Assembly (NCBI RefSeq): GCF_947036865.1
Contig: NZ_CAMQSF010000005.1
Coordinates: forward strand, 1-64,000
Length of the DNA stretch: 64,000 nucleotides
Direction of reading: 5' to 3'
Source of the DNA: an uncultured Caulobacter sp.
GTDB taxonomy: Bacteria; Pseudomonadota; Alphaproteobacteria; Caulobacterales; Caulobacteraceae
The notes under the pieces were generated by a model. That model saw only the letters and a list, made by a program, of their open reading frames with translations, ran no database searches and was not told the origin of the DNA. Made by a program: the position numbers and the translations under genes. Of the stretch, positions 1 through 64,000 are shown in pieces. The first letter of the stretch is position 1. Every line of letters begins with the position of its first letter.

Positions 1-655
1 CAGCGCGGCGACCGGTGCGCTGCCGCCCGGCGCGCGCCTCGCGGGCGAAGTGCTCGCCAGCGTCCTGGCTCAAGGCGCGCTGTTCCGCCGAGCCTTCGCG
101 CGCGAGGCGGGGCTGAAGGGTCTGCGCTGGGGGCGCGACGAGTGGCGGCTGCTGGCCGCGCAGCTCATGATCCTGGGTCTCTTCCTGCTGATCGGCGCGA
201 TCCTGATGGTGATCGTCGGCGGAGTCGCCCTGGGCGTGGCGCGCACGGCCGCGCCGGACTTCGATCCCGGGACGATCGCGGGCTGGAAGACGGCCTTCGC
301 CAGCGCCGGTCCGGCCGGTCTGATCCTGGTGGTGGTGCCCCTCGCCAGCCTGGCGATCCTGATCTGGCTCGGCCTGCGTCTGTCGTTCGCCGCGCCGGCG
401 ACGGTCGACCAGGCCGGCGTGCGGGTGCTGAGCGCGTTTCCGCTGACGCGCGGCCGCGTGCCGGTCCTGTTCGTCACCGTTCTGGCCATCGTCGCGCCGG
501 TGCTGTTGGCCAGCGCGATCTTGACCGCGATCCCCGGATCGGGCGCGGCCCTCGCGGCGCTGGCGGCGGTCGTCACCTATTTCTACACCCTGCCCGCCTG
601 GACCGGCGCGTTGGCTCATCTCTACCGCCAGAGCGCGGTTTCGCGGGACGCCTAG
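1..655 (+). CDS. Multi-pass membrane protein, 5' end cut by window edge
   Basis: The reading frame is open to the left edge (a GTG at 50 lies inside an already open frame), so the true start is probably outside the window. The visible part has about four or five strongly hydrophobic segments. A short stretch, LRWGRDEWRLL followed by a membrane segment, matches FYLRFGREELRLLVVSLI in the next gene and AYLRLGAAELRQAAVWLL in the gene at 2347, so the three are paralogues. Its stop TAG abuts the ATG of the next gene with no spacer, indicating one operon. I do not recognise a named family; a transport or membrane-remodelling role would be a guess. Confidence 0.75.
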   Translation, partial: SAATGALPPGARLAGEVLASVLAQGALFRRAFAREAGLKGLRWGRDEWRLLAAQLMILGLFLLIGAILMVIVGGVALGVARTAAPDFDPGTIAGWKTAFASAGPAGLILVVVPLASLAILIWLGLRLSFAAPATVDQAGVRVLSAFPLTRGRVPVLFVTVLAIVAPVLLASAILTAIPGSGAALAALAAVVTYFYTLPAWTGALAHLYRQSAVSRDA

Positions 656-1531
656 ATGTCTGTTCGCCCCACCGACGCCGCCCTCGAGGGCCTGCGCACC
701 ATGCGGCGAAAGCCCGGGACAGTGATCGCCTGGGCCGCCTTCTGGCTGCTGGCGCTGCTGGTCTTTGGTCTGTTCGTCAAGGTCGCCATCGGTCCCGACG
801 GACTGCATGACATCGCCGCCCGGGCGCGCTCGGCCGACCCGCGCGACGTCTTGAACATCGTCTCCAGCCTGGGCGGGGTGATGGTGGTGCTGATCGCCAT
901 CGCGCTGTTCCTGGGCTCGGTGCTGTCGGCGGCCATCATCCGCTCGGTGCTCGAGCCGGCCAACGACCGGTTCTTCTATCTGCGTTTCGGGCGCGAGGAG
1001 CTGCGCCTGCTGGTCGTCTCGCTGATCACGTGGGGCGTGGCCCTGAGCGTCACGGTCATTCCGACCGGCGTGCTGGTGCTGGGAACGGCCCTGCTGTCGG
1101 GCCCGGCGCAGGGCTGGTTCGCCACGCTCGGCACCCTGGCCATCATCGGGTTTTCCAGCTGGGTCGCCGTGCGGCTGTCGCTGCTGGGCCCGCACGCCTT
1201 CTCGCACCACCACATCGACGTCCGGGCCGCCTGGGTGCAGACCCATGGCCAGTTCTGGCGTCTGGTGCTGCTCTGGGTGCTGGCCGTGGTGCTGAGCCTG
1301 GTCCTGTACTTCGCCTGCTCACGGATAGCCTCGGCCCTGGCCTGGCTGATCACCAGCGCCCTGGGCCGCAACGGCTTCGCCGGCTATTCGCGCCAGCTGC
1401 TGACGGCCTTGCTGGACGTGCTGCTGGCCCCGTTGGTCGTCACCTTCCAGATGGTGGTCGTCAACGCGGCCGTCGCCGTCGCCTTCCGTCAGCTGAACCA
1501 GGACGAGATCGACGCCGGCCTGCACGACTGA
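656..1531 (+). CDS. Multi-pass membrane protein, paralogue of its neighbours
   Basis: This is a 291-residue integral membrane protein with about six hydrophobic segments. It begins at the ATG directly after the stop of the preceding paralogue. Around residue 105 it carries the FYLRFGREELRLL stretch shared with the genes at 1-655 and 2347-3255, followed by a membrane helix in all three. No catalytic motif or soluble domain is visible. Tandem, coupled paralogues suggest a hetero-oligomer or recent duplication, but function is unknown. The start is fixed by the zero-base junction and by the N-terminal region preceding the first helix. Confidence 0.8.
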   Translation: MSVRPTDAALEGLRTMRRKPGTVIAWAAFWLLALLVFGLFVKVAIGPDGLHDIAARARSADPRDVLNIVSSLGGVMVVLIAIALFLGSVLSAAIIRSVLEPANDRFFYLRFGREELRLLVVSLITWGVALSVTVIPTGVLVLGTALLSGPAQGWFATLGTLAIIGFSSWVAVRLSLLGPHAFSHHHIDVRAAWVQTHGQFWRLVLLWVLAVVLSLVLYFACSRIASALAWLITSALGRNGFAGYSRQLLTALLDVLLAPLVVTFQMVVVNAAVAVAFRQLNQDEIDAGLHD

Positions 1532-1588
1532 GGTTTTCTGCTCAGGTCGCCGCCTTGATCGTCCTCAGAGCTCGCCGCGGGGCGAGGT

Positions 1589-2203
1589 TCACGCGCTGGC
1601 GCTGGACCTGCCGGCCATCCGCTCGCGCCAGGCCAGGACGTGCCTGGCGTCGCTCGGCGTGGCCAGGCCAATGAAGTCGGCGAAGTCCAGCGTCGTCTGG
1701 CCGGCGATGTCGGCGATCGTGTAGGTCTCGCCGGTCAGATAGGGGCGGCCGTCCGCCAGCTCGCCGTCCAGCCACCGCAGGATCTTGTCGACGGCCTCGC
1801 GGTTCGACTCGCCGAAGTCCTTGTTCTGCTTCAACAGATGCGCCGTGAACGGATGGGCGTGTCGCCAGAACATGCCCACCGGCACGGTCAGGCGCAGCTC
1901 GATACGCCGCGTCCACATCTCGACTTGCGCCTGCTCCAGCGCGGTGACGCCGAACAGCGGCGGGTCGGGGTGGAGCACCTCGAAATAGCGGCAGATGGCG
2001 ACCGTTTCGCTGATCGTCGTCCCGTCGTCCAGCTCCAGCACCGGCACCTGGCCCAGGCTGTTGCGCGCCAGATGCTCGGGCGTCCTGTGCCCGCCCTCGC
2101 GCAGGCCGATGCGGATTTCCGGCACCTCCAGACCCTTCTCGGCCAGGAAGATCCGCACGCGGCGCGGATTGGGCGCGGGCAGCGCCTCGCCATAGAGCTT
2201 CAT
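1589..2203 (-). CDS. Glutathione S-transferase family protein
   Basis: A 204-residue cytosolic GST. The N-terminal thioredoxin-like domain starts MKLYGEALPAPNPRRVRIFLAEKG, and the glutathione-binding turn GQVPVLELDDGTTISET (about residues 52-68) contains the conserved cis-proline and the SE pair that contacts the glutathione gamma-glutamyl group. The C-terminal all-helical domain has the usual Y-x-x-G...T-I-A-D-I motif (about 160-172). The start at 2203 is preceded by a GGAGG ribosome site; a longer in-frame extension to 2332 lacks homology-like sequence. It lies convergent to the membrane gene at 656 and divergent from the one at 2347. The N-terminus lacks the SSCSWRVR-type motif of zeta-class maleylacetoacetate isomerases, so I do not assign it to tyrosine breakdown. 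Confidence 0.9.
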   Translation of the reverse strand: MKLYGEALPAPNPRRVRIFLAEKGLEVPEIRIGLREGGHRTPEHLARNSLGQVPVLELDDGTTISETVAICRYFEVLHPDPPLFGVTALEQAQVEMWTRRIELRLTVPVGMFWRHAHPFTAHLLKQNKDFGESNREAVDKILRWLDGELADGRPYLTGETYTIADIAGQTTLDFADFIGLATPSDARHVLAWRERMAGRSSASA

Positions 2204-2346
2204 GTCGTCCTCCCGACCGTTTCGAACAAACGTTAGAGGCTTGCCCGGCCAGGTCGCAACCCCATGTGAAAATAAGGTCTTCGGGCCTGTCGAAGCGGCG
2301 CGAACCCGTTTAGCCTTGCGGCCGTTCACCATCAGACGAGCGCGAC

Positions 2347-3255
2347 ATGTCCAAGTTTTCGGCCTCCGACGCGGCCTTTTCCGGTTTCCGCCTGGTGCGG
2401 GAGAACCTGAAGACGGTGGCCATATGGGCGGCCGCGATGACGGTGCTGTCGGTGATCTCCAACGCCCTGGCCATCCAGTTCTTCGGCGGACAGCTCGAGG
2501 CGTTCATCTCGTACCTGCAGGACAACACCAATCCGGACCCGGACGAGTTCGTTCGCCTCAGCTCGGCCCTGTCGCCGCTGATGCTCTGGTCGCTGCCCTA
2601 CAGCCTGGCCCTGAACGGGATCATCTTCGCGGCGCTGAACCGGCTGGTGCTGCGCCATCACGAGGACCGCGCGGCCTATCTGCGCCTCGGCGCGGCCGAG
2701 CTGAGGCAGGCCGCGGTGTGGCTTCTGGTCAGCCTTGTTCTGATGGGCGTGCTGTTCGTCGGCTCGGCGCTTTCCGGCTTCATGGCCGGTCTCGGCGGCG
2801 GGGCGGGCGCCTTCCTGGCCCTGCTGTTCATCATCGGCGCGGTCTGCGCGACGATCTATCTGGCGGTCCGGCTGTCCTTCGCCTCGGCCGTCACCTTCGA
2901 CACCGGCAAGATCACCCTGTTCCGCTCGCTGCCGGAGACCAAGGGGATGTTCTGGCCGCTGCTGGGGGCCTATCTGCTGGCCGGCGTGATGAGCGTGATC
3001 GTCGTCCTGCTGATCTGGACCATCGTCTCGGCGATCGGCCTAATCGCCTCGGGCGATTTCGCCGCCACGGGCCGGATGATGCGGGCCGACACCAGCTCGC
3101 TGCGGGCCTATTTCACGCCGGCGGGCATTGTCCAGGCGCTGTTCTCGGGCCTGATCACGGTGCTGACCACCCTGATCGTCTTCGGCCCCGCGCCGACGAT
3201 CTATCGCGAGCTGAAGGCGCGCGAGGCCGGGGCGGAGGGGAATGGGGGCTGGTAG
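2347..3255 (+). CDS. Multi-pass membrane protein, third paralogue
   Basis: A 302-residue membrane protein with about six hydrophobic segments, related to the pair at 1-1531 through the AYLRLGAAELRQAAVWLL stretch near residue 115 and a similar overall spacing of helices. It is separated from them by the oppositely oriented GST gene, so it must have its own promoter in the 143-base divergent gap 2204-2346. No enzymatic motif is seen. The ATG at 2347 gives a short polar N-terminus ahead of the first helix. A repeat palindrome follows directly after its stop. Confidence 0.8.
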   Translation: MSKFSASDAAFSGFRLVRENLKTVAIWAAAMTVLSVISNALAIQFFGGQLEAFISYLQDNTNPDPDEFVRLSSALSPLMLWSLPYSLALNGIIFAALNRLVLRHHEDRAAYLRLGAAELRQAAVWLLVSLVLMGVLFVGSALSGFMAGLGGGAGAFLALLFIIGAVCATIYLAVRLSFASAVTFDTGKITLFRSLPETKGMFWPLLGAYLLAGVMSVIVVLLIWTIVSAIGLIASGDFAATGRMMRADTSSLRAYFTPAGIVQALFSGLITVLTTLIVFGPAPTIYRELKAREAGAEGNGGW

Positions 3256-3269
3256 TCGGAGGCGCCGTC

Positions 3270-3350
3270 CTCGCCCTTCGACAGGCTCAGGGTGAGGACG
3301 AATTCCAGCGTCGCGGTAGAAACCTCACCCTGAGCTTGTCGAAGGGCGAG
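3270..3350. repeat. REP-like palindrome, copy 1
   Basis: Two 28-base arms, 3270-3297 and 3323-3350, are inverted copies with one mismatch around a 25-base spacer. The arm reads CCTCACCCTGAGC(c/t)TGTC followed by GAAGGGCGAG. The same arm recurs at 36633-36721 and 51147-51228. It lies between convergent genes (the membrane protein and uvrA), where a stable hairpin could end transcription from both sides. This looks like a dispersed chromosomal repeat rather than a gene-specific site. Confidence 0.85.
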
Positions 3351-3367
3351 GTTTCGGTCCGACGTCC

Positions 3368-6274
<2,907 letters not shown>

Positions 6275-6353
6275 GTTTCCCGGAACGTTCGGGCCATGAG
6301 AAGGCTCACGGCGCAACGGCTATATGTAGGGCCCGACGCGGGGATTAACACAA

Positions 6354-6368
6354 GAACAAGGCGCGAAC
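6354..6368 (-). promoter_or_regulatory. LexA (SOS) box of uvrA
   Basis: GAAC, seven bases, GAAC (GTTC-N7-GTTC on the coding strand of uvrA) at 6354-6368 matches the alphaproteobacterial LexA direct-repeat operator exactly. It sits 80 bases upstream of the uvrA start, in the expected promoter position. uvrA is a known SOS gene in Caulobacter. Direct binding is inferred, not shown. Confidence 0.8.
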
Positions 6369-6395
6369 AAATGTCGCGCGCGCGAGGCGAAGCTT

Positions 6396-6418
6396 CTGCT
6401 GACAGCGAGTGTCAGCAG
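6396..6418. other. Perfect 9-bp stem hairpin between uvrA and the small gene
   Basis: CTGCTGACA at 6396-6404 and TGTCAGCAG at 6410-6418 form a perfect nine-pair stem with a five-base loop. A second short stem, GGCCCT/AGGGCC, follows near 6436-6451. There is no T-tract, so this is not a standard terminator. It lies in the 285-base gap between uvrA and the gene at 6560, which otherwise holds the LexA box and promoters. A protein-binding palindrome or a structured 5' leader are both possible. Confidence 0.4.
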
Positions 6419-6559
6419 GGGCGCTCCGTTTCGTGGCCCTGATGAGGGCCTGAGCCGTTCGCAATCCCTAAACCCTGTTTGTAAGCGGGTTCTTCAGCTC
6501 GCGCATGGTCTAACGGCCAAGTTCGAGCCCCAGGGGCGACCGAGAGGACAGCCGATCCC

Positions 6560-6724
6560 ATGGCCAAGAAAGAAGCCGCCGCCAGCGCCAAGCAGGAGGC
6601 CAAGCACGACGCGTTCAACGCGCTGAAGGCCGGCAAGCCGCGGTCGATCGTCATCGACGGCCTGGTGTTCTGCGGCGGCGTCGGCTCCCTGCTGTGGGTG
6701 CTCCACAACATGACGCCGAACTAG
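6560..6724 (+). CDS. 54-residue predicted single-span membrane peptide
   Basis: An ATG at 6560, preceded by GAGGA at a suitable spacing, opens a 54-codon frame ending TAG at 6722-6724. The N-terminal half is rich in Lys, Ala and Glu (MAKKEAAASAKQEAKHDAF). The C-terminal half is hydrophobic with a Cys and several Gly (about residues 34-50) and could span the membrane once. Nearly every third codon position is G or C, like the real genes around it, which supports coding. It overlaps the end of the convergent gene at 6721 by four bases. No function is recognised. Confidence 0.65.
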   Translation: MAKKEAAASAKQEAKHDAFNALKAGKPRSIVIDGLVFCGGVGSLLWVLHNMTPN

Positions 6725-7185
6725 GCGCGGTCGATCCGGGCCGCGTAGCAGCCCCACTTGGCGTAGTGGGCGTGCAGGTAGGCGATCCCCGGATCCTCGA
6801 ACATCGCCGCGATCAGCGCGTCGGCCGAGGCGCCCTCGGTGATGTCGGCGGCGATCATCATGTCGTTGGCGTCGAAAGCGCGCAGTGACAGCAGCCGGCG
6901 GCGCAGGGCCGGCGGCATGGCGCCGACCGTCGCGACGGGCTGGACGCCTTCCCTCACGAAGATGGCGTGGCTGGCGCGAAACGGCGTCGGGGCCGGCTGG
7001 TGCTCGTAATGGACCAGGATCAGGGTCTCGCCCGGTCGGGCGTCGTCGAGGCTGACGCGGCAGGGAAAGCCCAGCGGCGCGTCGGCGATCACGCGGCGGG
7101 CGCCCCGGGCGGCGAGCGCGTCGTCGTCCAAACCGAACAGCGGAGCGAACGGTTCGGCGGGCAGGCTGGTGACGGCGTAGGTCAT
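6721..7185 (-). CDS. DUF1203-like conserved protein
   Basis: A 154-residue cytosolic protein. The pattern of an early PLGFPCRVSLDDARPGE stretch, the central LVHYEHQPAPTPFRASHAIFVRE stretch and a C-terminal HAHYAKWGCYAARIDR end fits the DUF1203 family as I remember it; the biochemical role of that family is unknown. The start at 7185 is chosen because the homologous part begins at MTYAVTSLPAEPF and AGGAG-like sequence precedes it (GGAGTT); the longer frame to 7281 has a low-complexity Arg-rich lead. It is convergent with the small gene at 6560 and divergent from the ABC-F gene. Confidence 0.8.
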   Translation of the reverse strand: MTYAVTSLPAEPFAPLFGLDDDALAARGARRVIADAPLGFPCRVSLDDARPGETLILVHYEHQPAPTPFRASHAIFVREGVQPVATVGAMPPALRRRLLSLRAFDANDMMIAADITEGASADALIAAMFEDPGIAYLHAHYAKWGCYAARIDRA

Positions 7186-7389
7186 TGGGAACTCCTCTTT
7201 CGCCCGCCTTGTCGCGCCTGGCGCCGATCGGCGACACCCGATCCTTGCGGTCGGGGCCGGGCGATGGCTTTGCTTGCCCAACGCCGTTCGCCGGCGTAGA
7301 AGCCGCCCCTTCCCATCCGATGGAGGCGCCCATGATCAGCAAGACGGAAGACCGCTTCGCCCTTCCCGTTACCCTGACCGTGGGTTCGC

Positions 7390-8973
7390 ATGGCCTTCAT
7401 CACCCTGGACTCCGTCGCCGCCGCCACGCCTGACGGCCGGCTTCTCTTCGAAAACCTGAACCTGACGGTCGGGGCCGAGCGGATCGGCCTGGTCGGACGC
7501 AACGGGGCCGGCAAGTCGACCTTGCTGGCGCTGATCGCCGGCGCGCGTCCGCCGCTGGCCGGAACCGTCGCCCGCACCGGCGAGGCGGCGATGCTGGCGC
7601 AGGCGATCCCGCGCCGGGCCCGGCTCGTCGACCTCCTCGGCGTCGGCGCGGCGTGGGACCGCCTCGAACGGATCGCGCGCGGCCAGGGCGACGAGGCCGA
7701 TCTGGCCGAGGCCGACTGGGACCTGCCGACGCGGCTGGACGAGGCCCTGGCCGAGGTGGGTCTGGCCGACCTCGACCCTGAACGCCCCGCGACGGCGCTG
7801 TCGGGCGGCCAGGCGACGCGCGCGGGCTTGGCGCGTCTGCTGATCGCGCGGCCCGACGTGCTGCTGCTGGACGAGCCGACCAACAATCTCGACGCCGAGG
7901 CCAAGGCGATGGTGGCCCGCGTGCTGGCGCGTTGGCGAGGGGGCGCGGTGGTCGTCAGCCACGACCGCGCGCTGCTGCGGGGCATGGACCGGATCGTGGA
8001 GCTGTCGTCGCTGGGGGCCAGGTCGTACGGCGGCGGCTACGAGCTCTATGCCGAGCGCAAGGCCCTGGAGGCCCAGGCCGCTCGCCGCGACCTCGACCAC
8101 GCCGAAAAGGAGGTCCGTCGCGTCGCGCGCGAGAGCCAGATCGCCCGCGAGCGCAAGGACCGCCGGGACGCGGCCGGGCGCCGCTTCGCCGATCGCGGCG
8201 GAACGCCGAAGATCCTGCTCGGCGCCATGGCCGAGCGCGCCGAGACCAGCGGCGCGCGGGAGGGGCGTCTGGCCGACAAGCTGGCCGCCGAGGCGCGCGA
8301 GGCCAAGGCCGCCGCCGAGGCCCGGGTCGAGCGCGCCAGGGACCTGGGTTTCGACCTTCCCCCGTGCGGATTGCCGGACGGGCGGATCGTGCTGGCCTTC
8401 GATGATGTCGCCTTCGCCTGGCCGTCGGCGGATCCGGTGATCCAGGCCGTTTCGTTCCAGATCACGGGGCCGGAGCGCGTGGCGGTGTCGGGGCGCAACG
8501 GCGCGGGCAAGACCACCTTGATCCGGCTCGCGACCGGCGAGCTGAGCCCGACGAAGGGACGGGTCCGCCGGGCCGTTCCCGCCGCTCTCCTGGACCAGCG
8601 GGCCGCGCTGCTGAGCGACGACGAGACCATCCTGGACAACTTCCGCCGCCTGAACCCCGCCGCCAGCGTCAACGACGCGCACGCGGCGCTGGCGCGGTTC
8701 CTGTTCCGCAACGCCGCCGCCCACCAGCTTGCCGGAACCCTGAGCGGCGGCGAGCGCCTGCGCGCGGCCCTGGCCTGCGTGCTGTGCGCCGCCAGCCCGC
8801 CGCGGCTCTTGATCCTGGACGAGCCGACCAACCACCTGGATCTCGCCTCGATCCAGGCCGTCGAGGCGGCGCTGTCGGGCTACGACGGCGCGCTGCTGGT
8901 GGTCAGTCACGACGAGGACTTTCTCGCGGCGATCGGCGTCGAGCGTCGGATTCGCCTCGGCGGCGGCGCATGA
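7390..8973 (+). CDS. ABC-F family ATPase
   Basis: A 527-residue soluble protein with two ABC ATPase domains and no membrane segments, the ABC-F layout. Domain 1 has Walker A GRNGAGKST (about residue 37), signature LSGGQATRAGLARLL and Walker B LLLLDEPTNNLD. A charged coiled linker rich in Arg, Ala and Glu (about 210-320) follows. Domain 2 has Walker A GRNGAGKTT, signature LSGGERLRAALACVL and Walker B LLILDEPTNHLD. ABC-F proteins act on ribosomes, either in translation control or antibiotic protection; the sequence does not say which. Its stop overlaps the start of the methyltransferase (ATGA), so the two are translationally coupled. Confidence 0.93.
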   Translation: MAFITLDSVAAATPDGRLLFENLNLTVGAERIGLVGRNGAGKSTLLALIAGARPPLAGTVARTGEAAMLAQAIPRRARLVDLLGVGAAWDRLERIARGQGDEADLAEADWDLPTRLDEALAEVGLADLDPERPATALSGGQATRAGLARLLIARPDVLLLDEPTNNLDAEAKAMVARVLARWRGGAVVVSHDRALLRGMDRIVELSSLGARSYGGGYELYAERKALEAQAARRDLDHAEKEVRRVARESQIARERKDRRDAAGRRFADRGGTPKILLGAMAERAETSGAREGRLADKLAAEAREAKAAAEARVERARDLGFDLPPCGLPDGRIVLAFDDVAFAWPSADPVIQAVSFQITGPERVAVSGRNGAGKTTLIRLATGELSPTKGRVRRAVPAALLDQRAALLSDDETILDNFRRLNPAASVNDAHAALARFLFRNAAAHQLAGTLSGGERLRAALACVLCAASPPRLLILDEPTNHLDLASIQAVEAALSGYDGALLVVSHDEDFLAAIGVERRIRLGGGA

Positions 8974-9644
8974 GGCCCGATGTCGCCGCCTTCATTCGCG
9001 AGCGTCTGCCGCTGGCGCCCGTTCCGGGCGTTCCCGAGATCCGTCTGCATCTGGCGGGGCCGCGCAGCGGGCTGACGCGATTGGCCAAGGCCGATCCGGA
9101 CTTCGGCTCGCCGTACTGGACGCGGCCGTGGGGCGGGGGGCTGGCCCTGGCGCGGCATGTGCTGGACCATCCGGAGACCGTCGCCGGCAAGCGGGTGCTG
9201 GATCTCGGCGCCGGTTCGGGCCTGGTGGCCATCGCCGCCGCTCTGGCCGGCGCCATTGAGGTCAGCGCCGCCGATGTCGATCCCTACGCGATCGCGGCGA
9301 TCGGCCTGAACGCCGAAGCGAACGGCGCGCGCGTCAGGCCGATCCATGGCGACCTGACGGCTGGCGCGCCGCCGGACGTCGATCTGCTGCTGGTGGGGGA
9401 TCTCTTTTATGAGCCGGACCTGGCGCGGCGGGTCACGGCGTTCCTGGCGCGCTGCGCTGACGCCGGGCTGGCCGTGCTGATCGGCGATCCGTTCCGGGCG
9501 CACCTTCCGACGGAACGCCTGCGCGTGATCGCCGAGTATCCAGTGGCCGATTTCGGTGATCCGGCCGGCGTCGCGCGGGCGGCGGCGGTGTTCGCGTTCG
9601 TCCAGGCGGCGCGCGATCCTCGCCCGTCGACGGGCGCGGGGTGA
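8970..9644 (+). CDS. EtfB-lysine-methyltransferase-like SAM methyltransferase
   Basis: A 224-residue class I SAM-dependent methyltransferase. The SPYWTRPWGGGLALARHVLDHPETVAGKRVLDLGAGSG segment has the substrate-side lead seen in METTL20-type enzymes followed by motif I (LDLGAGSG). Asp in SAADVDPYA is the ribose-binding acidic residue. GDLFYEPDLA matches the D-x-F/Y signature of the seven-beta-strand lysine methyltransferase group. Bacterial members methylate the beta subunit of electron-transfer flavoprotein. Substrate assignment is by family only. It begins inside the stop of the ABC-F gene (ATGA). Confidence 0.8.
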   Translation: MRPDVAAFIRERLPLAPVPGVPEIRLHLAGPRSGLTRLAKADPDFGSPYWTRPWGGGLALARHVLDHPETVAGKRVLDLGAGSGLVAIAAALAGAIEVSAADVDPYAIAAIGLNAEANGARVRPIHGDLTAGAPPDVDLLLVGDLFYEPDLARRVTAFLARCADAGLAVLIGDPFRAHLPTERLRVIAEYPVADFGDPAGVARAAAVFAFVQAARDPRPSTGAG

Positions 9645-9659
9645 GGATCAGGGCGCCGC

Positions 9660-10109
9660 TCAGGCCTTTCGGTTCAGCGTGATCGCCGCGCTCGTCTGCG
9701 GACGGTCGTTGACCAGGCCGCCGGCGCCATAGGTGGTGGCCGGGGCGGCGCGCTGGTTGGCGACTTCCTGGGCGACGGCGTGGACCAGGCCCTCGGTGAC
9801 GATCCGGGCGGCGTTCACCGCGCGCGACTGGCGGGCCAGAACCGCGTCGAAGGCCTCGGTGGCGCGCAGCAGGCGGGCGCGCAGCTCGGGCCTGGCGCTC
9901 TCGACCAGGGCGACATTGGCGCGGACGCGCATCGACTCGTGCCGATAGACATTGGCCAGCTTGGCCGTCTCCTCGACATATTGCGCGGCCTCGTGCGGGC
10001 GGTGGGCTTCGAAGGCGGCGGCCTCCTTGGCGATCAGGTCGGTCAGGCGCTCGGTCAGCAGGATCAGCTGGTGGACGCGATCGTCGGCGTCGATAGCGGC
10101 GATGGCCAT
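9660..10109 (-). CDS. flbY: Flagellar protein FlbY
   Basis: A 149-residue, mainly helical protein, MAIAAIDADDRVHQLILLTE..., the third gene of the flgI-cheL-flbY operon described in Caulobacter. It resembles FlgN-type flagellar chaperones in length and helical character (runs of E, A, R, L and a long amphipathic central helix), but the chaperone role is inferred. It starts three bases after the cheL stop, so it is coupled to cheL. It has no signal peptide, so it acts in the cytoplasm. Confidence 0.85.
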   Translation of the reverse strand: MAIAAIDADDRVHQLILLTERLTDLIAKEAAAFEAHRPHEAAQYVEETAKLANVYRHESMRVRANVALVESARPELRARLLRATEAFDAVLARQSRAVNAARIVTEGLVHAVAQEVANQRAAPATTYGAGGLVNDRPQTSAAITLNRKA

Positions 10110-10112
10110 GGC

Positions 10113-10451
10113 TTATTCCTTCAGACCCTGAAGCTTCAACATTTCGCGCTGGATGGTGGAGGCGAGGCCGACGCCGCCGGCCTTGGTGATCTGCTTGGAC
10201 ATCGCGTCGGTCAGCACCGACTTGAACATCTCCTCGCCCTGACCGCCGCCGAACGGGGCCGAGGTTTTCACGCCGTCGAACATCTGCTGCATCATCACGG
10301 ACATGAACGAGGCCTCGAAGTTCTCGGCCGTGGCCTTGACCCGGGCGCGCTTGGCCGCGTCCTCGGCCGTGGAGGCGATCTGCTTGGCGGCGGTCGCGAT
10401 CGTGTTGACCTGGGGCGCGATCTGGGTCGCGAGGCTTGAGATAAAGCTCAT
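10113..10451 (-). CDS. cheL: Rod-binding (FlgJ N-terminal type) protein CheL
   Basis: A 112-residue protein equivalent to the N-terminal rod-binding domain of FlgJ, with [20 protein letters not shown] and [26 protein letters not shown] (about residues 47-98) as diagnostic stretches. It lacks the muramidase half of enteric FlgJ, as is usual in alphaproteobacteria. The ATG at 10451 overlaps the flgI TGA by one base (TGATG) and has GAGGTGA in front; a GTG one codon upstream is an alternative. It probably helps assemble the flagellar rod and P ring in the periplasm. Confidence 0.9.
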
Positions 10452-11575
10452 CACATCACCTCGATGTCGGCTTGCAGGGCGCCGGCGGCCTTCACCGCCT
10501 GCAGGATCGAGATCATGTCGCGCGGCGTGACGCCCAGGGCGTTGAGGCCGCCGACCAGGCTCTTCAGCGACGGCGAGCCGCCCAGGGTGAGCAGTTGCTT
10601 GCCCTTTTCCTCGTCGACCTTGACCGTCGACTGCGGGACCACCGCCGTCTGGCCCTGGCTGAACGGGGCGGGCTGGCTGACGGCCGGGCTCTCCTGGACC
10701 GAGATCGTCAGATTGCCCTGGGCGATGGCCACCTTGCTGATGCGGACGTCGTCGCCCATGACGATGACGCCGGCCACCTCGTCAATCACCACCTTGGCCG
10801 GACCGTCGGGCTCGACTTCCAGGTTCTCGATGTTGGTCATGAAGCTGATCATGTCCATGCCGGGCGGGGCGCGGGTGGCGATGATCGTCGGGTTCTGGGC
10901 CTGGGCGCAGCCCGGGAACTTCTGATTGATGGCGTCGGCGACGCGGCGGGCGGTGGTGAAGTCCGGATTGCGCAGGGTCAGGCGCATGATGTCCATATTG
11001 ACCATCTGAAAGCCGGTCTCGCGCTCGATGACCCCGCCGCCGGCGATGCGGCCGGCCGTCGGAACGCCCTTGGTGATCGAGCTGCCCGAGGCGCCGCCGG
11101 CCGAGACCGAGCCGGTCTGCACGGTGCCTTGCGCCACGGCGTAGGTCTGGCCGTCGGCGCCTTGCAGGCTGGTGACCAGCAGGGTGCCGCCCAGCAGGCT
11201 CTTGGCGTCGCCCAGGGTCGAGACGGTGACGTCGACCTTCGAGCCGGCGGCCGAGAACGGCGGCAGATTGGCCGTGACCATGACCGCGGCGGTGTTCTTG
11301 GTGTTCAGGTTGCCGTCGCGGACATTGACGCCCTGACGCTCCAGCATCGCCTCCAGGCTCTGCTTGGTCATCGGCGCGTTGCGCAGGCTGTCGCCCGAGC
11401 CGTTCAGGCCGACCACGATGCCGTAGCCGATCAGCTGGTTCTCGCGCACGCCCTCGAAGGCGACGATGTCCTTGATCCGCGACTTGGCGAACGCGGGAGC
11501 GGCGACGAGGCAGGCGACGGCGGCGAAGGCCGCCAAGGCCGGGCGAAGAACGGTGCGAAAGAATGAACGCGGCAT
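10451..11575 (-). CDS. flgI: Flagellar P-ring protein
   Basis: FlgI forms the periplasmic P ring around the flagellar rod. The 374-residue protein begins with a cleavable signal peptide ([20 protein letters not shown]... ending APAFA) and then [31 protein letters not shown], the hallmark N-terminal stretch of FlgI. The two conserved Cys of enteric FlgI are not both present; one Cys (PGCAQAQ) is visible in mid-protein. The C-terminus ([28 protein letters not shown]) is also typical. An in-frame extension to 12010 runs through the fliX gene and is rejected. Putative sigma-54 and ftr-like elements lie upstream. Confidence 0.96.
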
Positions 11576-11604
11576 GGCGGTCCCGATGCGGGGAGACGTC
11601 CCCG

Positions 11605-11619
11605 GCGGGCTCCATGCCA
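11605..11619 (-). promoter_or_regulatory. Candidate sigma-54 promoter of flgI
   Basis: On the minus strand TGGCATGGAGCCCGC has GG and GC at the 10-base spacing of sigma-54 promoters and TGGCA of the -24 element; the -12 element (CCGC instead of TTGC) is weak. It lies 30 bases upstream of the flgI start. Late flagellar genes in Caulobacter use sigma-54 with FlbD. Assignment is an inference from position and partial match. Confidence 0.4.
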
Positions 11620-11690
11620 GAAGCGGGCCAAACTCAAGGCCTTGTCGCGCAAGGGCTTTCGGCTTCGTCGGCCGGGCGGGCGGCGCCGAA

Positions 11691-11706
11691 CGGCAGAATC
11701 TGCCCG
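11691..11706. promoter_or_regulatory. Candidate FlbD-binding (ftr-like) palindrome
   Basis: CGGCAGAATCTGCCCG is an imperfect palindrome resembling the GC-rich ftr elements bound by the enhancer-binding protein FlbD. It lies between divergent flgI and fliX, about 70-100 bases from the candidate sigma-54 promoter, a normal enhancer distance. FliX and FlbD work together in Caulobacter, so the site could serve both directions. Confidence 0.4.
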
Positions 11707-11709
11707 GCA

Positions 11710-11724
11710 TTAACCATACTTCAA
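11710..11724 (+). promoter_or_regulatory. CtrA-type box upstream of fliX
   Basis: TTAA, seven bases (CCATACT), TCAA: one mismatch to the TTAA-N7-TTAA CtrA consensus. It lies 72 bases upstream of the fliX start. fliX is a class II, CtrA-dependent flagellar gene in Caulobacter, so the site is in keeping with known biology. It directly abuts the ftr-like palindrome. Confidence 0.6.
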
Positions 11725-11795
11725 GCGCGCCGCGCCGATTATGCCAGGGTGGCGAGATCAGTGACTCGCGGCCTAAGGCTTTTTGGAGCTGTCGG

Positions 11796-12230
11796 ATGAA
11801 GGTTTCCAGCACGGGGGGCGTCTCGGCGACCGGCGCGTCGCGGGCCCGGCCCGCCGGCGGATCGTCGGGCTTTTCTCTTCCCTCGGTGAACGCCGCCAGC
11901 GGCGCGGCCAGCACCGCCGTGGTCGGCGGCTTGTCGGGCGTCGGCTCGGTCGACGCGCTGCTGGCCCTGCAGGAAGCCGGCGCCGTCGGAAGCCCGCTGG
12001 AGCGCCGCAAGCGCGCGGTGCGCCGCGCCGATCACATCCTGGACATCCTGGGCGAGGTGAGAATCGCCCTGATCGACGGCGAGATCTCGCACGGCGCCCT
12101 GGACCGCCTGTCGCGCGCCATCCGCGAGCAGCGCGAGAACACCGACGATCCTCGTCTGGAGGGCGTGCTCAATGAAATCGAGACCCGCGCGGCCGTGGAA
12201 CTGGCCAAGCTTCAGGCGCGGGGCGGCTGA
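11796..12230 (+). CDS. fliX: Flagellar trans-acting factor FliX
   Basis: FliX is a Caulobacterales regulator that couples early flagellar assembly to FlbD activity. The 144-residue product has a low-complexity, Ser/Gly/Ala-rich N-terminal half (about 1-55), then a conserved helical part with DALLALQEAG, RRADHILDILGEVRIALIDGEIS and a charged C-terminal helix. The ATG at 11796 has GGAG in front at correct spacing; the longer frame that begins at 11466 reads back through flgI and is artefactual. It is divergent from flgI. Confidence 0.93.
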   Translation: MKVSSTGGVSATGASRARPAGGSSGFSLPSVNAASGAASTAVVGGLSGVGSVDALLALQEAGAVGSPLERRKRAVRRADHILDILGEVRIALIDGEISHGALDRLSRAIREQRENTDDPRLEGVLNEIETRAAVELAKLQARGG

Positions 12231-12370
12231 CGTGGCGCGGGCGGGGATTCGAAAGCTCGGTTTCGCCCGCGACGCCAAGCCTTTTCGCGCGTTTTACCGT
12301 GGTCCGCGCCGTGTTGGCGGCCCTTGCGGGCGAGAGACGCGCGCTGAACGCGCCGCTCACGCGAGGTTCA

Positions 12371-12398
12371 TTGAACGCGGCGCACCTTTTGGTATAAG
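12371..12398 (+). promoter_or_regulatory. Candidate housekeeping promoter of dksA
   Basis: TTGAAC at 12371-12376 and TATAAG at 12393-12398 are separated by 16 bases, a good sigma-70-type arrangement. The start of dksA lies 44 bases downstream. The rest of the 212-base gap between fliX and dksA shows no other clear signal. Confidence 0.5.
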
Positions 12399-12442
12399 CA
12401 CCCGGCCTTCGAGGGCTGAGTTCATTGGGGCGTGAGGCGTTG

Positions 12443-12871
12443 ATGCAAACGGCCACTGTTCTAGTAGAGAAGTCTGACTACCGTCCTTCCGAGGACGAGC
12501 CTTTTATGAACGAACGGCAGCTTGAGTATTTCAAGCAAAAGCTGCTGGCCTGGAAAGAGGAGATCCTCCGCGAATCTCGCGAGACGGTCGCCCATCTCCA
12601 GAAAGAAACCGAGAACCACGCCGACCTGGCTGATCGCGCGTCCTCGGAAACCGACCGCGCGCTGGAGCTTCGCACTCGCGATCGCCAGCGCAAGCTGATC
12701 TCCAAGATCGACCAGGCCCTGCGCCGGGTCGAGGATGGCTCCTACGGCTATTGCGAGGAGACCGGCGAGCCGATCGGCCTGGCCCGACTGGACGCTCGCC
12801 CGACGGCGACGCTCAGCCTGGAAGCCCAGGAGCGCCACGAACGCCGCGAGCGCGTCCACCGCGACGACTAA
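12443..12871 (+). CDS. dksA: RNA polymerase-binding transcription factor DksA
   Basis: DksA binds the RNA polymerase secondary channel and, with ppGpp, resets transcription of stable RNA and amino acid genes. The 142-residue protein has the N-terminal coiled-coil (MNERQLEYFKQKLLAWKEEILRESRETVAHLQ...), the acidic tip region near DLADRASSETDRALELR, and the zinc-finger end YGYCEETGEPIGLARLDARPTA. Only one Cys of the usual four is present (Cys in YGYCEE), so the zinc site is degenerate, as in other alphaproteobacterial DksA forms. A GTG six codons upstream (12425) is an alternative start. A strong intrinsic terminator follows. Confidence 0.94.
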   Translation: MQTATVLVEKSDYRPSEDEPFMNERQLEYFKQKLLAWKEEILRESRETVAHLQKETENHADLADRASSETDRALELRTRDRQRKLISKIDQALRRVEDGSYGYCEETGEPIGLARLDARPTATLSLEAQERHERRERVHRDD

Positions 12872-12898
12872 GCATCGTTTGGGCGACTGATGTGTTTC

Positions 12899-12938
12899 AA
12901 GCGGCCTTGGGTGGGGAGCCCAAGGCCGCTTTTGTTTT
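12899..12938 (+). terminator. Intrinsic terminator after dksA
   Basis: AAGCGGCCTTGGG at 12899-12911 pairs with CCCAAGGCCGCTT at about 12919-12931, with a seven-base loop and TTTTGTTTT downstream. This is a textbook rho-independent terminator placed 28 bases after the dksA stop. Confidence 0.9.
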
Positions 12939-12982
12939 GAGCCCCGGCGCGTAAGCTCGCGCCTCGCCGCCGGAGTGACCCC

Positions 12983-14521
12983 TTGAGCTTCTTCGAGAGC
13001 CTGCTGGCCCTGCTGGCGGCCGCCATCGTGCTGCTGCAGGTGTCGCGACGCCTGAAGGCGCCCTATCCGACCATGCTGGCGGCGGCCGGCGTCGGCCTGG
13101 CCCTGATCCCGGGGGCGCCCAAGATCTCGATCGAGCCGCACACGGCGCTGGCCCTGTTCATCGCGCCGGCCCTGGTGGACGCGGCGTTCGACTTTCCCGT
13201 CCGCGACGTGCGCCGACTGTGGCGGCCGCTGTTCGCCCTGGCGGTGATCGCCGTCCTGCTGAGCGCGGGCGCGGTGGCGTGGCTGGGCGTGACCTTGGCC
13301 GGCCTGCCGATCGCCGCCGCCATCGCCCTGGGCGCGATCGTCGCGCCGCCGGACGCGGCGGCGGCCACGGCGATCATGAGCAGCGTGCGCATGCCGCGCG
13401 GCTCGACCGCCGTGCTGAAGGGCGAGAGCCTGCTGAACGACGCCACCGCGCTCTTGCTGTTCTCGGCGGCCCTGGCGTTCCAGGCGCGCGGCGAGATCGA
13501 CCAGGGCCTGGCGATCCGCCTGACCCTGGCCGCGCCGGGCGGCGTGCTGCTCGGCGTCCTGCTGGCGCGCGTGCTGCGCGTCGTCCACCCGTTCATCACC
13601 GGCACCCTGGGCGGCAATGTCGCCGAGTTCGTCACCTGCTTCGGCGCGTGGCTGATCGCCGAGCGGCTGGGGCTGTCGCCGGTCCTGTGCCTGGTGGCCT
13701 TCGCCATGGCCGTCGCGCGCGACGCGGGCCTGCGCACGCCGCCGCGCGTTCGGATCCACAGCTTCGCGGTCTGGACCTCGGCGGTGTTCCTGCTGAACGT
13801 TCTTGCCTTCCTGCTGATGGGCTTGCAGGCCCGCACCATCGTCACGGCCATGCCGCGCGAGCGATTGATGGAGGCCGCGATGTTCGCGGCGGCGGTGGTG
13901 GCGTGTCTGGTCGTGGTCAGGATCGTCTGGTCGGTGACCTATCTCAGCCTTTCCAAGCGGTTCCCGATCCTGCGCGGGCCTTATCCCGCCGCCGGGTGGC
14001 GTCATGGAATCCTGGTGGGCTGGTGCGGCATGCGGGGCCTGGTCACCCTGGCGACGGCCTTCGCGCTGCCGAGCGATTTCCCGCAGCGCGATCTGATCGT
14101 GTTGACCGCCTTCGCCGTGGTGCTGGCGACCCTGGTCCTTCAGGGGCTGACCCTGGCGCCGCTGGTCCATCTGCTCAGGCTCGACGGCGACAACGGGCTC
14201 GACGAGGAACTGTCCAAGGCCCGCGCCGACATGGCCCGTCACGCGCTCGGGGTGCTGGAGCGCGGCGAGGGCGCGGCGGTCGACCACTGGCGCTATCGGT
14301 TCGCCGCGGTGACGGAGCCGGCGGCCGAGGCGGTGGCGGCCCCGCTGGAAGCGCTGCGCGCCACCGGCCTCAAGGTTCTCTGGAAGCAGCGCCTGCGCCT
14401 GGAGGCGCTGCGCGAAGCCGGCGAGGTCGGCCCCGACGCCTTCCTGATCCTGCAGGAGGAGCTGGACTTCCAGGAGGTCGCGATCAGCCGCGACGAGGAG
14501 CGCCAGATCGAGGAGAGCTGA
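12983..14521 (+). CDS. CPA1-family cation/proton antiporter
   Basis: A 512-residue inner-membrane protein with about 12 hydrophobic segments. The segment IVAPPDAAAATAIMSSVRMPRG and the LKGESLLNDATALLLFSAA stretch carry the conserved Asp residues of the NhaP/CPA1 ion-binding site. A soluble, charged C-terminal tail of about 100 residues (LEEL...EERQIEES) follows the last helix and is probably regulatory. The start is a TTG at 12983 with GGAG upstream, leading directly into the first helix. Substrate (sodium or potassium) cannot be read from sequence. Confidence 0.9.
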   Translation: MSFFESLLALLAAAIVLLQVSRRLKAPYPTMLAAAGVGLALIPGAPKISIEPHTALALFIAPALVDAAFDFPVRDVRRLWRPLFALAVIAVLLSAGAVAWLGVTLAGLPIAAAIALGAIVAPPDAAAATAIMSSVRMPRGSTAVLKGESLLNDATALLLFSAALAFQARGEIDQGLAIRLTLAAPGGVLLGVLLARVLRVVHPFITGTLGGNVAEFVTCFGAWLIAERLGLSPVLCLVAFAMAVARDAGLRTPPRVRIHSFAVWTSAVFLLNVLAFLLMGLQARTIVTAMPRERLMEAAMFAAAVVACLVVVRIVWSVTYLSLSKRFPILRGPYPAAGWRHGILVGWCGMRGLVTLATAFALPSDFPQRDLIVLTAFAVVLATLVLQGLTLAPLVHLLRLDGDNGLDEELSKARADMARHALGVLERGEGAAVDHWRYRFAAVTEPAAEAVAAPLEALRATGLKVLWKQRLRLEALREAGEVGPDAFLILQEELDFQEVAISRDEERQIEES

Positions 14522-15136
14522 TCACCACATCGTCTTGGCGGCGCGGTCGGGCCATTCGCGATCATAGGTCTCGCCGCCGACCGCGCCGGCCGTCACCGCC
14601 GCCAGCATGGCGCCGGGCGTGGGCAGGCTCTTCGGATCGATGTGGTTCTCCGGCTTCCACAGGCCCGAGCGGACGATGGCGCGGGCGCACTGGAAATAGG
14701 CCTCCTCGACCGTGACGATCATCGCCGTCCTGGGCGCCTTGCCGTCGACGGCGAACGTCTCCAGCAGATCCGGATCGGCGCTCAGCACCGCGCGGCCATT
14801 GACCCGGAAGGTCGTGCCCGAGCCCGGAATCAGGAAAAGCAGCGCCACGCGCGGGTCGCGGACCACGTTCCGCAGGCTGTCGATCCGGTTGTTGCCGCGC
14901 CGGTCGGGCAGGATCAGGGTCCTGGGATCGGCGATGCGGACGAAGCCGGGCAGGTCGCCGCGCGGGCTGCAGTCCAGGCCCTCGGGCCCGACCGTGGCCA
15001 GGGCCACGAACGGCGAGGCCTGTATCAGGGCCGCGTAGTGGAGCGTGATGTGGTCGGTGACCTTGACGGTCGAGGCCGGCGCGGGCTGGGGCTGGTAGAG
15101 CGCCTCCAGGGCCTCGAGGCTGGTGATCTCGTGCAT
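14522..15136 (-). CDS. PPOX-class FMN-dependent flavoprotein (MSMEG_1061-like)
   Basis: A 204-residue protein of the pyridoxamine-phosphate-oxidase-like split-barrel fold. Typical stretches are SPFVALATVGPEGLDCSPRGDLPGFVRI, LPDRRGNNRIDSLRNVVRDPRVALLFLIPGS and the C-terminal CARAIVRSGLW. These match the FMN-binding PPOX proteins of about 200 residues often annotated MSMEG_1061 family. The start at 15136 has GGGAGG in front. Its stop lies directly against the antiporter stop, convergent. Substrate unknown. Confidence 0.85.
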   Translation of the reverse strand: MHEITSLEALEALYQPQPAPASTVKVTDHITLHYAALIQASPFVALATVGPEGLDCSPRGDLPGFVRIADPRTLILPDRRGNNRIDSLRNVVRDPRVALLFLIPGSGTTFRVNGRAVLSADPDLLETFAVDGKAPRTAMIVTVEEAYFQCARAIVRSGLWKPENHIDPKSLPTPGAMLAAVTAGAVGGETYDREWPDRAAKTMW

Positions 15137-15186
15137 CGCGTCCTCCCGTCCCGCGCTTGTACGGCGCGGGCGCGAGGGGGACAATC

Positions 15187-15549
15187 TCAGGCGGCCGAGG
15201 CCCGGGCGCAGGCCTCGCGCAGGCGACGGGCCGAGATCGGCTTGTCGACGATCGGGTTCAGCCGGCCGCGCAGCTGTTCGGCGTTGCCAGTGACATAGAC
15301 CACCGGAATGCGGCCCAGGCGCTGCTGGATGGCCTCGACCGCCTCCTCGCCGGTGCCGCCGACGATGCGATAGTCCGCGGTGATCAGGTCGGGGGGATTG
15401 GCGAGGGCGAGCGCCAGGGCGTCCGCCGGGCTGTCGGCGATATCGAAACTCGTGAAGCCCTGTTCCGCCAGGAGGGCCTCGACCTCGAACGCGACGAGGA
15501 TCTCGTCCTCGATAATCAACACGTGGCGGGCCTTCGCGTGCTCGGTCAT
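15187..15549 (-). CDS. Single-domain response regulator (receiver only)
   Basis: A 120-residue stand-alone CheY-like receiver. The acidic pair is in VLIIEDEILVAFEVE, the phospho-acceptor Asp in LITADYRIVGG, the conserved Thr in VVYVTGNAE and the Lys in PIVDKPISA. No output domain is present, so it signals by protein contact. This type of receiver is common in Caulobacter. No histidine kinase lies nearby. The start at 15549 is chosen as MTEHAKARHVLI, just before the first beta strand. Confidence 0.9.
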   Translation of the reverse strand: MTEHAKARHVLIIEDEILVAFEVEALLAEQGFTSFDIADSPADALALALANPPDLITADYRIVGGTGEEAVEAIQQRLGRIPVVYVTGNAEQLRGRLNPIVDKPISARRLREACARASAA

Positions 15550-15722
15550 TCGCCGTAGCCTTCGTTCTCGTCCCAAGGCGTATTTCAATGACGGCGCGGG
15601 TAACTTCGCCAGTCGCGTTTTCGTGATGTTTTTATCCGCTCAGGTTGTATCCGCGAGCTCTGATGCGCGCGACCGACAAAGCAGTCTATGAAGGGCAAAA
15701 CAAGTCCCGGAGGGAGTTCGCC

Positions 15723-16520
15723 TTGTCCTTGGTCCTGACCGAAATGCGCGGCCACGTCGCGATCCTGACTCTGAACCGTCCCGAGGCGATGAACGCCCTG
15801 GGCGCGCCCGGCGACGGCGATCAAGTCGCGGCGGCGTGCGAGGCGATCAACGACGATCAGGACATCCGCTGCGTGATCCTGACCGGCGCGGGCAAGGCCT
15901 TCTCGGCCGGCGGCGACGTCAAGGCCATGAAGGCCCGCGAGGGGGCGTTCGGCGGCAACGGCGTCGCGGTGCGCGACGGCTATCGCAAGAACATCCACCG
16001 CATTGTTCGAGCCATCTACGGCCTGGAGGTCCCCTCGATCGCGGCGGTGAACGGGGCGGCGATCGGCCTGGGCTGCGACGTGGCCTGCATGACCGACATC
16101 CGCATCGCCGCCGACACGGCCAAGTTCGGGGTCACCTTCCTGAAGCTGGGCCTGATCCCCGGCGACGGCGGCGCCTGGCTGATGCCCCGCACGATCGGCA
16201 TGAGCCGCGCGGCCGAACTCCTGTTCACCGGCGACGTGATCGACGCGGCCAAGGCCGCCGAATGGGGCCTGGTCAGCAAGGCCGTGCCGCACCCCGACCT
16301 GATGGGCGAGGCCCTGGCCCTGGCCGAGCGGATCGCGGCCCAGCCGCCGCACGCCCTGCGCATGGCCAAGAGCCTGCTCAAGCACGGCCAGACCGCCAGC
16401 TACGACACCTTGATGGAGATGAGCGCCGCCGCCCAGGCGATCGCCCACCACACCGAGGACCACATGGAAGGCGTCGACGCGATCCTCGAGAAGCGGACGC
16501 CGGTCTTCAAGGGCGCCTGA
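15723..16520 (+). CDS. Enoyl-CoA hydratase/isomerase family protein
   Basis: A 265-residue crotonase-fold enzyme. The oxyanion-hole segments are GKAFSAGGDVKAMKA and AAVNGAAIGLGCDVACMTDIRIA; the Gly and the helix after them match. DIRIAADTAKFGVTFLKLGLIPGDGGAWLMPRTIG contains the Glu/Asp region, but with GDGG where classical crotonases have a catalytic Glu (usually PGxGGTQ), so catalytic type is uncertain. The proposed start is TTG at 15723, preceded by GGAGGG; an ATG at 15663 is in frame. Probably fatty acid or branched-chain CoA breakdown. Confidence 0.85.
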   Translation: MSLVLTEMRGHVAILTLNRPEAMNALGAPGDGDQVAAACEAINDDQDIRCVILTGAGKAFSAGGDVKAMKAREGAFGGNGVAVRDGYRKNIHRIVRAIYGLEVPSIAAVNGAAIGLGCDVACMTDIRIAADTAKFGVTFLKLGLIPGDGGAWLMPRTIGMSRAAELLFTGDVIDAAKAAEWGLVSKAVPHPDLMGEALALAERIAAQPPHALRMAKSLLKHGQTASYDTLMEMSAAAQAIAHHTEDHMEGVDAILEKRTPVFKGA

Positions 16521-16523
16521 GGC

Positions 16524-17120
16524 ATGGGCAAGGAAGCCACCGGCGTCTGGGGCCAGCTCAGCGAGGGCGAAAGCGAGGGCAAGCTTCTGTGGGAGCCGCC
16601 CAAGCTGATCTTCCGCGGCGCCTACCGCGGAATCTATCAGGGCCACGCGCTGAAGAACGTCCGCGCCGAGGGCGACGACCTGGTGCTCAGCGACGGCACC
16701 CGGTTCACCCTGGACGCCGGCCAGGCCGAGAAATGGGTCCACGCCATCCTCAACCCGCCCTCGCGCCTGGACAAGCTGGGCGTCAAGCCCGGCATGACCG
16801 TGGTTGTCGACGGCGTCGAGGACGAGGCGTTCCTTGAGGAGCTCGCGACGCGAGCCCCGCCGGTCGAGGCCGAGGAGGGGGTCGACCTGCTGTTCCTGGC
16901 CGCCGAGGATCTGGCCGACCTCGACCGGCTGGAGGACTGGAAAGGCGCCCTGGCCGACAAGGGCGCGATCTGGGTGGTGTCGCAAAAGGGCAAGGGCGCG
17001 CCGCTGAAGGACACCGATGTCCTGTCCGCCGCGCGCGGCATGGGGTTCTCGGACACCAAGGTCTGCGCGTTCTCGGCGACGCACACGGCGCTGCGGTTCG
17101 TGCGGCGCAAGGGCGGGTAG
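16524..17120 (+). CDS. Conserved protein, DUF3052-like
   Basis: A 198-residue soluble protein that starts three bases after the enoyl-CoA hydratase stop, so it is co-transcribed with it. It has an N-terminal part predicted as beta-rich (LLWEPPKLIFRGAYRGIYQ), then LGVKPGMTVVVDGVEDEAFLEEL and DLLFLAAEDLADLDRLEDWKGAL...GAIWVVSQKGKG, a pattern that resembles DUF3052 domains. No known catalytic motif. Function unknown. Confidence 0.7.
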   Translation: MGKEATGVWGQLSEGESEGKLLWEPPKLIFRGAYRGIYQGHALKNVRAEGDDLVLSDGTRFTLDAGQAEKWVHAILNPPSRLDKLGVKPGMTVVVDGVEDEAFLEELATRAPPVEAEEGVDLLFLAAEDLADLDRLEDWKGALADKGAIWVVSQKGKGAPLKDTDVLSAARGMGFSDTKVCAFSATHTALRFVRRKGG

Positions 17121-17198
17121 AGGTTCCTTCGTCGCGTAACGCCTGGCGGACGCTGGAACATCGATCTGACTGTCCGCTCCGGACCCGAGTCAGACTCT

Positions 17199-17320
17199 CC
17201 CTTCCCCCTGGATGGGGGAAGGGTTGGGGATGGGGGTGTCCCGCTGAGGTAAGGCCGCGCACGCCTTCCACCGCAGCATCACCCCCACCCCTACCCCTCC
17301 CCCATTAAGGGGGAGGGAAT
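17199..17320. repeat. Paired-hairpin intergenic repeat, copy 1 (GGGATGGGGGTG type)
   Basis: A 120-base element with a hairpin at each end (CTTCCCCC...GGGGGAAG at 17201-17221 and CCTCCCCC...GGGGGAGG near 17297-17317). The inner segments, GGTTGGGGATGGGGGTG and CACCCCCACCCCTACC, are also complementary, so the whole unit can fold as one long structure. The copy at 41113-41247 has the same design. It lies between convergent genes. Confidence 0.75.
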
Positions 17321-17358
17321 TAGCCTTCACGAACTTCCGCTCACCAGCCACAGCGAAC

Positions 17359-17661
17359 CTATCGCGCAAGCCGTTTGGCCGCCGATGCCGCTTCCATCAC
17401 GCACTGCTGGATTTCGGCTTCGTGCCGAGCGCATTTGACTGCGTAGACCTGTTCGCCTTCGCGACTGAAGGTCACGACAGTGAGCCATTTGCCACCGGGA
17501 GCGGGCGTGACTTGGGCGACGGTCGCCTTCAGTGGTCGCCCATGGATTTCCCCGCGTCGCAGCGCGAAAGCTTTCGGCGAAGGACGGTAAGCGCAGGGAG
17601 GCAGTGATCTAAGCGGCTGCCTTCGTGGGGCTGACCGCCTTGACCCCGGTCTTCCGCCCAA
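17359..17661 (-). other. Weak candidate small ORF, no good start
   Basis: A 100-codon frame whose downstream two-thirds (ATVAQVTPAPGGKWLTVVTFSREGEQVYAVKCARHEAEIQQCVMEA, split here by position only as residues 47-92) looks protein-like, whereas the first 35 residues overlap the end of the monooxygenase gene and are Arg/Pro-rich. No ATG, GTG or TTG lies at the beginning of the plausible part. It may be a 5'-truncated remnant of a small gene. Apart from this frame and the repeat at 17199, the 488 bases between 17121 and 17608 hold nothing I recognise. Confidence 0.2.
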
Positions 17662-19096
17662 ACTCCATCACCCCGTCCTCGACCTTGCCCAGGCGCAGCG
17701 CCGCCAGGTCGAGGGCATAGTTCTGGTGCACCTTCCACGGCGCGCGCAGGCCCTGCTTGGGGAACTGGCCGATCGAGCGGGTGACGTAGCCGGACGAGAA
17801 GTCGAGCCAGGGCGCGACCTCCATCTCGCCATCGACGCGCGGGACGCAGTAGTCGGCGCCGACGCGCTTCATGTGGTTCAGCAGCCGACAGACATATTCG
17901 GAGGTCAGATCCGCCTTCAGCGTCCAGCTGGCGTTGGTGTAGCCGAAGGCCGAGGCCAGGTTCGGCACGTCGCTGAACATCATGCCCTTGTAGCTCATCG
18001 ACTGGGACAGGTCGGCGACCTTGCCGTCGACCACGACCTCCATGCCGCTGAGCAGTTGGAGCTGCAGGCCCGTGGCCGTGACGATCACGTCGGCGTCGAG
18101 GGTCTTGCCGGACTTCAGCTGCAGGCCCGTCTCGGTGAAGGTCTCGATGTGGTCGGTGACGACCGAACTGGTCCCGGCCTTGATCGAGTCGAACAGGTCG
18201 GCGTCCGGCACCAGGCACAGCCGCTGGTCCCACGGATTGTAGCGCGGGGTGAAGTGGGTCTCGATGTCGTAGTCGGGGCCCAGGTGCTCGCGCACCATCT
18301 CCAGCAGCCGTTCCTTGGTCTTCTCCGGCTTCTTGCGGGCCAGGTTGAAGAACAGCATCTGGAACAGGACGTTCTTCCAGCGGGTGATGCCGTAGGCCGT
18401 CATGGCCGGCAGCTTGGACCGCAGCCAGTTGGCGATCCCGTCCTCGGCGGGGCGCGAGACCACATAGGTCGGCGAGCGTTGCAGCATCACCACGTGAGCG
18501 GCGGTCTTGGCCATTTCCGGCACCAGGGTGACGGCGGTGGCGCCGCTGCCGATCACCACGACCTTCTTGCCGGCGTAGTCGAGATCCTCGGGCCAATGCT
18601 GCGGGTGGACGATGCGGCCCTTGAAGCGCTCGGTCCCCGCGAAGTCCGGCGTGTAGCCGGCCGAATAACGGTAGTAGCCCGAGCACATGTAGAGGAAGCC
18701 GCAGGTCACCGTGACCGTCTCGCCGGTGTCGACCTTGGTCGCCTCGACGGTCCAGGTGGCGGTCTCCGACGACCAGCTGGCGCGCTTGACGTGGTGCTGG
18801 AAGCGGATGTGACGGTCGATGCCGTTCTCGCGCGCGGTCTCGCGCACATAGTCCAGGATCGACGGGCCGTCGGCGATGGCCTTGGCCGCCTTCCACGGCT
18901 TGAACGAATAGCCCAGGGTGTACATGTCGCTGTCCGACCGGATGCCGGGATAGCGGAACAGGTCCCAGGTGCCGCCGATCGCCTCGCGCCCCTCCAGGAT
19001 CGCGTAGGTCTTGCCGGGACAGTGCTTCTTCAGGTGATAGGCCGCGCCGATCCCGGAAAGGCCGGCGCCGACAATCAGCACATCGACATGGTCCAT
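17609..19096 (-). CDS. FAD-dependent Baeyer-Villiger-type monooxygenase
   Basis: A 495-residue class B flavoprotein monooxygenase. It has the FAD-binding GxGxxG (IVGAGLSGIG, residue 8 on), GGTWDLFRYPGIRSDSDMY, which is the typical BVMO substrate/FAD segment, the BVMO fingerprint F-x-G-x3-H-x3-W-P as FKGRIVHPQHWP near residue 170, and a second NADPH-binding GSGATA. Such enzymes insert oxygen next to ketones or oxidise soft heteroatoms. The start MDHVDVLIVGAG at 19096 fits the fold; a 32-codon upstream extension is discarded. A perfect palindrome at 19149-19161 in its promoter region is a candidate TetR-type operator. Confidence 0.93.
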   Translation of the reverse strand: MDHVDVLIVGAGLSGIGAAYHLKKHCPGKTYAILEGREAIGGTWDLFRYPGIRSDSDMYTLGYSFKPWKAAKAIADGPSILDYVRETARENGIDRHIRFQHHVKRASWSSETATWTVEATKVDTGETVTVTCGFLYMCSGYYRYSAGYTPDFAGTERFKGRIVHPQHWPEDLDYAGKKVVVIGSGATAVTLVPEMAKTAAHVVMLQRSPTYVVSRPAEDGIANWLRSKLPAMTAYGITRWKNVLFQMLFFNLARKKPEKTKERLLEMVREHLGPDYDIETHFTPRYNPWDQRLCLVPDADLFDSIKAGTSSVVTDHIETFTETGLQLKSGKTLDADVIVTATGLQLQLLSGMEVVVDGKVADLSQSMSYKGMMFSDVPNLASAFGYTNASWTLKADLTSEYVCRLLNHMKRVGADYCVPRVDGEMEVAPWLDFSSGYVTRSIGQFPKQGLRAPWKVHQNYALDLAALRLGKVEDGVMEFGRKTGVKAVSPTKAAA

Positions 19097-19148
19097 CAGA
19101 TTTCCGCCCCGGTTCGGCGCCCGGCGGTTGATCCGCCGTGGCGATAGG

Positions 19149-19161
19149 TGAACAGTGTTCA
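19149..19161. promoter_or_regulatory. Perfect 13-bp palindrome upstream of the monooxygenase
   Basis: TGAACAGTGTTCA is a perfect palindrome about a central G, 53 bases upstream of the monooxygenase start. TGAACA-N-TGTTCA-like half sites are common for TetR-family repressors of BVMO and lipid-oxidation genes. No TetR gene is adjacent, so any regulator would be encoded elsewhere. Confidence 0.5.
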
Positions 19162-19273
19162 GGAACAAACGACCGTTTTGACCGAACGTCAACCGCCATC
19201 ACGCCCCGCGCCGGGGAAGCCGTGCGCGGGTTTTGATTGCGTACGGAAGGGGCGGGGGCTTAAGCGGTGATCC

Positions 19274-20167
19274 ATGTCTCTGCGCGACTTCGGCCTTCTG
19301 GTCCTGATCTGCCTGGCCTGGGCCGGCAGCAACATCGTCTCCAAGCTGGTCGTGGCGCACTGGGGCGTGCCGCCGCTGTACTACGCGGCCGTGCGGTTCG
19401 CGCTGGTCGCGGTGCTGACCCTGCCGTGGCTGTTGCCCGCGCCCCGGCCGACCTGGCGGATGGTGCTGGTGGGCCTGCTGATGGGCGGCGGCAATTTCGC
19501 GTTGCTGTTCATGGGCTTCAAGACTGCCTCGCCCTCGGCCGCGGCGGTGGTGGTCCAGCTGGGCGTGCCGTTCACCACCGTGCTGTCGGTGCTGATGCTG
19601 GGCGAGCGCATCCGCTGGCGACGCGGCGTCGGCATCGCCCTAACCCTGCTGGGCGCCGTGGTCGTGATGTGGAGCCCGCACGGCTTTCAGCTGTCGCCGG
19701 GCCTCTGGCTGATCGTGGCGGCGGCCTTCACCGGCTCGCTCGGGGCGGTGATGATGAAGCAGATCGAGGGCGTCAAGCCGCTGCAGTTCCAGGCCTGGGT
19801 CGGCTTTTCGTCGTTCTGGCCACTGGCGGCGATGAGCGCGCTGATGGAGCCGGGGCAGGTCGCGGCCGGGCTTCACGCCGGCTGGCCGTTCGTCGGGGCG
19901 GTGGTGTTTTCGGCCCTGGTGGTTTCGGTCCTGGCGCACACGGCCTATTACGGACTGATCCAACGCTACGAGGCCAATCTGATCGCGCCGCTGACCCTGA
20001 TGACGCCGCTTCTGACCATCGCCATGGGCGTCGTCGTCACCCACGACCACTTCGACCTGCGGATGGGCGTCGGCGCGGCCCTGGCGCTGCTGGGCGTTCT
20101 GATCATCGCGCTGCGGCGGAATCAGGTCATGCCCTTGCTGATGTCGATCCGGAACCGCGCCCTATGA
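19274..20167 (+). CDS. EamA/DMT-family transporter
   Basis: A 297-residue inner-membrane protein with ten hydrophobic segments arranged as two EamA repeats of five. The LLVLICLAWAGSNIVSKLVV start and the ...LGERIRWRRGVGIALTLLGAVVV end of the first repeat are typical of drug/metabolite exporters. Substrate unknown. Its TGA overlaps the ATG of the amidase (ATGA). Confidence 0.9.
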   Translation: MSLRDFGLLVLICLAWAGSNIVSKLVVAHWGVPPLYYAAVRFALVAVLTLPWLLPAPRPTWRMVLVGLLMGGGNFALLFMGFKTASPSAAAVVVQLGVPFTTVLSVLMLGERIRWRRGVGIALTLLGAVVVMWSPHGFQLSPGLWLIVAAAFTGSLGAVMMKQIEGVKPLQFQAWVGFSSFWPLAAMSALMEPGQVAAGLHAGWPFVGAVVFSALVVSVLAHTAYYGLIQRYEANLIAPLTLMTPLLTIAMGVVVTHDHFDLRMGVGAALALLGVLIIALRRNQVMPLLMSIRNRAL

Positions 20168-20892
20168 GCCTGTCCATTCTCGAGGCCCCGTCGCCGAACT
20201 TCGACGCCCGCAAGGCCGTGCCCGACACGATCGTCCTGCACTATACGGGCATGGAAACCGGCGAGGCGGCGATCGAGCGCCTGCGCGATCCGGAGGCCAA
20301 GGTCTCGGCGCACTATTGCGTCGAGGAAGACGGCCGGATCTTCCGCCTGGTGCCCGAGGAGCGCCGCGCCTGGCACGCGGGCGCCGCCTTCTGGAAGGGC
20401 GTCAAGGACATCAACTCGACCTCGATCGGCATCGAGATCGTCAATCCGGGCCACGAGTTCGGCTATCGCCCGTTCCCGGACGCCCAGATCGCGGCGGTGA
20501 TCAACCTGCTGGCCGACGTGCGCTCGCGCTGGATGATCGCCGACAGCCGCATCCTCGGCCACTCGGATGTGGCGCCGGCCCGCAAGATCGATCCGGGCGA
20601 GCTCTTTCCCTGGAAGCGCTTGGCCGAGAGCGGCCATGGCCTGTGGATCGAGCCGCCGCCGTCGCCCGGCGCGCCGCTGGGCCAGGGCGAGGAGGGGACC
20701 GGCGTCTTCGCGCTGCAGGCCGGACTGACGCGCCTGGGCTTCGACTGCGCGCCGACGGGCCAGTACGACGAATGGACCACGACCGTCGTCTCGGCGTTCC
20801 AGCGTCACTGGCTGCAGAGCCGCTTCGACGGCATCGCCGACGGCGAGACGCGGGCGCGCCTCGTGGGCCTGCTGCGCGCGGCGGCCGACTGA
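20164..20892 (+). CDS. AmpD/AmiD-like N-acetylmuramoyl-L-alanine amidase
   Basis: A 242-residue amidase_2 (PGRP-fold) enzyme with zinc ligands visible as His in TIVLHYTGM (about residue 26), His in AWHAGAAFW region and ILGHSDVAPARKIDPGELF (His and Asp near residue 140). A C-terminal peptidoglycan-binding helix bundle (LTRLGFDCAPTGQYDEWTTTVVSAFQRHWLQ...) follows. It cleaves the muramic acid-peptide bond and probably recycles anhydromuropeptides. No signal peptide is seen, favouring a cytoplasmic AmpD-like role over AmiD. Coupled to the EamA gene upstream. Confidence 0.92.
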   Translation: MSLSILEAPSPNFDARKAVPDTIVLHYTGMETGEAAIERLRDPEAKVSAHYCVEEDGRIFRLVPEERRAWHAGAAFWKGVKDINSTSIGIEIVNPGHEFGYRPFPDAQIAAVINLLADVRSRWMIADSRILGHSDVAPARKIDPGELFPWKRLAESGHGLWIEPPPSPGAPLGQGEEGTGVFALQAGLTRLGFDCAPTGQYDEWTTTVVSAFQRHWLQSRFDGIADGETRARLVGLLRAAAD

Positions 20893-21494
20893 TGCACCCG
20901 GCCCCGGCCTTTCGCGTCGAGGACCGCGCGGTTCTGCTGGACTTCATCCAGGCCCATCCGTTCGTGACGATCGCCGCCGGCGTCGGCGGCCGCCCGCTGG
21001 TCGCCCAGGCGCCGGTCGTGATCCGCGACATATCCGGCGAGGTCGCCCTCGACTTCCACCTGTCGCGCGGCAACGCGCTGGCGCCGCATCTGGTGCAGGG
21101 CTTCCGGGCGGTGGCGCTGGCGAGCGGCCCGGACGCCTATGTCAGCCCCGACTGGTACGAGAGCGCCGACCAGGTCCCCACCTGGAACTACCAGTCCGTC
21201 GAGGCCGAGGGTTCGGTCGCGGTGCTGAGCGACGCCGAACTGGTCGCCTTGCTGGACGATCTCTCGGCCCAGGAGGAGGCGCGGCTGGCGCCCAAGCCGC
21301 CCTGGACGCGGGACAAGATGAGCCCGGGCAAGTTCGAGGCCATGCTCCGAGGCATCGTGGGCGGGCGGCTGTTCGTCGAGCGGTTGGAGGGCACGTTCAA
21401 GGTCTCGCAGAACAAGAGCGAGACGGATCGGCTTGGGGCGGCGAAGGGCCTGGGCGAGCATCCGATCGCGCGGTTGATGCGGGATCGCGCCTAG
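20892..21494 (+). CDS. PaiB-like FMN-binding protein
   Basis: A 200-residue protein of the FMN-binding split-barrel family often annotated as FMN-binding negative transcriptional regulator. It has DFIQAHPFVTIAAGVGGRPLVAQAPVVI, HLSRGNALAPHL and ASGPDAYVSPDWYE...VPTWNYQSVEAEG, the last two being signature stretches of PaiB. It has no recognisable DNA-binding domain, so the regulator label is by family name only. It begins within the amidase stop (TGATG) and ends four bases into the convergent vapC gene. Confidence 0.88.
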   Translation: MHPAPAFRVEDRAVLLDFIQAHPFVTIAAGVGGRPLVAQAPVVIRDISGEVALDFHLSRGNALAPHLVQGFRAVALASGPDAYVSPDWYESADQVPTWNYQSVEAEGSVAVLSDAELVALLDDLSAQEEARLAPKPPWTRDKMSPGKFEAMLRGIVGGRLFVERLEGTFKVSQNKSETDRLGAAKGLGEHPIARLMRDRA

Positions 21495-21877
21495 ACCCTG
21501 ACCACCGGGTCGCCATAGCGGGCCAACTGGCCATCCACGGTCAGCAATTGAGCGCCTTCCACGATCGCTTGCGCGAGCAACATCCGATCGAACGGATCCT
21601 TGTGAATCGGCGGCAGCTCGCCAGCCATCACCGCCTGTTCACCGTCGATAGGCAATTCGCGCCAAGCATTTTCTAGAAGACGTCGTCGCAATCGTCTCGG
21701 GTCGACCTGGAAATCTTCTCGGCCTTGGGCGCGTTTGATGCTGATCTCCCACAGACTGACGACACTAAACGCTGGCTGATTAGCGCCGGACTCTATCAAT
21801 TCGCGCGCCAGCGGCGAGAGCCTGTTCGGTTTCAGCGCCGTCCAGAGCAAAAGGTGCGTATCAGCGAGGAGGATCAA
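21491..21877 (-). CDS. vapC: VapC-family PIN-domain toxin
   Basis: A 128-residue PIN-domain ribonuclease. The four acidic residues of the active site are visible: Asp6 (LLADTH), Glu44 (SLWEIS), Asp94/Asp97 (HKDPFDRML) and Asp115 (TVDGQL). VapC toxins cut tRNA or rRNA and halt translation until bound by antitoxin. Its start overlaps the antitoxin stop by four bases, so the pair is coupled. It is convergent with the PaiB-like gene. All catalytic residues are present, so it is probably functional. Confidence 0.9.
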   Translation of the reverse strand: MILLADTHLLLWTALKPNRLSPLARELIESGANQPAFSVVSLWEISIKRAQGREDFQVDPRRLRRRLLENAWRELPIDGEQAVMAGELPPIHKDPFDRMLLAQAIVEGAQLLTVDGQLARYGDPVVRV

Positions 21878-22119
21878 TCCTTGCCCTCGAACATCTCGAG
21901 GATCTCGTCGGCGAACATCGTATCGAAGTCGTCCGGGACCTCGTACTCGCCCTCCATGAAGCCAATGCGTTGCGGCTTGCGTTCTGGCTCGGCTTCCAAC
22001 GGCACTACTTTGACCATGGGCTTGCCGGCCTTGGCTATGATGAAGCTCTCACCCTCCGCGGCCTGTTCGACCAGGCGCGAGAGGTGCGTCTTGGCTTGGT
22101 GGATATTGACGGTCCGCAT
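21874..22119 (-). CDS. Phd/YefM-type antitoxin
   Basis: An 81-residue antitoxin. The N-terminal part, MRTVNIHQAKTHLSRLVEQAAEGESFIIAKAGKPMVKVVPL, is the Phd/YefM fold that dimerises and binds operator DNA; the C-terminal part (VPDDFDTMFADEILEMFEGKD) is the acidic toxin-neutralising tail. It precedes vapC. Phd-type antitoxins with PIN toxins are a common mixed arrangement. An inverted repeat lies just upstream and is likely the autoregulatory operator. Confidence 0.92.
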   Translation of the reverse strand: MRTVNIHQAKTHLSRLVEQAAEGESFIIAKAGKPMVKVVPLEAEPERKPQRIGFMEGEYEVPDDFDTMFADEILEMFEGKD

Positions 22120-22132
22120 CGTCGGCTCCGTG

Positions 22133-22150
22133 AACTAAGTCCGATTAGTT
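22133..22150. promoter_or_regulatory. Candidate operator of the toxin-antitoxin pair
   Basis: AACTAA and TTAGTT form a perfect inverted repeat with a six-base spacer, starting 14 bases upstream of the antitoxin start. Phd-type antitoxins bind short palindromes in exactly this place. It is AT-rich against a very GC-rich background. Confidence 0.5.
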
Positions 22151-22207
22151 TAGTCCACTTGCATCCAATCGGCAATTGACCGTCCGTCGTCGCCCGGTCA
22201 AAGAGAA

Positions 22208-22595
22208 GCCGGACCAGACGGTCGGGCGGTCGCGAGCCTTCGGGTTCGAGGAAAGTCCGGGCTCCACGGTGACAAGGCGGTGGGTAACGCCCACCGGGAG
22301 CGATCCCAGGGATAGCGCCACAGAAAGCAAACCGCCTCCCGTTCGCGGGCGGTAAGGGTGAAAGGGTGGGGTAAGAGCCCACCGCGGACCTGGCGACAGG
22401 GACGGCATGGCAAGCCCCGCCTGGAGCAAGACCGAATAGGGATCCCGCGTCGGCCTCGCGTCGACTAGGCCGTCACTGGCTAAGAGGATCCGGGTAGGTC
22501 GCGAGAGCCGTCCAGCAATGGCCGGCCTAGAGGAATGATCGTCGCCGTCTCGCGAGAGGCGGAACAGAACCCGGCTTACAGACCGTCTGGTCCCA
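22208..22595 (+). ncRNA. rnpB: RNase P RNA (bacterial class A)
   Basis: The catalytic RNA of RNase P, which trims tRNA 5' leaders. Helix P1 is formed by GGACCAGACGGTC at 22211-22223 and GACCGTCTGGTCC at 22581-22593. The conserved core is visible: GAGGAAAGTCCGGGCTCC near 22248-22266 and, at the 3' side, an ACAGAACCCGGCTTACAG-type stretch near 22563-22581. Length, about 385 nucleotides, fits the alphaproteobacterial form. TTGACC at 22176 is a plausible -35; the -10 is weak. Apparent protein frames on the opposite strand here are chance. Confidence 0.95.
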
Positions 22596-22706
22596 TCCTC
22601 CCCCGAGCGGGGGAGGCGGGACGAAGCGCCTTAGGGGGAAGTCGCGCCAAGCCGGCCGCTTCCCTCTCGGTCGGCTGCGCCCGCGCCTCTCCCACGGGAA
22701 GAGGAT
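22596..22706. repeat. Paired-hairpin intergenic repeat (rnpB 3' side)
   Basis: CCTCCCCC-GAGC-GGGGGAGG at about 22597-22616 opens the element and CCTCTCCC...GGGAAGAGG near 22686-22703 closes it, the same design as the unit at 39466-39580. It begins one base after the P1 helix of rnpB and its first hairpin may serve as the rnpB terminator, though no T-tract follows. The stretch from 22707 to 22936, ahead of mraZ, has no gene; I expect the mraZ promoter there but see no clear box. Confidence 0.65.
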
Positions 22707-22936
22707 CTTCACTCTCGATCGGAAGGGCCGCCCCCTCCCACGAGGCCGCCTCTATAGTTCCGTGTATGTTCTGTGGATTACTTGCCACGCCCAGTGGAGA
22801 TGCCGCCGACACCTTTGAAAACGCGATGAAATGGCCTTTGGTGTCATTGTCTCCCAGTTCATCCCATGTTAACCCAATTCGCGTCGGGGCGAGGTGCGGG
22901 CTCGCCGGCCGGCTTGGGTTGGCGGGGTTCGGCTTC

Positions 22937-23404
22937 GTGTTTCTGTCGACGTTCGAGAAACAGCTCGACAGCAAGCGGCGCATCGTTGTGCCGCAGGAAT
23001 TCCGCGCGACCGTTTCCGGCCCGTTCGACGGGATCTTCTGCTTCCCCTCCATCGAGGCCGACTGCCTGGAGGCTGGCGGAAAAGCGTTGTTCGACCGTTA
23101 CCTGGCCGTGATCGAGGAGATGCCGTTCGGCGATCCGACGCGGACGGCGCTGGAGACCAGCGTGCTGGGCGGCATGGCCCGGCTGTCGTTTGATACAGCT
23201 GGTCGCATTACCCTGCCCGACCACCTGTGCGACATGTGCGGTCTCACGGATTGGGTGGCCGTCGTCGGTATGGGTGAGCGTTTCCAGATATGGTCCCGCG
23301 AGGCCTTCCAGGCCCACCGCGCGGCGCAGCGCGATCTGGCGCGCGAAGGCCTGGCGGCGCTGCGGGCGCAGCAGCGCGTCGCCAAGTTCGGGAGCGTCTC
23401 TTGA
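22937..23404 (+). CDS. mraZ: Transcriptional regulator MraZ
   Basis: MraZ is the conserved first gene of the dcw cluster; it is an AbrB-like DNA-binding protein that can repress the cluster. The 155-residue product has two SpoVT/AbrB-like repeats: [23 protein letters not shown] and [39 protein letters not shown], each with the DxxGR/K...P motif. The start is a GTG at 22937 ([10 protein letters not shown] follows); longer frames upstream are non-coding. Its stop overlaps the TTG start of rsmH. Confidence 0.95.
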
Positions 23405-24336
23405 GCGCCGCGCCGCACGTCTCGGTGCTGCTCGACGAGGTCGTCGAGGCCCTTGGCGCGGGGCCTGGCGAGACGGTCGTCGACGGCACCTTCGGGGCGG
23501 GGGGGTACACCCGCGCAGTGCTGGCCGCGGGCGCTAAGGTGGTGGCCTTCGACCGCGACCCCACCGTCAAGCGTTTCGCCGAGGACCTGCCGGCCGACCG
23601 CTTCCGCCTGGTGCAAGCCCGGTTCTCCGAAATGCTCGACGAGCTGGGACCCGAAAGCGTCGACGGGGTGATGCTGGACCTCGGCGTTTCGTCGATGCAG
23701 TTGGATCAGGCCGAGCGCGGCTTCTCGTTCATGCGCGACGGGCCGCTGGACATGCGGATGGGGGATGCGGGTCCGACCGCCGCCGACCTCGTCAACACGC
23801 TGGACCAGGCCGAGCTGGCGCGGATCCTCTATGTTTACGGCGAGGAGCACGCCTCGCGTCGCATCGCCAGCTTCATCGTCCGCCGCCGCGAGGAGCGGCC
23901 GTTCGCCACGACGCTGGACCTCGCCGAAGTGATCGAGAAGGCCGTCGGCGGGCGCAAGGGCGCCAAGGTCCATCCGGCGACCCGCTCGTTCCAGGGGCTG
24001 CGGATCGCGGTCAATGACGAGCTCGCGGAACTCGAGGCGGGCCTCGTGGCGGCCGAACGGGTGTTGAAGCCGGGCGGGCGCCTGGTGGTCGTCACCTTCC
24101 ATTCGCTGGAGGACCGGATCGTCAAGGCGTTCCTGACCGAGCGGGCCGGCAGGACGCCCGGCGGCTCGCGCCACGCCCCGCCGGTGGCGGCGGGCGCCGC
24201 GCCCAGCTTCCAGCTGATCTCGAACAAGGCGATCGCGCCGGGCGAGGCGGAGCTGGCCGTCAATCCCCGCGCGCGCTCGTCGAAGCTGCGCGCCGCCGTC
24301 CGCACCGCCGCCCCCGTCTGGGAGGCCGCCGCGTGA
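23401..24336 (+). CDS. rsmH: 16S rRNA m4C1402 methyltransferase
   Basis: RsmH (MraW) methylates N4 of C1402 in 16S rRNA. The 311-residue protein starts with [36 protein letters not shown], containing the SAM motif GTFGAGGY, then [28 protein letters not shown], the diagnostic RsmH segment, and ends with [13 protein letters not shown] and SKLRAAVRT. The start is TTG at 23401, overlapping the mraZ TGA. A longer frame from 23290 runs inside mraZ and is rejected. Confidence 0.96.
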
Positions 24337-24797
24337 CCGCCGTCGGCCTGTTCAACCGCCGCGTCCGCGGCTTCCGCGTCGTCGAGGTCGCGGGGCTGGG
24401 CATCCTGCTGACCCTGGTGACCGGCGTCTACCTGGCCAAGACCTTCGCCGGTCGCGAGCGCCAGGAGATCAGTCATATCGAGCAGGAGATCGCCGACGAG
24501 GGCGTGCGCAAGCGCCTGCTCGAGGCCGAGGTGGCCCACCTGGAACAGCCTCGCCGCATCGAGGCGCTGGCGCGGATGATGAACCTCAAGCCGATCGCGC
24601 CGGATCACGAGATCACCGAGGACGCCCTGATCGACGTCGCCCGCCGCCGCGAATTGCCCCGCGCGCCGGTCGCCGCCGCCCCGGTCTCGCCCGAGGCGGC
24701 CTTGGCCGCCGACGCTCCCGAGGCCGTGCCCGAGGACGCGGCGATCCCGCCGCCGCCGCCTCCGCCGCCGCCGCAAGCTCCGCAGGCGCCGCGATGA
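24333..24797 (+). CDS. ftsL: Cell division protein FtsL
   Basis: FtsL is a bitopic divisome protein that with FtsB/FtsQ signals to the septal synthase FtsW-FtsI. The 154-residue protein has a short cytoplasmic N-terminus, one membrane span ([17 protein letters not shown], about residues 20-37), a leucine-zipper-like periplasmic helix ([36 protein letters not shown]) and a long low-complexity tail ending in a run of about nine prolines followed by QAPQAPR. The GTG start overlaps the rsmH TGA, and its TGA overlaps the ftsI ATG. Confidence 0.9.
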
Positions 24798-26563
24798 GCC
24801 TCTCCAACCTTGGTCCCGGCGGCTTCCAGCCCGCGATCTGGCGGTGGATCATCGAGCGCGTCTGGCGGCTGGAGCACGCCTTCGAGCGCTCGCGCGCCGC
24901 CGCCAGGCCCGAGGACGACACCCGCATCCGCATCTTCCTGGTGATGGGCTTCTTCTCGCTGTGCTTCGTCGGCGTCGCGCTGGGCGCCGGCTGGGCGGCC
25001 CTGTTCTCCGACGCCGGCAAGGGCGGCGGCTATGCGCAAGGCGCGGACGGCGCGCGGGGCGACGTGATCGACCGGAACGGCAAGCTGCTGGCCGTCGACC
25101 TGGCCCACTACGCGCTCTATGTCGATCCCAAGGAAATCTGGGACTTGAAGGAGACGCGCCGCGCCCTGGGCAAGGCGCTGCCGCAGGTCCCGGCCAAGCG
25201 CTTGGACAAGGCGATCTTCGGCGAACACCGGGCCTTCGTGCTGGGCGGCCTGACGCCCGACGAGAAGGACGCCATCTTCAACCTGGGCCTGCCGGGCATC
25301 TCGTTCGAGGAGCAGGAGCGGCGGATGTACCCGCTGGGGCCGACCGCCGCCCACCTGATCGGCTTCGTCGACAGCGGCGGCAAGGGTCTGGCCGGCGCCG
25401 AGCGCGCGCTGGACGATCCGATCCGTAAGGCCGCCGGCGGCGAGGGCGGTCCGACCCAGCTGTCCATCGACGTCCGCGTGCAGGCCGCGCTGGAGGACGA
25501 GTTGCGGCAGGCCTGCGAGGAGTTCACGCCCAAGGGCGGCGTGGGCGTGGTCACCAATGTCCACACCGGCGAGATCCTGGGCCTGGCCAGCTGGCCGGAC
25601 TACGACGCCAACAAGGCCGGCGAGGCCACCGACGACCAGCGCCTGAACCGCGCCGCCGCCGCGGTGTACGAGATGGGCTCGACGTTCAAGAGCTTCACGG
25701 TCGCGATCGGTCTGGACACGGGCGTCGCCACCCCCGCCTCGACCTTCGACGCACGACAGCCGTTCAAGCTGGGCTATCGCACCATCACCGACTTCCACGC
25801 GGCCAAGGCCATCCTGACCCTGGTCGAGGTGTTCAAGCACTCGTCCAACATCGGCACCGCCATGCTGGCCGAGAAGATCGGCGGCGATCGCCTGTCCCAC
25901 TACTTCACCGCCCTGGGCCTGACCAAGCCGGCCAAGGTCGAGTTGCTGGAGTCGGCGCGGCCCCTGACCCCGCGCAAGTGGGACCAGGACGCGGTGGCCT
26001 CGACCTCGTTCGGCCACGGCATGAACGTCAGCCCCCTGGCCCTGGCCCAGGCGATGGGCGCGCTGCTGAACGGCGGCGAGCTGCTGCCGCTGACCATCAA
26101 GAAGATGCCGCCGGGCGTGCGCCCCGAAGGCAAGCGGGTGCTGTCGGAAAGCACCTCGGCCGAGATGCTGAAGATCATGCGCGCCAACGTCATTCCGGGC
26201 GAGGGCGGCAGCGGCGGGAGGGCCGACGTGCCAGGGCTGTCGGTCGGCGGCAAGACCGGCACCGGCGAGAAGTACGACCCGGCGATCCGGGGCTACAACC
26301 ACCAGCGCCAGGTCTCCTCGTTCGCCTCGACCTTCCCGACCGACGGCGGACCGGAGGCGGATCGCTATTTCGTGCTGATCCTGCTGGACGAGCCGCACGG
26401 GACGGCCAAGACCTCCGGCTTCTCGACGGGCGGCTTCGTGGCCGCGCCGGCGGCGGGCCGGGTGATCGAACGCATCGCGCCGTTCCTGGGCGTGCGGCGC
26501 AAGACCGAACTGGTGACCCTCGCCAGTTCGCCCAAGAAGACCGGAGCGGAGGCGGGACTGTGA
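24794..26563 (+). CDS. ftsI: Septal peptidoglycan transpeptidase FtsI (PBP3)
   Basis: FtsI is the class B penicillin-binding protein that cross-links septal peptidoglycan. The 589-residue protein has one N-terminal membrane span (FFSLCFVGVALGAGWAALF, about 52-72), the pedestal domain with RGDVIDRNGKLLAVD, and the transpeptidase domain with the serine motif GSTFKS (YEMGSTFKSFTVAIG), SSN (FKHSSNIG) and KTGTG (VGGKTGTGEKYDP). All three catalytic motifs are intact. It is overlapped at both ends by neighbours (ATGA with ftsL, GTGA with murE). Confidence 0.97.
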   Translation: MSLSNLGPGGFQPAIWRWIIERVWRLEHAFERSRAAARPEDDTRIRIFLVMGFFSLCFVGVALGAGWAALFSDAGKGGGYAQGADGARGDVIDRNGKLLAVDLAHYALYVDPKEIWDLKETRRALGKALPQVPAKRLDKAIFGEHRAFVLGGLTPDEKDAIFNLGLPGISFEEQERRMYPLGPTAAHLIGFVDSGGKGLAGAERALDDPIRKAAGGEGGPTQLSIDVRVQAALEDELRQACEEFTPKGGVGVVTNVHTGEILGLASWPDYDANKAGEATDDQRLNRAAAAVYEMGSTFKSFTVAIGLDTGVATPASTFDARQPFKLGYRTITDFHAAKAILTLVEVFKHSSNIGTAMLAEKIGGDRLSHYFTALGLTKPAKVELLESARPLTPRKWDQDAVASTSFGHGMNVSPLALAQAMGALLNGGELLPLTIKKMPPGVRPEGKRVLSESTSAEMLKIMRANVIPGEGGSGGRADVPGLSVGGKTGTGEKYDPAIRGYNHQRQVSSFASTFPTDGGPEADRYFVLILLDEPHGTAKTSGFSTGGFVAAPAAGRVIERIAPFLGVRRKTELVTLASSPKKTGAEAGL

Positions 26564-28020
26564 CGAGGCGGCTGTCGGAACTGTTCAATCGCCCCTTCGC
26601 CGAGGATCCGGTGATCGCCGGAGTCACGGCCGACAGCCGCAAGGTCACGGCCGGCTGGCTGTTCGCCGCCTTGCCGGGGACCAAGGTCGACGGTCGCGAC
26701 TTCGCCGCCGGCGCGGTCGCCCAAGGCGCGGCCGCCATCCTGGCGCCCGAGGGCGGCCTGGAAGGTCTGGGTGTGCCGGTGGTGCGCTCCGAGGACGCCC
26801 GCCGCGCCTACGCCCTGGCCTCCGCCGCGTTCTGGGGCAAGCAGCCCTCGATGTGCGTGGCCGTCACCGGCACCAACGGCAAGACCTCGGTGGCCGGCTT
26901 CTGTCGCCAGATCTTCGCGCGCCTCGGCCACAAGGCCGCCAGCATGGGCACCCTGGGCGTCGTGGTGAGCGAGGCGGGCCAGCCGGACCAGCAACTGACC
27001 CCGCCGGGCCTGACCACGCCGGACGCCGGCGACGTGGCCGAGATGATCGCCCGCCTGGCCGACATGGGCGTGACCCATCTGGCGCTGGAGGCCAGCTCGC
27101 ACGGCGTGGACCAGCGCCGGGTGGATGGGGTCAAGCTGCGCGCGGCGGGCTTCACCAACTTCACCCAGGACCACCTCGACTATCACGGCTCGATGGAGGC
27201 TTATCGCGCGGCCAAGCTGCGCCTGTTCGACACCCTGACGCCGCCGGGCGCGACGGCCGTGCTGAACGCCGACAGCGACGCGTTCCCGACCTTCGCCGCC
27301 GCGGCGGTGACCTCGGGTCAGAGCGTGTTCTCGGTCGGCGAGGACGGCCAGGGCCTGCGGCTGATCTCGCGCGCGCCGACCCCGGCCGGCCAGGACCTGG
27401 TCGTCGAGGCCGATGGCGCTGTTCACCGGATCAAGCTGCCGCTGGCCGGCGCCTTCCAGGCCTCGAACGTGCTGGTCGCCGCGGGCCTGTGCATCGCGGC
27501 CGGCGAGGAGGCCGCTCGGGTGCTGAAGGCGCTGGAGAGCCTGGAAGGGGCGGCCGGACGTCTTCAACGTGTTGGCCGTGGGCCGCGCGGGGGCGAGGCC
27601 TATGTCGACTACGCGCACACGCCCGACGGCCTGCAGACGGTGCTGGAAGCGCTGCGGCCGCACACCGCCGGCAAGCTGATCGCCGTATTCGGCGCCGGCG
27701 GCGACCGCGACCGGGGCAAGCGACCGCTGATGGGGGCCATCGCCGCGCGCCTGGCCGATATCGCCATCGTCACCGATGACAATCCGCGCTCGGAGGATCC
27801 CGCCGCGATCCGCGCCGCCATTCTCGAAGCCGCGCCGGGCGCGCGCGAGATCGGCGACCGCCGCGCCGCGATCCGGGCCGCCGTCGACCTCATGGTCGAG
27901 GGCGACGTGCTGGTCATCGCCGGCAAGGGCCACGAGCAGGGCCAGATCGTCGCCGGCGTCGTCCACCCGTTTGACGACGTGGCCGAGACGCTGCGAGCGC
28001 TGGAGGGCGTCGATGCCTGA
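26560..28020 (+). CDS. murE: UDP-MurNAc-tripeptide ligase MurE (meso-DAP type)
   Basis: MurE adds meso-diaminopimelate to UDP-MurNAc-Ala-Glu. The 486-residue protein has the N-terminal substrate domain (ADSRKVTAGWLFAALPG), the ATP-binding GTNGKTSVAGF near residue 108, the central HxxxDYHGSMEAYRAAK carbamyl-Lys region, and DDNPRSEDP near residue 405, the DNPR motif specific for diaminopimelate addition. GTG start at 26560 overlaps the ftsI TGA. Overlaps murF by eight bases. Confidence 0.97.
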   Translation: MTRRLSELFNRPFAEDPVIAGVTADSRKVTAGWLFAALPGTKVDGRDFAAGAVAQGAAAILAPEGGLEGLGVPVVRSEDARRAYALASAAFWGKQPSMCVAVTGTNGKTSVAGFCRQIFARLGHKAASMGTLGVVVSEAGQPDQQLTPPGLTTPDAGDVAEMIARLADMGVTHLALEASSHGVDQRRVDGVKLRAAGFTNFTQDHLDYHGSMEAYRAAKLRLFDTLTPPGATAVLNADSDAFPTFAAAAVTSGQSVFSVGEDGQGLRLISRAPTPAGQDLVVEADGAVHRIKLPLAGAFQASNVLVAAGLCIAAGEEAARVLKALESLEGAAGRLQRVGRGPRGGEAYVDYAHTPDGLQTVLEALRPHTAGKLIAVFGAGGDRDRGKRPLMGAIAARLADIAIVTDDNPRSEDPAAIRAAILEAAPGAREIGDRRAAIRAAVDLMVEGDVLVIAGKGHEQGQIVAGVVHPFDDVAETLRALEGVDA

Positions 28021-29404
28021 CGCGCTGTGGACCGCCGACGAGATCGCTAAGGCAACTGGCGGCCGGGTCGCCGCCGACTTCGCCGTCACCGGCGTGTCGA
28101 TCGACACCCGCACGGTCGAGCCGGGCGATCTCTTCGTGCCGTTGGTCGGCGCGCGGGACGGGCACGACTTCGTCCCGCAAGCCGTGGCGAACGGCGCGGC
28201 CGGCGTGCTGGCGGCCAAGGCGGTCGCGGCCCCGGCCGTCATGGTCGAGGACACCTTCAAGGCCCTGGAAGCCCTCGGCGTCGCCGCCCGCGACCGCGCG
28301 CCCCAATGCCGGCGCGGGGCGGTGACCGGCTCTGTCGGCAAGACCAGCGTCACCCGCGCCATCGAGGCGGGCCTGCGCCTGGCGGGCAAGGCCCACGCCT
28401 CGGTCAAGAGCTACAACAACCACATCGGCGTGCCGCTGACCCTGGCCCGGATGCCGCGCGACACCCAGCGCGCGGTCTTCGAGGTGGGCATGAACCACGC
28501 CGGCGAGATCACGCCGCTGTCGGGCTTCGTCCGTCCGCACGCGGTGGCGATCACGACCGTGGGGCCGGTGCATATCGAGAACTTCGCCGACGGCGAGGCC
28601 GGGGTGGCGCGCGCCAAGGCCGAGATCCTCGCCGGGCTGGAGCCGGGCGGGATCGCGGTGCTGAACGCGGATAACCGCTGGTTCGAGTTCCTGAAGGGCG
28701 AGGCTGAGAAGGCCGGCGCCACGGTCTGGAGCTTTGGATCATCTCCCGACTGTACGGCTCAACTGCTCTCCTTTTCCCCTGATCTCGTCGGCGGATCGGT
28801 GGTTAGGGCTGTTCTTCGCGGCGAGCCCGTCGAGTTCTCGCTCCTCCAGTCCGGCGTCCACTGGGGCCCCAACAGCCTCTGCGTGCTGCTGATGCTGGAA
28901 GCGCTGGACGTGCCGCGCAAGACGGCGCTGACCGCCCTGGCCGGTTTCGCGCCGATCGAGGGCCGGGGCGCGGAGAAGACGATCCGCGTCGAGGGCGGCG
29001 CCTTCACCTTGGTCGACGAGAGCTATAACGCCAATCCGGTGTCGATGCAGGCGGCCCTGACGACCCTCGGCGCTCGCAAGGTCGAGGGGCGGCGCGTCGT
29101 CGTCCTGACCGACATGCTCGAACTGGGCGAGGACAGCGGGCGGTTTCACGCCGAGCTTGCGGAGCCGATCGCGCGGGCGAACGTCGATCTCGTTTTTCTC
29201 GCGGGCGTCCACATGAAATCGCTGTGGGAGGCGCTTCCGCCGACTCGGCGGGGCGGCTACGCGGAGGTTACCGAAAAGTTAACGGCGCCGCTGGCGGGGG
29301 CCATCCGGCCTGGTGACGTGGTGATGGTGAAGGGGTCGAACGGATCCAAGGCGGGGCTTCTAGCCCAGGCCCTGGCGGCGCTCGACCGTGGGGAACAGGG
29401 CTGA
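28013..29404 (+). CDS. murF: UDP-MurNAc-tripeptide D-Ala-D-Ala ligase MurF
   Basis: MurF adds the D-Ala-D-Ala dipeptide to complete UDP-MurNAc-pentapeptide. The 463-residue protein has IDTRTVEPGDLFVPLVGARDGHDF near the N-terminus, the ATP loop GSVGKTSVTRAI (about 105), the FEVGMNHAGEI and SYNANPVSM motifs typical of MurF, and the C-terminal domain with DMLELGEDS. Its ATG lies eight bases upstream of the murE stop and it ends TGATG into mraY. A stretch around 28735-28830 has a less GC-biased third-position pattern than the rest. Confidence 0.97.
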   Translation: MPDALWTADEIAKATGGRVAADFAVTGVSIDTRTVEPGDLFVPLVGARDGHDFVPQAVANGAAGVLAAKAVAAPAVMVEDTFKALEALGVAARDRAPQCRRGAVTGSVGKTSVTRAIEAGLRLAGKAHASVKSYNNHIGVPLTLARMPRDTQRAVFEVGMNHAGEITPLSGFVRPHAVAITTVGPVHIENFADGEAGVARAKAEILAGLEPGGIAVLNADNRWFEFLKGEAEKAGATVWSFGSSPDCTAQLLSFSPDLVGGSVVRAVLRGEPVEFSLLQSGVHWGPNSLCVLLMLEALDVPRKTALTALAGFAPIEGRGAEKTIRVEGGAFTLVDESYNANPVSMQAALTTLGARKVEGRRVVVLTDMLELGEDSGRFHAELAEPIARANVDLVFLAGVHMKSLWEALPPTRRGGYAEVTEKLTAPLAGAIRPGDVVMVKGSNGSKAGLLAQALAALDRGEQG

Positions 29405-30516
29405 TGCTGTACTTCCTGTACGAATGGCTGGCGCGCTCGTCCGAGCACGTGCCGCTGCTGAATCTGCTCAAGTACCTGACCTTCCGGTCCGGCATGGCGA
29501 TGCTGACGGCCTATATCGTCGCGGTGGCCATGGGCTCGCGCTTCATCCGCTGGATGAAGGCCAGGCAGGGCAAGGGCCAGCCGATCCGCACCGACGGCAT
29601 CGCCCGCCACGTCACCGAGAAAGCCGGCACGCCCACCATGGGCGGCTTCATGATCCTGGCCGGCCTGTTCGTCGGCGCCCTGCTGTGGGCCGACCTGCGC
29701 AACATCCACGTCTGGGTCGTGCTGCTGGTCACCGGCAGCTACGGCGTGCTGGGCTTCATGGACGACTACGCCAAGGTCACCAAGCAGACCACGGCGGGCC
29801 TCTCCAGCGGCCAGAAGCTGGTGGCGCAGTTCATCGTGGCGATCATCGCCACCGTGATCCTGATCCTGTTCGCGCCCAAGTCGCCGATGACGCCGGGCAT
29901 GGAGACCAGCGTGGTCTTCCCGATCTTCAAGGCGCTGGTGATCAATCTGGGCTGGTTCTACGTGGCCTTCGCCGCGGTGACGATCGCCGGCTTCTCCAAC
30001 GCGGTGAACCTGACCGACGGCCTCGACGGCCTGGCCATCGTGCCGGTGATGTTCGCGGCCTCGACCTTCGGCCTGATCGCCTACCTCGTCGGCAACTACA
30101 AGTTCGCCGACTATCTGAACCTGCACTTCGCGCCGGGTGTCGGCGAGCTGGCGGTGCTGTGCGGCGCGATCATCGGCGGGGGCATGGGCTTCCTCTGGTA
30201 CAACGCCCCGCCGGCCAAGATCTTCATGGGCGACACCGGCTCGCTGGCCCTGGGCGGCGCGCTGGGCGCGATCGCCGTGTGCGCCAAGCACGAGCTCGTT
30301 CTGGGCATCGTCGGCGGCCTGTTCGTGGCCGAGGCGCTGAGCGTGATGATCCAGGTCGCCTACTTCAAGAAGACCGGCAAGCGGGTCTTCCTGATGGCGC
30401 CGATCCACCACCATTTCGAGAAGCTGGGCTGGGCCGAGTCCACCGTCGTGATCCGGTTCTGGATCGTGTCGATGATCCTGGCCTTCGTCGGCCTCGCCAC
30501 CCTGAAGCTGCGGTAA
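29404..30516 (+). CDS. mraY: Phospho-N-acetylmuramoyl-pentapeptide transferase MraY
   Basis: MraY makes lipid I by moving phospho-MurNAc-pentapeptide onto undecaprenyl phosphate. The 370-residue inner-membrane protein has about ten spans. Diagnostic motifs are GTPTMGGFMIL, GFMDDYAKV (the DDxxK magnesium site), NAVNLTDGLDGLA, and FMGDTGSLALGGALG, then PIHHHFEKLGW. All catalytic Asp residues are in place. It starts in the murF stop and is followed 14 bases later by murD. Confidence 0.98.
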   Translation: MLYFLYEWLARSSEHVPLLNLLKYLTFRSGMAMLTAYIVAVAMGSRFIRWMKARQGKGQPIRTDGIARHVTEKAGTPTMGGFMILAGLFVGALLWADLRNIHVWVVLLVTGSYGVLGFMDDYAKVTKQTTAGLSSGQKLVAQFIVAIIATVILILFAPKSPMTPGMETSVVFPIFKALVINLGWFYVAFAAVTIAGFSNAVNLTDGLDGLAIVPVMFAASTFGLIAYLVGNYKFADYLNLHFAPGVGELAVLCGAIIGGGMGFLWYNAPPAKIFMGDTGSLALGGALGAIAVCAKHELVLGIVGGLFVAEALSVMIQVAYFKKTGKRVFLMAPIHHHFEKLGWAESTVVIRFWIVSMILAFVGLATLKLR

Positions 30517-30530
30517 GGGGAGGCGCGCCG

Positions 30531-31946
30531 ATGATCCCGGTCCGTGGTTTCGAGGACAAGACCGTCGCGGTGTTCGGCCTGGGCCGCACCGGCCTGACGG
30601 CGGCGCGCGCCTTGATCGCGGGCGGGGCGAAGGTCGCCCTGTGGGACGAGAAGCCGGCCAGCCGCGAGGCCGCCGCCGCCGAGGGCTTCCCGCTGGTCGA
30701 TCTGCAGGCCGCCGACTGGAGCCAGTTCGCCGCCCTGATGCTGTCGCCGGGCGTGCCGCTGACCCACCCGAAGCCGCACTGGACCGTCGACAAGGCCAAG
30801 GCCGCGGGCGTCGAGATCCTGGGCGACGTCGAGCTCTTCGCCCGCACGGTCAACGCCGCGCCGGTGCATAAGCGCCCGAAGATCATCGCCATCACCGGCA
30901 CCAACGGCAAGTCGACGACCACGGCCCTGATCGGCCACCTCTGCGCCTCGGCCGGCCGCGACACGCGGGTCGGCGGCAATATCGGCCTCGGGGTCCTGGG
31001 TCTGGAGGACATGCACGGCGGCGCGGTCTACGTGCTGGAGCTGTCGTCCTACCAGCTGGACCTGACCTCCAGCCTGAAGGCCGACGCCACGGTGCTGCTG
31101 AACATCTCGCCCGACCACCTGGACCGTCACGGCGGCATGGAGGGCTATGTCGCCGCCAAGCGCCGAATCTTCCTGAACCAGACCAAGGGCGACACGGCGA
31201 TCATCGGGGTCGACGATCCCTGGTGTCAGCAGATCTGCACCGAGATCACCGCCGCCAATCGCCGGACCATCTGGCCGATCAGCGCCGGCAAGGCGATGGG
31301 CCGGGGCGTCTACGCGCTGCAGGGCGTGCTCTATGACGCCACCGGCGAGCGCGTGGTCGAGATGGCCGACCTGCTGCGCGCCCGCAGCCTGCCGGGCCGG
31401 CACAACTGGCAGAACGCCGCCGCCGCCTACGCCGCGGCGCGGGCGATCGGCATTCCGGCCAGCGACGCGGTGGAAGGGCTGATGACCTTCCCGGGCCTGG
31501 CTCACCGGATGGAGACGGTCGGCAAGATCGGCAAGGTCCGCTTCGTCAACGACAGCAAGGCCACCAACGCCGACGCCGCGCGCCAGGCGATGTCCAGCTA
31601 TCCCAAGTTCTACTGGATCGCCGGCGGGGTCGCGAAGGCCGGCGGCATCGAGGAGCTCAAGGATCTCTTCCCGCGCGTCGCCACGGCCTATCTGATCGGC
31701 GAGGCGGCGGACGCCTTCGCCGTCACCCTGGCCGGCAAGGCCGAGGTCAAGATGAGCGGGACCTTGGAGAAGGCCGTGCGGCAGGCCTATGCCGACGCCG
31801 CCGCCAGCGGCGAGGACGCCATCGTGCTTCTGTCGCCGGCCTGCGCCTCGTTCGACCAGTTCAGCGACTTCGAGGCGCGGGGCGAGGCCTTCCGGGCCGC
31901 GGTGAACGGCCTGACGACCCGAGGCGGCAAGGCGGCGGTCGCCTAG
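30531..31946 (+). CDS. murD: UDP-MurNAc-L-Ala:D-Glu ligase MurD
   Basis: MurD adds D-glutamate to UDP-MurNAc-L-Ala. The 471-residue protein has an N-terminal Rossmann-type UDP domain (KTVAVFGLGRTGLTAARAL), the ATP loop ITGTNGKSTTTALIGH (about 122), ELSSYQLD and NISPDHLDRHGGMEGY in the central domain, and DSKATNADAA plus SPACASFDQFSDFEARGEAF in the C-terminal domain. ATG at 30531 with an AGGGGAGG site. A 116-base gap without visible signals follows before the glycosyltransferase. Confidence 0.97.
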   Translation: MIPVRGFEDKTVAVFGLGRTGLTAARALIAGGAKVALWDEKPASREAAAAEGFPLVDLQAADWSQFAALMLSPGVPLTHPKPHWTVDKAKAAGVEILGDVELFARTVNAAPVHKRPKIIAITGTNGKSTTTALIGHLCASAGRDTRVGGNIGLGVLGLEDMHGGAVYVLELSSYQLDLTSSLKADATVLLNISPDHLDRHGGMEGYVAAKRRIFLNQTKGDTAIIGVDDPWCQQICTEITAANRRTIWPISAGKAMGRGVYALQGVLYDATGERVVEMADLLRARSLPGRHNWQNAAAAYAAARAIGIPASDAVEGLMTFPGLAHRMETVGKIGKVRFVNDSKATNADAARQAMSSYPKFYWIAGGVAKAGGIEELKDLFPRVATAYLIGEAADAFAVTLAGKAEVKMSGTLEKAVRQAYADAAASGEDAIVLLSPACASFDQFSDFEARGEAFRAAVNGLTTRGGKAAVA

Positions 31947-32131
31947 ATTTTACTCGTCAGCACGCGGAAAGGTCGTGGACGCTGGTCAAAGCCGATCCCG
32001 AGCACAATTCTGTCACACGCTACCGGCTAAGAACGGTCAACAGCGTGGAAGGGCCGTGAGGGGTGCTGGTCTCTGATCGCCTATTTCGCGAGGGTCTCGA
32101 AGGGTGCGCCGAGTCGCCGCCCGAGGTCGCC

Positions 32132-33268
32132 GTGACCGGCGCGCGCGCGTCCGGGCCGGGTCGTCTCAAGATCATGACCTATCTGCACAGCTTCGCGGCG
32201 GGCGGCGTCGAGCGCGTGGCGCTGCGGCTGGCCGGCGCCTGGGCCGAGGCGGGGTGCGACGTCGTCGCCGTGATGGGCCGCGAGGGCGGGCCGCTGAGCA
32301 TCGAGGCGCCCGCCGCCGTCCGCTATCTCTATGCCCCGCCGTTCGCCCCGGCGGCGGCCTTCGAGTCGGTCTGGATGGTCCCGCACCTGATCGCCATGAT
32401 CCGGCGCGAGAAGCCCGATGTCCTGTTCTGCCCTGGCAATACCTATGTGATTGTCGCCGTGCTGGTGCGGCTGCTGCTGGGTCGGCGCTGCCCGCCGACG
32501 GTCTGCAAGATCAGCAACAGCCTGGATCGCGACGACTTCTCGCCCTGGATGGCGACGCTCTATCGGCTGTGGCTGAGGATCCAGGCCCGCCACATCGAAC
32601 GCTTCGTCGGCATGGCCGAGGCGATGCGGCCCGAGCTGATCACGGCGCTGGGAGTCCCGCCGGAGCGGGTGGCCATCGTCGAGGACCCGGCGATCAGCGA
32701 GGCCGACATTCCGGCGACCGCGCCGGCGCCCCGGCGGGCCGACGCGCGCCTCTTCCTGGGCGTGGGGCGCTTGAACCCGCAGAAGGATTTCGCGCTGCTG
32801 ATCCGCGCCTTCGCCAGCTTCGCCGGACCCAGCGACCGGCTCGTGATCCTGGGGGAGGGGCCCGAGCGCCGACGGCTCGAGACCCTGATCGAGACGCTCG
32901 GCGTCGCCAGCCAGGTCGAGCTCGTCGGCCATGTCGTCGATACGTCCAAGTGGCTCGGTCGCGCCGACGCCTTCGTGCTGTCCTCCAAATACGAGGGCGT
33001 GCCCGCCGTGGTGATCGAGGCCCTGGCGGCCGGGACGCCCATCGTCGCCACCGACTGCTGCGTCAGCATGGGCGAGCTTCTGGATCGCGGCCGGCTGGGC
33101 GAACTGACGCCCCCCGGCGACGTCGCCGCCTTGGCCCGGGCCATGCAGCGCGCCCCCGATCGCCCGCGCGAGGTCGAGGCGATGCGCGCCCAAGCCCGCC
33201 GCTTCACGATCGAGCGCTCGGGCAAGGCCTATCTCGAGCTGATGGGCGCCGTCGCGGCTCACCGCTGA
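32132..33268 (+). CDS. GT4-family glycosyltransferase inside the dcw cluster
   Basis: A 378-residue GT-B-fold glycosyltransferase. The N-terminal domain starts KIMTYLHSFAAGGVERVALRLAGAW; the C-terminal nucleotide-sugar domain has LFLGVGRLNPQKDFALLIRAFASF, ILGEGPERRRLE and the E-x7-E motif KYEGVPAVVIEALAAGTPIVATDC. No signal peptide. This matches retaining GT4 enzymes of polysaccharide or glycolipid assembly. A GTG at 32132 with GAGG five bases upstream is the preferred start; a GTG at 32063 and ATG at 32174 are in frame. Its position between murD and ftsW, same strand, is not part of the canonical dcw gene set. Acceptor is unknown. Confidence 0.88.
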   Translation: MTGARASGPGRLKIMTYLHSFAAGGVERVALRLAGAWAEAGCDVVAVMGREGGPLSIEAPAAVRYLYAPPFAPAAAFESVWMVPHLIAMIRREKPDVLFCPGNTYVIVAVLVRLLLGRRCPPTVCKISNSLDRDDFSPWMATLYRLWLRIQARHIERFVGMAEAMRPELITALGVPPERVAIVEDPAISEADIPATAPAPRRADARLFLGVGRLNPQKDFALLIRAFASFAGPSDRLVILGEGPERRRLETLIETLGVASQVELVGHVVDTSKWLGRADAFVLSSKYEGVPAVVIEALAAGTPIVATDCCVSMGELLDRGRLGELTPPGDVAALARAMQRAPDRPREVEAMRAQARRFTIERSGKAYLELMGAVAAHR

Positions 33269-33374
33269 CGACGATCGGAACCCGCGACGATCGAGCCGCT
33301 TTTCGGGACCGGGACGCGGACTTAAAGACCCTCGCCGCAAGCTTTGATTAACTCTGGAGTCCGACTCTCCGGCC

Positions 33375-34547
33375 ATGGCCACCAACGCGACCCACGCCTT
33401 CGCTCGCACCGACCGCACCGCGCTCGGCATCTGGTGGTGGACCACCGATCGCTGGCTGCTGGGCGCGACGGCGCTGCTGGCGATCCTGGGCATGCTGCTG
33501 TCGTTCGCGTCGAGCCCGGCCGCGGCCCAGCGGATCGGCATCGAGGATCAGTTCCACTTCGCCGTGCGCATGTGCTTCTTCGCCACGGCCTCGTCTGTGC
33601 TGATGCTGGCGGTGTCGATGCTGTCGCCGCGCGGCATCCGGCGGGCGGCGTTCTTCATCTACATCGTGGCGATCGCGATCATGATCGCCTTGCCGTTCAT
33701 CGGCCACAACGCCAAGGGCGCCACGCGCTGGCTGCAGTTCGGCGGCTTCACCCTGCAACCCTCCGAATTCATGAAGCCGGCCCTGATCGTGCTGGTCTCG
33801 TGGATGTTCGCCGAGGGCCAGAAGGGCGAGGGCGTGCCCGGCGTCTCGATCGCCTTCCTGCTCTATTTCATCGCCGTGGGGCTGCTGCTGATCCAGCCCG
33901 ACGTCGGCCAGACGGTGCTGATCACCATCGCCTTCGGCGCGGCGTTCTGGATGGCCGGGGTGCCGATCTCGTGGATCATGGGCCTGGGCGCGGTGGCCCT
34001 GGCGGGGCTGGGCTCGACCTATTTCCTGTTCGACCACGTGCACGCCCGGGTGCAGAAGTTCCTCAGCCCCGACCAGGCCGACACCCACCAGGTGACCCGC
34101 GCCGCCGAGGCCATCCGCGCCGGCGGCCTGTTCGGCCGGGGGCCGGGCGAGGGCGTCATGAAGCGCCACGTGCCCGACCTGCACACCGACTTCATCTATT
34201 CGGTGGCGGCCGAGGAGTACGGCCTGATCTTCTCGTGGATCCTGATCGGCCTGTTCGCCTTCCTGGTGGTGCGCGGGCTCTACAAGGCCATGAAGCTGAA
34301 CGACCCGTTCGAACAGGTCGCGGCGGCCGGTTTGTTCGTCCTGGTGGGACAACAGGCCATCATCAATATCGCCGTGAACTTGAACATGATCCCGACCAAG
34401 GGCATGACGCTTCCGTTCATCAGTTACGGGGGCTCTTCGATGCTCGCGATGGGTTTGACGCTGGGCATGGCCCTGGCCTTGGTGCGCAAGCGCCCCGGCG
34501 CCTATGGCGCTTCGGGCGAGTTCGGCCTCGACGGCGCCTACGCCTGA
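33375..34547 (+). CDS. ftsW: Septal peptidoglycan polymerase FtsW
   Basis: FtsW is the SEDS-family glycosyltransferase that polymerises septal glycan together with FtsI. The 390-residue protein has about ten membrane spans. It has GHNAKGATRWLQFGGFTLQPSEFMKPALIV, the SEDS active-site region with the conserved basic/acidic residues; LLLIQPDVGQTVLI with the catalytic Asp; and FISYGGSSMLAMGLTLGMALAL near the C-terminus. ATG at 33375; only one base separates its stop from the murG ATG. Confidence 0.97.
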   Translation: MATNATHAFARTDRTALGIWWWTTDRWLLGATALLAILGMLLSFASSPAAAQRIGIEDQFHFAVRMCFFATASSVLMLAVSMLSPRGIRRAAFFIYIVAIAIMIALPFIGHNAKGATRWLQFGGFTLQPSEFMKPALIVLVSWMFAEGQKGEGVPGVSIAFLLYFIAVGLLLIQPDVGQTVLITIAFGAAFWMAGVPISWIMGLGAVALAGLGSTYFLFDHVHARVQKFLSPDQADTHQVTRAAEAIRAGGLFGRGPGEGVMKRHVPDLHTDFIYSVAAEEYGLIFSWILIGLFAFLVVRGLYKAMKLNDPFEQVAAAGLFVLVGQQAIINIAVNLNMIPTKGMTLPFISYGGSSMLAMGLTLGMALALVRKRPGAYGASGEFGLDGAYA

Positions 34548-34548
34548 G

Positions 34549-35634
34549 ATGAGCGAGCTGGCTGTCGTCGCCGCCGGGGGAACCGGCGGTCACATGTTCC
34601 CCGCCCAGGCCCTGGCCGAGAGCCTGATCGCGCGCGGCTGGCGCGTCGTCCTGGCCACCGACGAGCGCGGCGCGCTCTATGCCGACAAGTTCCCCGCCCA
34701 GGAGCGCTTGGCCCTATCCGCCGCCACCGCCAAGGCCAATGACCCGCTGGGGATGATCCGGGCCGGATTCACGGTCATGCAGGGCGTCCTCGAGGCCCGC
34801 GCGGCCTTCAAGCGCCTGGACCCGGCCGTCGTGGTCGGCTTCGGCGGCTATCCGGCCCTGCCGGCTCTGCTGGGCGCGCTCAGCCAGAAGCGCCCGACGG
34901 TGATCCACGAGCAGAACGCGGTGCTGGGTCGGGTCAACCGCTTCCTGGCCCCACGCGTGAACGAGGTCGCCTGCGCCTTCCCGACCCTGCAGATGGCCAA
35001 GCCGGCCGTGAAGGCCCGCGCCCACGTGGTCGGCAATCCGGTGCGCCCGCCCGTGCGCGAGCTCTACGACGTGCCGTATCTGGCGCCCGAGGTGCAGCTG
35101 CGCCTGCTGGTCACCGGCGGCAGCCAGGGCGCGCGCCTGCTGTCCGAACTGATCCCCGAGGCGGTGGCCAAGCTGCCCGAGGAGATGCGGTCGCGCCTGA
35201 AGGTCTTCCAGCAGGCCCGCGCCGAGAGCATGGAGCAGGCCCGCAAGGTCTATCGCAACGCCATGGTCGACTGCGAGGTCGCGCCGTTCTTCCGCGACAT
35301 GGCCGGTTATCTGCGCCAGTCGCACCTCGTCATCGGCCGCTCGGGCGCTTCGACCTGCACCGAGCTGGCGGTGGCCGGCCGGCCCTCGATCCTGGTGCCG
35401 CTGAAGATCGCCGCCGACGACCACCAGCGCTTCAACGCCAAGCTCCTGGAAGAGGCCGGCGGCGCGGCGGTGTGCCTGGAGGACGAGCTGACGGTCGACG
35501 TGATGACCGCCGCTCTGAAGGCGCTGTTGTCGAAGCCCGAACGCCTGGAGAAGATGGCCGCCGGCGCGCGGTCCGTGGCGAAGCCGAACGCGGCGGAGGC
35601 GCTGGCTGATCTGGTGGAGAAGACTGCGCGTTAA
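34549..35634 (+). CDS. murG: Lipid II synthase MurG
   Basis: MurG adds GlcNAc to lipid I on the inner face of the membrane. The 361-residue GT28 enzyme has the N-terminal GGTGGHMFPAQALAE glycine loop, HEQNAVLGRVNRFLA, LLVTGGSQGARLLSE, and FFRDMAGYLRQSHLVIGRSGASTCTELAVAGRPSILVPLKIAADDHQ, in which the acidic/Gln nucleotide-sugar residues are intact. It starts one base after the ftsW stop. Its TAA overlaps the stop of the convergent gene by four bases. Confidence 0.97.
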   Translation: MSELAVVAAGGTGGHMFPAQALAESLIARGWRVVLATDERGALYADKFPAQERLALSAATAKANDPLGMIRAGFTVMQGVLEARAAFKRLDPAVVVGFGGYPALPALLGALSQKRPTVIHEQNAVLGRVNRFLAPRVNEVACAFPTLQMAKPAVKARAHVVGNPVRPPVRELYDVPYLAPEVQLRLLVTGGSQGARLLSELIPEAVAKLPEEMRSRLKVFQQARAESMEQARKVYRNAMVDCEVAPFFRDMAGYLRQSHLVIGRSGASTCTELAVAGRPSILVPLKIAADDHQRFNAKLLEEAGGAAVCLEDELTVDVMTAALKALLSKPERLEKMAAGARSVAKPNAAEALADLVEKTAR

Positions 35635-36137
35635 CGCGCCGTCGAGAGCGCCTGCAAAGCCATTGCCTTAGCGGTAGCTCGGTCTTTTGCCGTGTTGCTT
35701 GGCGGAAGCTGGACCCGACCGCAGATCACACCTGCCAGCCGCGAAGTCATGGTGCGCTCGCGAATAGGCTTTGCCTGCTCCTCGGGCATCGACACGATAT
35801 TGGCGCCCGCGCTATCGAAGCCAGCAGAAGCGAGATCTTGATAGGTTTGGGCGTCGCAGTCGAAACGCTTTAGGTCGACTTCTTCGACAACGACCTTGCC
35901 GTTACCGATTGGGCTGCCGGGCACAAGGAATTTATAGACTAGGACATCGGCGGTGCGGCCGGTCCATTTCAAAGAGTCCGGCGCGATAAAGATAGCGCCA
36001 ATGCTGTTACCGGCGACAAGCGTTAGCCGTTCTTCGGGCAGCCTTATCGCATCAGGATCGATTGGGGCTGTAGCTGGGAGGCAAGCGCTAGCCGTAGCGG
36101 CGGCGAGGCCGAAGGCGACCTTCGAGATGCGGCGCAC
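35631..36137 (-). CDS. Exported protein of unknown function, antisense in dcw cluster
   Basis: A 168-residue protein with an N-terminal export signal (MRRISKVAFGLAAATASACLPA; a weak lipobox ending in Cys). Mature part includes SLKWTGRTADVLVY, KRFDCDAQTYQDLA and AGVICGRVQL; the W-T-G-R, D-C-D-A and V-x-C stretches recur in the same order in the neighbouring gene at 36161, so the two are paralogues with conserved Cys residues that may form a disulfide. Base composition is lower in GC than the flanking mur genes. It lies antisense between murG and murC. Function unknown. Confidence 0.75.
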   Translation of the reverse strand: MRRISKVAFGLAAATASACLPATAPIDPDAIRLPEERLTLVAGNSIGAIFIAPDSLKWTGRTADVLVYKFLVPGSPIGNGKVVVEEVDLKRFDCDAQTYQDLASAGFDSAGANIVSMPEEQAKPIRERTMTSRLAGVICGRVQLPPSNTAKDRATAKAMALQALSTAR

Positions 36138-36160
36138 TTGAGGCCCTCCTACTTGCGGAC

Positions 36161-36685
36161 TTAAGGCTCAGCCCCACTCTCGATGAGCGGGCGCCCGACC
36201 GTCACAGCTTGCGACACGCTAGTGACGACCGGCGTGGTTGCATAGGGCTTCCAGCCGTCGCAGACCACCTTGGCCGTCGCGGCATCGGCGCCGCCGGGGG
36301 CGATCGGGCCTGCGGGGCGCTGTTCGCCCATCAGCGGGCCCTCGCGCCCGCCCGCGCGGATGCTGGAGAAGGCCGCGTGGGCGATGGTGCGGGCGTCGCA
36401 GTCGATGACCTCGTGACGCCAGCCGCCCCAGTATTCCTCGGCGCCGGCCGTGAAGCCGCCCTCGGTGACCTGCAGCACGCGTAGCTTGGCGACGCGGCCG
36501 GTCCATTCGACGCTGCCCAGGTCGACGAAGCTCGCGAAGCGGCCGACATCGGCCAGGCGGAGCTGGAGCGGGGCCTCTGCGCGCGTCGGCGATGCCATCA
36601 GCATGAGGGCGGTCAACGCAATGAGGGCGCGACCTCGCCCTTCGACGGGCTCAGGGTGAGGTCTACTGTCGGTGCGGCGGTTCAT
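36161..36685 (-). CDS. Exported paralogue of the preceding gene, repeat-encoded N-terminus
   Basis: A 174-residue frame with a hydrophobic signal-like segment (ALIALTALMLMASPTRA, about 20-36) and a mature part sharing the VEWTGRVAKLRVL, VIDCDARTIAHAA and KVVCDGW stretches with the gene at 35631. The predicted first 19 residues (including PHPEPVEGRG) are encoded by one arm of the REP-like palindrome at 36633-36721, so either the palindrome supplied the start or the true start is downstream (TTG near 36613 or ATG at 36604). Paralogue pair is unusual in the dcw cluster. Confidence 0.6.
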   Translation of the reverse strand: MNRRTDSRPHPEPVEGRGRALIALTALMLMASPTRAEAPLQLRLADVGRFASFVDLGSVEWTGRVAKLRVLQVTEGGFTAGAEEYWGGWRHEVIDCDARTIAHAAFSSIRAGGREGPLMGEQRPAGPIAPGGADAATAKVVCDGWKPYATTPVVTSVSQAVTVGRPLIESGAEP

Positions 36686-36721
36686 TCAAAATCCTCATCC
36701 TGAGCCTGTCGAAGGACGAGG
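36633..36721. repeat. REP-like palindrome, copy 2
   Basis: Arms at 36633-36661 and 36693-36721 are the same inverted repeat as at 3270 and 51147 (CCTCGCCCTTCGAC(g/a)GGCTC and its complement), with three or so mismatches and a 31-base spacer. It lies in the divergent region between the exported paralogue and murC, so one arm overlaps the former's predicted 5' end. Confidence 0.8.
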
Positions 36722-36774
36722 ATTTTGAGCGCTGACCGTTCCGTCGCCGTTTTAAATCGTCTAATCGGCTCGTC

Positions 36775-38193
36775 ATGATCCAGCGTCGACGCCCCGTCCC
36801 CTTCGAACTCGGCCCCGTGCACTTCATCGGCATCGGCGGCATTGGCATGTCCGGCATCGCCGAGATCATGCTGCGTATCGGCTACACCGTTCAGGGCAGC
36901 GACGCCAAGGCCAGCGCCAATACCGAGCGGCTGGAGAAGCTGGGCGCGCGCATCTTCATCGGCCATGACGCCGCCCACGTCGAGGGGGCCTCGGCCATCG
37001 TCTATTCGACGGCGGTAAAGGCCGACAATCCCGAGATGGTCGCCGGCCGCGACAAGCGCCTGCCGCTGGTCCGCCGCGCCGAGATGCTGGCCGAGTTGAT
37101 GCGCCTGCAGTTCTCGATCGCGGTGGGCGGCACGCATGGCAAGACCACGACCACGTCGATGGTCGCCACCCTGCTGGACGCCGGCGGCCTCGATCCCACC
37201 GTCGTCAATGGCGGCATCATCAACGCCTACGGCACCAACGCCAAGGTCGGCGAGGGCGACTGGATCGTCGTCGAGGCCGACGAGAGCGACGGCTCGTTCC
37301 TGCGGCTGAAGTCGACCGTGGCGATCGTCACCAATATCGACGCCGAGCACCTGGACCACTGGGGCGACTTCGAGGCGGTCAAGAAGGGCTTCCAGGACTT
37401 CATCCAGAACATCCCGTTCTACGGCTTCGCCGCCGTCTGCACCGACCATCCGGAAGTGCAGGCCCTGACCGCGCGGATCGAGAACCGGCGCCTGGTGACC
37501 TACGGCACCAACCCGCAGGCCGAGGTGCGGGTCTCAAACATCGCGATGGGTCCGGAAGGGGCGACCTTCGACATCGTCGTCTCGCCGCGCGACGGCGAGC
37601 CGGTTCGCTATGAAGGCCTGAAGCTGCCGATGGCCGGCCAGCACAACGTGCTGAACGCCGCCGCCGCCGTGGCCGTGGCCCGGGAGCTGGGCCTCGACGC
37701 CGAGGCGGTCCGCAAGGGCCTGGCCAGCTTCGGCGGGGTCAAGCGGCGCTTCACCACCACCGGGGTCGCCAACGGGATCCGCGTCGTCGACGACTACGGC
37801 CACCACCCGGTCGAGATCGCCGCCGTGCTGAAGGCCGCCCGCGCGGTCACGCAAGGCAAGGTCATCGCCGTGGTCCAGCCGCACCGCTTCACGCGCCTGC
37901 GCGACCTGATGACCGAGTTCTCCAGCTGCTTCAACGACGCCGACACCGTGATCGTCGCCGACGTCTACACGGCCGGCGAGGCGCCGATCGAGGGCGTCAA
38001 TCGCGACGCCCTGGTCGAGGGCCTCAAGAAGTTCGGCCACCGCCGCGCCCTGCCGCTGGAGAGCCCCGCGGCCCTGCCGGCCCTGGTGGCCGAGGAGGCC
38101 AAGGCCGGCGATCTCGTCGTGCTGCTGGGCGCCGGCGACATCACCAGCTGGGCCTACGCCCTGCCTGGTCAGCTGGAAGCGCTGGCGAAGTGA
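36775..38193 (+). CDS. murC: UDP-MurNAc:L-alanine ligase MurC
   Basis: MurC adds L-Ala to UDP-MurNAc, the first step of stem-peptide synthesis. The 472-residue protein has [18 protein letters not shown] at the N-terminus, [16 protein letters not shown], the ATP loop [17 protein letters not shown] near residue 118, [15 protein letters not shown], and [18 protein letters not shown] plus [12 protein letters not shown] in the C-terminal domain. Its promoter must lie in the short region between the palindrome and the ATG. Confidence 0.97.
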
Positions 38194-38200
38194 TGGTGCA

Positions 38201-38566
38201 ATGAATCTTAGCGAGGCAGTTGCCATTCTAACGGACTGGTGCGGCAAGAAGCCTTCTTCTATGACACAGGAGAAGGCTCCGAGAGCCGAGGCCAGATTGA
38301 GATCTTGGTGGGAAGATAATAATCCAGCCAAGACGCCCGCTAATACACTGCGGAGCAAGGCTTATTTAATGGCCTATCTCGAAATCGCCGGCGAACGTAT
38401 GCCAGTCGACGGCCTTCCGCTTAGCGATGGCTTCCTCTACCTTGATCGCGGCGTAATGGGCGGAATGCTGTACGGCGGCTACGTGAGTTGGGAAAGCCAG
38501 GATGGTGCTCCCTATTTCAAACTCACAGCCAAGGGGCGGCGTCTCCTTCTCCCAATACTGTCATGA
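38201..38566 (+). CDS. Small orphan protein between murC and murB
   Basis: A 121-residue soluble protein of unknown function ([20 protein letters not shown]...[14 protein letters not shown]). No domain recognised. The codon use is unlike its neighbours: many A- or T-ending codons (for example GAAGCCTTCTTCTATGACACAG) where murC and murB use almost only G/C, suggesting recent acquisition. It starts seven bases after the murC stop and its TGA overlaps the murB ATG (ATGA), so it is spliced neatly into the operon. Confidence 0.7.
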
Positions 38567-39465
38567 CCTGGAAAAACCACCTCCCGACCGTCCGCGGCAA
38601 GCTGCTGATCGACGAGCCGCTGGCGCCGTTTACCTGGTTCCGGGTCGGCGGTCCGGCCGACGTGGTGTTCCTGCCGGCTGACGAGCAGGACTTGTCGGAT
38701 TTCCTGAAGGCCCTGGATCCCAGCGTACCGGTCATGGCGATCGGCGTCGGCAGCAACCTGCTGGTCCGCGACGGCGGCGTCGACGGGGTGATCATCCGTC
38801 TGGGCAAGGGCTTCAACACCGTCGAGGCCCTGGGCGACAATCGCATCCAGGCCGGCTCGGCGGTGCCCGACGCCATCCTGGCCCGCAAGGCGGCCGAGGC
38901 GGGGATCGCGGGCCTGGAGTTCTATGCCGGCATCCCCGGCACCGTCGGCGGCGCGGTGATCATGAACGCCGGCTGCTACGGCTCCGAGACGGTCAATGTC
39001 GTCAAGTCGGTGCGGGTGATGGATCGCGCCGGCGTCGCGCGTGAGCTCCCGGTCGAGGATCTCCACTACACCTACCGCCACAGCGCCCTCCAGGACGGGG
39101 ACGCCGTCATCGTGCTGGACGCCGTGTTCGAAGGGACCGCCGACGCCCCCGAAGCGATCAAGGCCCGCATGGCCGAGATCACCGCGCGGCGCGAGACGAC
39201 CCAGCCGATCCGCGAAAAGACCGGCGGCTCGACCTTCAAGAACCCGCCGGGCCACTCGTCGTGGAAGCTGGTCGACGAGGCCGGCTGGCGGGGCAAGCCG
39301 TTTGGCGGCGCGATGTTCTCGCCGCTGCACAGCAATTTCCTGATCAACACGGGCGAGGCGACGGCGGCTGATCTGGAGGGACTGGGCGAAGCGGTCCGCG
39401 CGGACGTGCTCGAAAAGACCAGCGTCCGGCTGGACTGGGAAATCAAGCGGATCGGGCGGCCGTAG
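38563..39465 (+). CDS. murB: UDP-N-acetylenolpyruvoylglucosamine reductase MurB
   Basis: MurB reduces UDP-GlcNAc-enolpyruvate to UDP-MurNAc using FAD and NADPH. The 300-residue type II enzyme has [47 protein letters not shown] (FAD contact), [46 protein letters not shown], and [46 protein letters not shown] with the catalytic Glu near the end. ATG start at 38563; a longer frame from 38488 lies in the preceding gene. Confidence 0.96.
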
Positions 39466-39580
39466 ATCCTCCCCCTCTTGGGGGAGGTGGTCGCGGAGCG
39501 ACGCGGAGGGGGAAGGGGGCCGCCTCTGATCAACTTCCCTCTCCGTCGCCCGCGGCGACACCTCTCCCTCGGGGAGAGGA
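39466..39580. repeat. Paired-hairpin intergenic repeat, copy with extended complementary arms
   Basis: Starts one base after the murB stop. TCCTCCCCCTC-TT-GGGGGAGG forms the first hairpin, CCTCTCCCTC-GGGGAGAGG the last, and the inner arms (GTCGCGGAGCGACGCGGAGG... and CTCTCCGTCGCCCGCGGCGAC) are imperfectly complementary, so the whole 115 bases can fold as one long cruciform. Same design as the unit at 22596. Probably attenuates transcription from murB into the peptidase gene. Confidence 0.75.
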
Positions 39581-39657
39581 TTGTTCAGCCTATTGCTGAC
39601 TCCCCACGACGCGCGCGGGTGCTATGACTTCCGCGCCATTGGGGAGAATCCTTGCTC

Positions 39658-41100
39658 ATGTATCGTCGCTTACTGGCCGCCGCCGCCACGCTCGCCCTGC
39701 TGTCGGGCGCCGCCCACGCCGAAACCAAGCCGGCCAAGGCCGCCGCCAAGGCGCCGGCCGCCGCGCCGAAGCCGGTCGATCCCGTCGCGACGGCCGAGGC
39801 CCTTCGCGACAAGGCGCTGCTGGACCGCACCGCCTGGGAGATCACCGAGGAGCTGACCACGACGCTGGGCCCGCGCCTCGTCGGCTCGCCGGCCATGGAG
39901 CGCGCCAAGGAGTGGGGCGCGGCCAAGCTTAAGGCCTTGGGCTTCACCGACGTGAAGGTCGAACAGTTCGCCAAGTCGTCCTGGACGCGCGGCGCCGAGA
40001 GCGCCGAGCTCGTGGCGCCCTATCCGATGAAGCTGAACATCGTGGGCCTGGGCCGCACCGTGCCGACCCCGCCCGAGGGCATCGAGGCCGAGGTCGCCCT
40101 GTTCCACACCTTCGCCGAGCTGGTCGCCGCGCCCGAAAGCGCGGTGAAGGGCAAGATCGTCGTCATCACCCAGCCAATGGTCCGCACCCAGGACGCCTCG
40201 GGCTATGGCGCGGCCGGCGTCTCGCGCCGGGCCGGGCCGACCGAGGCCGCCAAGCGCGGCGCCGTGGCGGTGCTGATCCGCTCGATCTCGACCTCCGACT
40301 CGACCGTGCCGCACACCGGCGTCACCGCCTTCGGCCCCGATGTGGTCACCGTGCCGTCGGCCGCCCTGGGCGTGCCGGAAGCCGAGCAGCTGGAGCGCCT
40401 GGCCAAGAAGGGCCCGCTGCGGATCAAGCTGAAGCTGGCCTCGACCACCAATCCCGACGCCGTGGCCTGGAACATCTCGGGCGAGATCAAGGGCTCGGAA
40501 AAGCCCGACGAGGTGATCGTCATCGGCGGCCACCTGGACAGCTGGGACGTCGGCACGGGCGCTCTGGACGACGCCACCGGCATCGCCATCACCACGGCCA
40601 CGGCCAAACTGATCGGCGAGCTGCCCAGGCATCCCAAGCGCACCATCCGCGTCGTGATGTTCGGCTCGGAAGAAAGCGGCGGCTCGGCCGAAGCCTATCT
40701 GGACGCTCACAAGGCCGAGGTTCCGAAGATCGTCCTGGCGGGCGAGAGCGACGAGGGCGCCGACAACATCTTCGCCCTGAAACTGCCGGCCGGCGCGCAA
40801 GGCACGCCGTTCGCGACCACCGTGGGCAACGTGCTGGCTCCGCTGAAGATCAATGTCGTGCGCGAAGCCGCGCGCGGCGGCGGCGCCGATATCGCGGGCC
40901 TCGAACAGGCCGGGGTCCCGTCGGTCGAGATGCGTCAGGACGCCAGCCGCTACTTCGACTACCACCACACGATGGACGACACCCTGAACAAGGTGCGCCC
41001 GAACGAACTGGCCCAGAACGTCGCGGCCTGGACCAGCCTGATCTATCTGGTCGCCGACAGCGACATCGACTTCCGCGCGCTGAAGGCGGCGGCGAAGTAG
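39658..41100 (+). CDS. Secreted M28-family metallopeptidase
   Basis: A 480-residue exported zinc aminopeptidase/carboxypeptidase-like enzyme. Signal peptide MYRRLLAAAATLALLSGAAHA is followed by an Ala/Lys/Pro-rich linker, a PA-type insert (about 130-220) and the catalytic core with VIVIGGHLDSWDVGTGALDDATG (His and Asp zinc ligands plus bridging Asp), FGSEESGGSAEAYL (catalytic Glu pair) and FDYHHTMDDTLNKV (last His). The typical ligand set is complete. A TTG two codons upstream (39652) is a competing start with a better-spaced GGGGAG. Not a normal member of the dcw cluster. Confidence 0.9.
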   Translation: MYRRLLAAAATLALLSGAAHAETKPAKAAAKAPAAAPKPVDPVATAEALRDKALLDRTAWEITEELTTTLGPRLVGSPAMERAKEWGAAKLKALGFTDVKVEQFAKSSWTRGAESAELVAPYPMKLNIVGLGRTVPTPPEGIEAEVALFHTFAELVAAPESAVKGKIVVITQPMVRTQDASGYGAAGVSRRAGPTEAAKRGAVAVLIRSISTSDSTVPHTGVTAFGPDVVTVPSAALGVPEAEQLERLAKKGPLRIKLKLASTTNPDAVAWNISGEIKGSEKPDEVIVIGGHLDSWDVGTGALDDATGIAITTATAKLIGELPRHPKRTIRVVMFGSEESGGSAEAYLDAHKAEVPKIVLAGESDEGADNIFALKLPAGAQGTPFATTVGNVLAPLKINVVREAARGGGADIAGLEQAGVPSVEMRQDASRYFDYHHTMDDTLNKVRPNELAQNVAAWTSLIYLVADSDIDFRALKAAAK

Positions 41101-41112
41101 GGCGCGACACCT

Positions 41113-41247
41113 CTCTCCCTTCCCCCTTTGACGGGGGAAGGGCGGGGATGGGGGTGTTGGCAGGGCCTGTCCGCCTCTCTAGGAAGGCTTTCAAGGCCTT
41201 CGCGCCGCGTCACCCCCACCCGACCCTCCCCATCAAGGCGAGGGCTT
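41113..41247. repeat. Paired-hairpin intergenic repeat, copy 2 (GGGATGGGGGTG type)
   Basis: CTTCCCCC-TTTGAC-GGGGGAAG at about 41119-41140 and CCCTCCCCATCAAGGCGAGGG near 41224-41244, with the complementary inner arms GGCGGGGATGGGGGTG and CACCCCCACCCGACC. Same plan and near-identical outer blocks as the element at 17199. Lies between the peptidase and ddl; nothing else is seen in this 161-base gap. Confidence 0.7.
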
Positions 41248-41261
41248 TGTAGAGCGCCTTC

Positions 41262-42218
41262 ATGACCCTCCCCCTGTCCGGCCGCCACATCGCCGTCCTG
41301 CTGGGCGGCCCTTCGTCGGAACGCGAGGTCAGCCTGGTGTCGGGCCGTGAATGCGCCGACGCGCTGGAGCGGCTGGGGGCCAGGGTCTCGCGGATCGACC
41401 CCAAGAGCGACGTCGCCCAGGTGCTGACCGCCGCCAAGCCGGATCTGGTGTTCAACGCCCTGCATGGCGAGTGGGGCGAGGATGGCTGCGTCCAAGGCGT
41501 GCTGGAAACCCTGAAGCTGCCCTACACCCATTCCGGCGTGCTGGCCTCGGCCCTGGCGATGGACAAGGCCAAGGCCAAGGCGGTGCTGGCGGCCGCGGGG
41601 GTCATCGTGCCGGGCGGCGGCCTCTTTAATCGTCACGAGGCCGCGCGCGACCATGTGCTGCCGCCCCCCTATGTCGTGAAGCCGAACGCCGAAGGATCCT
41701 CCGTGGGCGTCTTTATCGTCCGGGAAGGCGCCAACCGGCCCCCGGCCGAGCTGGCCATGCCGTCCTGGACCTATGGCGAGGAGGTCATGGTCGAGCCCTA
41801 CATCCAGGGGCTGGAGCTGGCCGTCGCCGTGATGGGTGAGTCAAATGGTCCCAGAGCCCTGGCCGTGACCGATATTCGCGCATCCACAGGTTTTTACGAC
41901 TACGAGGCCAAGTACTCCGAGGGCGGCTCGATCCACGTGCTGCCGGCCCCAATCCCAGACGGCGTAAGGGATCGCGCCATGCGGATGGCCGAGTTGGCCC
42001 ACTCGGCTCTTGGTTGCCAAGGTGTCACCCGATCCGACCTTCGTTATGACGACATTAACGACCTTCTGGTCCTTCTAGAGGTCAACACGCAGCCCGGCAT
42101 GACGCCGACCTCGCTCGTCCCCGAGCAGGCCGCCCACGTCGGGATCCCGTTTGACCAACTTGTTTTGTGGATCGTGGAGGACGCTTATGCCCGCTGTAGT
42201 GCGGGGCGGACCGCCTAA
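41262..42218 (+). CDS. ddl: D-alanine-D-alanine ligase
   Basis: Ddl makes the D-Ala-D-Ala dipeptide used by MurF. The 318-residue ATP-grasp enzyme has [20 protein letters not shown] at the N-terminus, [57 protein letters not shown] (ATP-grasp lid), [16 protein letters not shown] omega-loop with Lys-Tyr, and [23 protein letters not shown]. The end of the gene carries a CtrA-type box and overlaps ftsQ by 32 bases. Confidence 0.97.
42044..42058 (+). promoter_or_regulatory. CtrA-type box in the end of ddl (ftsQA promoter)
   Basis: TTAT, seven bases (GACGACA), TTAA: one mismatch from TTAA-N7-TTAA, 129 bases upstream of the ftsQ start and inside the ddl coding region. In Caulobacter the ftsQA promoter lies within ddl and is cell-cycle-regulated through CtrA, so the position fits. 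Confidence 0.55.
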
Positions 42219-43095
42219 GCCTAGGCGACCCCGGGCCGAAGCGCCCGCAAGTCCGAGCAAAGCCAAGCCGGCGCCCCGGGGGGCGCGGCCGGCCGCGAAG
42301 CTGCACGCCGCCAAGGGCGTGGGCCTGTCGCCCACGGTGGCCCTGACGGTGGCCGGCGCGGCCTTGAGCCTTGGCCTTGTGGTGATGCTGGCGACCGGCC
42401 ATCGGGCCGAGCGCATCGTCACGGCCATGGGCCATGGCGTGGACAACAGCTTCGCCTCGGCGGGCTTCAAGCTGAAGACCGTTCACATCCGCGGCGCCTC
42501 GGCGACCGCGCAGGCCGATATCCTGAAGGCCTCCGGCCTCTACCAGAACCAGCCGACCCTGGGCCTGAACCTCGACGACGTCCGCGCCCGCGTGCAGGGC
42601 GTGGGCTGGGTCAAGGACGCCAAGGTCGTCCGTATGCTGCCCGACACCGTGCTGATCGCGGTCGAGGAGCGTCCGGCCCTGGCCGTCTGGCAGAACCAGG
42701 GCCGCATGAAGGTGATCGACGGCGAAGGCCGGGTGATCAGCGAGGCCGATCCGGCCCGCTTCCCGCAGCTGCCGCTGGTGGTCGGGCAGGGCGCGGATCA
42801 GGCCGCCGGCCTGATCCTGCCGGCCGTGGCCTCGCGCCCGCGTCTGCGTGATCGGCTCGAGGCGCTGGTGCGCGTCGACGACCGCCGCTGGGACCTGCGG
42901 CTGAAGGACGGTTCGCTGATTCAGCTGCCGGCCATTGACGAAGATTCCGCGCTGATTCAATTGGATCAGCTCGACCAACGACAGCGAATCCTCGACATGG
43001 GTTTCGCGCGGATCGATCTGCGCGACCCCGAAATGGTGGCTGTCAGACCTCGCGACGCGGCGCTCTCCGGGCAGCCCGCGGCCGGGGGCGCGTGA
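42187..43095 (+). CDS. ftsQ: Cell division protein FtsQ
   Basis: FtsQ is a bitopic divisome scaffold. The 302-residue protein has a basic Pro-rich cytoplasmic N-terminus, one membrane span ([18 protein letters not shown], about 52-70), the POTRA domain ([73 protein letters not shown] across about 95-170) and the beta domain. ATG at 42187 has GGAGG upstream and lies within the end of ddl. Its TGA overlaps the GTG of ftsA. Confidence 0.95.
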
Positions 43096-44444
43096 AGAGT
43101 ATTGAGGTGGCAATAGCGATGTCGCGAATGGAGGAACGCAAGCAGGCCCGGGAGGGTCTGAAGGCCACGCTCGTGCGCCAGCCCGCCATCGCGGCCGTCG
43201 ACCTGGGCGCGTCGAAGGTGACGTGCTTCATCATGAAGGCCGACGGCGTGCATCGCGAGAACCGCACCCTGACGACCGCCGGCGTCGGCTATGTCCAGTC
43301 GCGTGGCGTGCGCGGCGGCGCCATCGTCAATCTGGACGAGGCCGCCCAGGCCATCGCCCAGGCCGTCGAGCGCGCCGAGACCGTGGCCGGCGTCAATGTT
43401 CAGGGCGTCAGCGTCTGCACGGCCGGCGGCCAGCTGGCCTCGCATCGCGTCCATACCCAGGTCTCGCTGGGCGCCCGCCCGATCGGCGACGGCGACCTGT
43501 CGCGAGCCATCGCCTCGGCGCTGGCTCAGGTTCGCATTCCAGGCCGCAAGCCGATCCACCTGCTGCCGATCGCCTGGTCGGTCGACGGCCAGCGCGGCAT
43601 CCGCGATCCGCGCGCCATGTTCGGCCGTTCGCTGGGGCTGGAGCTGCTGGTCGTCTCGGTCAACGAGAACATCTTCCACACCCTGGCCCACTGCGTCGAA
43701 CGCGCGCACCTGTCCTTCGAGGGCATCGTCGCCGCGCCGTTCGCCTCGGCCCTGGCGGCCCTGGAAGAGGACGAGATGGACCTGGGCGCCGTCTGCATCG
43801 ACATGGGCGGCGGCTCGACCTCGGTGGCGGTGTTCAACAACGGCGCGCTCTGCCACGTCGACAGCCTGGCCGTCGGCGGCGGGCACGTGACCCAGGACAT
43901 CGCGCGCGGCCTGCAGACCTCGGTGGTCGGCGCCGAGCGCATCAAGACGCTGCACGGTTCGGCGATCGCCTCGGCCAACGAGGATCGCGAGATGATCGAG
44001 GCCCCGCCGCGCGGCGACGACCCGGGCGCGGGCCCGGTGATCGCGCCCCGGTCCTTGCTGAAGGGCATCATCCAGCCGCGCGTCGAGGAGACGCTGGAAC
44101 TGCTGCGCGAACGCCTGAAGGCCTCCGGAGCGCCGGTGGAGCCGGGCGCGGGCATCGTGCTGACCGGCGGCGCCAGCCAGCTGGCCGGCGTGCGGGAAGT
44201 GGCCGTGCGGGTGTTCGATCGCCCGGTGCGCCTGGGCCGTCCACGTAGGGTTCCTCATTTGGCGGACGCCGCCTCGGGCCCGGCCTTCTGCGCCGCCGCC
44301 GGCACCCTGCATCGCACCGCCTTCGGCCCGCGCGAGGCGGTGTCGTCGAAGGCCCTGGCGGGCGGTCCGGTCCGCAAGCGGCCCCTGGATCCGAACGCCT
44401 CGCCGATGGCCAAGGCCGCCGCCTGGCTGAGGGACAATCTTTAA
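43092..44444 (+). CDS. ftsA: Cell division protein FtsA
   Basis: FtsA is the actin-like membrane tether for FtsZ. The 450-residue protein has AAVDLGASKVTCFIMKADG (phosphate-1 loop), the 1C domain near HLLPIAWSVDGQRGI, LGAVCIDMGGGSTSVAVFNNG (phosphate-2), VLTGGASQLAGVREVAVRVFDRPVRLGRPRRV (adenosine loop) and a C-terminal amphipathic targeting helix (MAKAAAWLRDNL). GTG at 43092 overlaps the ftsQ stop; ATG at 43119 (MSRMEERKQ) is a plausible alternative. A terminator follows before ftsZ, so ftsZ is transcribed mostly from its own promoter. Confidence 0.95.
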   Translation: MKSIEVAIAMSRMEERKQAREGLKATLVRQPAIAAVDLGASKVTCFIMKADGVHRENRTLTTAGVGYVQSRGVRGGAIVNLDEAAQAIAQAVERAETVAGVNVQGVSVCTAGGQLASHRVHTQVSLGARPIGDGDLSRAIASALAQVRIPGRKPIHLLPIAWSVDGQRGIRDPRAMFGRSLGLELLVVSVNENIFHTLAHCVERAHLSFEGIVAAPFASALAALEEDEMDLGAVCIDMGGGSTSVAVFNNGALCHVDSLAVGGGHVTQDIARGLQTSVVGAERIKTLHGSAIASANEDREMIEAPPRGDDPGAGPVIAPRSLLKGIIQPRVEETLELLRERLKASGAPVEPGAGIVLTGGASQLAGVREVAVRVFDRPVRLGRPRRVPHLADAASGPAFCAAAGTLHRTAFGPREAVSSKALAGGPVRKRPLDPNASPMAKAAAWLRDNL

Positions 44445-44505
44445 CGGCGCGGTGTTCGAAGCGCCCGGATTTTCAAGCGTGAGTAACTCCGAAGGTTAAC
44501 TTTTG

Positions 44506-44536
44506 GGCCCGGTCGAGCGTCTCGACCGGGCCTTTT
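44506..44536 (+). terminator. Intrinsic terminator between ftsA and ftsZ
   Basis: GGCCCGGTCGAG at 44506-44517 and CTCGACCGGGCC at 44521-44532 form a perfect 12-pair stem with a three-base loop, followed by TTTT. It separates ftsQA from ftsZ transcription. Confidence 0.9.
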
Positions 44537-44548
44537 GCTGCGTGGTCG

Positions 44549-44553
44549 GACTC
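44549..44553. promoter_or_regulatory. GANTC site (CcrM) in the ftsZ leader
   Basis: GACTC at 44549-44553; a second GACTC lies at 44687-44691. GANTC is methylated by CcrM in Caulobacter, and ftsZ transcription is known to depend on this methylation (with GcrA). The two sites sit 129-267 bases ahead of the ftsZ start. Confidence 0.6.
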
Positions 44554-44598
44554 ATGATCGCCGAATTTCCGGCTCAGCGTCGTTCGGTCGCACGCGGC

Positions 44599-44607
44599 TG
44601 TGGATAT
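44599..44607 (-). promoter_or_regulatory. DnaA-box-like site 1 in the ftsZ leader
   Basis: TGTGGATAT differs by one base from TGTGGATAA, the complement of the DnaA box TTATCCACA. DnaA is known to activate ftsZ in Caulobacter. Functional importance is inferred. Confidence 0.45.
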
Positions 44608-44655
44608 CGGCCGAACCCTTGGCGCGCCTGGGGAATTCTGTTGATGAAGCACAAA

Positions 44656-44664
44656 TTATCCCCA
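44656..44664 (+). promoter_or_regulatory. DnaA-box-like site 2 in the ftsZ leader
   Basis: TTATCCCCA differs by one base from TTATCCACA. It lies 49 bases from the first DnaA-like site and 39 bases ahead of the CtrA box. Confidence 0.45.
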
Positions 44665-44686
44665 CGGCCGCGCTCGACCCGACCAC

Positions 44687-44691
44687 GACTC
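44687..44691. promoter_or_regulatory. Second GANTC site in the ftsZ leader
   Basis: GACTC, twelve bases before the CtrA box. Same reasoning as the site at 44549. Confidence 0.6.
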
Positions 44692-44702
44692 AGATTATGC
44701 AG

Positions 44703-44717
44703 TTAACTGCCGATTAA
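44703..44717 (+). promoter_or_regulatory. Perfect CtrA box of ftsZ
   Basis: TTAA-CTGCCGA-TTAA matches the full TTAA-N7-TTAA CtrA consensus and lies 103 bases upstream of the ftsZ ATG. CtrA represses ftsZ in Caulobacter swarmer cells. Confidence 0.8.
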
Positions 44718-44819
44718 CGATGATGGTTGTTCTGTTAACACGATCGTCGAGGCATCCCCGGCGATTGGGTGTCGCCGAGGTCTAATTTGACGATTTCGGC
44801 GTAAGGACGCGAGGGTCCC

Positions 44820-46346
44820 ATGGCTATTTCTCTTTCCGCGCCGCGCACGACCGAGCTCAAGCCGCGCATCGTGGTCTTCGGGGTCGGCGGCGCTGGCGGC
44901 AACGCCGTGAACAACATGATCGAGGCGGGCCTCGAGGGTGTCGAGTTCGTGGTGGCCAACACGGATGCTCAGCAGCTCCAGTTCGCCAAGACGGACCGCC
45001 GCATCCAGCTCGGCGTGCAGATCACCCAAGGCCTGGGCGCCGGCGCGCACCCGGAAGTGGGCATGAGCGCGGCCGAGGAGAGCTTCCCGGAGATCGGCGA
45101 GCACCTCGACGGCGCCCACATGGTGTTCATCACCGCCGGCATGGGCGGCGGCACCGGCACCGGCGCGGCCCCGATCATCGCCAAGTGCGCCCGTGAGCGC
45201 GGCATCCTGACCGTCGGCGTCGTGACCAAGCCCTTCCACTTCGAAGGCCGCCACCGCATGCGCCTGGCCGACAGCGGCATCCAGGAGCTGCAGCGCTACG
45301 TCGACACCCTGATCGTCATCCCGAACCAGAACCTGTTCCGCGTCGCCAACGAGCGCACGACCTTCGCCGAAGCCTTCGGCATGGCCGACCAGGTGCTGCA
45401 CTCGGGCGTCCGCTCGATCACCGACCTGATGGTCCTGCCGGGCCTGATCAATCTGGACTTCGCCGACGTCCGCACGGTCATGACCGAGATGGGCAAGGCG
45501 ATGATGGGCACCGGCGAGGGCACGGGCGAAGACCGCGCCCTGATGGCCGCCCAGAACGCCATCGCCAACCCGCTGCTGGACGAAGTCTCGCTGAAGGGCG
45601 CCAAGGCCGTGCTGGTCAACGTGACCGGCGGCATGGACATGACCCTGCTGGAAGTCGACGAGGCCGCCAACGCCATCTCCGACCAGGTCGATCCGGAAGC
45701 CAACATCATCTTCGGCGCGGCCTTCGATCCGTCGCTGGAAGGCGTGATCCGCGTGTCGGTGGTCGCCACCGGCATGGACGGCGCCTCGATCGCCCAGATC
45801 GAGCCCAAGCCCGTCTCGCGCAACACCTCGGCCGCTCCGCTGATCGCGGAAACGACGCGTCCCGCGCCGCAGCCGGAACCGGCCCGTCCGACCGCCCGCT
45901 ACGAAGCGGCCCGTCCGGCCGAGCGCCCGGTCGCCTTCGCCCCCGAGCCGGCCCCGGCGCCCGAGCCCGAGATCGTGATGGCCGCGCCGCAGCCCGAAGC
46001 CGAGCTCTATTACGAGGAGCCGACCGTAGCTGAAGAACCGCGTATTTCCGCGCCCGCGGCCCGGCCGGTGACCCGCATCGTCGATCCGCTGGTCGACGAG
46101 GCCGCCGACGAACCGCTGTTCCCGGAGACGAACTATTACGAAGAGCGTCGTCCCCAGAAGCAGGGCGGCTTCTTCTCGATGTTCGGCGGCGGTCGCCAGC
46201 GCTACGAGCAGCAGACCTCGGCCCCGCAGCCCCAGGCCCGCGCGACCCAGAGCGCCCGCCCGCAGCTGCAGCCGCTGGAGGCGCCCCAGGCCGACGAGGC
46301 CGAAGACCTGGAAATCCCGTCGTTCCTGCGTCGCCTGGCGAACTAG
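44820..46346 (+). CDS. ftsZ: Cell division GTPase FtsZ
   Basis: FtsZ is the tubulin-like protein that forms the Z ring. The 508-residue protein has [33 protein letters not shown], the tubulin signature [10 protein letters not shown] near residue 112, [22 protein letters not shown] and the T7-loop region, and a C-terminal linker of about 180 residues rich in Pro, Ala and Glu. The terminal peptide [13 protein letters not shown] is the conserved binding site for FtsA and other partners. Length and long linker match Caulobacter FtsZ. GAGG precedes the ATG. Regulation: CtrA, DnaA and GANTC sites upstream, terminator downstream. Confidence 0.98.
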
Positions 46347-46362
46347 ACGGCGGATCCATCCT

Positions 46363-46402
46363 GACCCGAAACGCCCCGGAGGAAACTCCGGGGCGTTTTG
46401 CG
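46363..46402 (+). terminator. ftsZ terminator, left copy of a 40-bp direct repeat
   Basis: AACGCCCCGGAG-GAAA-CTCCGGGGCGTT is a perfect stem with a GAAA tetraloop followed by TTGCGTTT. The 40 bases from TGACCCG to TTTTGC are repeated exactly at 47473-47512. Confidence 0.9.
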
Positions 46403-46451
46403 TTTGGATGGGTTCGCGTAGGTTGAGCGCTGGCGATCAGGTCGGCCTCAC

Positions 46452-47417
46452 ATGAACTCCTTTACTTGGATCCCGGGACAGGGCCCCGATGCCGTGGCTT
46501 TGGCTCGCCTTAGAGATTTCTTTCGTCGTCCATCCAAGCCCATGGGCGAAGCTTGGTTCATGGGCGAAACACGCAGGATGTTCCCCGAACTGATGGGGGT
46601 CTTGGATGAGCTCTCCGCTCAGCAACTCGTAAGCCCGCTAGAGGAGATCGCCACAGGCGCCTTGAGTTTCGGACCGGAAGATGAGTGGCGGGAATGGTTT
46701 CACTACCTCTTACCGCGCTTGATCCCTCGCGCTCACGAACGCTTTGTCCATCAAGTCCTAGAGCTGCTGGCGACCGCGCTTTTCGCCTTCTACCCAGACG
46801 GCCTCGAAGCCGGTCCGTACCGCCAGTTCCGAGAGGATGTTCTGGCGACGCTCGGACGCTGCCCGATGGACTCGGCGTGTTGGCCAGATGGTCTCCTCGA
46901 TGTTGAAAGGGTTTTGAACCCGACCCGCGTTCCAAGCATCGGGCTGTGGGGCTGGGACGAGCCGAAAGGGCCGCTGTCAGCGTCGATGTTTCTTTGCCTG
47001 AAGTATCTGCGCCCCAGTGATATCAATGGCTGGCTGGCGTCGGTCTTTCAGATCGACGAACCGCACTGGCGCGCGGGCGTGATGGCTTGGCTGCTTGGCG
47101 CGCATGAGGTCCTAAAAGGCTTGGTGCTACACCCTTGCAAGTTCGACCGTTGCTATCCGCCGATCGATTGGGATTGGAGCCATGCGCTTACGGGTTCCTA
47201 TCTCGACGTGGATGGCAGCGAGCGCTTTCGGGGTGACTTCATCCCCAAGCCCAACCGCGACGCCGCGCTCGCGGCCGTGCGCGATTACTTCGACGAGAAA
47301 ATCATGTTGGAATGGATCGAGAGCCTTGCTCGGGAACCCGAAGTCGCGGCCGCGACAGACGCGCTCCCTCTATGGCTTCTTCAGGCATACAAACCGAATG
47401 ATCTAGCTGGGTCCTGA
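46452..47417 (+). CDS. Orphan protein flanked by duplicated terminators
   Basis: A 321-residue soluble protein (MNSFTWIPGQGPDAVALARLRDFF...) with no signal peptide, no membrane span and no motif I recognise. Trp and Phe are frequent (EWREWFHYLLPRLIPRAHERF, IDWDWSHAL). Third codon positions are less GC-biased than in neighbouring genes (for example CTTGGATCCCGGGACAGGG, TTTCTTTCGTCGTCC), suggesting transfer. The gene and its surroundings lie between two exact 40-bp copies of the ftsZ terminator exactly 1110 bases apart. I cannot name a function. Confidence 0.75.
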   Translation: MNSFTWIPGQGPDAVALARLRDFFRRPSKPMGEAWFMGETRRMFPELMGVLDELSAQQLVSPLEEIATGALSFGPEDEWREWFHYLLPRLIPRAHERFVHQVLELLATALFAFYPDGLEAGPYRQFREDVLATLGRCPMDSACWPDGLLDVERVLNPTRVPSIGLWGWDEPKGPLSASMFLCLKYLRPSDINGWLASVFQIDEPHWRAGVMAWLLGAHEVLKGLVLHPCKFDRCYPPIDWDWSHALTGSYLDVDGSERFRGDFIPKPNRDAALAAVRDYFDEKIMLEWIESLAREPEVAAATDALPLWLLQAYKPNDLAGS

Positions 47418-47472
47418 TAGCTCGGCGTACCCGGCCTACGGTGGGGTGGATCCCGACGGCGCAAGTCACAAG

Positions 47473-47512
47473 TGACCCGAAACGCCCCGGAGGAAACTCC
47501 GGGGCGTTTTGC
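47473..47512 (+). repeat. Right copy of the 40-bp terminator repeat
   Basis: Exact duplicate of 46363-46402, including the GAAA-loop stem and TTTTGC. It ends transcription of the orphan at 46452. Flanking bases diverge at once on both sides, so the duplicated unit is sharply bounded. Confidence 0.95.
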
Positions 47513-47618
47513 TTTGCGCGTCGGCTTGCAACCCTGGCGTTGTCCGGCCAAGCTGCGGCGCTCGCGTCGGGCGGGCGCGTTGCAGCGCGGGCGACCCCCG
47601 CGTGCGGAGGAGTTTCGC

Positions 47619-48212
47619 GTGTTCGCCACACTCGCCTTGGTCGCCGTTCTCGCCCAGGCCGCGCCGGCCGCCGCGCCGGCGCCGTCGCCGGATCCCTGCG
47701 CCTATGATCGCGCGGCCATGCTGGCCCTCACGCCCGACGCCTTCGATCAAGATGCTCAGGGCGGGTGGCGAACCCTAGCCTACAAGCCCGGATGCCGGGC
47801 GGCGGCGGCCGATCTGCTGGAGGCCTATCGCAACGCGCATTGGGGAACGCTGACACCCGACGAGCTTCACACAAACTATTGGCACGAAGGACAAGAGCGA
47901 GCGTCACTGGAACAGCGCGCGCGCGCCAAACCGCTTTTGCTGGCCGGTGTCGACCCGAACGACAACGCCTTCGCCGAGTACGCCCTCGGTACGGTGGCGT
48001 TTCTGGACAATGATCGCGCCGCGCTGCAGGCCGCGCGGGACCGTCTGGCGGCCATCCCCGCGCCGGCCGACTGGCCCGAGCTTGCCGCCGATTTCCGCAA
48101 GAGGCTTGGTGTCGAGGTGAAGTGGCCGATGAACCTCAATGTCCTGGACCACATGCTGGCGTGCTTCGGCCGCAGCTATGACGAGGCCTATGAGGGCTGC
48201 AAAAAGAAATAG
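47619..48212 (+). CDS. Secreted protein of unknown function
   Basis: A 197-residue protein beginning at GTG 47619 with GGAGGAG in front. The N-terminus MFATLALVAVLAQAAPAAAPAPS is a signal peptide; the mature part (PCAYDRAAMLALTPDAFDQDAQGGWRTLAYKPGCRAAAADLL..., then repeated helical stretches ending DHMLACFGRSYDEAYEGCKKK) has four Cys that could pair. No domain recognised. The longer frame to 47472 covers the terminator repeat and is not coding. Confidence 0.75.
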   Translation: MFATLALVAVLAQAAPAAAPAPSPDPCAYDRAAMLALTPDAFDQDAQGGWRTLAYKPGCRAAAADLLEAYRNAHWGTLTPDELHTNYWHEGQERASLEQRARAKPLLLAGVDPNDNAFAEYALGTVAFLDNDRAALQAARDRLAAIPAPADWPELAADFRKRLGVEVKWPMNLNVLDHMLACFGRSYDEAYEGCKKK

Positions 48213-48285
48213 CCCGTAGCCGCCTCGCGTTGGCGCGGCGCCATGCTAGATGCGCGACATCCTGGTCACGTCTGAAGCCGCTCCG

Positions 48286-48753
48286 ATGAAACTCACCCGC
48301 GCCGATCGGAAGATCCTCCAGATCCTGCAGGAGGACGGCAAGATCTCGAACGTCGATCTGGCCGAGCGGGTCGGCCTGTCGCCCAGCCCCTGCCTGCGGC
48401 GGGTCAAGCAACTGGAGGCCTCGGGGCTGATCAGCGGCTATGTGGCGCTGCTGGATCGCCGCAAGGCCAGGCTGGACGTGCTGGCCTATGTCGAGGTGCA
48501 GGTCGACCACACCGAGGGCGCCGCCGACGCCTTCCAGCAGGCCGTGCGACGCGAGCCGGAAGTGGTCAGCTGCTACGTGATGACCGGCAATTTCGACTAC
48601 CTCTTGAAGGTGGCCGTGCCCAATCTCGACGCCTATGCGGACTTCACCATGAAGCGGCTGCTGAAGATGCCGGCGGTGAAGGACATCCGCACCTCGTTCG
48701 TGCTGGACACGATCAAGGATTCCACGGCGCTGCCGCTGGATTATCTGGACTGA
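48286..48753 (+). CDS. Lrp/AsnC-family transcriptional regulator
   Basis: A 155-residue regulator. The N-terminal winged helix-turn-helix (KLTRADRKILQILQEDGKISNVDLAERVGLSPSPCLRRVKQLEASGLISGYVALLD) is followed by the RAM ligand-binding domain (VEVQVDH...VVSCYVMTGNFDYLLKVAVPNLDAYADF). Start at 48286 has the typical start of the HTH. It precedes the tyrosine-breakdown run by 132 bases on the same strand, so it is a good candidate for its amino-acid-responsive regulator. The effector is not visible from sequence. Confidence 0.92.
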   Translation: MKLTRADRKILQILQEDGKISNVDLAERVGLSPSPCLRRVKQLEASGLISGYVALLDRRKARLDVLAYVEVQVDHTEGAADAFQQAVRREPEVVSCYVMTGNFDYLLKVAVPNLDAYADFTMKRLLKMPAVKDIRTSFVLDTIKDSTALPLDYLD

Positions 48754-48885
48754 TCACTTTCATGCGGATTTGAGCCAGATCATTGGCATGATGTGACCAA
48801 TATGGCTTGGCGGACGAGCATCATCGCCAAGTTCTGACCTCTGTCCCGCGATAAACTGCTTCTCGCCCGTTCTCGAGGAGCCGCC

Positions 48886-50076
48886 ATGACTCACGCCTCC
48901 GTCTTCGCCGGCCTGACGCCCAAGGCGCCGGACTCGCTGCTGTCGCTGATCGGCGCCTATCGCCGCGATCCGCGCGCCGACAAGATCGATCTGGGCGTGG
49001 GCGTGTTCCGCGACGATCTGGGCGCCACGCCGGTGCTGGCCAGCGTCAAGGCCGCCGAGCAGGCGCTGCTGAGCAGTCAGGCGACCAAGGCCTATCTCGG
49101 ACCCGAGGGCGACTTCGGCTATCTTGATCTTCTGAAGCCGATCATCTTCGGCGACCGCGTCGACCATGAGGTCTTCGCCGTGCAGACGCCGGGCGGCACC
49201 GGCGCGGTGCGTCTGGCCTGCGAGCTGCTGCAAGCGGCCAAGCCGGACCTGCGCGTCTTCATCGGCGCGCCGACCTGGCCGAACCACACCCAGATCCTGG
49301 ACCAGCTGGGCCTGGAGACGGTGACCTTCCGCCATTACGACCAGCGCGCCCAGCGCCTGTGTTTCGACGAGATGATGGCGACCCTGGAGACGGCGCGGGC
49401 CGGCGACGTCGTGCTGCTGCACGGCTGCTGTCACAACCCGTCGGGCGCCGACTACAGCCTCGAGCAATGGGCGGCGATCGCCGAGTTGGTGGGCCGCAAG
49501 GGCGTCACGCCACTGATCGACCTGGCTTATCAGGGCCTGGGCCTGGGCCTCGAACAGGACGCCGCCGGCGCGCGTCTGGTCCTGGCGGCCGCCGAGGACG
49601 GCCTTCTGGCCTATTCCTGCGACAAGAATTTCGGGCTTTATCGCGAGCGGGTCGGGGCGCTCTACACCCTCACGCGCGACGCCGCGACCCTGGACGTCGC
49701 CGCCAGCAACATCCGGGCGCTGGCGCGCACCAACTGGTCGATGCCGCCGGACCACGGCGCCGCGACGGTTCGTGTTATCCTGGAGTCCGAAGCCCTCACC
49801 GCGATCTGGAAGACCGAACTGGAAGCCATGCGCCGCCGCGTGGCCGATCTTCGCCAGCGTGTGGCCAAGGCCGTCCCGCTGCTGGCGCCGCTGGCCGGCC
49901 AGCACGGCCTCTTCGGCCTGCTGCCGCTGTCGCCCGCCCAGGTCGCCCAGCTGCGCGAGGATCACGGGATCTACATGGCGGGCTCCGGCCGCATCAATCT
50001 GGCCGGCCTGACCGTTGACAACATCGACACATTCGCGCGGGCGCTGAACGCCTGCCTGCAGGGAGAACCGGCATGA
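48886..50076 (+). CDS. Aromatic amino acid aminotransferase (class I PLP)
   Basis: A 396-residue aspartate/aromatic aminotransferase of the AspC/TyrB type. It has LGVGVFRDD, GGTGAVRLACELL (PLP phosphate region), LLHGCCHNPSGAD, LIDLAYQGLG and the Schiff-base lysine in YSCDKNFGLYRERVG. The position directly ahead of hppD and overlapping it by four bases implies tyrosine to 4-hydroxyphenylpyruvate conversion. Substrate is inferred from neighbours. Confidence 0.92.
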   Translation: MTHASVFAGLTPKAPDSLLSLIGAYRRDPRADKIDLGVGVFRDDLGATPVLASVKAAEQALLSSQATKAYLGPEGDFGYLDLLKPIIFGDRVDHEVFAVQTPGGTGAVRLACELLQAAKPDLRVFIGAPTWPNHTQILDQLGLETVTFRHYDQRAQRLCFDEMMATLETARAGDVVLLHGCCHNPSGADYSLEQWAAIAELVGRKGVTPLIDLAYQGLGLGLEQDAAGARLVLAAAEDGLLAYSCDKNFGLYRERVGALYTLTRDAATLDVAASNIRALARTNWSMPPDHGAATVRVILESEALTAIWKTELEAMRRRVADLRQRVAKAVPLLAPLAGQHGLFGLLPLSPAQVAQLREDHGIYMAGSGRINLAGLTVDNIDTFARALNACLQGEPA

Positions 50077-51137
50077 GCCTCGTGACTGAACAGAACCCGC
50101 TGGGCCTCGACGGCTTCGAATTCGTCGAGTTCACCAGCCCCGATCCGGCCGCCATGAAGGCGCTGATCGAGCAGCTGGGCTTCGTCGCCGCCAGCCGGCA
50201 TCCGACGAAGCCGGCGACCCGCTACAAGCAGGGCCGCATCAACCTGATCGTCAACGAGGACACGGCCGGCCAGGTCGCTGACTTCCGCGCCGCGCACGGC
50301 CCCTCGGCCAACGGCATGGCCTTCCGCGTCGAGAACGTCGAGCAGGCCTATGCCGAGGCCCTCAAGCGCGGCGCCAAGGCCGCCGACGCCGGCGCCTCGC
50401 TGCTGGGCGCCGAGGCCCGCGTGCTGGAGGGCATCGGCGGCTCGTTGCTCTATCTCGTCGATCGCGCCGCCTCGCCCTACGACGCCTGGGACGCCGTGCC
50501 CGGCGCGGCCGAGGCCGAAGCCGCCAACACTGTTGGCCTCGACCTGCTCGACCACCTGACCCACAACGTCAAGCGCGGCCAGATGCGCACCTGGTCGAGC
50601 TTCTACAATCAGGTCTTCGGTTTCGAGGAGCAGAAGTATTTCGACATCAAGGGCCAGGCCACGGGCCTGTTCAGCCAGGCGATGATCGCGCCCGACAAGG
50701 CCATCCGCATTCCGCTGAACGAGAGCCAGGACGACAAGAGCCAGATCGAGGAGTTCATCCGCCAGTACAACGGCGAGGGCATCCAGCACCTGGCCCTGAC
50801 CACGGACAACATCTACGAGACGGTCGAGAAGCTGAAGGCGCGCGGCGTCAGGCTGCAGGACACGATCGAGACCTATTACGAGCTGGTCGACAAGCGCGTG
50901 CCCGGCCACGGCGAGGACCTGGAGCGCCTGCGCAAGAACCGCATCCTGATCGACGGCAATGTCGGCGAGGAGGGCCTACTGCTACAGATCTTCACCGAGA
51001 ACCTGTTCGGCCCGATCTTCTTCGAGATCATCCAGCGCAAGGGCAACGAGGGCTTCGGCAACGGCAACTTCCAGGCCCTGTTCGAGAGCATCGAGCTCGA
51101 CCAGATCCGCCGCGGGGTGATCACGGTCGAGGCTTGA
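50073..51137 (+). CDS. hppD: 4-Hydroxyphenylpyruvate dioxygenase
   Basis: HppD turns 4-hydroxyphenylpyruvate into homogentisate. The 354-residue enzyme has the two-VOC-domain layout; iron ligands fit DHLTHNVKRG (His, about residue 160), GIQHLALTTDNI (His) and LLLQIFTENLFGPIFFEIIQRKGNEGFGNGNFQALFESIE (Glu and the conserved C-terminal helix). ATG at 50073 overlaps the aminotransferase stop. Confidence 0.97.
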   Translation: MSLVTEQNPLGLDGFEFVEFTSPDPAAMKALIEQLGFVAASRHPTKPATRYKQGRINLIVNEDTAGQVADFRAAHGPSANGMAFRVENVEQAYAEALKRGAKAADAGASLLGAEARVLEGIGGSLLYLVDRAASPYDAWDAVPGAAEAEAANTVGLDLLDHLTHNVKRGQMRTWSSFYNQVFGFEEQKYFDIKGQATGLFSQAMIAPDKAIRIPLNESQDDKSQIEEFIRQYNGEGIQHLALTTDNIYETVEKLKARGVRLQDTIETYYELVDKRVPGHGEDLERLRKNRILIDGNVGEEGLLLQIFTENLFGPIFFEIIQRKGNEGFGNGNFQALFESIELDQIRRGVITVEA

Positions 51138-51146
51138 GGGGCCACA

Positions 51147-51228
51147 CCTCGTCCTTCGACAGGCTCAGGATGAGGTGTTTATTGAGACGATCGAGTAGCC
51201 CTCACCCTGAGCTTGTCGAAGGGCGAGG
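51147..51228. repeat. REP-like palindrome, copy 3
   Basis: Arms at about 51147-51175 and 51200-51228 carry the same sequence as the palindromes at 3270 and 36633, with a few mismatches. It lies between hppD and hmgA, inside the tyrosine-breakdown run, where it could modulate downstream expression. Confidence 0.85.
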
Positions 51229-51264
51229 GCGGCTCCTCCCACGTAATGATCCAGGGATCCAACC

Positions 51265-52542
51265 ATGGACCTCCGCTACCAAACCGGGTTCGGCTCGTAC
51301 TTCGAAACCGAGGCCCACCCCGGCGCCCTGCCGAAGGGCCAGAACTCGCCGCAGCAGGTTCCGTTCGGCCTCTATGCCGAGCAGCTGTCGGGCGCGGCCT
51401 TCACCGCGCCGCGTCACGAGAACCGCAGGAGCTGGCTCTACCGCCTGCGGCCCAGCGCCGGGCACGGGCCGTACCAGCCCTACGCGCAGGACAAGCTGGT
51501 CTCGACCTTCGGCGGCTCCGTGACGCCCAATCGCCTGCGCTGGAGCCCGCTGGACATCCCGGCCACGCCGACCGACTTCGTCGACGGCCTCGTCACCCTG
51601 GCCGGCAACGCCGACGCCGCGACGCTGAGCGGCATCGGCGTCCACGTCTATCTGGCCAACACGTCGATGAAGAACCGGGTGTTCTACGACGCCGACGGCG
51701 AGCTTCTGATCGTGCCGCAGCAGGGCGTCTTGACCCTGGTCACCGAGTTTGGCGTGCTGACCGCCGGCCCCGGCCATATCGCCGTGATCCCGCGCGGGGT
51801 TCGCTTCCGGGTCGAGGTCGACGGCCCCTCGCGCGGCTATGTCTGCGAGAACCACGGCGCGGCGTTCCGTCTGCCGGAGCTCGGGCCGATCGGCGCGAAC
51901 GGCCTGGCCAATCCCCGAGACTTCGAGACCCCCGTCGCGGCCTTCGAGGACGTCGACGCGCCGACCCTGGTGATCCAGAAGTTCCAGGGGGCGCTGTGGG
52001 CCGCCGAATGGGATCACAGCCCGCTCGACGTCGTCGCCTGGCACGGCAATCTCGCGCCGTACCGCTACGACCTGTCGCGGTTCAACACGATCAACACGGT
52101 CAGTTTCGACCACCCCGATCCGTCGATCTTCACGGTCCTGACCTCGCCCAGCGACACGCCCGGGGTCGCGAACTGCGACTTCGTGATCTTCCCGCCGCGC
52201 TGGATGGTGGCCGAGCACACCTTCCGTCCGCCCTGGTTCCACCGCAACGTGATGAGCGAGTTCATGGGCCTGATCCACGGCGCCTACGACGCCAAGGAGG
52301 GCGGCTTCGTCCCGGGCGGGGCCAGCTTGCACAACTGCATGAGCGATCACGGCCCGGACGTGGCCAGCCACAAGAAGGCGACCGAGGCCGCGCTGGCGCC
52401 GCACAAGATCGACGGGACCATGGCCTTCATGTTCGAGAGCCGCTGGGTCATTCGGCCGACGAAGTTCGCGCTGGAGAGTTCGGCGCTTCAGGACGACTAT
52501 GACGCCTGCTGGACGGGCTTTCCCAAGGCGCGTCTGAGCTAA
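51265..52542 (+). CDS. hmgA: Homogentisate 1,2-dioxygenase
   Basis: HmgA opens the homogentisate ring to maleylacetoacetate. The 425-residue enzyme has [26 protein letters not shown] near the N-terminus, [46 protein letters not shown] and [41 protein letters not shown], containing the iron-binding His/Glu ligands. Length is normal for the family. Confidence 0.97.
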
Positions 52543-52568
52543 ACAAGAACAGATTAGAGGAAGCGCTG

Positions 52569-53576
52569 ATGAAGCTCGCGTCTCTCAAGGGCGGCCGCGA
52601 CGGCCGGCTGGTGGTGGTCTCCAACGACCTGGCCTGGTTCACCGACGCCGGGACCATCGCGCCGACCCTGCAGGCGGCCCTGGACGACTGGGCGCGGTGC
52701 GGGCCGATGCTGGCGGGCCTGGCCGAGAGCCTCGAGCACGGTTCGGTCCCGAAGGAACGCTTCCACGAGCACGAGGCGCTGAGCCCGCTGCCGCGCGCCT
52801 ATCAGTGGGTCGACGGCTCGGCCTATGTGAACCACGTCCAGCTGGTGCGGAAGGCGCGGGGCGCCGAGATGCCCGAGAGCTTCTGGACCGATCCCTTGAT
52901 GTACCAGGGCGCGTCGGACGGCTTCCTGGCCCCGCGCGACCCGATCCCGCTGGCCGACGCCAGCTGGGGCTGTGATCTCGAGGGCGAGGTGGCCGTCATT
53001 GTCGACGACGTGCCGATGGGCGCCACCCGCGAGGAGGCCCTGGCGGCCATCCGCCTCGTCATGCTCTGCAACGACGTCAGTTTGCGCAACCTGATCCCGG
53101 GCGAGCTGGCCAAGGGCTTCGGCTTCCTGCAGTCCAAGCCCGCCAGCGCCTTCTCGCCGGTGGCGGTGTCGCCGGACGCGCTGGGCGCGGCCTGGAAGGA
53201 CGGCAAGCTGCACGGGGCCTTGCTGGTCGAGCTGGACGGCCAGGACTTCGGCCGCGCCGACGCCGGCGTCGACATGACCTTCGACTTCGGAACCCTGGTC
53301 GCCCACGCCGCCAAGACCCGGAGCCTGTGCGCGGGCACGATCGTCGGCTCGGGCACGGTCAGCAACCGCGACGCGGACGGCGGTCCGGGCAAGCCGATCA
53401 GCGAAGGCGGCCTCGGCTATTCGTGCCTCGCCGAGGTCCGCGTGGTCGAGACGATCCTGCACGGCGCGCCCAAGACGCCGTTCCTGCTGGGCGGCGACAC
53501 CGTCCGGATCGAGATGAAGGACGCCAAGGGCCACTCGATCTTCGGCGCCATCGAGCAGACGGTCGAGCGGGTTTGA
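52569..53576 (+). CDS. fahA: Fumarylacetoacetase
   Basis: FahA cleaves fumarylacetoacetate to fumarate and acetoacetate. The 335-residue enzyme has a fumarylacetoacetase-type N-terminal arm and the catalytic domain with YQWVDGSAYVNHVQLVRKARG, MYQGASDGFLAPRDPIPL, LEGEVAVIVDDVPMG (Glu/Asp metal ligands), NDVSLRNLIPGELAKGFGFLQSKP and GTIVGSGTVSNRD. Starts 26 bases after hmgA. Its stop overlaps the TTG of the Rieske gene. Confidence 0.96.
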   Translation: MKLASLKGGRDGRLVVVSNDLAWFTDAGTIAPTLQAALDDWARCGPMLAGLAESLEHGSVPKERFHEHEALSPLPRAYQWVDGSAYVNHVQLVRKARGAEMPESFWTDPLMYQGASDGFLAPRDPIPLADASWGCDLEGEVAVIVDDVPMGATREEALAAIRLVMLCNDVSLRNLIPGELAKGFGFLQSKPASAFSPVAVSPDALGAAWKDGKLHGALLVELDGQDFGRADAGVDMTFDFGTLVAHAAKTRSLCAGTIVGSGTVSNRDADGGPGKPISEGGLGYSCLAEVRVVETILHGAPKTPFLLGGDTVRIEMKDAKGHSIFGAIEQTVERV

Positions 53577-53962
53577 GCCAAGAGCCAGGGCCGGAAGCCG
53601 CCGCCGTCGTCGGGCGCGTCTGGGAGACTCGGGCCGGGATCAACCTCGGCCCGCTGGACCTGATCCCCGATGGCGGGGCGCGGAACTACGTTCTTCAGAT
53701 CGGCGACAAGCGGTTCCACGGCTTCGTGGTCCGGCGGGGCGAGGCGGTGTTCGGCTATGCCGATCGCTGCCCGCACCAGGGCCTGCCCCTGGCCCAGCGC
53801 CTGGACCAGTATCTGACGCCCGACGGCGGGCTGATCGCCTGTTCTTGGCACGGGGCGGTGTTCAGCGTGGAGCAGGGCGTCTGCGTCGGCGGGCCGTGCG
53901 TCGGCGCGCGGTTGACGCCGTGGCCGGTGGTGGTTCGTGATGGGCGGGTGTTCACGGTCTAG
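53573..53962 (+). CDS. Rieske 2Fe-2S protein
   Basis: A 129-residue soluble Rieske-type ferredoxin. The cluster motifs are CPHQG (C-x-H) and CSWHG (C-x-x-H), separated by the usual spacing. No oxygenase or membrane part is fused. It starts with TTG overlapping the fahA stop, so it belongs to the tyrosine-breakdown operon. Electron-transfer partner unknown. Confidence 0.85.
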   Translation: MSQEPGPEAAAVVGRVWETRAGINLGPLDLIPDGGARNYVLQIGDKRFHGFVVRRGEAVFGYADRCPHQGLPLAQRLDQYLTPDGGLIACSWHGAVFSVEQGVCVGGPCVGARLTPWPVVVRDGRVFTV

Positions 53963-54033
53963 GACGTGATCTGGGTTGCGGCCGGCGCGCTACGGGGTAG
54001 CTTAGGCGCGATGATCGGACGTCGGCGGGGGCG

Positions 54034-55314
54034 ATGACGGCAAGAGCGGAAGTGGCGGCGGCCGAACAGGCGAGTCCGCCGGTCGGAGCGCCATCGGCGC
54101 ATCCCTGGATTTTTCTCGCCCTGATGACGCCCTTCGGCGTCTCCAACGGCTATTCGACCGTGACGCTGGCCTTTCTCCTGGGACGGGCGGGCGTCAGCGC
54201 GGTCCACGTCACGGCGATCATGGCCATGTGGCTGTGGGTTCAGACCTGGAAACTGGCCTGGGCGCCGGTGATCGACACGGTCGGCGACCCGCGGCGCTGG
54301 TACGGGCTGGGCGCGCTGCTGGTCGGCCTCTCGGTGATCGCGATGAGTCTGGTCCACCCAAGCCCGGGGGCCGTCCCGCTGCTGACCGGCCTGGTCGCGT
54401 TGTCCAGCGCGGCGGCGACCCTGGCGGGCATGACCACGGACGTCTTCCTGACCCATCTCGCGCCGCCCCAGATGCGCGGCCGGGCCAGCGGCTGGGCCCA
54501 GGCGGGCAATCTCGGCGGCTCGGGCGTGGGCGGCGGTCTGGCGCTGTTTCTCGTCCAGCACGTGGGTCCGCCCGCCGTTTCGGCGCTGGCGCTCGCGGCG
54601 ATCTGCCTGGCGTGCGCCCTTCTCGCCTGGCGGCTCCCCGCCCTGCCGCGCGCCCACCAAGCCCTGCGCTATGTGAGTCGGCTGCGCGCCGTGGTCGTCG
54701 ACGTCTGGGCGGTGGCCCGCTCGCGCACCGGCTATCTCGCCCTGGTCACCATGTTGCTGCCGATCGCCTCGGGCGCGGCGCCCTGGGCGGTGATCGCCGG
54801 CGAGTGGCGGGCCGGCGCCGATTTGGTCGCCCTGAGCAGCGGTCTGCTGGGCGGCGTCTGCAGCGCGGTCGGGTCGCTGCTGGGCGGGCGTCTATGCGAT
54901 CGGCTCATGCCCAGGAGCGCCTACGCTCTCTTCGGCCTCTGCAGCGGCGTGATCGCGGCGGTCATGGCGTTCGCGCCGCGCACGCCGACAGTGTTCGTGG
55001 TCTTCACCCTGGCCTACGCCGTGATGATCGGGGGCGGCTACGCGGCCTATTCCGCGACGGTGTTGGAGGCGATCGGCCGGCGCTCGGCCGCCACCAATTT
55101 CAACCTGATGGCGGCGATCTCGAACGCGCCGATCGCCTTGATGACCAGCTTCGACGGCTGGATGCACGATCGCGCCGGGACCCGCGCCATGCTGTTCGGC
55201 GAGCTGTGGGTGCAGGCGCTGGCGGTCCTGTTCATCGCGGGCCTGGCCTTCGCGACCGCGCCCAGACAGTCGCGCGGCGGGGAGATCCGGGCCGTCGACC
55301 CGGTCAGGCCCTAG
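54034..55314 (+). CDS. MFS transporter
   Basis: A 426-residue inner-membrane protein with about 12 hydrophobic segments. It has the PWIFLALMTPFGVSNGYSTVTLAFLLGRAGVSA start, GRASGWAQAGNLGGSGVGGGLAL and GGRLCDRLMPRS, typical of major facilitator AmpG-like permeases (AmpG carries muropeptides). Resemblance to AmpG is only in layout and is not certain. Overlaps the remnant at 55304 by 11 bases, convergent. Confidence 0.85.
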   Translation: MTARAEVAAAEQASPPVGAPSAHPWIFLALMTPFGVSNGYSTVTLAFLLGRAGVSAVHVTAIMAMWLWVQTWKLAWAPVIDTVGDPRRWYGLGALLVGLSVIAMSLVHPSPGAVPLLTGLVALSSAAATLAGMTTDVFLTHLAPPQMRGRASGWAQAGNLGGSGVGGGLALFLVQHVGPPAVSALALAAICLACALLAWRLPALPRAHQALRYVSRLRAVVVDVWAVARSRTGYLALVTMLLPIASGAAPWAVIAGEWRAGADLVALSSGLLGGVCSAVGSLLGGRLCDRLMPRSAYALFGLCSGVIAAVMAFAPRTPTVFVVFTLAYAVMIGGGYAAYSATVLEAIGRRSAATNFNLMAAISNAPIALMTSFDGWMHDRAGTRAMLFGELWVQALAVLFIAGLAFATAPRQSRGGEIRAVDPVRP

Positions 55315-55776
55315 CGTCGGCCGCCTCCTCGCGGGCGGCTTTCTTGACCTCGCGGGCGGCGTCCAGGTTCATGGCGGCGATGCACGGGCCCACCACGAGG
55401 TCGGGCCAGATCGAGCGGGTCGGGATGGTCAGAAGCCCCGCGGCGATGATGCCGATATTGGCGATGGCGTCGTTGCGGGCCGAAAGGAAGGCCGCCTTCG
55501 ACAGGCTGCCGGCCGCGGCGCGGTGGCGCGCGAGAGCGAAGGCGCAGAACAGGTTGACGGCCAGGGCGACGCCGACCATGGCCCGCCGCGCGGCGCTCCA
55601 GTTCAGCGCGGCGAGGATCAGGAAATTGACGGCGGCGTCCTCGAAGAAGTCGGCGCTGTCGGCCAGCAGCGAAACCGAGCCTATGCGCAGGGCCACCGCC
55701 AGCTCGACCGCCAAATAGGCGAGGTTCGAATAGCGGCCAGGCGGACGGCGGCGCGGAAGTTACGGGCGAGGGTCAC
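55304..55776 (-). pseudogene. Decayed small CDF-type cation transporter
   Basis: The main frame (TTG 55714 to 55304) encodes LAVELAVALRIGSVSLLADSADFFEDAAVNFLILAAL..., the first helices and metal-site Asp of a cation diffusion facilitator, then SLSKAAFLSARNDAIANIGIIAAGLL and PDLVVGPCIAAMNLDAAREV. The beginning VTLARNFRAAVRLAA is found only in another frame (GTG at 55776), so a frameshift lies near 55725-55740. Compared with my recollection of the roughly 200-residue family, the middle also lacks about 40 residues after MVGVALAV. Two independent lesions suggest a pseudogene rather than sequencing error. Confidence 0.6.
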
Positions 55777-55802
55777 GGCCGACCGGTAGCTCCGGAGTCC
55801 GA

Positions 55803-55840
55803 CAAAAGAACGGCCGCCTTCCAGGAGATGAAGGCGGCCG
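55803..55840 (-). terminator. Intrinsic terminator after the amine oxidase operon
   Basis: On the minus strand CGGCCGCCTTC...GAAGGCGGCCG forms a 10-11-pair stem with an eight-base loop followed by TTCTTTTG. It ends transcription of the RidA/cytochrome/amine oxidase operon 119 bases after the RidA stop. Confidence 0.75.
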
Positions 55841-55958
55841 AGTCATCGGGAGGAAACGCCCGAAAGGGCTAAGCTGGATATAGCGCGCCGCGCCGGGTTA
55901 GACAACGTTGTCAGGGCGCGTTTTCATCACGCCCTGAAATGCGCGGCGCTGGCGACGG

Positions 55959-56444
55959 CTACTTCTTCTTGACCGCCTGAACCTCGATTTCGACCAGCAT
56001 CCCCGGCTGCACCAGCGACACGACCTGGCTGGTGATGCGGGCGGGCTTGTTGGGCTGTTCGGCCGTGCCGAAGAAGGTCTTGTAGGCCTCCATCATGCCG
56101 GCGAAGTCCATCTTGCCGTCCTTGGCCGGGTCGCCGACCAGCAGAACGCGCATCATCACGACGTCGGCCATGGTCGCGCCCTGGGTCTTCAGGGTCTCCT
56201 GGATGCGGCTGAGGACGCTCAAGGTCTGGACCTTGGTGTCGCCGCCGAACATGGCCGGGCCGGTGGCGTCCTTGTTGACCACCGCCGGCGTCAGACCGCT
56301 GACATAGATGGTCTCGTAGCCGGCCGGCACGGTGACGACGCTGGCGATGGCGGCCTTGGGATCGCCGCCGCGGACGATGTCCTGGGCGTGGGCGGCGCCG
56401 GCGAGGGCGCAGAGGCCGGCGGCGAGGGCGACGAGGCGTTTCAT
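55959..56444 (-). CDS. Exported RidA/YjgF-family protein
   Basis: A 161-residue RidA-fold protein. RidA enzymes hydrolyse reactive imines and enamines. Signal peptide MKRLVALAAGLCALAGAAHAQ; the RidA part has YVSGLTPAVV, QTLSVLSRIQETLKTQGATMADVVMMRVLLVGD and KPARITSQVVSLVQPGMLVEIEVQAVKK, where the Arg before the S-V-V stretch is the usual carboxylate-binding residue. Most RidA proteins are cytoplasmic, so an exported copy is notable. It is the last gene of an operon with a cytochrome c and a flavin amine oxidase. Confidence 0.88.
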   Translation of the reverse strand: MKRLVALAAGLCALAGAAHAQDIVRGGDPKAAIASVVTVPAGYETIYVSGLTPAVVNKDATGPAMFGGDTKVQTLSVLSRIQETLKTQGATMADVVMMRVLLVGDPAKDGKMDFAGMMEAYKTFFGTAEQPNKPARITSQVVSLVQPGMLVEIEVQAVKKK

Positions 56445-56471
56445 GATCTTCTCCCCTTGGATGTGAGCGAT

Positions 56472-56864
56472 TTAGTGAGCTTGCAGGCCGCGGCCCTTGG
56501 CGACGGCCTTGGCGGCGGCGCGGGCGGCGGCGACGTCGGCGGGTTTGACGGCCGCGGCCTTGTTGCCCCACGACGAGCGGACATAGGTCAGGATGGCCGA
56601 CAGATCGGCGTCCGACAGGTCGTCCTTGAACGATGGCATGCCGGCGCGACCGTTCAGCACGGTGGTCATCACGATCTTCGGATCGCCTTGCACGAAGGCC
56701 GAGCCGGCCAGGGCCGGGAAGGCGCCGGGCACCCCCTTGCCGGTCGGCTGGTGACAGGCCGAGCAATTGTCCAGGAACAGCGACTTGCCGTCGGCGAAGG
56801 CGATCGCGGGTGTCAAGGCGGCCATGACGAGGGCCAGGCCGGCGACACGGTGAGCGAAGATCAT
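56472..56864 (-). CDS. Periplasmic c-type cytochrome
   Basis: A 130-residue monohaem cytochrome c. Signal peptide MIFAHRVAGLALVMAALTPAIAFA is followed by SLFLDNCSACHQPTGKGVPGAFPALAGSAFVQGDP with haem-binding CSACH; the axial Met is in NGRAGMPSFKDDLSDADLSAILTYVRSSW. It acts as an electron carrier, probably for the adjacent amine oxidase. The start at 56864 is chosen from the signal peptide and GGGGAAA ribosome site; the longer frame to 57323 lies within the oxidase gene. Confidence 0.92.
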   Translation of the reverse strand: MIFAHRVAGLALVMAALTPAIAFADGKSLFLDNCSACHQPTGKGVPGAFPALAGSAFVQGDPKIVMTTVLNGRAGMPSFKDDLSDADLSAILTYVRSSWGNKAAAVKPADVAAARAAAKAVAKGRGLQAH

Positions 56865-56889
56865 GAATTTCCCCGAGGTTTTTCTTGTC

Positions 56890-58491
56890 TTAGGCTTTCG
56901 AGACGCGGGCGTGGATCTTGCCGATCTGCTGCCAGGCCGACTCGATCGCCCCCGCCTGCCAGCCGCCCAGATAGGAAAGATGTTCGCCGGCCAGGTACAG
57001 CCGGCCGTCCGGCTCGCAGAGGATGGGATAGCTGTCCTTACGGCCGGTCTCGCCCCATTCGGCCCAGCCGCCCAGATTGTACTCGGCCAGGTGCCAGCTG
57101 AACGAGAAGGCCTTCTCGAAATTGTCGGCGTATTCGGGGAAGACCTTCTGGCCCGCGGCGACGGCGAAGGCGGCGCGCTCGGCGGGGGTCTTGGCGCTGA
57201 TCTTGGCGGCCTCGCCCCCGAACGCGTAGTAGCCCAGCAGCACGCCCTTCTCGCCCTGCCAGCCCGTGGACGGCAGCGAGATCGAGTTGATCCCGGCCAG
57301 GTCCGTATAGATGTGGCCGCCATAGATGTGGTGCTTCTCTTCCCAGAAGCGGGTCTTCATCTGCAGGCCGATCTTGTTGACCGGGGCGTAGGCCACGCCG
57401 CTCATCGCCGCCTTGAACGGGGCCGAGGCGTCGAGGTCGATCTGCTTCAGGACGCTCAAGGGAATGGTGCACAGGCAGTAGTCGGCGGTGACCTCGCCCG
57501 GCTTGCCGTCGGCGTCCTTGAACGCGACGGTGACCCCGGACGGCGACTGCTTGATCTTCTGAACGACCGCGCCGTAGCGGATCATCGGGCCGACCCGCTT
57601 TTCGAAGGCCTTGGCGATCTGGTCCATGCCGCCGGCCGGCTGCAGCATGGTGCGCTGCTGCTCGTAGCCGGTGACCGAGCTCAGGACCTTCCACGCGCCG
57701 CTGTCGAGGACGTCCTTGAAGGCGTAGGGCGGCAGCTCCTTGCCGGGGCCTGGATTGACGCCCGCGCCCGGATTCACCGAGAAGCCGCGCCCCTCGGTGC
57801 CCTTGTAGGCCAGGTCCTTGGACAGCCGGCCCTCGTTGACGAGGTAGGCGATGAACTTCTCGCGATCGAGGCCGGTCAGCGGCGCGTCGAGCGCGCCGGC
57901 GCTGGCGGCCTTGGCGACCAGCTCGGCGGTGTAGCCGCGGATGTCGGCCGCGATCTCGCCCTTGCGGACCGGCTTGCCCGCCAGCGGTCCCGCGCCCTTC
58001 TCGAAATAGACATAGGCCGCGTCATTGTCGTTGACGAAGCTCTCCAGCGGCACGCCGAAGGCCTTGGTGTAGTGCAGGGTCGAGCGGTGGTGATAGGGGA
58101 TCCGCCAAGGGCCGACATTGATGTAGAGCCCGTCGTCGAAGTCGCAGGTCTGTTCGTGGCCGATCAGGTCGGTGTGCTTGAAGCCCTTGCGCGCGGTCTG
58201 GCACCGGCCGCCGGCGAACGCGCGGGCCTCCAGGACCTGGACCTGATAGCCCGCCTTGCTAAGTTCGTAGGCGGCGGTCATGCCCGCCAGGCCCGCGCCC
58301 AGGATGACGATCTTGGTGTTCTTGGCCCCGCCGGTCAGTTCCGGCGGCCGCTCGGTCGCCGACGCGATGCCGTAGCCCAGCGCCTCCATGCCGGACAGGA
58401 CCAGGGACATGCCCCCCACCGACGCCAGGCTTTCGAAGAACCTGCGGCGTGTCAGTACGCCCCCCGCCGCAGACGCGTCCAATCCGCTCAT
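56890..58491 (-). CDS. Tat-exported flavin amine oxidase
   Basis: A 533-residue flavoprotein of the monoamine oxidase family. A twin-arginine signal (LTRRRFFESLASVGG, residues 13-27) precedes the FAD domain with KIVILGAGLAGMTAAYELSKAG (GxGxxG) and LEARAFAGGRC. The C-terminal FAD-contact part is PDGRLYLAGEHLSYLGGWQAGAIESAW. The mature enzyme should fold with FAD in the cytoplasm and be exported to the periplasm. Genes for a cytochrome c and an exported RidA follow on the same strand with short gaps (25 and 27 bases). Confidence 0.92.
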   Translation of the reverse strand: MSGLDASAAGGVLTRRRFFESLASVGGMSLVLSGMEALGYGIASATERPPELTGGAKNTKIVILGAGLAGMTAAYELSKAGYQVQVLEARAFAGGRCQTARKGFKHTDLIGHEQTCDFDDGLYINVGPWRIPYHHRSTLHYTKAFGVPLESFVNDNDAAYVYFEKGAGPLAGKPVRKGEIAADIRGYTAELVAKAASAGALDAPLTGLDREKFIAYLVNEGRLSKDLAYKGTEGRGFSVNPGAGVNPGPGKELPPYAFKDVLDSGAWKVLSSVTGYEQQRTMLQPAGGMDQIAKAFEKRVGPMIRYGAVVQKIKQSPSGVTVAFKDADGKPGEVTADYCLCTIPLSVLKQIDLDASAPFKAAMSGVAYAPVNKIGLQMKTRFWEEKHHIYGGHIYTDLAGINSISLPSTGWQGEKGVLLGYYAFGGEAAKISAKTPAERAAFAVAAGQKVFPEYADNFEKAFSFSWHLAEYNLGGWAEWGETGRKDSYPILCEPDGRLYLAGEHLSYLGGWQAGAIESAWQQIGKIHARVSKA

Positions 58492-58750
58492 CTTATCCCC
58501 GCATGTTTGTCGCCCGGCCCGCGCCGTCGACGGCCCCGACGCGGCCTCGTCGCGCCAGACCTCGTCATCTCGAAACCGGAGCCTTCGCGGCGCAATGCAT
58601 TTCCGGTTCGTCCCGGTCCTGACATGTTAGACGCCTGGCCATTGGGCGCCGCGAGCGGGCATTGTGCGATCGCTGGGCGGGGGCGGGCGATCGGCGGTGA
58701 CGGCGCGAAATCGCCTTTCGCGCGCGCGTCGGGATGAGGAAGGAGCAGGC

Positions 58751-59290
58751 ATGACCCAATCGAACCTTCGCCTGCGCCTGGCGCGGCCCGAGGACATGTC
58801 CGTCCTGTCGGTCCTGATGGATCGCGCGATCGACGAGCTTCTGCGGGACTTCCTGCCGCCCGAGGGCGTCGCGGCCTCGCACGAGGTCATGGGGCTGGAC
58901 ACCCAGCTGATCGCGGACGGCACCTATTTCGTCGTCGAGGACGCGGGCGAGATCGCCGGCTGCGGCGGCTGGAGCCGGCGCGCCACCCTGTTCGGCGGCG
59001 ATCACTCGGCGGGCCGCGACGCGGCGCTGCTGGATCCGAGGATCGACGCGGCGCGGGTGCGGGCGATGTACACGCACCCCGAGCATACGCGCAAAGGCGT
59101 CGGCAGACTGATTCTGAACGCCTGCGAGGACGCGGCTCGGGCGGAGGGTTTCGCGCGGGTGGAGATGGCCGCGACCATGGGCGGCGCACCCCTCTATCGC
59201 GCCTGCGGCTATCACGACATCGAACCTTTCGAGGCGGCGACGTCGACCGGCTATAGGGTGCCCCTGATCCGGATGGGCAAGGCGCTCTGA
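58751..59290 (+). CDS. GNAT-family N-acetyltransferase
   Basis: A 179-residue GNAT enzyme. Acetyl-CoA binding segment VRAMYTHPEHTRKGVGRLILNACEDAARAEGF contains the R/Q-x-x-G-x-G/A type loop (RKGVGR). The C-terminus is MAATMGGAPLYRACGYHDIE. AGGAG precedes the ATG at 58751. Substrate unknown. The 259-base divergent gap upstream (58492-58750) has no further gene; promoters for it and for the amine oxidase must lie there. Confidence 0.88.
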   Translation: MTQSNLRLRLARPEDMSVLSVLMDRAIDELLRDFLPPEGVAASHEVMGLDTQLIADGTYFVVEDAGEIAGCGGWSRRATLFGGDHSAGRDAALLDPRIDAARVRAMYTHPEHTRKGVGRLILNACEDAARAEGFARVEMAATMGGAPLYRACGYHDIEPFEAATSTGYRVPLIRMGKAL

Positions 59291-59302
59291 CCGCCAAGCG
59301 AA

Positions 59303-59328
59303 AGGGGCGGACCTTTCGATCCGCCCCT
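59303..59328. terminator. Hairpin between convergent GNAT and TonB-receptor genes
   Basis: AGGGGCGGA at 59303-59311 and TCCGCCCCT at 59320-59328 form a nine-pair stem, the only clear signal between the two convergent stops. T-tracts are short on both sides, so termination is likely but weak. Confidence 0.6.
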
Positions 59329-59352
59329 CGACTCTTCAGCGCTGTCTTCGCC

Positions 59353-61875
59353 TCAGAAGGCGAAGGTCAGTCGGCCGTAGTAGTAGCCGCCGTTGATGCC
59401 GTAGGGCGAGAACGACGGGTACTGGGTCACGCAGCCGCTGCCGGAGGCGACGCAGGCGGCCTGGAACGCGGCCGAGAACTTGTCCGGATACTTGTTGAAC
59501 AGGTTGTTGGCCCCGATCGCGGCGGTGACGCCCATCGGGAACTTGTAGGAGAGCTCGGCGTCGGTGATCGCCGTGGCGCCGGCCACGGTGTTCAGCAGCG
59601 GGCCGGTGCCCGGATCGCTGAGCGCCTCGGCCTTGCCGTAGAAGGTCTCCGTCAGGCTGAGCGAGACCTTGCCGTAGGTGTAGAGCCCGTTGAGGCCGAC
59701 CTTGTACTTCGGCGAGCCCTTCTCGAGCAGCGAAGCGGCGTTGCCGGCGAACAGCAACTGCCCCGTCGGGAAGGCGGTGCTGGGCGTCGCCAGCGCGGCG
59801 GGCGGCGCCTTGACCTTGGTGATCTTGGTCTGGCTGAAGTTGCCGCTCAGCGTCCAGTCGATGCGGCCATAGTCGCCCAGGTCGGTCGGATAGGCGATCA
59901 CGACGTCCAGGCCGCGGGTGCGGGTGTCCAGGCCGTTCGAGAAGATGTTGATGCCGGTGCTGGTCACCGTGCTGTCCAGCACGTTGCCGTTGGCGGCGAT
60001 GGCGGCGTTGACATTGGCGTTGGTGAGCGCGCCGTTGCGGAAGCCGTAGACCGAGCTGGAGCCGAAGATCCGGTCCTTCAGGGTGATCTGATAGGCGTCG
60101 ATCGTCGCCGTCATCTTCGGGATCGGGTGCGCGACCAGACCGACGCTGTAGTTGGTCGATTTCTCGGGCTTCAGCTTGTCGATGCCCAGCAGGCGCGCGG
60201 CGTTCGAGTTCGGCGCCAGCTGCACGAAGGCGCTGGTCGGCGAGACGTTGGTGGCCGAGTAGAACGATTCCGCCAGGGTCGGGGCGCGGAAGCCGGTCGA
60301 GATCGTGCCGCGCAGGGCGACCATCTCGTTGAAGTCATAGCGGCTGGTCAGCTTGGCGACCGTGGTGTCGCCGAAGTCGCTGAACTTCTCGTAGCGGACC
60401 GCGGCGTCGATCTTCCACGCCTCGACCGGCGTGGCGGCGACGTCGCCGTACACGGCCCAGCTGGTCCGCGCGTGGCCGCCGGCGTCGGTCTTGGAGAAGC
60501 CCGGATAGGACTGCGACCCTTCCTTGTAGGTCGAGGCCGCGTCGCCCTGACCGATGCGATAGGTGTCGCGGCGCTGCTCGTAGCCGACCGCGACGTCCAG
60601 CGGGGCCGAGAAGCCGACATCGAAGCCGCGCCGCAGATCGATGTTGTTGGTCCACTGGGTGGTCCGCCAGCTGCCGGCGTGGAACGAGGTCGGGGTGAAG
60701 CCCTTGGTCGTCAGGGTCGAGGTGTCGGCGTACAGGCTGGCGTTGGCCGAATTCTCGACGCGGACCTCGATGTCGTCCTTGCCGTAGGTCGACGAGACGT
60801 CCAGGTCCCAGCCGGCCAGCTTGCCCGACACGCCCAGGGTCAGGGCGTAATCGGTCTCGATGATCCGCTCGCGGGGCGAGAAGCCCAGCGGGAAGGGCCG
60901 ATCGGCGGCGCCCTGCTTGCCTTGGATGCGGGTGAAGCGACGATAGTTCTCGTAGGCCGAGGCGTCCTTGTGGCCCAGGGTGCCGAACGAATAGAGCTCG
61001 AAGTCGGGCGCGAGCTCCACGCCGCCGTTGAACGCGAGGTTGTTCAGGCGATACTCGGCGTCGCCGGAGATCAGGTTCAGATTCGGATAGCCGGGGATCT
61101 GGCTCTCGACAGCGTTGTTGGCGGCCGAATAGCTGGGGCTCGCCGGATTGAAGACGCGCTGGTCGGGCAGGCCGCGGTTGGAGAAGCCGTGATATTTGCT
61201 TTCCACCGTCAGGTTCAGATAGCTCTTTTCGGTCGGGGCCAGGCCAAGATTGACGGAGCCGCCGGCGGTCTTGCCGCCGCCGTCGATATACTCGCCGCCC
61301 GTCGCCGAGATCGAGCCGCCCGACGTATTCTTCTTCAGGATGATGTTGACGACGCCGGCGATAGCGTCGGTGCCGTACTGGGCGGCGGCGCCGTCGGTCA
61401 GCACTTCGATGCGGCCGATGCCGGCCATCGGGATGAAGCCGAGGTCGGCGGCGGCGGCGCCCTGGTAGACGCCGGACAGAACGGCGAGGTTGCCGGTGGT
61501 GTGGCGGCGCTTGCCGTTGACCAGCACCAGGGCCTGGTTGGGCGACAGACCGCGCAGGCGGGCCGAAAGGGTCAGGTTGGCGGTGTCGCCGCCGAAGGCC
61601 TGGGCGTTGAACGAGGGCACCAGGTTCGCGAGGCCGAGGCGCAGATCCACCGCGCCGGTGCGCTCGAGCGTGCTGGTGTCGACCACTTGAACGGGAGCGG
61701 GGCTGTCGATGACACGCAGGCCCGTCTGGCGCGTGCCCGTGACAATGACGGTGTCGACCTCGGTCTTGTCGGACGGCGTCGCGGGCGTCGCCGCGAAGCT
61801 TGAAGTTGAGTATCCGAAAGTAACGGATAGTACGGAAATACCCGCCAACAGGGCGGGTTTGAAACGTCGAGTCAT
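59353..61875 (-). CDS. TonB-dependent outer-membrane receptor
   Basis: An 840-residue outer-membrane receptor. Signal peptide (MTRRFKPALLAGISVLSVTF... ending SSFA) is followed by an early DTVIVTGTRQTGLRVIDSPAPVQVVDTSTL (TonB box region and start of plug), the plug with PNQALVLVNGKRRHTTG and IPMAGIGRIEVLTDGAAAQYGTDAIAGVVNIILKK, and a long beta barrel ending in a Phe (GGYYYGRLTFAF). Such receptors import siderophores, cobalamin or sugars using TonB energy; Caulobacter has dozens. Substrate is not readable. No Fur-type box was recognised upstream. Confidence 0.95.
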   Translation of the reverse strand: MTRRFKPALLAGISVLSVTFGYSTSSFAATPATPSDKTEVDTVIVTGTRQTGLRVIDSPAPVQVVDTSTLERTGAVDLRLGLANLVPSFNAQAFGGDTANLTLSARLRGLSPNQALVLVNGKRRHTTGNLAVLSGVYQGAAAADLGFIPMAGIGRIEVLTDGAAAQYGTDAIAGVVNIILKKNTSGGSISATGGEYIDGGGKTAGGSVNLGLAPTEKSYLNLTVESKYHGFSNRGLPDQRVFNPASPSYSAANNAVESQIPGYPNLNLISGDAEYRLNNLAFNGGVELAPDFELYSFGTLGHKDASAYENYRRFTRIQGKQGAADRPFPLGFSPRERIIETDYALTLGVSGKLAGWDLDVSSTYGKDDIEVRVENSANASLYADTSTLTTKGFTPTSFHAGSWRTTQWTNNIDLRRGFDVGFSAPLDVAVGYEQRRDTYRIGQGDAASTYKEGSQSYPGFSKTDAGGHARTSWAVYGDVAATPVEAWKIDAAVRYEKFSDFGDTTVAKLTSRYDFNEMVALRGTISTGFRAPTLAESFYSATNVSPTSAFVQLAPNSNAARLLGIDKLKPEKSTNYSVGLVAHPIPKMTATIDAYQITLKDRIFGSSSVYGFRNGALTNANVNAAIAANGNVLDSTVTSTGINIFSNGLDTRTRGLDVVIAYPTDLGDYGRIDWTLSGNFSQTKITKVKAPPAALATPSTAFPTGQLLFAGNAASLLEKGSPKYKVGLNGLYTYGKVSLSLTETFYGKAEALSDPGTGPLLNTVAGATAITDAELSYKFPMGVTAAIGANNLFNKYPDKFSAAFQAACVASGSGCVTQYPSFSPYGINGGYYYGRLTFAF

Positions 61876-61895
61876 GAGTAACCCCCTCTTTCTGT

Positions 61896-61925
61896 TTATT
61901 GACGCATGACGATTCCCTTCTCCAT
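61896..61925 (-). other. Possible nine-codon leader ORF of the TonB receptor
   Basis: On the minus strand ATG at 61925 opens MEKGIVMRQ followed by TAA at 61898-61896, with GGGGAG nine bases before the ATG. It ends 20 bases before the receptor ATG. A translated leader could tune receptor expression; chance occurrence is quite possible. The rest of the 280-base region 61876-62155 has no gene. Confidence 0.25.
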
Positions 61926-62155
61926 GGCGTTCTTCTCCCCGAAATTATGGTTTTTGACGCAAACGCAGGAATAAATCGGATACTGGCCGATCTATTCATG
62001 GGGATCGAAGTCGCTGCGTTCGGCAATGGCGGGCTGTCAGAAAAACGCCACAGCCGCGCCGACGCCCGATGGGCGCCGTTTTGCGCGGCGTCGGATCACG
62101 GATTTTGAGCAGAAAGCGCGGTTCGGGCCGCGCGAGCCCCCGATACGGGTTTGGC

Positions 62156-62515
62156 TCAGGCCACCAGACGCAGGGGCTCGGCCATCTCGTCGGTGTCCTC
62201 GGTCTCGAACAGCTCGAAGGCCTCTTCCCAGGCCACCATTCGCGAATCCCTCAGTTCGGCGTCGTCGGTGACGCGGACGATTTGGTCCTCGCGATCGTCC
62301 CAGACGAGGCCGACGTCGGTGACCCGTTCGGCGTCGCGGCCCAGCAGCAGGAAGATGTCGGCCCGCGCGGCGCGCTCGTGGCTGATGCGGCGCAGGGTGC
62401 GGCCGCCGCCGAGGTCCCGATGGATGTCGCCAAAGTCCAGCACGGCCGAGATCATCGCCTGATTGATCGGCGTGACGGCCCAGGGGGAGCAGGCGAAGCG
62501 CGACATCGGGGCCAT
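62156..62515 (-). CDS. Small conserved-looking orphan
   Basis: A 119-residue soluble protein, MAPMSRFACSPWAVTPINQAMISAVLDFGDIHRDLGGGRTLRRISHERAARADIFLLLGRDAERVTDVGLVWDDRED... (positions 1-75), with a strongly acidic C-terminus (EEAFELFETEDTDEMAEPLRLVA). No domain recognised. GGAG lies in front of the ATG at 62515. It is divergent from the WYL regulator, with 72 bases between starts. Confidence 0.65.
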   Translation of the reverse strand: MAPMSRFACSPWAVTPINQAMISAVLDFGDIHRDLGGGRTLRRISHERAARADIFLLLGRDAERVTDVGLVWDDREDQIVRVTDDAELRDSRMVAWEEAFELFETEDTDEMAEPLRLVA

Positions 62516-62587
62516 TGGGGATCTCCAGTCTCGACCCCCGCAGATTGTGCGCGCCTTGCGACAGAAACGGTCGTATATCCTGATCCC

Positions 62588-63571
62588 ATGCGACACGAGA
62601 AAGCCACCCGCCTTTTGGACCTCGCCCGGATGCTGGCGGGCTCGGCCGAGGGCATGACCCTGGACGAGATGGCCCGGGCGCTGGGCGTGGGCCGCCGCAC
62701 GGCCGAGCGGATGCGCGACGCCGTCTGGACCGCCTTCCCGCAGATGGAGGCGATCGACGACCCGCCCACCAAGCGCTTCCGTATCCCCTCGGGGCTCGAC
62801 GGCGTGTTCCAGACCCCGACGGCCGAGGAGCTGGCCGCGCTGCGCACCGCCGCCGACGGCTACAAGGCGTCGGGCGCCGACGCGCGCGCCGCCTCGCTCT
62901 ACGCCCTAGAGGCCAAGCTCTTGTCGGCGCTGCGCGGCTCGGCGCGTCGGCGGGTGGCGCCGGACGTCGAGGCTCTGGTCCAGGCCGAGACCATCGCCGT
63001 CCACGCCGGTCCCAGGCCCTTCGAGGACCAGGCGGTGCTGGCGGCGATCCGCACGGCCATCAAGGGGCTCTCGGCCCTGTCGTTCCGCTACGAGGGCGGC
63101 AGCACGCCCGGGCGCACGCGCGAGGTGACGCCGCTTGGGGTGCTGTTCGGCCGCAGCAACTATCTGGTGGCGCTGGAGGGCGAGGGCGGCAAGCCGCGTT
63201 CTTGGCGGCTGGATCGGATGAGCGACCTGAAGGTGCTGGATCGTCCCGCGTCCCCGCCGGAGGACTTTTCTCTGCAGGCCTTCGCCGATGAGAGCTTCGG
63301 CATCTATCACGACGAGATCCAGGACGTGGTGCTGCGCATCAAGAAGAGCCGCGCCGAGGACGCCCTGCGCTGGCGGTTCCACGCGACGCAGGCGGTGACT
63401 CAGGAGGCCGACGGCTCTGTGCTGGTCACCTTCCGCGCCGGCGGCATGCGCGAGCTGTCGTGGCACCTCTTCACCTGGGGCGGCGACATCGAGATCGTCG
63501 GGCCTCAGGTCCTCAAGGAGATGATGGTCGCCGAGCTGCGCGAGGCTGGCCGCGCGCACGGGGCGTGGTAG
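62588..63571 (+). CDS. WYL-domain transcriptional regulator
   Basis: A 327-residue DeoR-like regulator. N-terminal helix-turn-helix (KATRLLDLARMLAGSAEGMTLDEMARALGVGRRTAERMRDAVW) leads to the WYL domain (LSFRYEGGSTPGRTREVTPLGVLFGRSNYLVALEGEGGKPRSWRLDRMSDLKVLD), and a C-terminal WCX-type domain. WYL domains bind nucleic acid or small ligands and often control stress or defence genes. Target unknown. Starts 9 bases before the rlmJ ATG ends this operon-like pair (stop 63571, next ATG 63581). Confidence 0.9.
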   Translation: MRHEKATRLLDLARMLAGSAEGMTLDEMARALGVGRRTAERMRDAVWTAFPQMEAIDDPPTKRFRIPSGLDGVFQTPTAEELAALRTAADGYKASGADARAASLYALEAKLLSALRGSARRRVAPDVEALVQAETIAVHAGPRPFEDQAVLAAIRTAIKGLSALSFRYEGGSTPGRTREVTPLGVLFGRSNYLVALEGEGGKPRSWRLDRMSDLKVLDRPASPPEDFSLQAFADESFGIYHDEIQDVVLRIKKSRAEDALRWRFHATQAVTQEADGSVLVTFRAGGMRELSWHLFTWGGDIEIVGPQVLKEMMVAELREAGRAHGAW

Positions 63572-63580
63572 GGACGAGGC

Positions 63581-64000
63581 ATGAACTACCGCCACGCCTT
63601 CCACGCCGGCAATTTCGCCGACCTGCACAAGCACGCGATCCTGCTGGCGCTGCTGGCGGCTCTGCGGGCGGAGAGCCCGGCGGTGGCGGTGATCGACACC
63701 CACGCGGGTGCCGGGGCCTATGACCTGGCCGGCGAGATGGCGCGGCGGTCCGGCGAGGCCGAGGCCGGCGTCGTCCGCCTGAAGGCGGCCGCCGACGCGC
63801 CGTCGGTGTTCGGGCCTCTGCTGGACGCGATCGAAGCTCTGAACAAGGGCGCCTCTGGGAATCTCTACCCCGGCTCGCCTTTGCTGATCGCCCGCGCTCT
63901 GCGGGCGCCCGACCGCTACACGGGCTGCGAGCTGCGGTCGGACGATGCTGGCCTGTTGCGCCAGAGCTTGGCGCCGTTCGCGAACGCCCGGGCGCTGGAG
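63581..64000 (+). CDS. rlmJ: 23S rRNA A2030-N6-methyltransferase RlmJ, cut by right edge
   Basis: The first 140 codons of RlmJ, which methylates A2030 of 23S rRNA. MNYRHAFHAGNFADLHKHAILLALL is the family's diagnostic start, followed by VIDTHAGAGAYDLAGEMARRSGEAEAGV (SAM site) and LYPGSPLLIARALRAPDRYTGCEL. The frame is open at the edge. ATG at 63581 has GGACGAGG upstream, nine bases after the WYL gene. Confidence 0.95.
   Translation, partial: MNYRHAFHAGNFADLHKHAILLALLAALRAESPAVAVIDTHAGAGAYDLAGEMARRSGEAEAGVVRLKAAADAPSVFGPLLDAIEALNKGASGNLYPGSPLLIARALRAPDRYTGCELRSDDAGLLRQSLAPFANARALE

What the first reader, a model, noticed from the sequence alone, without database searches (positions are those of the whole stretch)
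55959..58491. Exported amine oxidase, cytochrome c and RidA in one operon
Seen in sequence: a Tat-signal flavin amine oxidase, a Sec-signal monohaem cytochrome c and a Sec-signal RidA-family protein lie on one strand with gaps of about 25 bases and a shared terminator. Known: flavin amine oxidases make imines, and RidA proteins hydrolyse imines. Inference: the trio may be a self-contained periplasmic amine-oxidising unit in which electrons leave via cytochrome c instead of making peroxide, and RidA handles the reactive imine product. An exported RidA linked to its imine source is not something I know as a described system.
Basis: partly seen in the sequence, partly recalled or inferred. Interest (0 to 1): 0.7.

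Follow-up and report, generated by a model that had tools for sequence, protein, structure and literature searches.

The report
Exported amino-acid-oxidising gene cluster
Three neighbouring genes in a Caulobacter-type bacterium appear to oxidise L-amino acids outside the cytoplasm, pass the electrons to a cytochrome and clean up the reactive product; the same kind of cluster was described in another bacterium in 2016, but its frequent companionship with an outer-membrane uptake receptor may be new.

Summary
A Tat-signal FAD enzyme, a Sec-signal monohaem cytochrome c and a Sec-signal Rid protein lie on the minus strand, gaps 25 and 27 bases, one terminator-like hairpin. The enzyme is L-amino-acid-oxidase type (R. 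opacus LAAO 305.8 bits), not a generic amine oxidase; the Rid protein is nearest two Rid3 proteins that deaminate imino acids in vitro. Of 80 named relatives, 80 have a Tat motif, 78 an intact cytochrome c gene (77 adjacent), 73 a Rid gene (68 with signal-like start). It is not undescribed: Gluconacetobacter lao-cccA-ridA was published in 2016, with the same partner hypothesis and conservation in Caulobacter crescentus. Added here: in Caulobacteraceae partner genes follow enzyme lineage (one with cytochrome c, one with Rid only); and a TonB-dependent receptor, 59353-61875 here, accompanies Rid-bearing loci (60 of 73 named loci with Rid, 0 of 7 without), suggesting receptor-fed periplasmic amino-acid oxidation. 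Export, electron route, substrate and receptor role are inferred. Interest moderate.

The parts
56890..58491 (-). lao-like gene: Tat-signal FAD L-amino-acid oxidase/dehydrogenase type, 533 aa
   Evidence: Pfam Amino_oxidase 195.6 bits; R. opacus LAAO 2jae 305.8 bits over residues 54-531; R130, Y422, W511 and K373 conserved
58357..58491 (-). Tat signal region (TRRRFF, hydrophobic stretch, ASA), about codons 1-45
   Evidence: read from the translation; RRxF/L-type motif in 80 of 80 named relatives
56472..56864 (-). Sec-signal monohaem class I cytochrome c, 130 aa
   Evidence: Pfam Cytochrome_CBB3 51.8 bits and Cytochrom_C 47.4 bits; 25 bases after the oxidase
56751..56765 (-). haem-binding motif CSACH
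   Evidence: read
55959..56444 (-). Sec-signal Rid protein nearest to Rid3, 161 aa, catalytic-type Arg136
   Evidence: Pfam PF01042 62.5 bits; nearest PDB sequences PFL1385 and PSPTO3006; Arg in 107 of 108 aligned rows, the other a gap in a copy at a contig end
55811..55840 (-). intrinsic-terminator-like hairpin after the trio
   Evidence: 11 pairs, 9 of them GC, T-rich tail
59353..61875 (-). TonB-dependent receptor, same strand, upstream of the trio; proposed fourth member (inference). A divergent GNAT gene (+, ending 59290) lies between
   Evidence: Pfam Plug and TonB_dep_Rec_b-barrel; a related receptor in 60 of 80 named relatives' loci, these 60 among the 73 with Rid

Best explanation
A periplasmic L-amino-acid-oxidising module of the lao-cccA-ridA kind. 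Shown from sequence: three proteins with export-type signals in one close-packed, conserved cluster, and a TonB-dependent receptor that often accompanies the Rid gene. Inferred: the receptor brings an amino acid or amino-acid-containing compound through the outer membrane; the Tat-exported FAD enzyme oxidises the alpha-amino group to an imino acid; the reduced flavin is reoxidised by the neighbouring cytochrome c, which feeds the respiratory chain, so that little hydrogen peroxide is made; the exported Rid3-like protein hydrolyses the imino acid to the 2-oxo acid and ammonia. The products serve as nitrogen and carbon source or, with tryptophan, give indole-3-pyruvate. The enzyme should therefore be an L-amino acid dehydrogenase rather than an oxidase.
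For: LAAO affinity and conserved residues at the recalled LAAO substrate positions. In 80 named loci: Tat motif 80 of 80; intact cytochrome c with CxxCH 78 of 80, 77 within 110 bases of the enzyme, 63 of 78 gaps under 30 bases with 26 overlaps of 1 or 4; Rid 73 of 80 in three arrangements: downstream 62, upstream 8, opposite strand 3. Whole-genome co-occurrence of enzyme and Rid in 80 Caulobacteraceae: both 27, enzyme only 4, Rid only 1, neither 48. Annotated trios on plasmids of Microvirga, Comamonas and Paracoccus, 3 of 5 records opened. Literature: lao cluster and its mutants, ccm phenotype (PMC5053998); Tat plus adjacent cytochrome c predicts dehydrogenase kinetics (PMC12224317); Rid3 imine deaminases (PMC5619798). 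Receptor: in 60 of 73 Rid-bearing named loci against 0 of 7 without Rid; the best receptor hit of the whole genome is the trio-adjacent one in 7 of 12 genomes.
Against: No activity is shown for any of these proteins. The lysine near flavin N5 that is linked to oxygen reactivity is present (K373); by PMC12224317 it is in nearly all dehydrogenases too, so it does not decide. The NicA2-type dehydrogenases studied are only distant relatives. The trio is patchy: 2 of 8 sampled same-genus genomes lack enzyme and Rid alike, and 4 of 190 genomes of the class, own included, have a close enzyme. Exported-type Rid genes are not bound to LAAO: of 32 Rid loci fetched in the family 15 hold no LAAO-type gene, some of them cut by contig ends, and 31 of 55 enzymes have cytochrome c without adjacent Rid. 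In the window the receptor is cut off from the trio by a divergent gene; in 12 of the 60 loci the receptor is only 30-33% identical, in 2 of 12 whole genomes the best receptor hit lies elsewhere and in 3 there is none; of 43 receptor places in the family 17 lie within 5 kb of a Rid hit.
Confidence: 0.62

Rival explanations
1. The enzyme is a true oxygen-using L-amino acid oxidase that makes hydrogen peroxide, as in snake venom and Chlamydomonas LAO1; the cytochrome c serves peroxide removal or is incidental.
For: The closest solved relatives are named L-amino acid oxidases. A related lineage in the same bacterial family keeps Rid but no cytochrome c (Rid beside 10 of 13 enzymes, cytochrome c beside none), so an oxygen-using version may exist.
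Against: In the window's lineage the cytochrome c is next to the enzyme in 46 of 49 tree rows, two of the other three being cut by a contig end. Tat plus adjacent cytochrome c predicted dehydrogenases in PMC12224317. G. diazotrophicus needs cytochrome c maturation for IAA (quoted in PMC5053998).
Confidence: 0.17
2. Its main role is auxin-type signalling: conversion of tryptophan to indole-3-pyruvate and IAA, rather than nutrient scavenging.
For: G. diazotrophicus lao mutants lose IAA and leave tryptophan unused (PMC5053998); Chlamydomonas lao1 likewise (PMC10805672 passages). Some related Rid loci lie near kynureninase-like or tryptophan-halogenase genes.
Against: R. opacus LAAO oxidises 39 of 43 tested L-amino acids (quoted in PMC5053998), so tryptophan may be one substrate among many. 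No IAA gene was looked for here.
Confidence: 0.12
3. The TonB-dependent receptor is an incidental neighbour in receptor-rich genomes and the functional unit is only the trio.
For: Own-genome search gave 70 first-look receptor candidates; in the window a divergent gene separates receptor and trio; the receptor is only 30-33% identical in 12 of 60 loci and not seen in 13 of 73 Rid-bearing loci; 26 of 43 receptor places in the family have no Rid hit within 5 kb.
Against: On the enzyme's strand in 57 of 60 loci; in the other 3 receptor and Rid are both on the other strand. In 31 loci of the Duganella/Massilia group a 52-55% identical receptor lies directly downstream of Rid; in the 4 such genomes searched whole it is the best hit, the second best being 36-40%. 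In one family the receptor goes with Rid rather than with the enzyme: 19 of 32 Rid loci against 4 of 36 enzyme loci without adjacent Rid.
Confidence: 0.3

Closest known systems
lao-cccA-ridA cluster of Gluconacetobacter diazotrophicus (GDI2456-GDI2454; PMC5053998, abstract, passages and first parts of Results and Discussion)
   Same: Same three families side by side; Tat signal on a 533-aa LAAO; the paper states conservation in Caulobacter crescentus and proposes that cytochrome c and RidA assist the LAAO
   Different: Different organism; in the parts that I read, no export signal on RidA and no receptor is mentioned; the GDI proteins were not available to align here
Cytochrome-c-using flavoprotein amine dehydrogenases: NicA2/CycN, Pnao and relatives (PMC9396064 seen in a listing only; PMC12224317 passages)
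   Same: Tat-signal amine-oxidase-fold enzyme with an adjacent Sec-signal cytochrome c
   Different: LAAO lineage rather than NicA2-like; extra Rid; the terms RidA, LAAO and Caulobacter have no hits in PMC12224317
Chlamydomonas LAO1 with LAO2/RidA in the periplasm (PMC10805672 passages)
   Same: Extracytoplasmic LAAO with an RidA partner; tryptophan to indole-3-pyruvate
   Different: Eukaryote; makes peroxide; no cytochrome c partner in the passages seen
Rid3 proteins PFL_1385 and PSPTO_3006 (PMC5619798 passages; PDB 9bkc, 9bka)
   Same: Closest solved relatives of the Rid protein; imine deaminases in vitro
   Different: Not tied to a particular oxidase gene in the passages seen
Rhodococcus opacus L-amino acid oxidase (PDB 2jae)
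   Same: Fold family and recalled substrate residues
   Different: Taken as an oxygen-using oxidase (recalled); its genomic partners were not examined here

Membership tests
lao-cccA-ridA cluster | Tat-signal LAAO, cytochrome c and RidA family gene adjacent on one strand | tested here: met
lao-cccA-ridA cluster | co-transcription and role in tryptophan conversion to indole-3-pyruvate/IAA | not testable with these tools
   needs RT-PCR and mutants; evidence exists for G. diazotrophicus (PMC5053998)
cytochrome-c-using FAO dehydrogenases | Tat signal on the enzyme and neighbouring cytochrome c gene | tested here: met
   (motif-based, no predictor)
cytochrome-c-using FAO dehydrogenases | slow reaction with oxygen, fast with own cytochrome c | not testable with these tools
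   needs stopped-flow kinetics
cytochrome-c-using FAO dehydrogenases | sequence within the NicA2-derived clades of PMC12224317 | tested here: inconclusive
   5ttj (recalled to be NicA2) 33.7 bits against 305.8 for R. opacus LAAO; the paper's tree was not rebuilt
L-amino acid oxidase family | substrate-binding Arg/Tyr/Trp (R84, Y371, W467 of R. opacus LAAO, recalled; chain positions 83, 370, 466, a constant offset of one) | tested here: met
   R130, Y422, W511 in the window; R and W in 99 of 99 rows, Y in 98 of 99 (80 of the rows are close relatives)
Rid3 imine deaminases | catalytic Arg and closest relationship to Rid3 proteins | tested here: met
   no Rid subfamily model was available, so the assignment rests on nearest solved sequences
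Rid3 imine deaminases | imine deaminase activity | not testable with these tools
   needs the semicarbazone assay

The most novel reading that the evidence does not exclude
Exported Rid3-like proteins are the standing partner of a TonB-dependent receptor subfamily in periplasmic amino-acid catabolism, and are joined by different imine sources: LAAO with cytochrome c (here), LAAO without it, or other enzymes such as kynureninase-like ones. The window would then hold a four-part receptor, L-amino acid dehydrogenase, cytochrome c and imine hydrolase module, which bacteria poor in porins use to strip nitrogen and electrons from amino acids before these enter the cytoplasm.
Probability: 0.42. Interest if true: 0.62.

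Novelty: new member of a known kind. Interest (0 to 1): 0.42.

Why it matters
It extends a 2016 transposon finding in one plant endophyte to a conserved module in Caulobacteraceae, Nitrospirillum, the Duganella/Massilia group and some others, with a testable prediction that a branch of so-called L-amino acid oxidases are cytochrome c dehydrogenases that spare the cell peroxide. The receptor link hints at how substrate could reach such an enzyme in Caulobacter, whose genome is reported to lack general diffusion porins and to carry 67 TonB-dependent receptors (PMC4659666 abstract).

Tried and rejected
Considered and rejected: (1) generic amine or nicotine-type oxidase: sequence affinity is to LAAO. 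(2) Chance adjacency: rejected by three gene arrangements, a split copy (G019: enzyme at C1:1385879, cytochrome-Rid pair near C1:2864018) and whole-genome co-occurrence. (3) Using the flavin-proximal lysine to tell oxidase from dehydrogenase: uninformative. (4) Wider operon: GNAT, MFS, CDF-like and FAA-hydrolase neighbours were found in 12, 1, 1 and 7 of 80 loci (flanks of at most 5 kb), so only the receptor was kept. (5) Literature on active-site residues of R. opacus LAAO: no paper found, so those residues are recalled. (6) A first pattern for the Rid arginine (PAR) missed many copies, 52 of 73 matching, because the residue before it varies; replaced by the alignment column. No structure prediction was run, since the match to a solved LAAO already gave the fold.
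Full report
What is there. On the minus strand of the window, in order of transcription: an amine-oxidase-fold gene (58491-56890, 533 aa), a cytochrome c gene (56864-56472, 130 aa) and a Rid gene (56444-55959, 161 aa), with gaps of 25 and 27 bases, followed by a terminator-like hairpin at 55840-55811. The first protein begins with a Tat-type motif (TRRRFF), the other two with Sec-type signals; the cytochrome has one CSACH. The scan found no sigma-70-like promoter in 54000-60000, which says little for such a genome.

What the parts are. The best solved relative of the enzyme is Rhodococcus opacus L-amino acid oxidase 2jae (305.8 bits over residues 54-531; next 110.8 bits, also an L-amino acid oxidase; the entry that I recall to be NicA2, 5ttj, 33.7 bits). 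In an alignment of 99 enzymes the arginine, tyrosine and tryptophan that I recall as substrate residues of the R. opacus enzyme are kept in the window protein (R130, Y422, W511), as is the lysine near flavin N5 (K373) (80 of the 99 rows are the named close relatives). The Rid protein is closest to PFL1385 (114.1 bits) and PSPTO3006 (103.2 bits), two Rid3 proteins; both deaminate imino acids made by L-amino acid oxidase, and iminoarginine, in vitro (PMC5619798, passages). Its catalytic-type arginine is present in 107 of 108 aligned rows; the other row, L012, has a gap and lies at a contig end. The genome's other two PF01042 genes show no signal sequence at their likely starts by eye.

Conservation in named genomes. 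A scan with the enzyme found 345 relatives, of which the best 80 were kept, from Caulobacteraceae, Nitrospirillum/Azospirillum, many Oxalobacteraceae, Pandoraea, Pigmentiphaga, Zobellella and others, MAGs included. Of these 80: Tat motif in 80; an intact cytochrome c gene in 78, each with CxxCH, 77 of them within 110 bases of the enzyme (the rest: L010 with a broken reading frame, L064 cut 94 bases past the enzyme, L080 with a start that could not be placed, gap 280); Rid in 73, downstream in 62, upstream in 8, on the other strand in 3. The seven without Rid are L027, L029, L030, L031, L064, L075, L080; L031, L064 and L080 are short or cut. An N-terminal hydrophobic stretch above my cut-off was found in 76 of 78 cytochromes and 68 of 73 Rid proteins. 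The median gap from enzyme to cytochrome is 13.5 bases, 63 of 78 under 30, with 26 copies at -4 or -1. Plasmid records from Microvirga, Comamonas and Paracoccus carry the annotated trio; a Komagataeibacter plasmid keeps cytochrome c and Rid beside insertion-sequence-type genes without the oxidase (I opened 5 of 21 records matching the Rid protein, the fifth being Sphingomonas).

Among 80 Caulobacteraceae, the enzyme (E<=1e-60, which takes in several sub-lineages) was found in 31 and the Rid protein (E<=1e-15) in 28: both in 27, enzyme only in 4, Rid only in 1, neither in 48 (Fisher p 5e-16, not corrected for kinship). In the genus, 6 of 8 genomes, own included, have both and 2 have neither. 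In the class a close enzyme (E<=1e-120) was found in 4 of 190 genomes, own included: an accessory module. The 55 enzyme places were classified (one search lists 53; one near-duplicate, L142, was merged by my script and is shown, and the window itself makes 55): cytochrome c and Rid 8, cytochrome c only 31, Rid only 10, neither 6. Three of the six (L164, L167, L178) are cut by a contig end on the downstream side. A tree of 63 rows (quick method, labels typed, nine rows from named loci) splits them: 49 rows in a lineage with cytochrome c (46 have it; support 90, under the program's mark of 95) and 13 rows in a lineage with no cytochrome c (support 99), 10 of which have Rid. The split is rooted on one distant outgroup. 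The own genome has a second enzyme of the first lineage with cytochrome c but no Rid (C63:8817-10385). From the Rid side the link is looser: of 32 Rid loci fetched, 17 hold an LAAO-type gene and 15 do not, a few of these being cut by contig ends. So cytochrome c and Rid are separable partners of these enzymes. That fits Rid serving the imine and cytochrome c the electrons (inference).

A fourth gene. A TonB-dependent receptor lies upstream on the same strand in the window (59353-61875), beyond a divergent GNAT gene. In the 80 named loci a receptor similar to it (more than 150 residues aligned) occurs in 60: 48 at 52-90% identity (14 Caulobacteraceae, 34 of the Duganella/Massilia group or unplaced kin among L039-L076) and 12 at 30-33%. 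It is on the enzyme's strand in 57; in L070, L071 and L076 receptor and Rid are both on the other strand. The 60 are all among the 73 with Rid; none of the 7 loci without Rid has a receptor (p 2e-5; three of these seven loci are short, and the loci are related). In whole-genome searches of 12 genomes, the best receptor hit is the one beside the trio in 7 (100, 80, 55, 56, 55, 55, 54% identity; second best 36-42%); in 2 (Nitrospirillum, C. vibrioides DSM 9893) the best hit is elsewhere, and in 3 there is none at E<=1e-60 (positions matched by arithmetic). In the family survey a receptor lies in 19 of 32 Rid loci against 4 of 36 enzyme loci without adjacent Rid (p 3e-5; 18 against 2 if weak matches are dropped, p 7e-6; two loci of the second set overlap or share a contig with loci of the first). 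Seen from the receptor side, 17 of 43 receptor places at E<=1e-170 lie within 5 kb of a Rid hit, and 16 of 33 Rid places within 5 kb of such a receptor. Eight Rid loci with a long receptor match and no LAAO (L121, L126, L127, L128, L130, L131, L135, L136) stand near other genes: kynureninase-like in four (one genus), sulfotransferase-like in four of those scanned, M24 peptidase in one (20 ORFs chosen were scanned). A Sphingomonas plasmid has FAD oxidoreductase, receptor, Rid and tryptophan halogenase in a row.

What is known. Rodrigues et al. 2016 (PMC5053998; abstract, passages, first parts of Results and Discussion read) describe lao-cccA-ridA in G. diazotrophicus: two Tn5 insertions in lao abolish IAA and leave tryptophan unused; all three transcripts fall in the mutant tested; the cluster is said to be conserved in Caulobacter crescentus and Xanthomonas; ccm mutants make 5% of wild-type IAA (quoted there from Lee et al. 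2004); and cytochrome c and RidA are proposed to work with the LAAO. A later paper on the same bacterium reports a fur box upstream of a set of nuo genes and lao (PMC9368920, passages). Niehaus et al. 2015 (PMC4433059, passages) report that RidA, and sometimes Rid3, genes cluster with FAD amine oxidase genes. The 2025 Biochemistry paper (PMC12224317, passages) reports that Tat signal plus operon cytochrome c are good predictors of dehydrogenases; its text has no occurrence of RidA, LAAO or Caulobacter. Chlamydomonas LAO1 works in the periplasm with an RidA partner (PMC10805672, passages). So the trio is a member of a described kind. I found no paper that joins such a cluster to a TonB-dependent receptor in the listings of three searches of the open library; subscription journals are mostly missing from it.

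Verdict. Trio: real, conserved, already described elsewhere, mechanism likely but unproven. The added points are the lineage pattern of partners and the receptor association. Which steps are shown: gene content, order, conservation, motifs. Which are inferred: export, electron route to cytochrome c, L-amino acid substrate, imine hydrolysis in the periplasm, receptor as importer. On checking, the odds of the bold reading were lowered slightly (0.45 to 0.42) because the receptor-side count is 17 of 43.

Noticed in passing
59353-61875 (-): TonB-dependent receptor whose relatives often accompany Rid genes with export signals; proposed as a fourth member of the module.
   Followed up: partly
L152 8811-10403 (G000:C63): Second LAAO-type gene of the same genome, about 44% identical, followed by a cytochrome c gene but no Rid; part of a lineage of such pairs in the family.
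   Followed up: partly
L118, L119, L122, L123, L132, L134, L137, L143, L144, L145: LAAO-type genes 34-39% identical to the window's, directly followed by Rid without a cytochrome c gene nearby; electron acceptor unknown.
   Followed up: partly
L130, L131, L135, L136: Rid and TonB-dependent receptor near a kynureninase-like PLP gene and no LAAO; L131 and L136 also have a TPR-sulfotransferase gene.
   Followed up: no
L192 1-6049: Sphingomonas plasmid with FAD oxidoreductase, TonB-dependent receptor, Rid and tryptophan halogenase genes in a row.
   Followed up: no
L132 5365-5784 (-): The Rid protein here starts with an apparent lipobox (LSGC), so some exported Rid proteins may be lipoproteins.
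   Followed up: no
L190 1266-4426: Komagataeibacter plasmid pGX5: cytochrome c and Rid genes remain beside insertion-sequence-type genes, without the oxidase.
   Followed up: no
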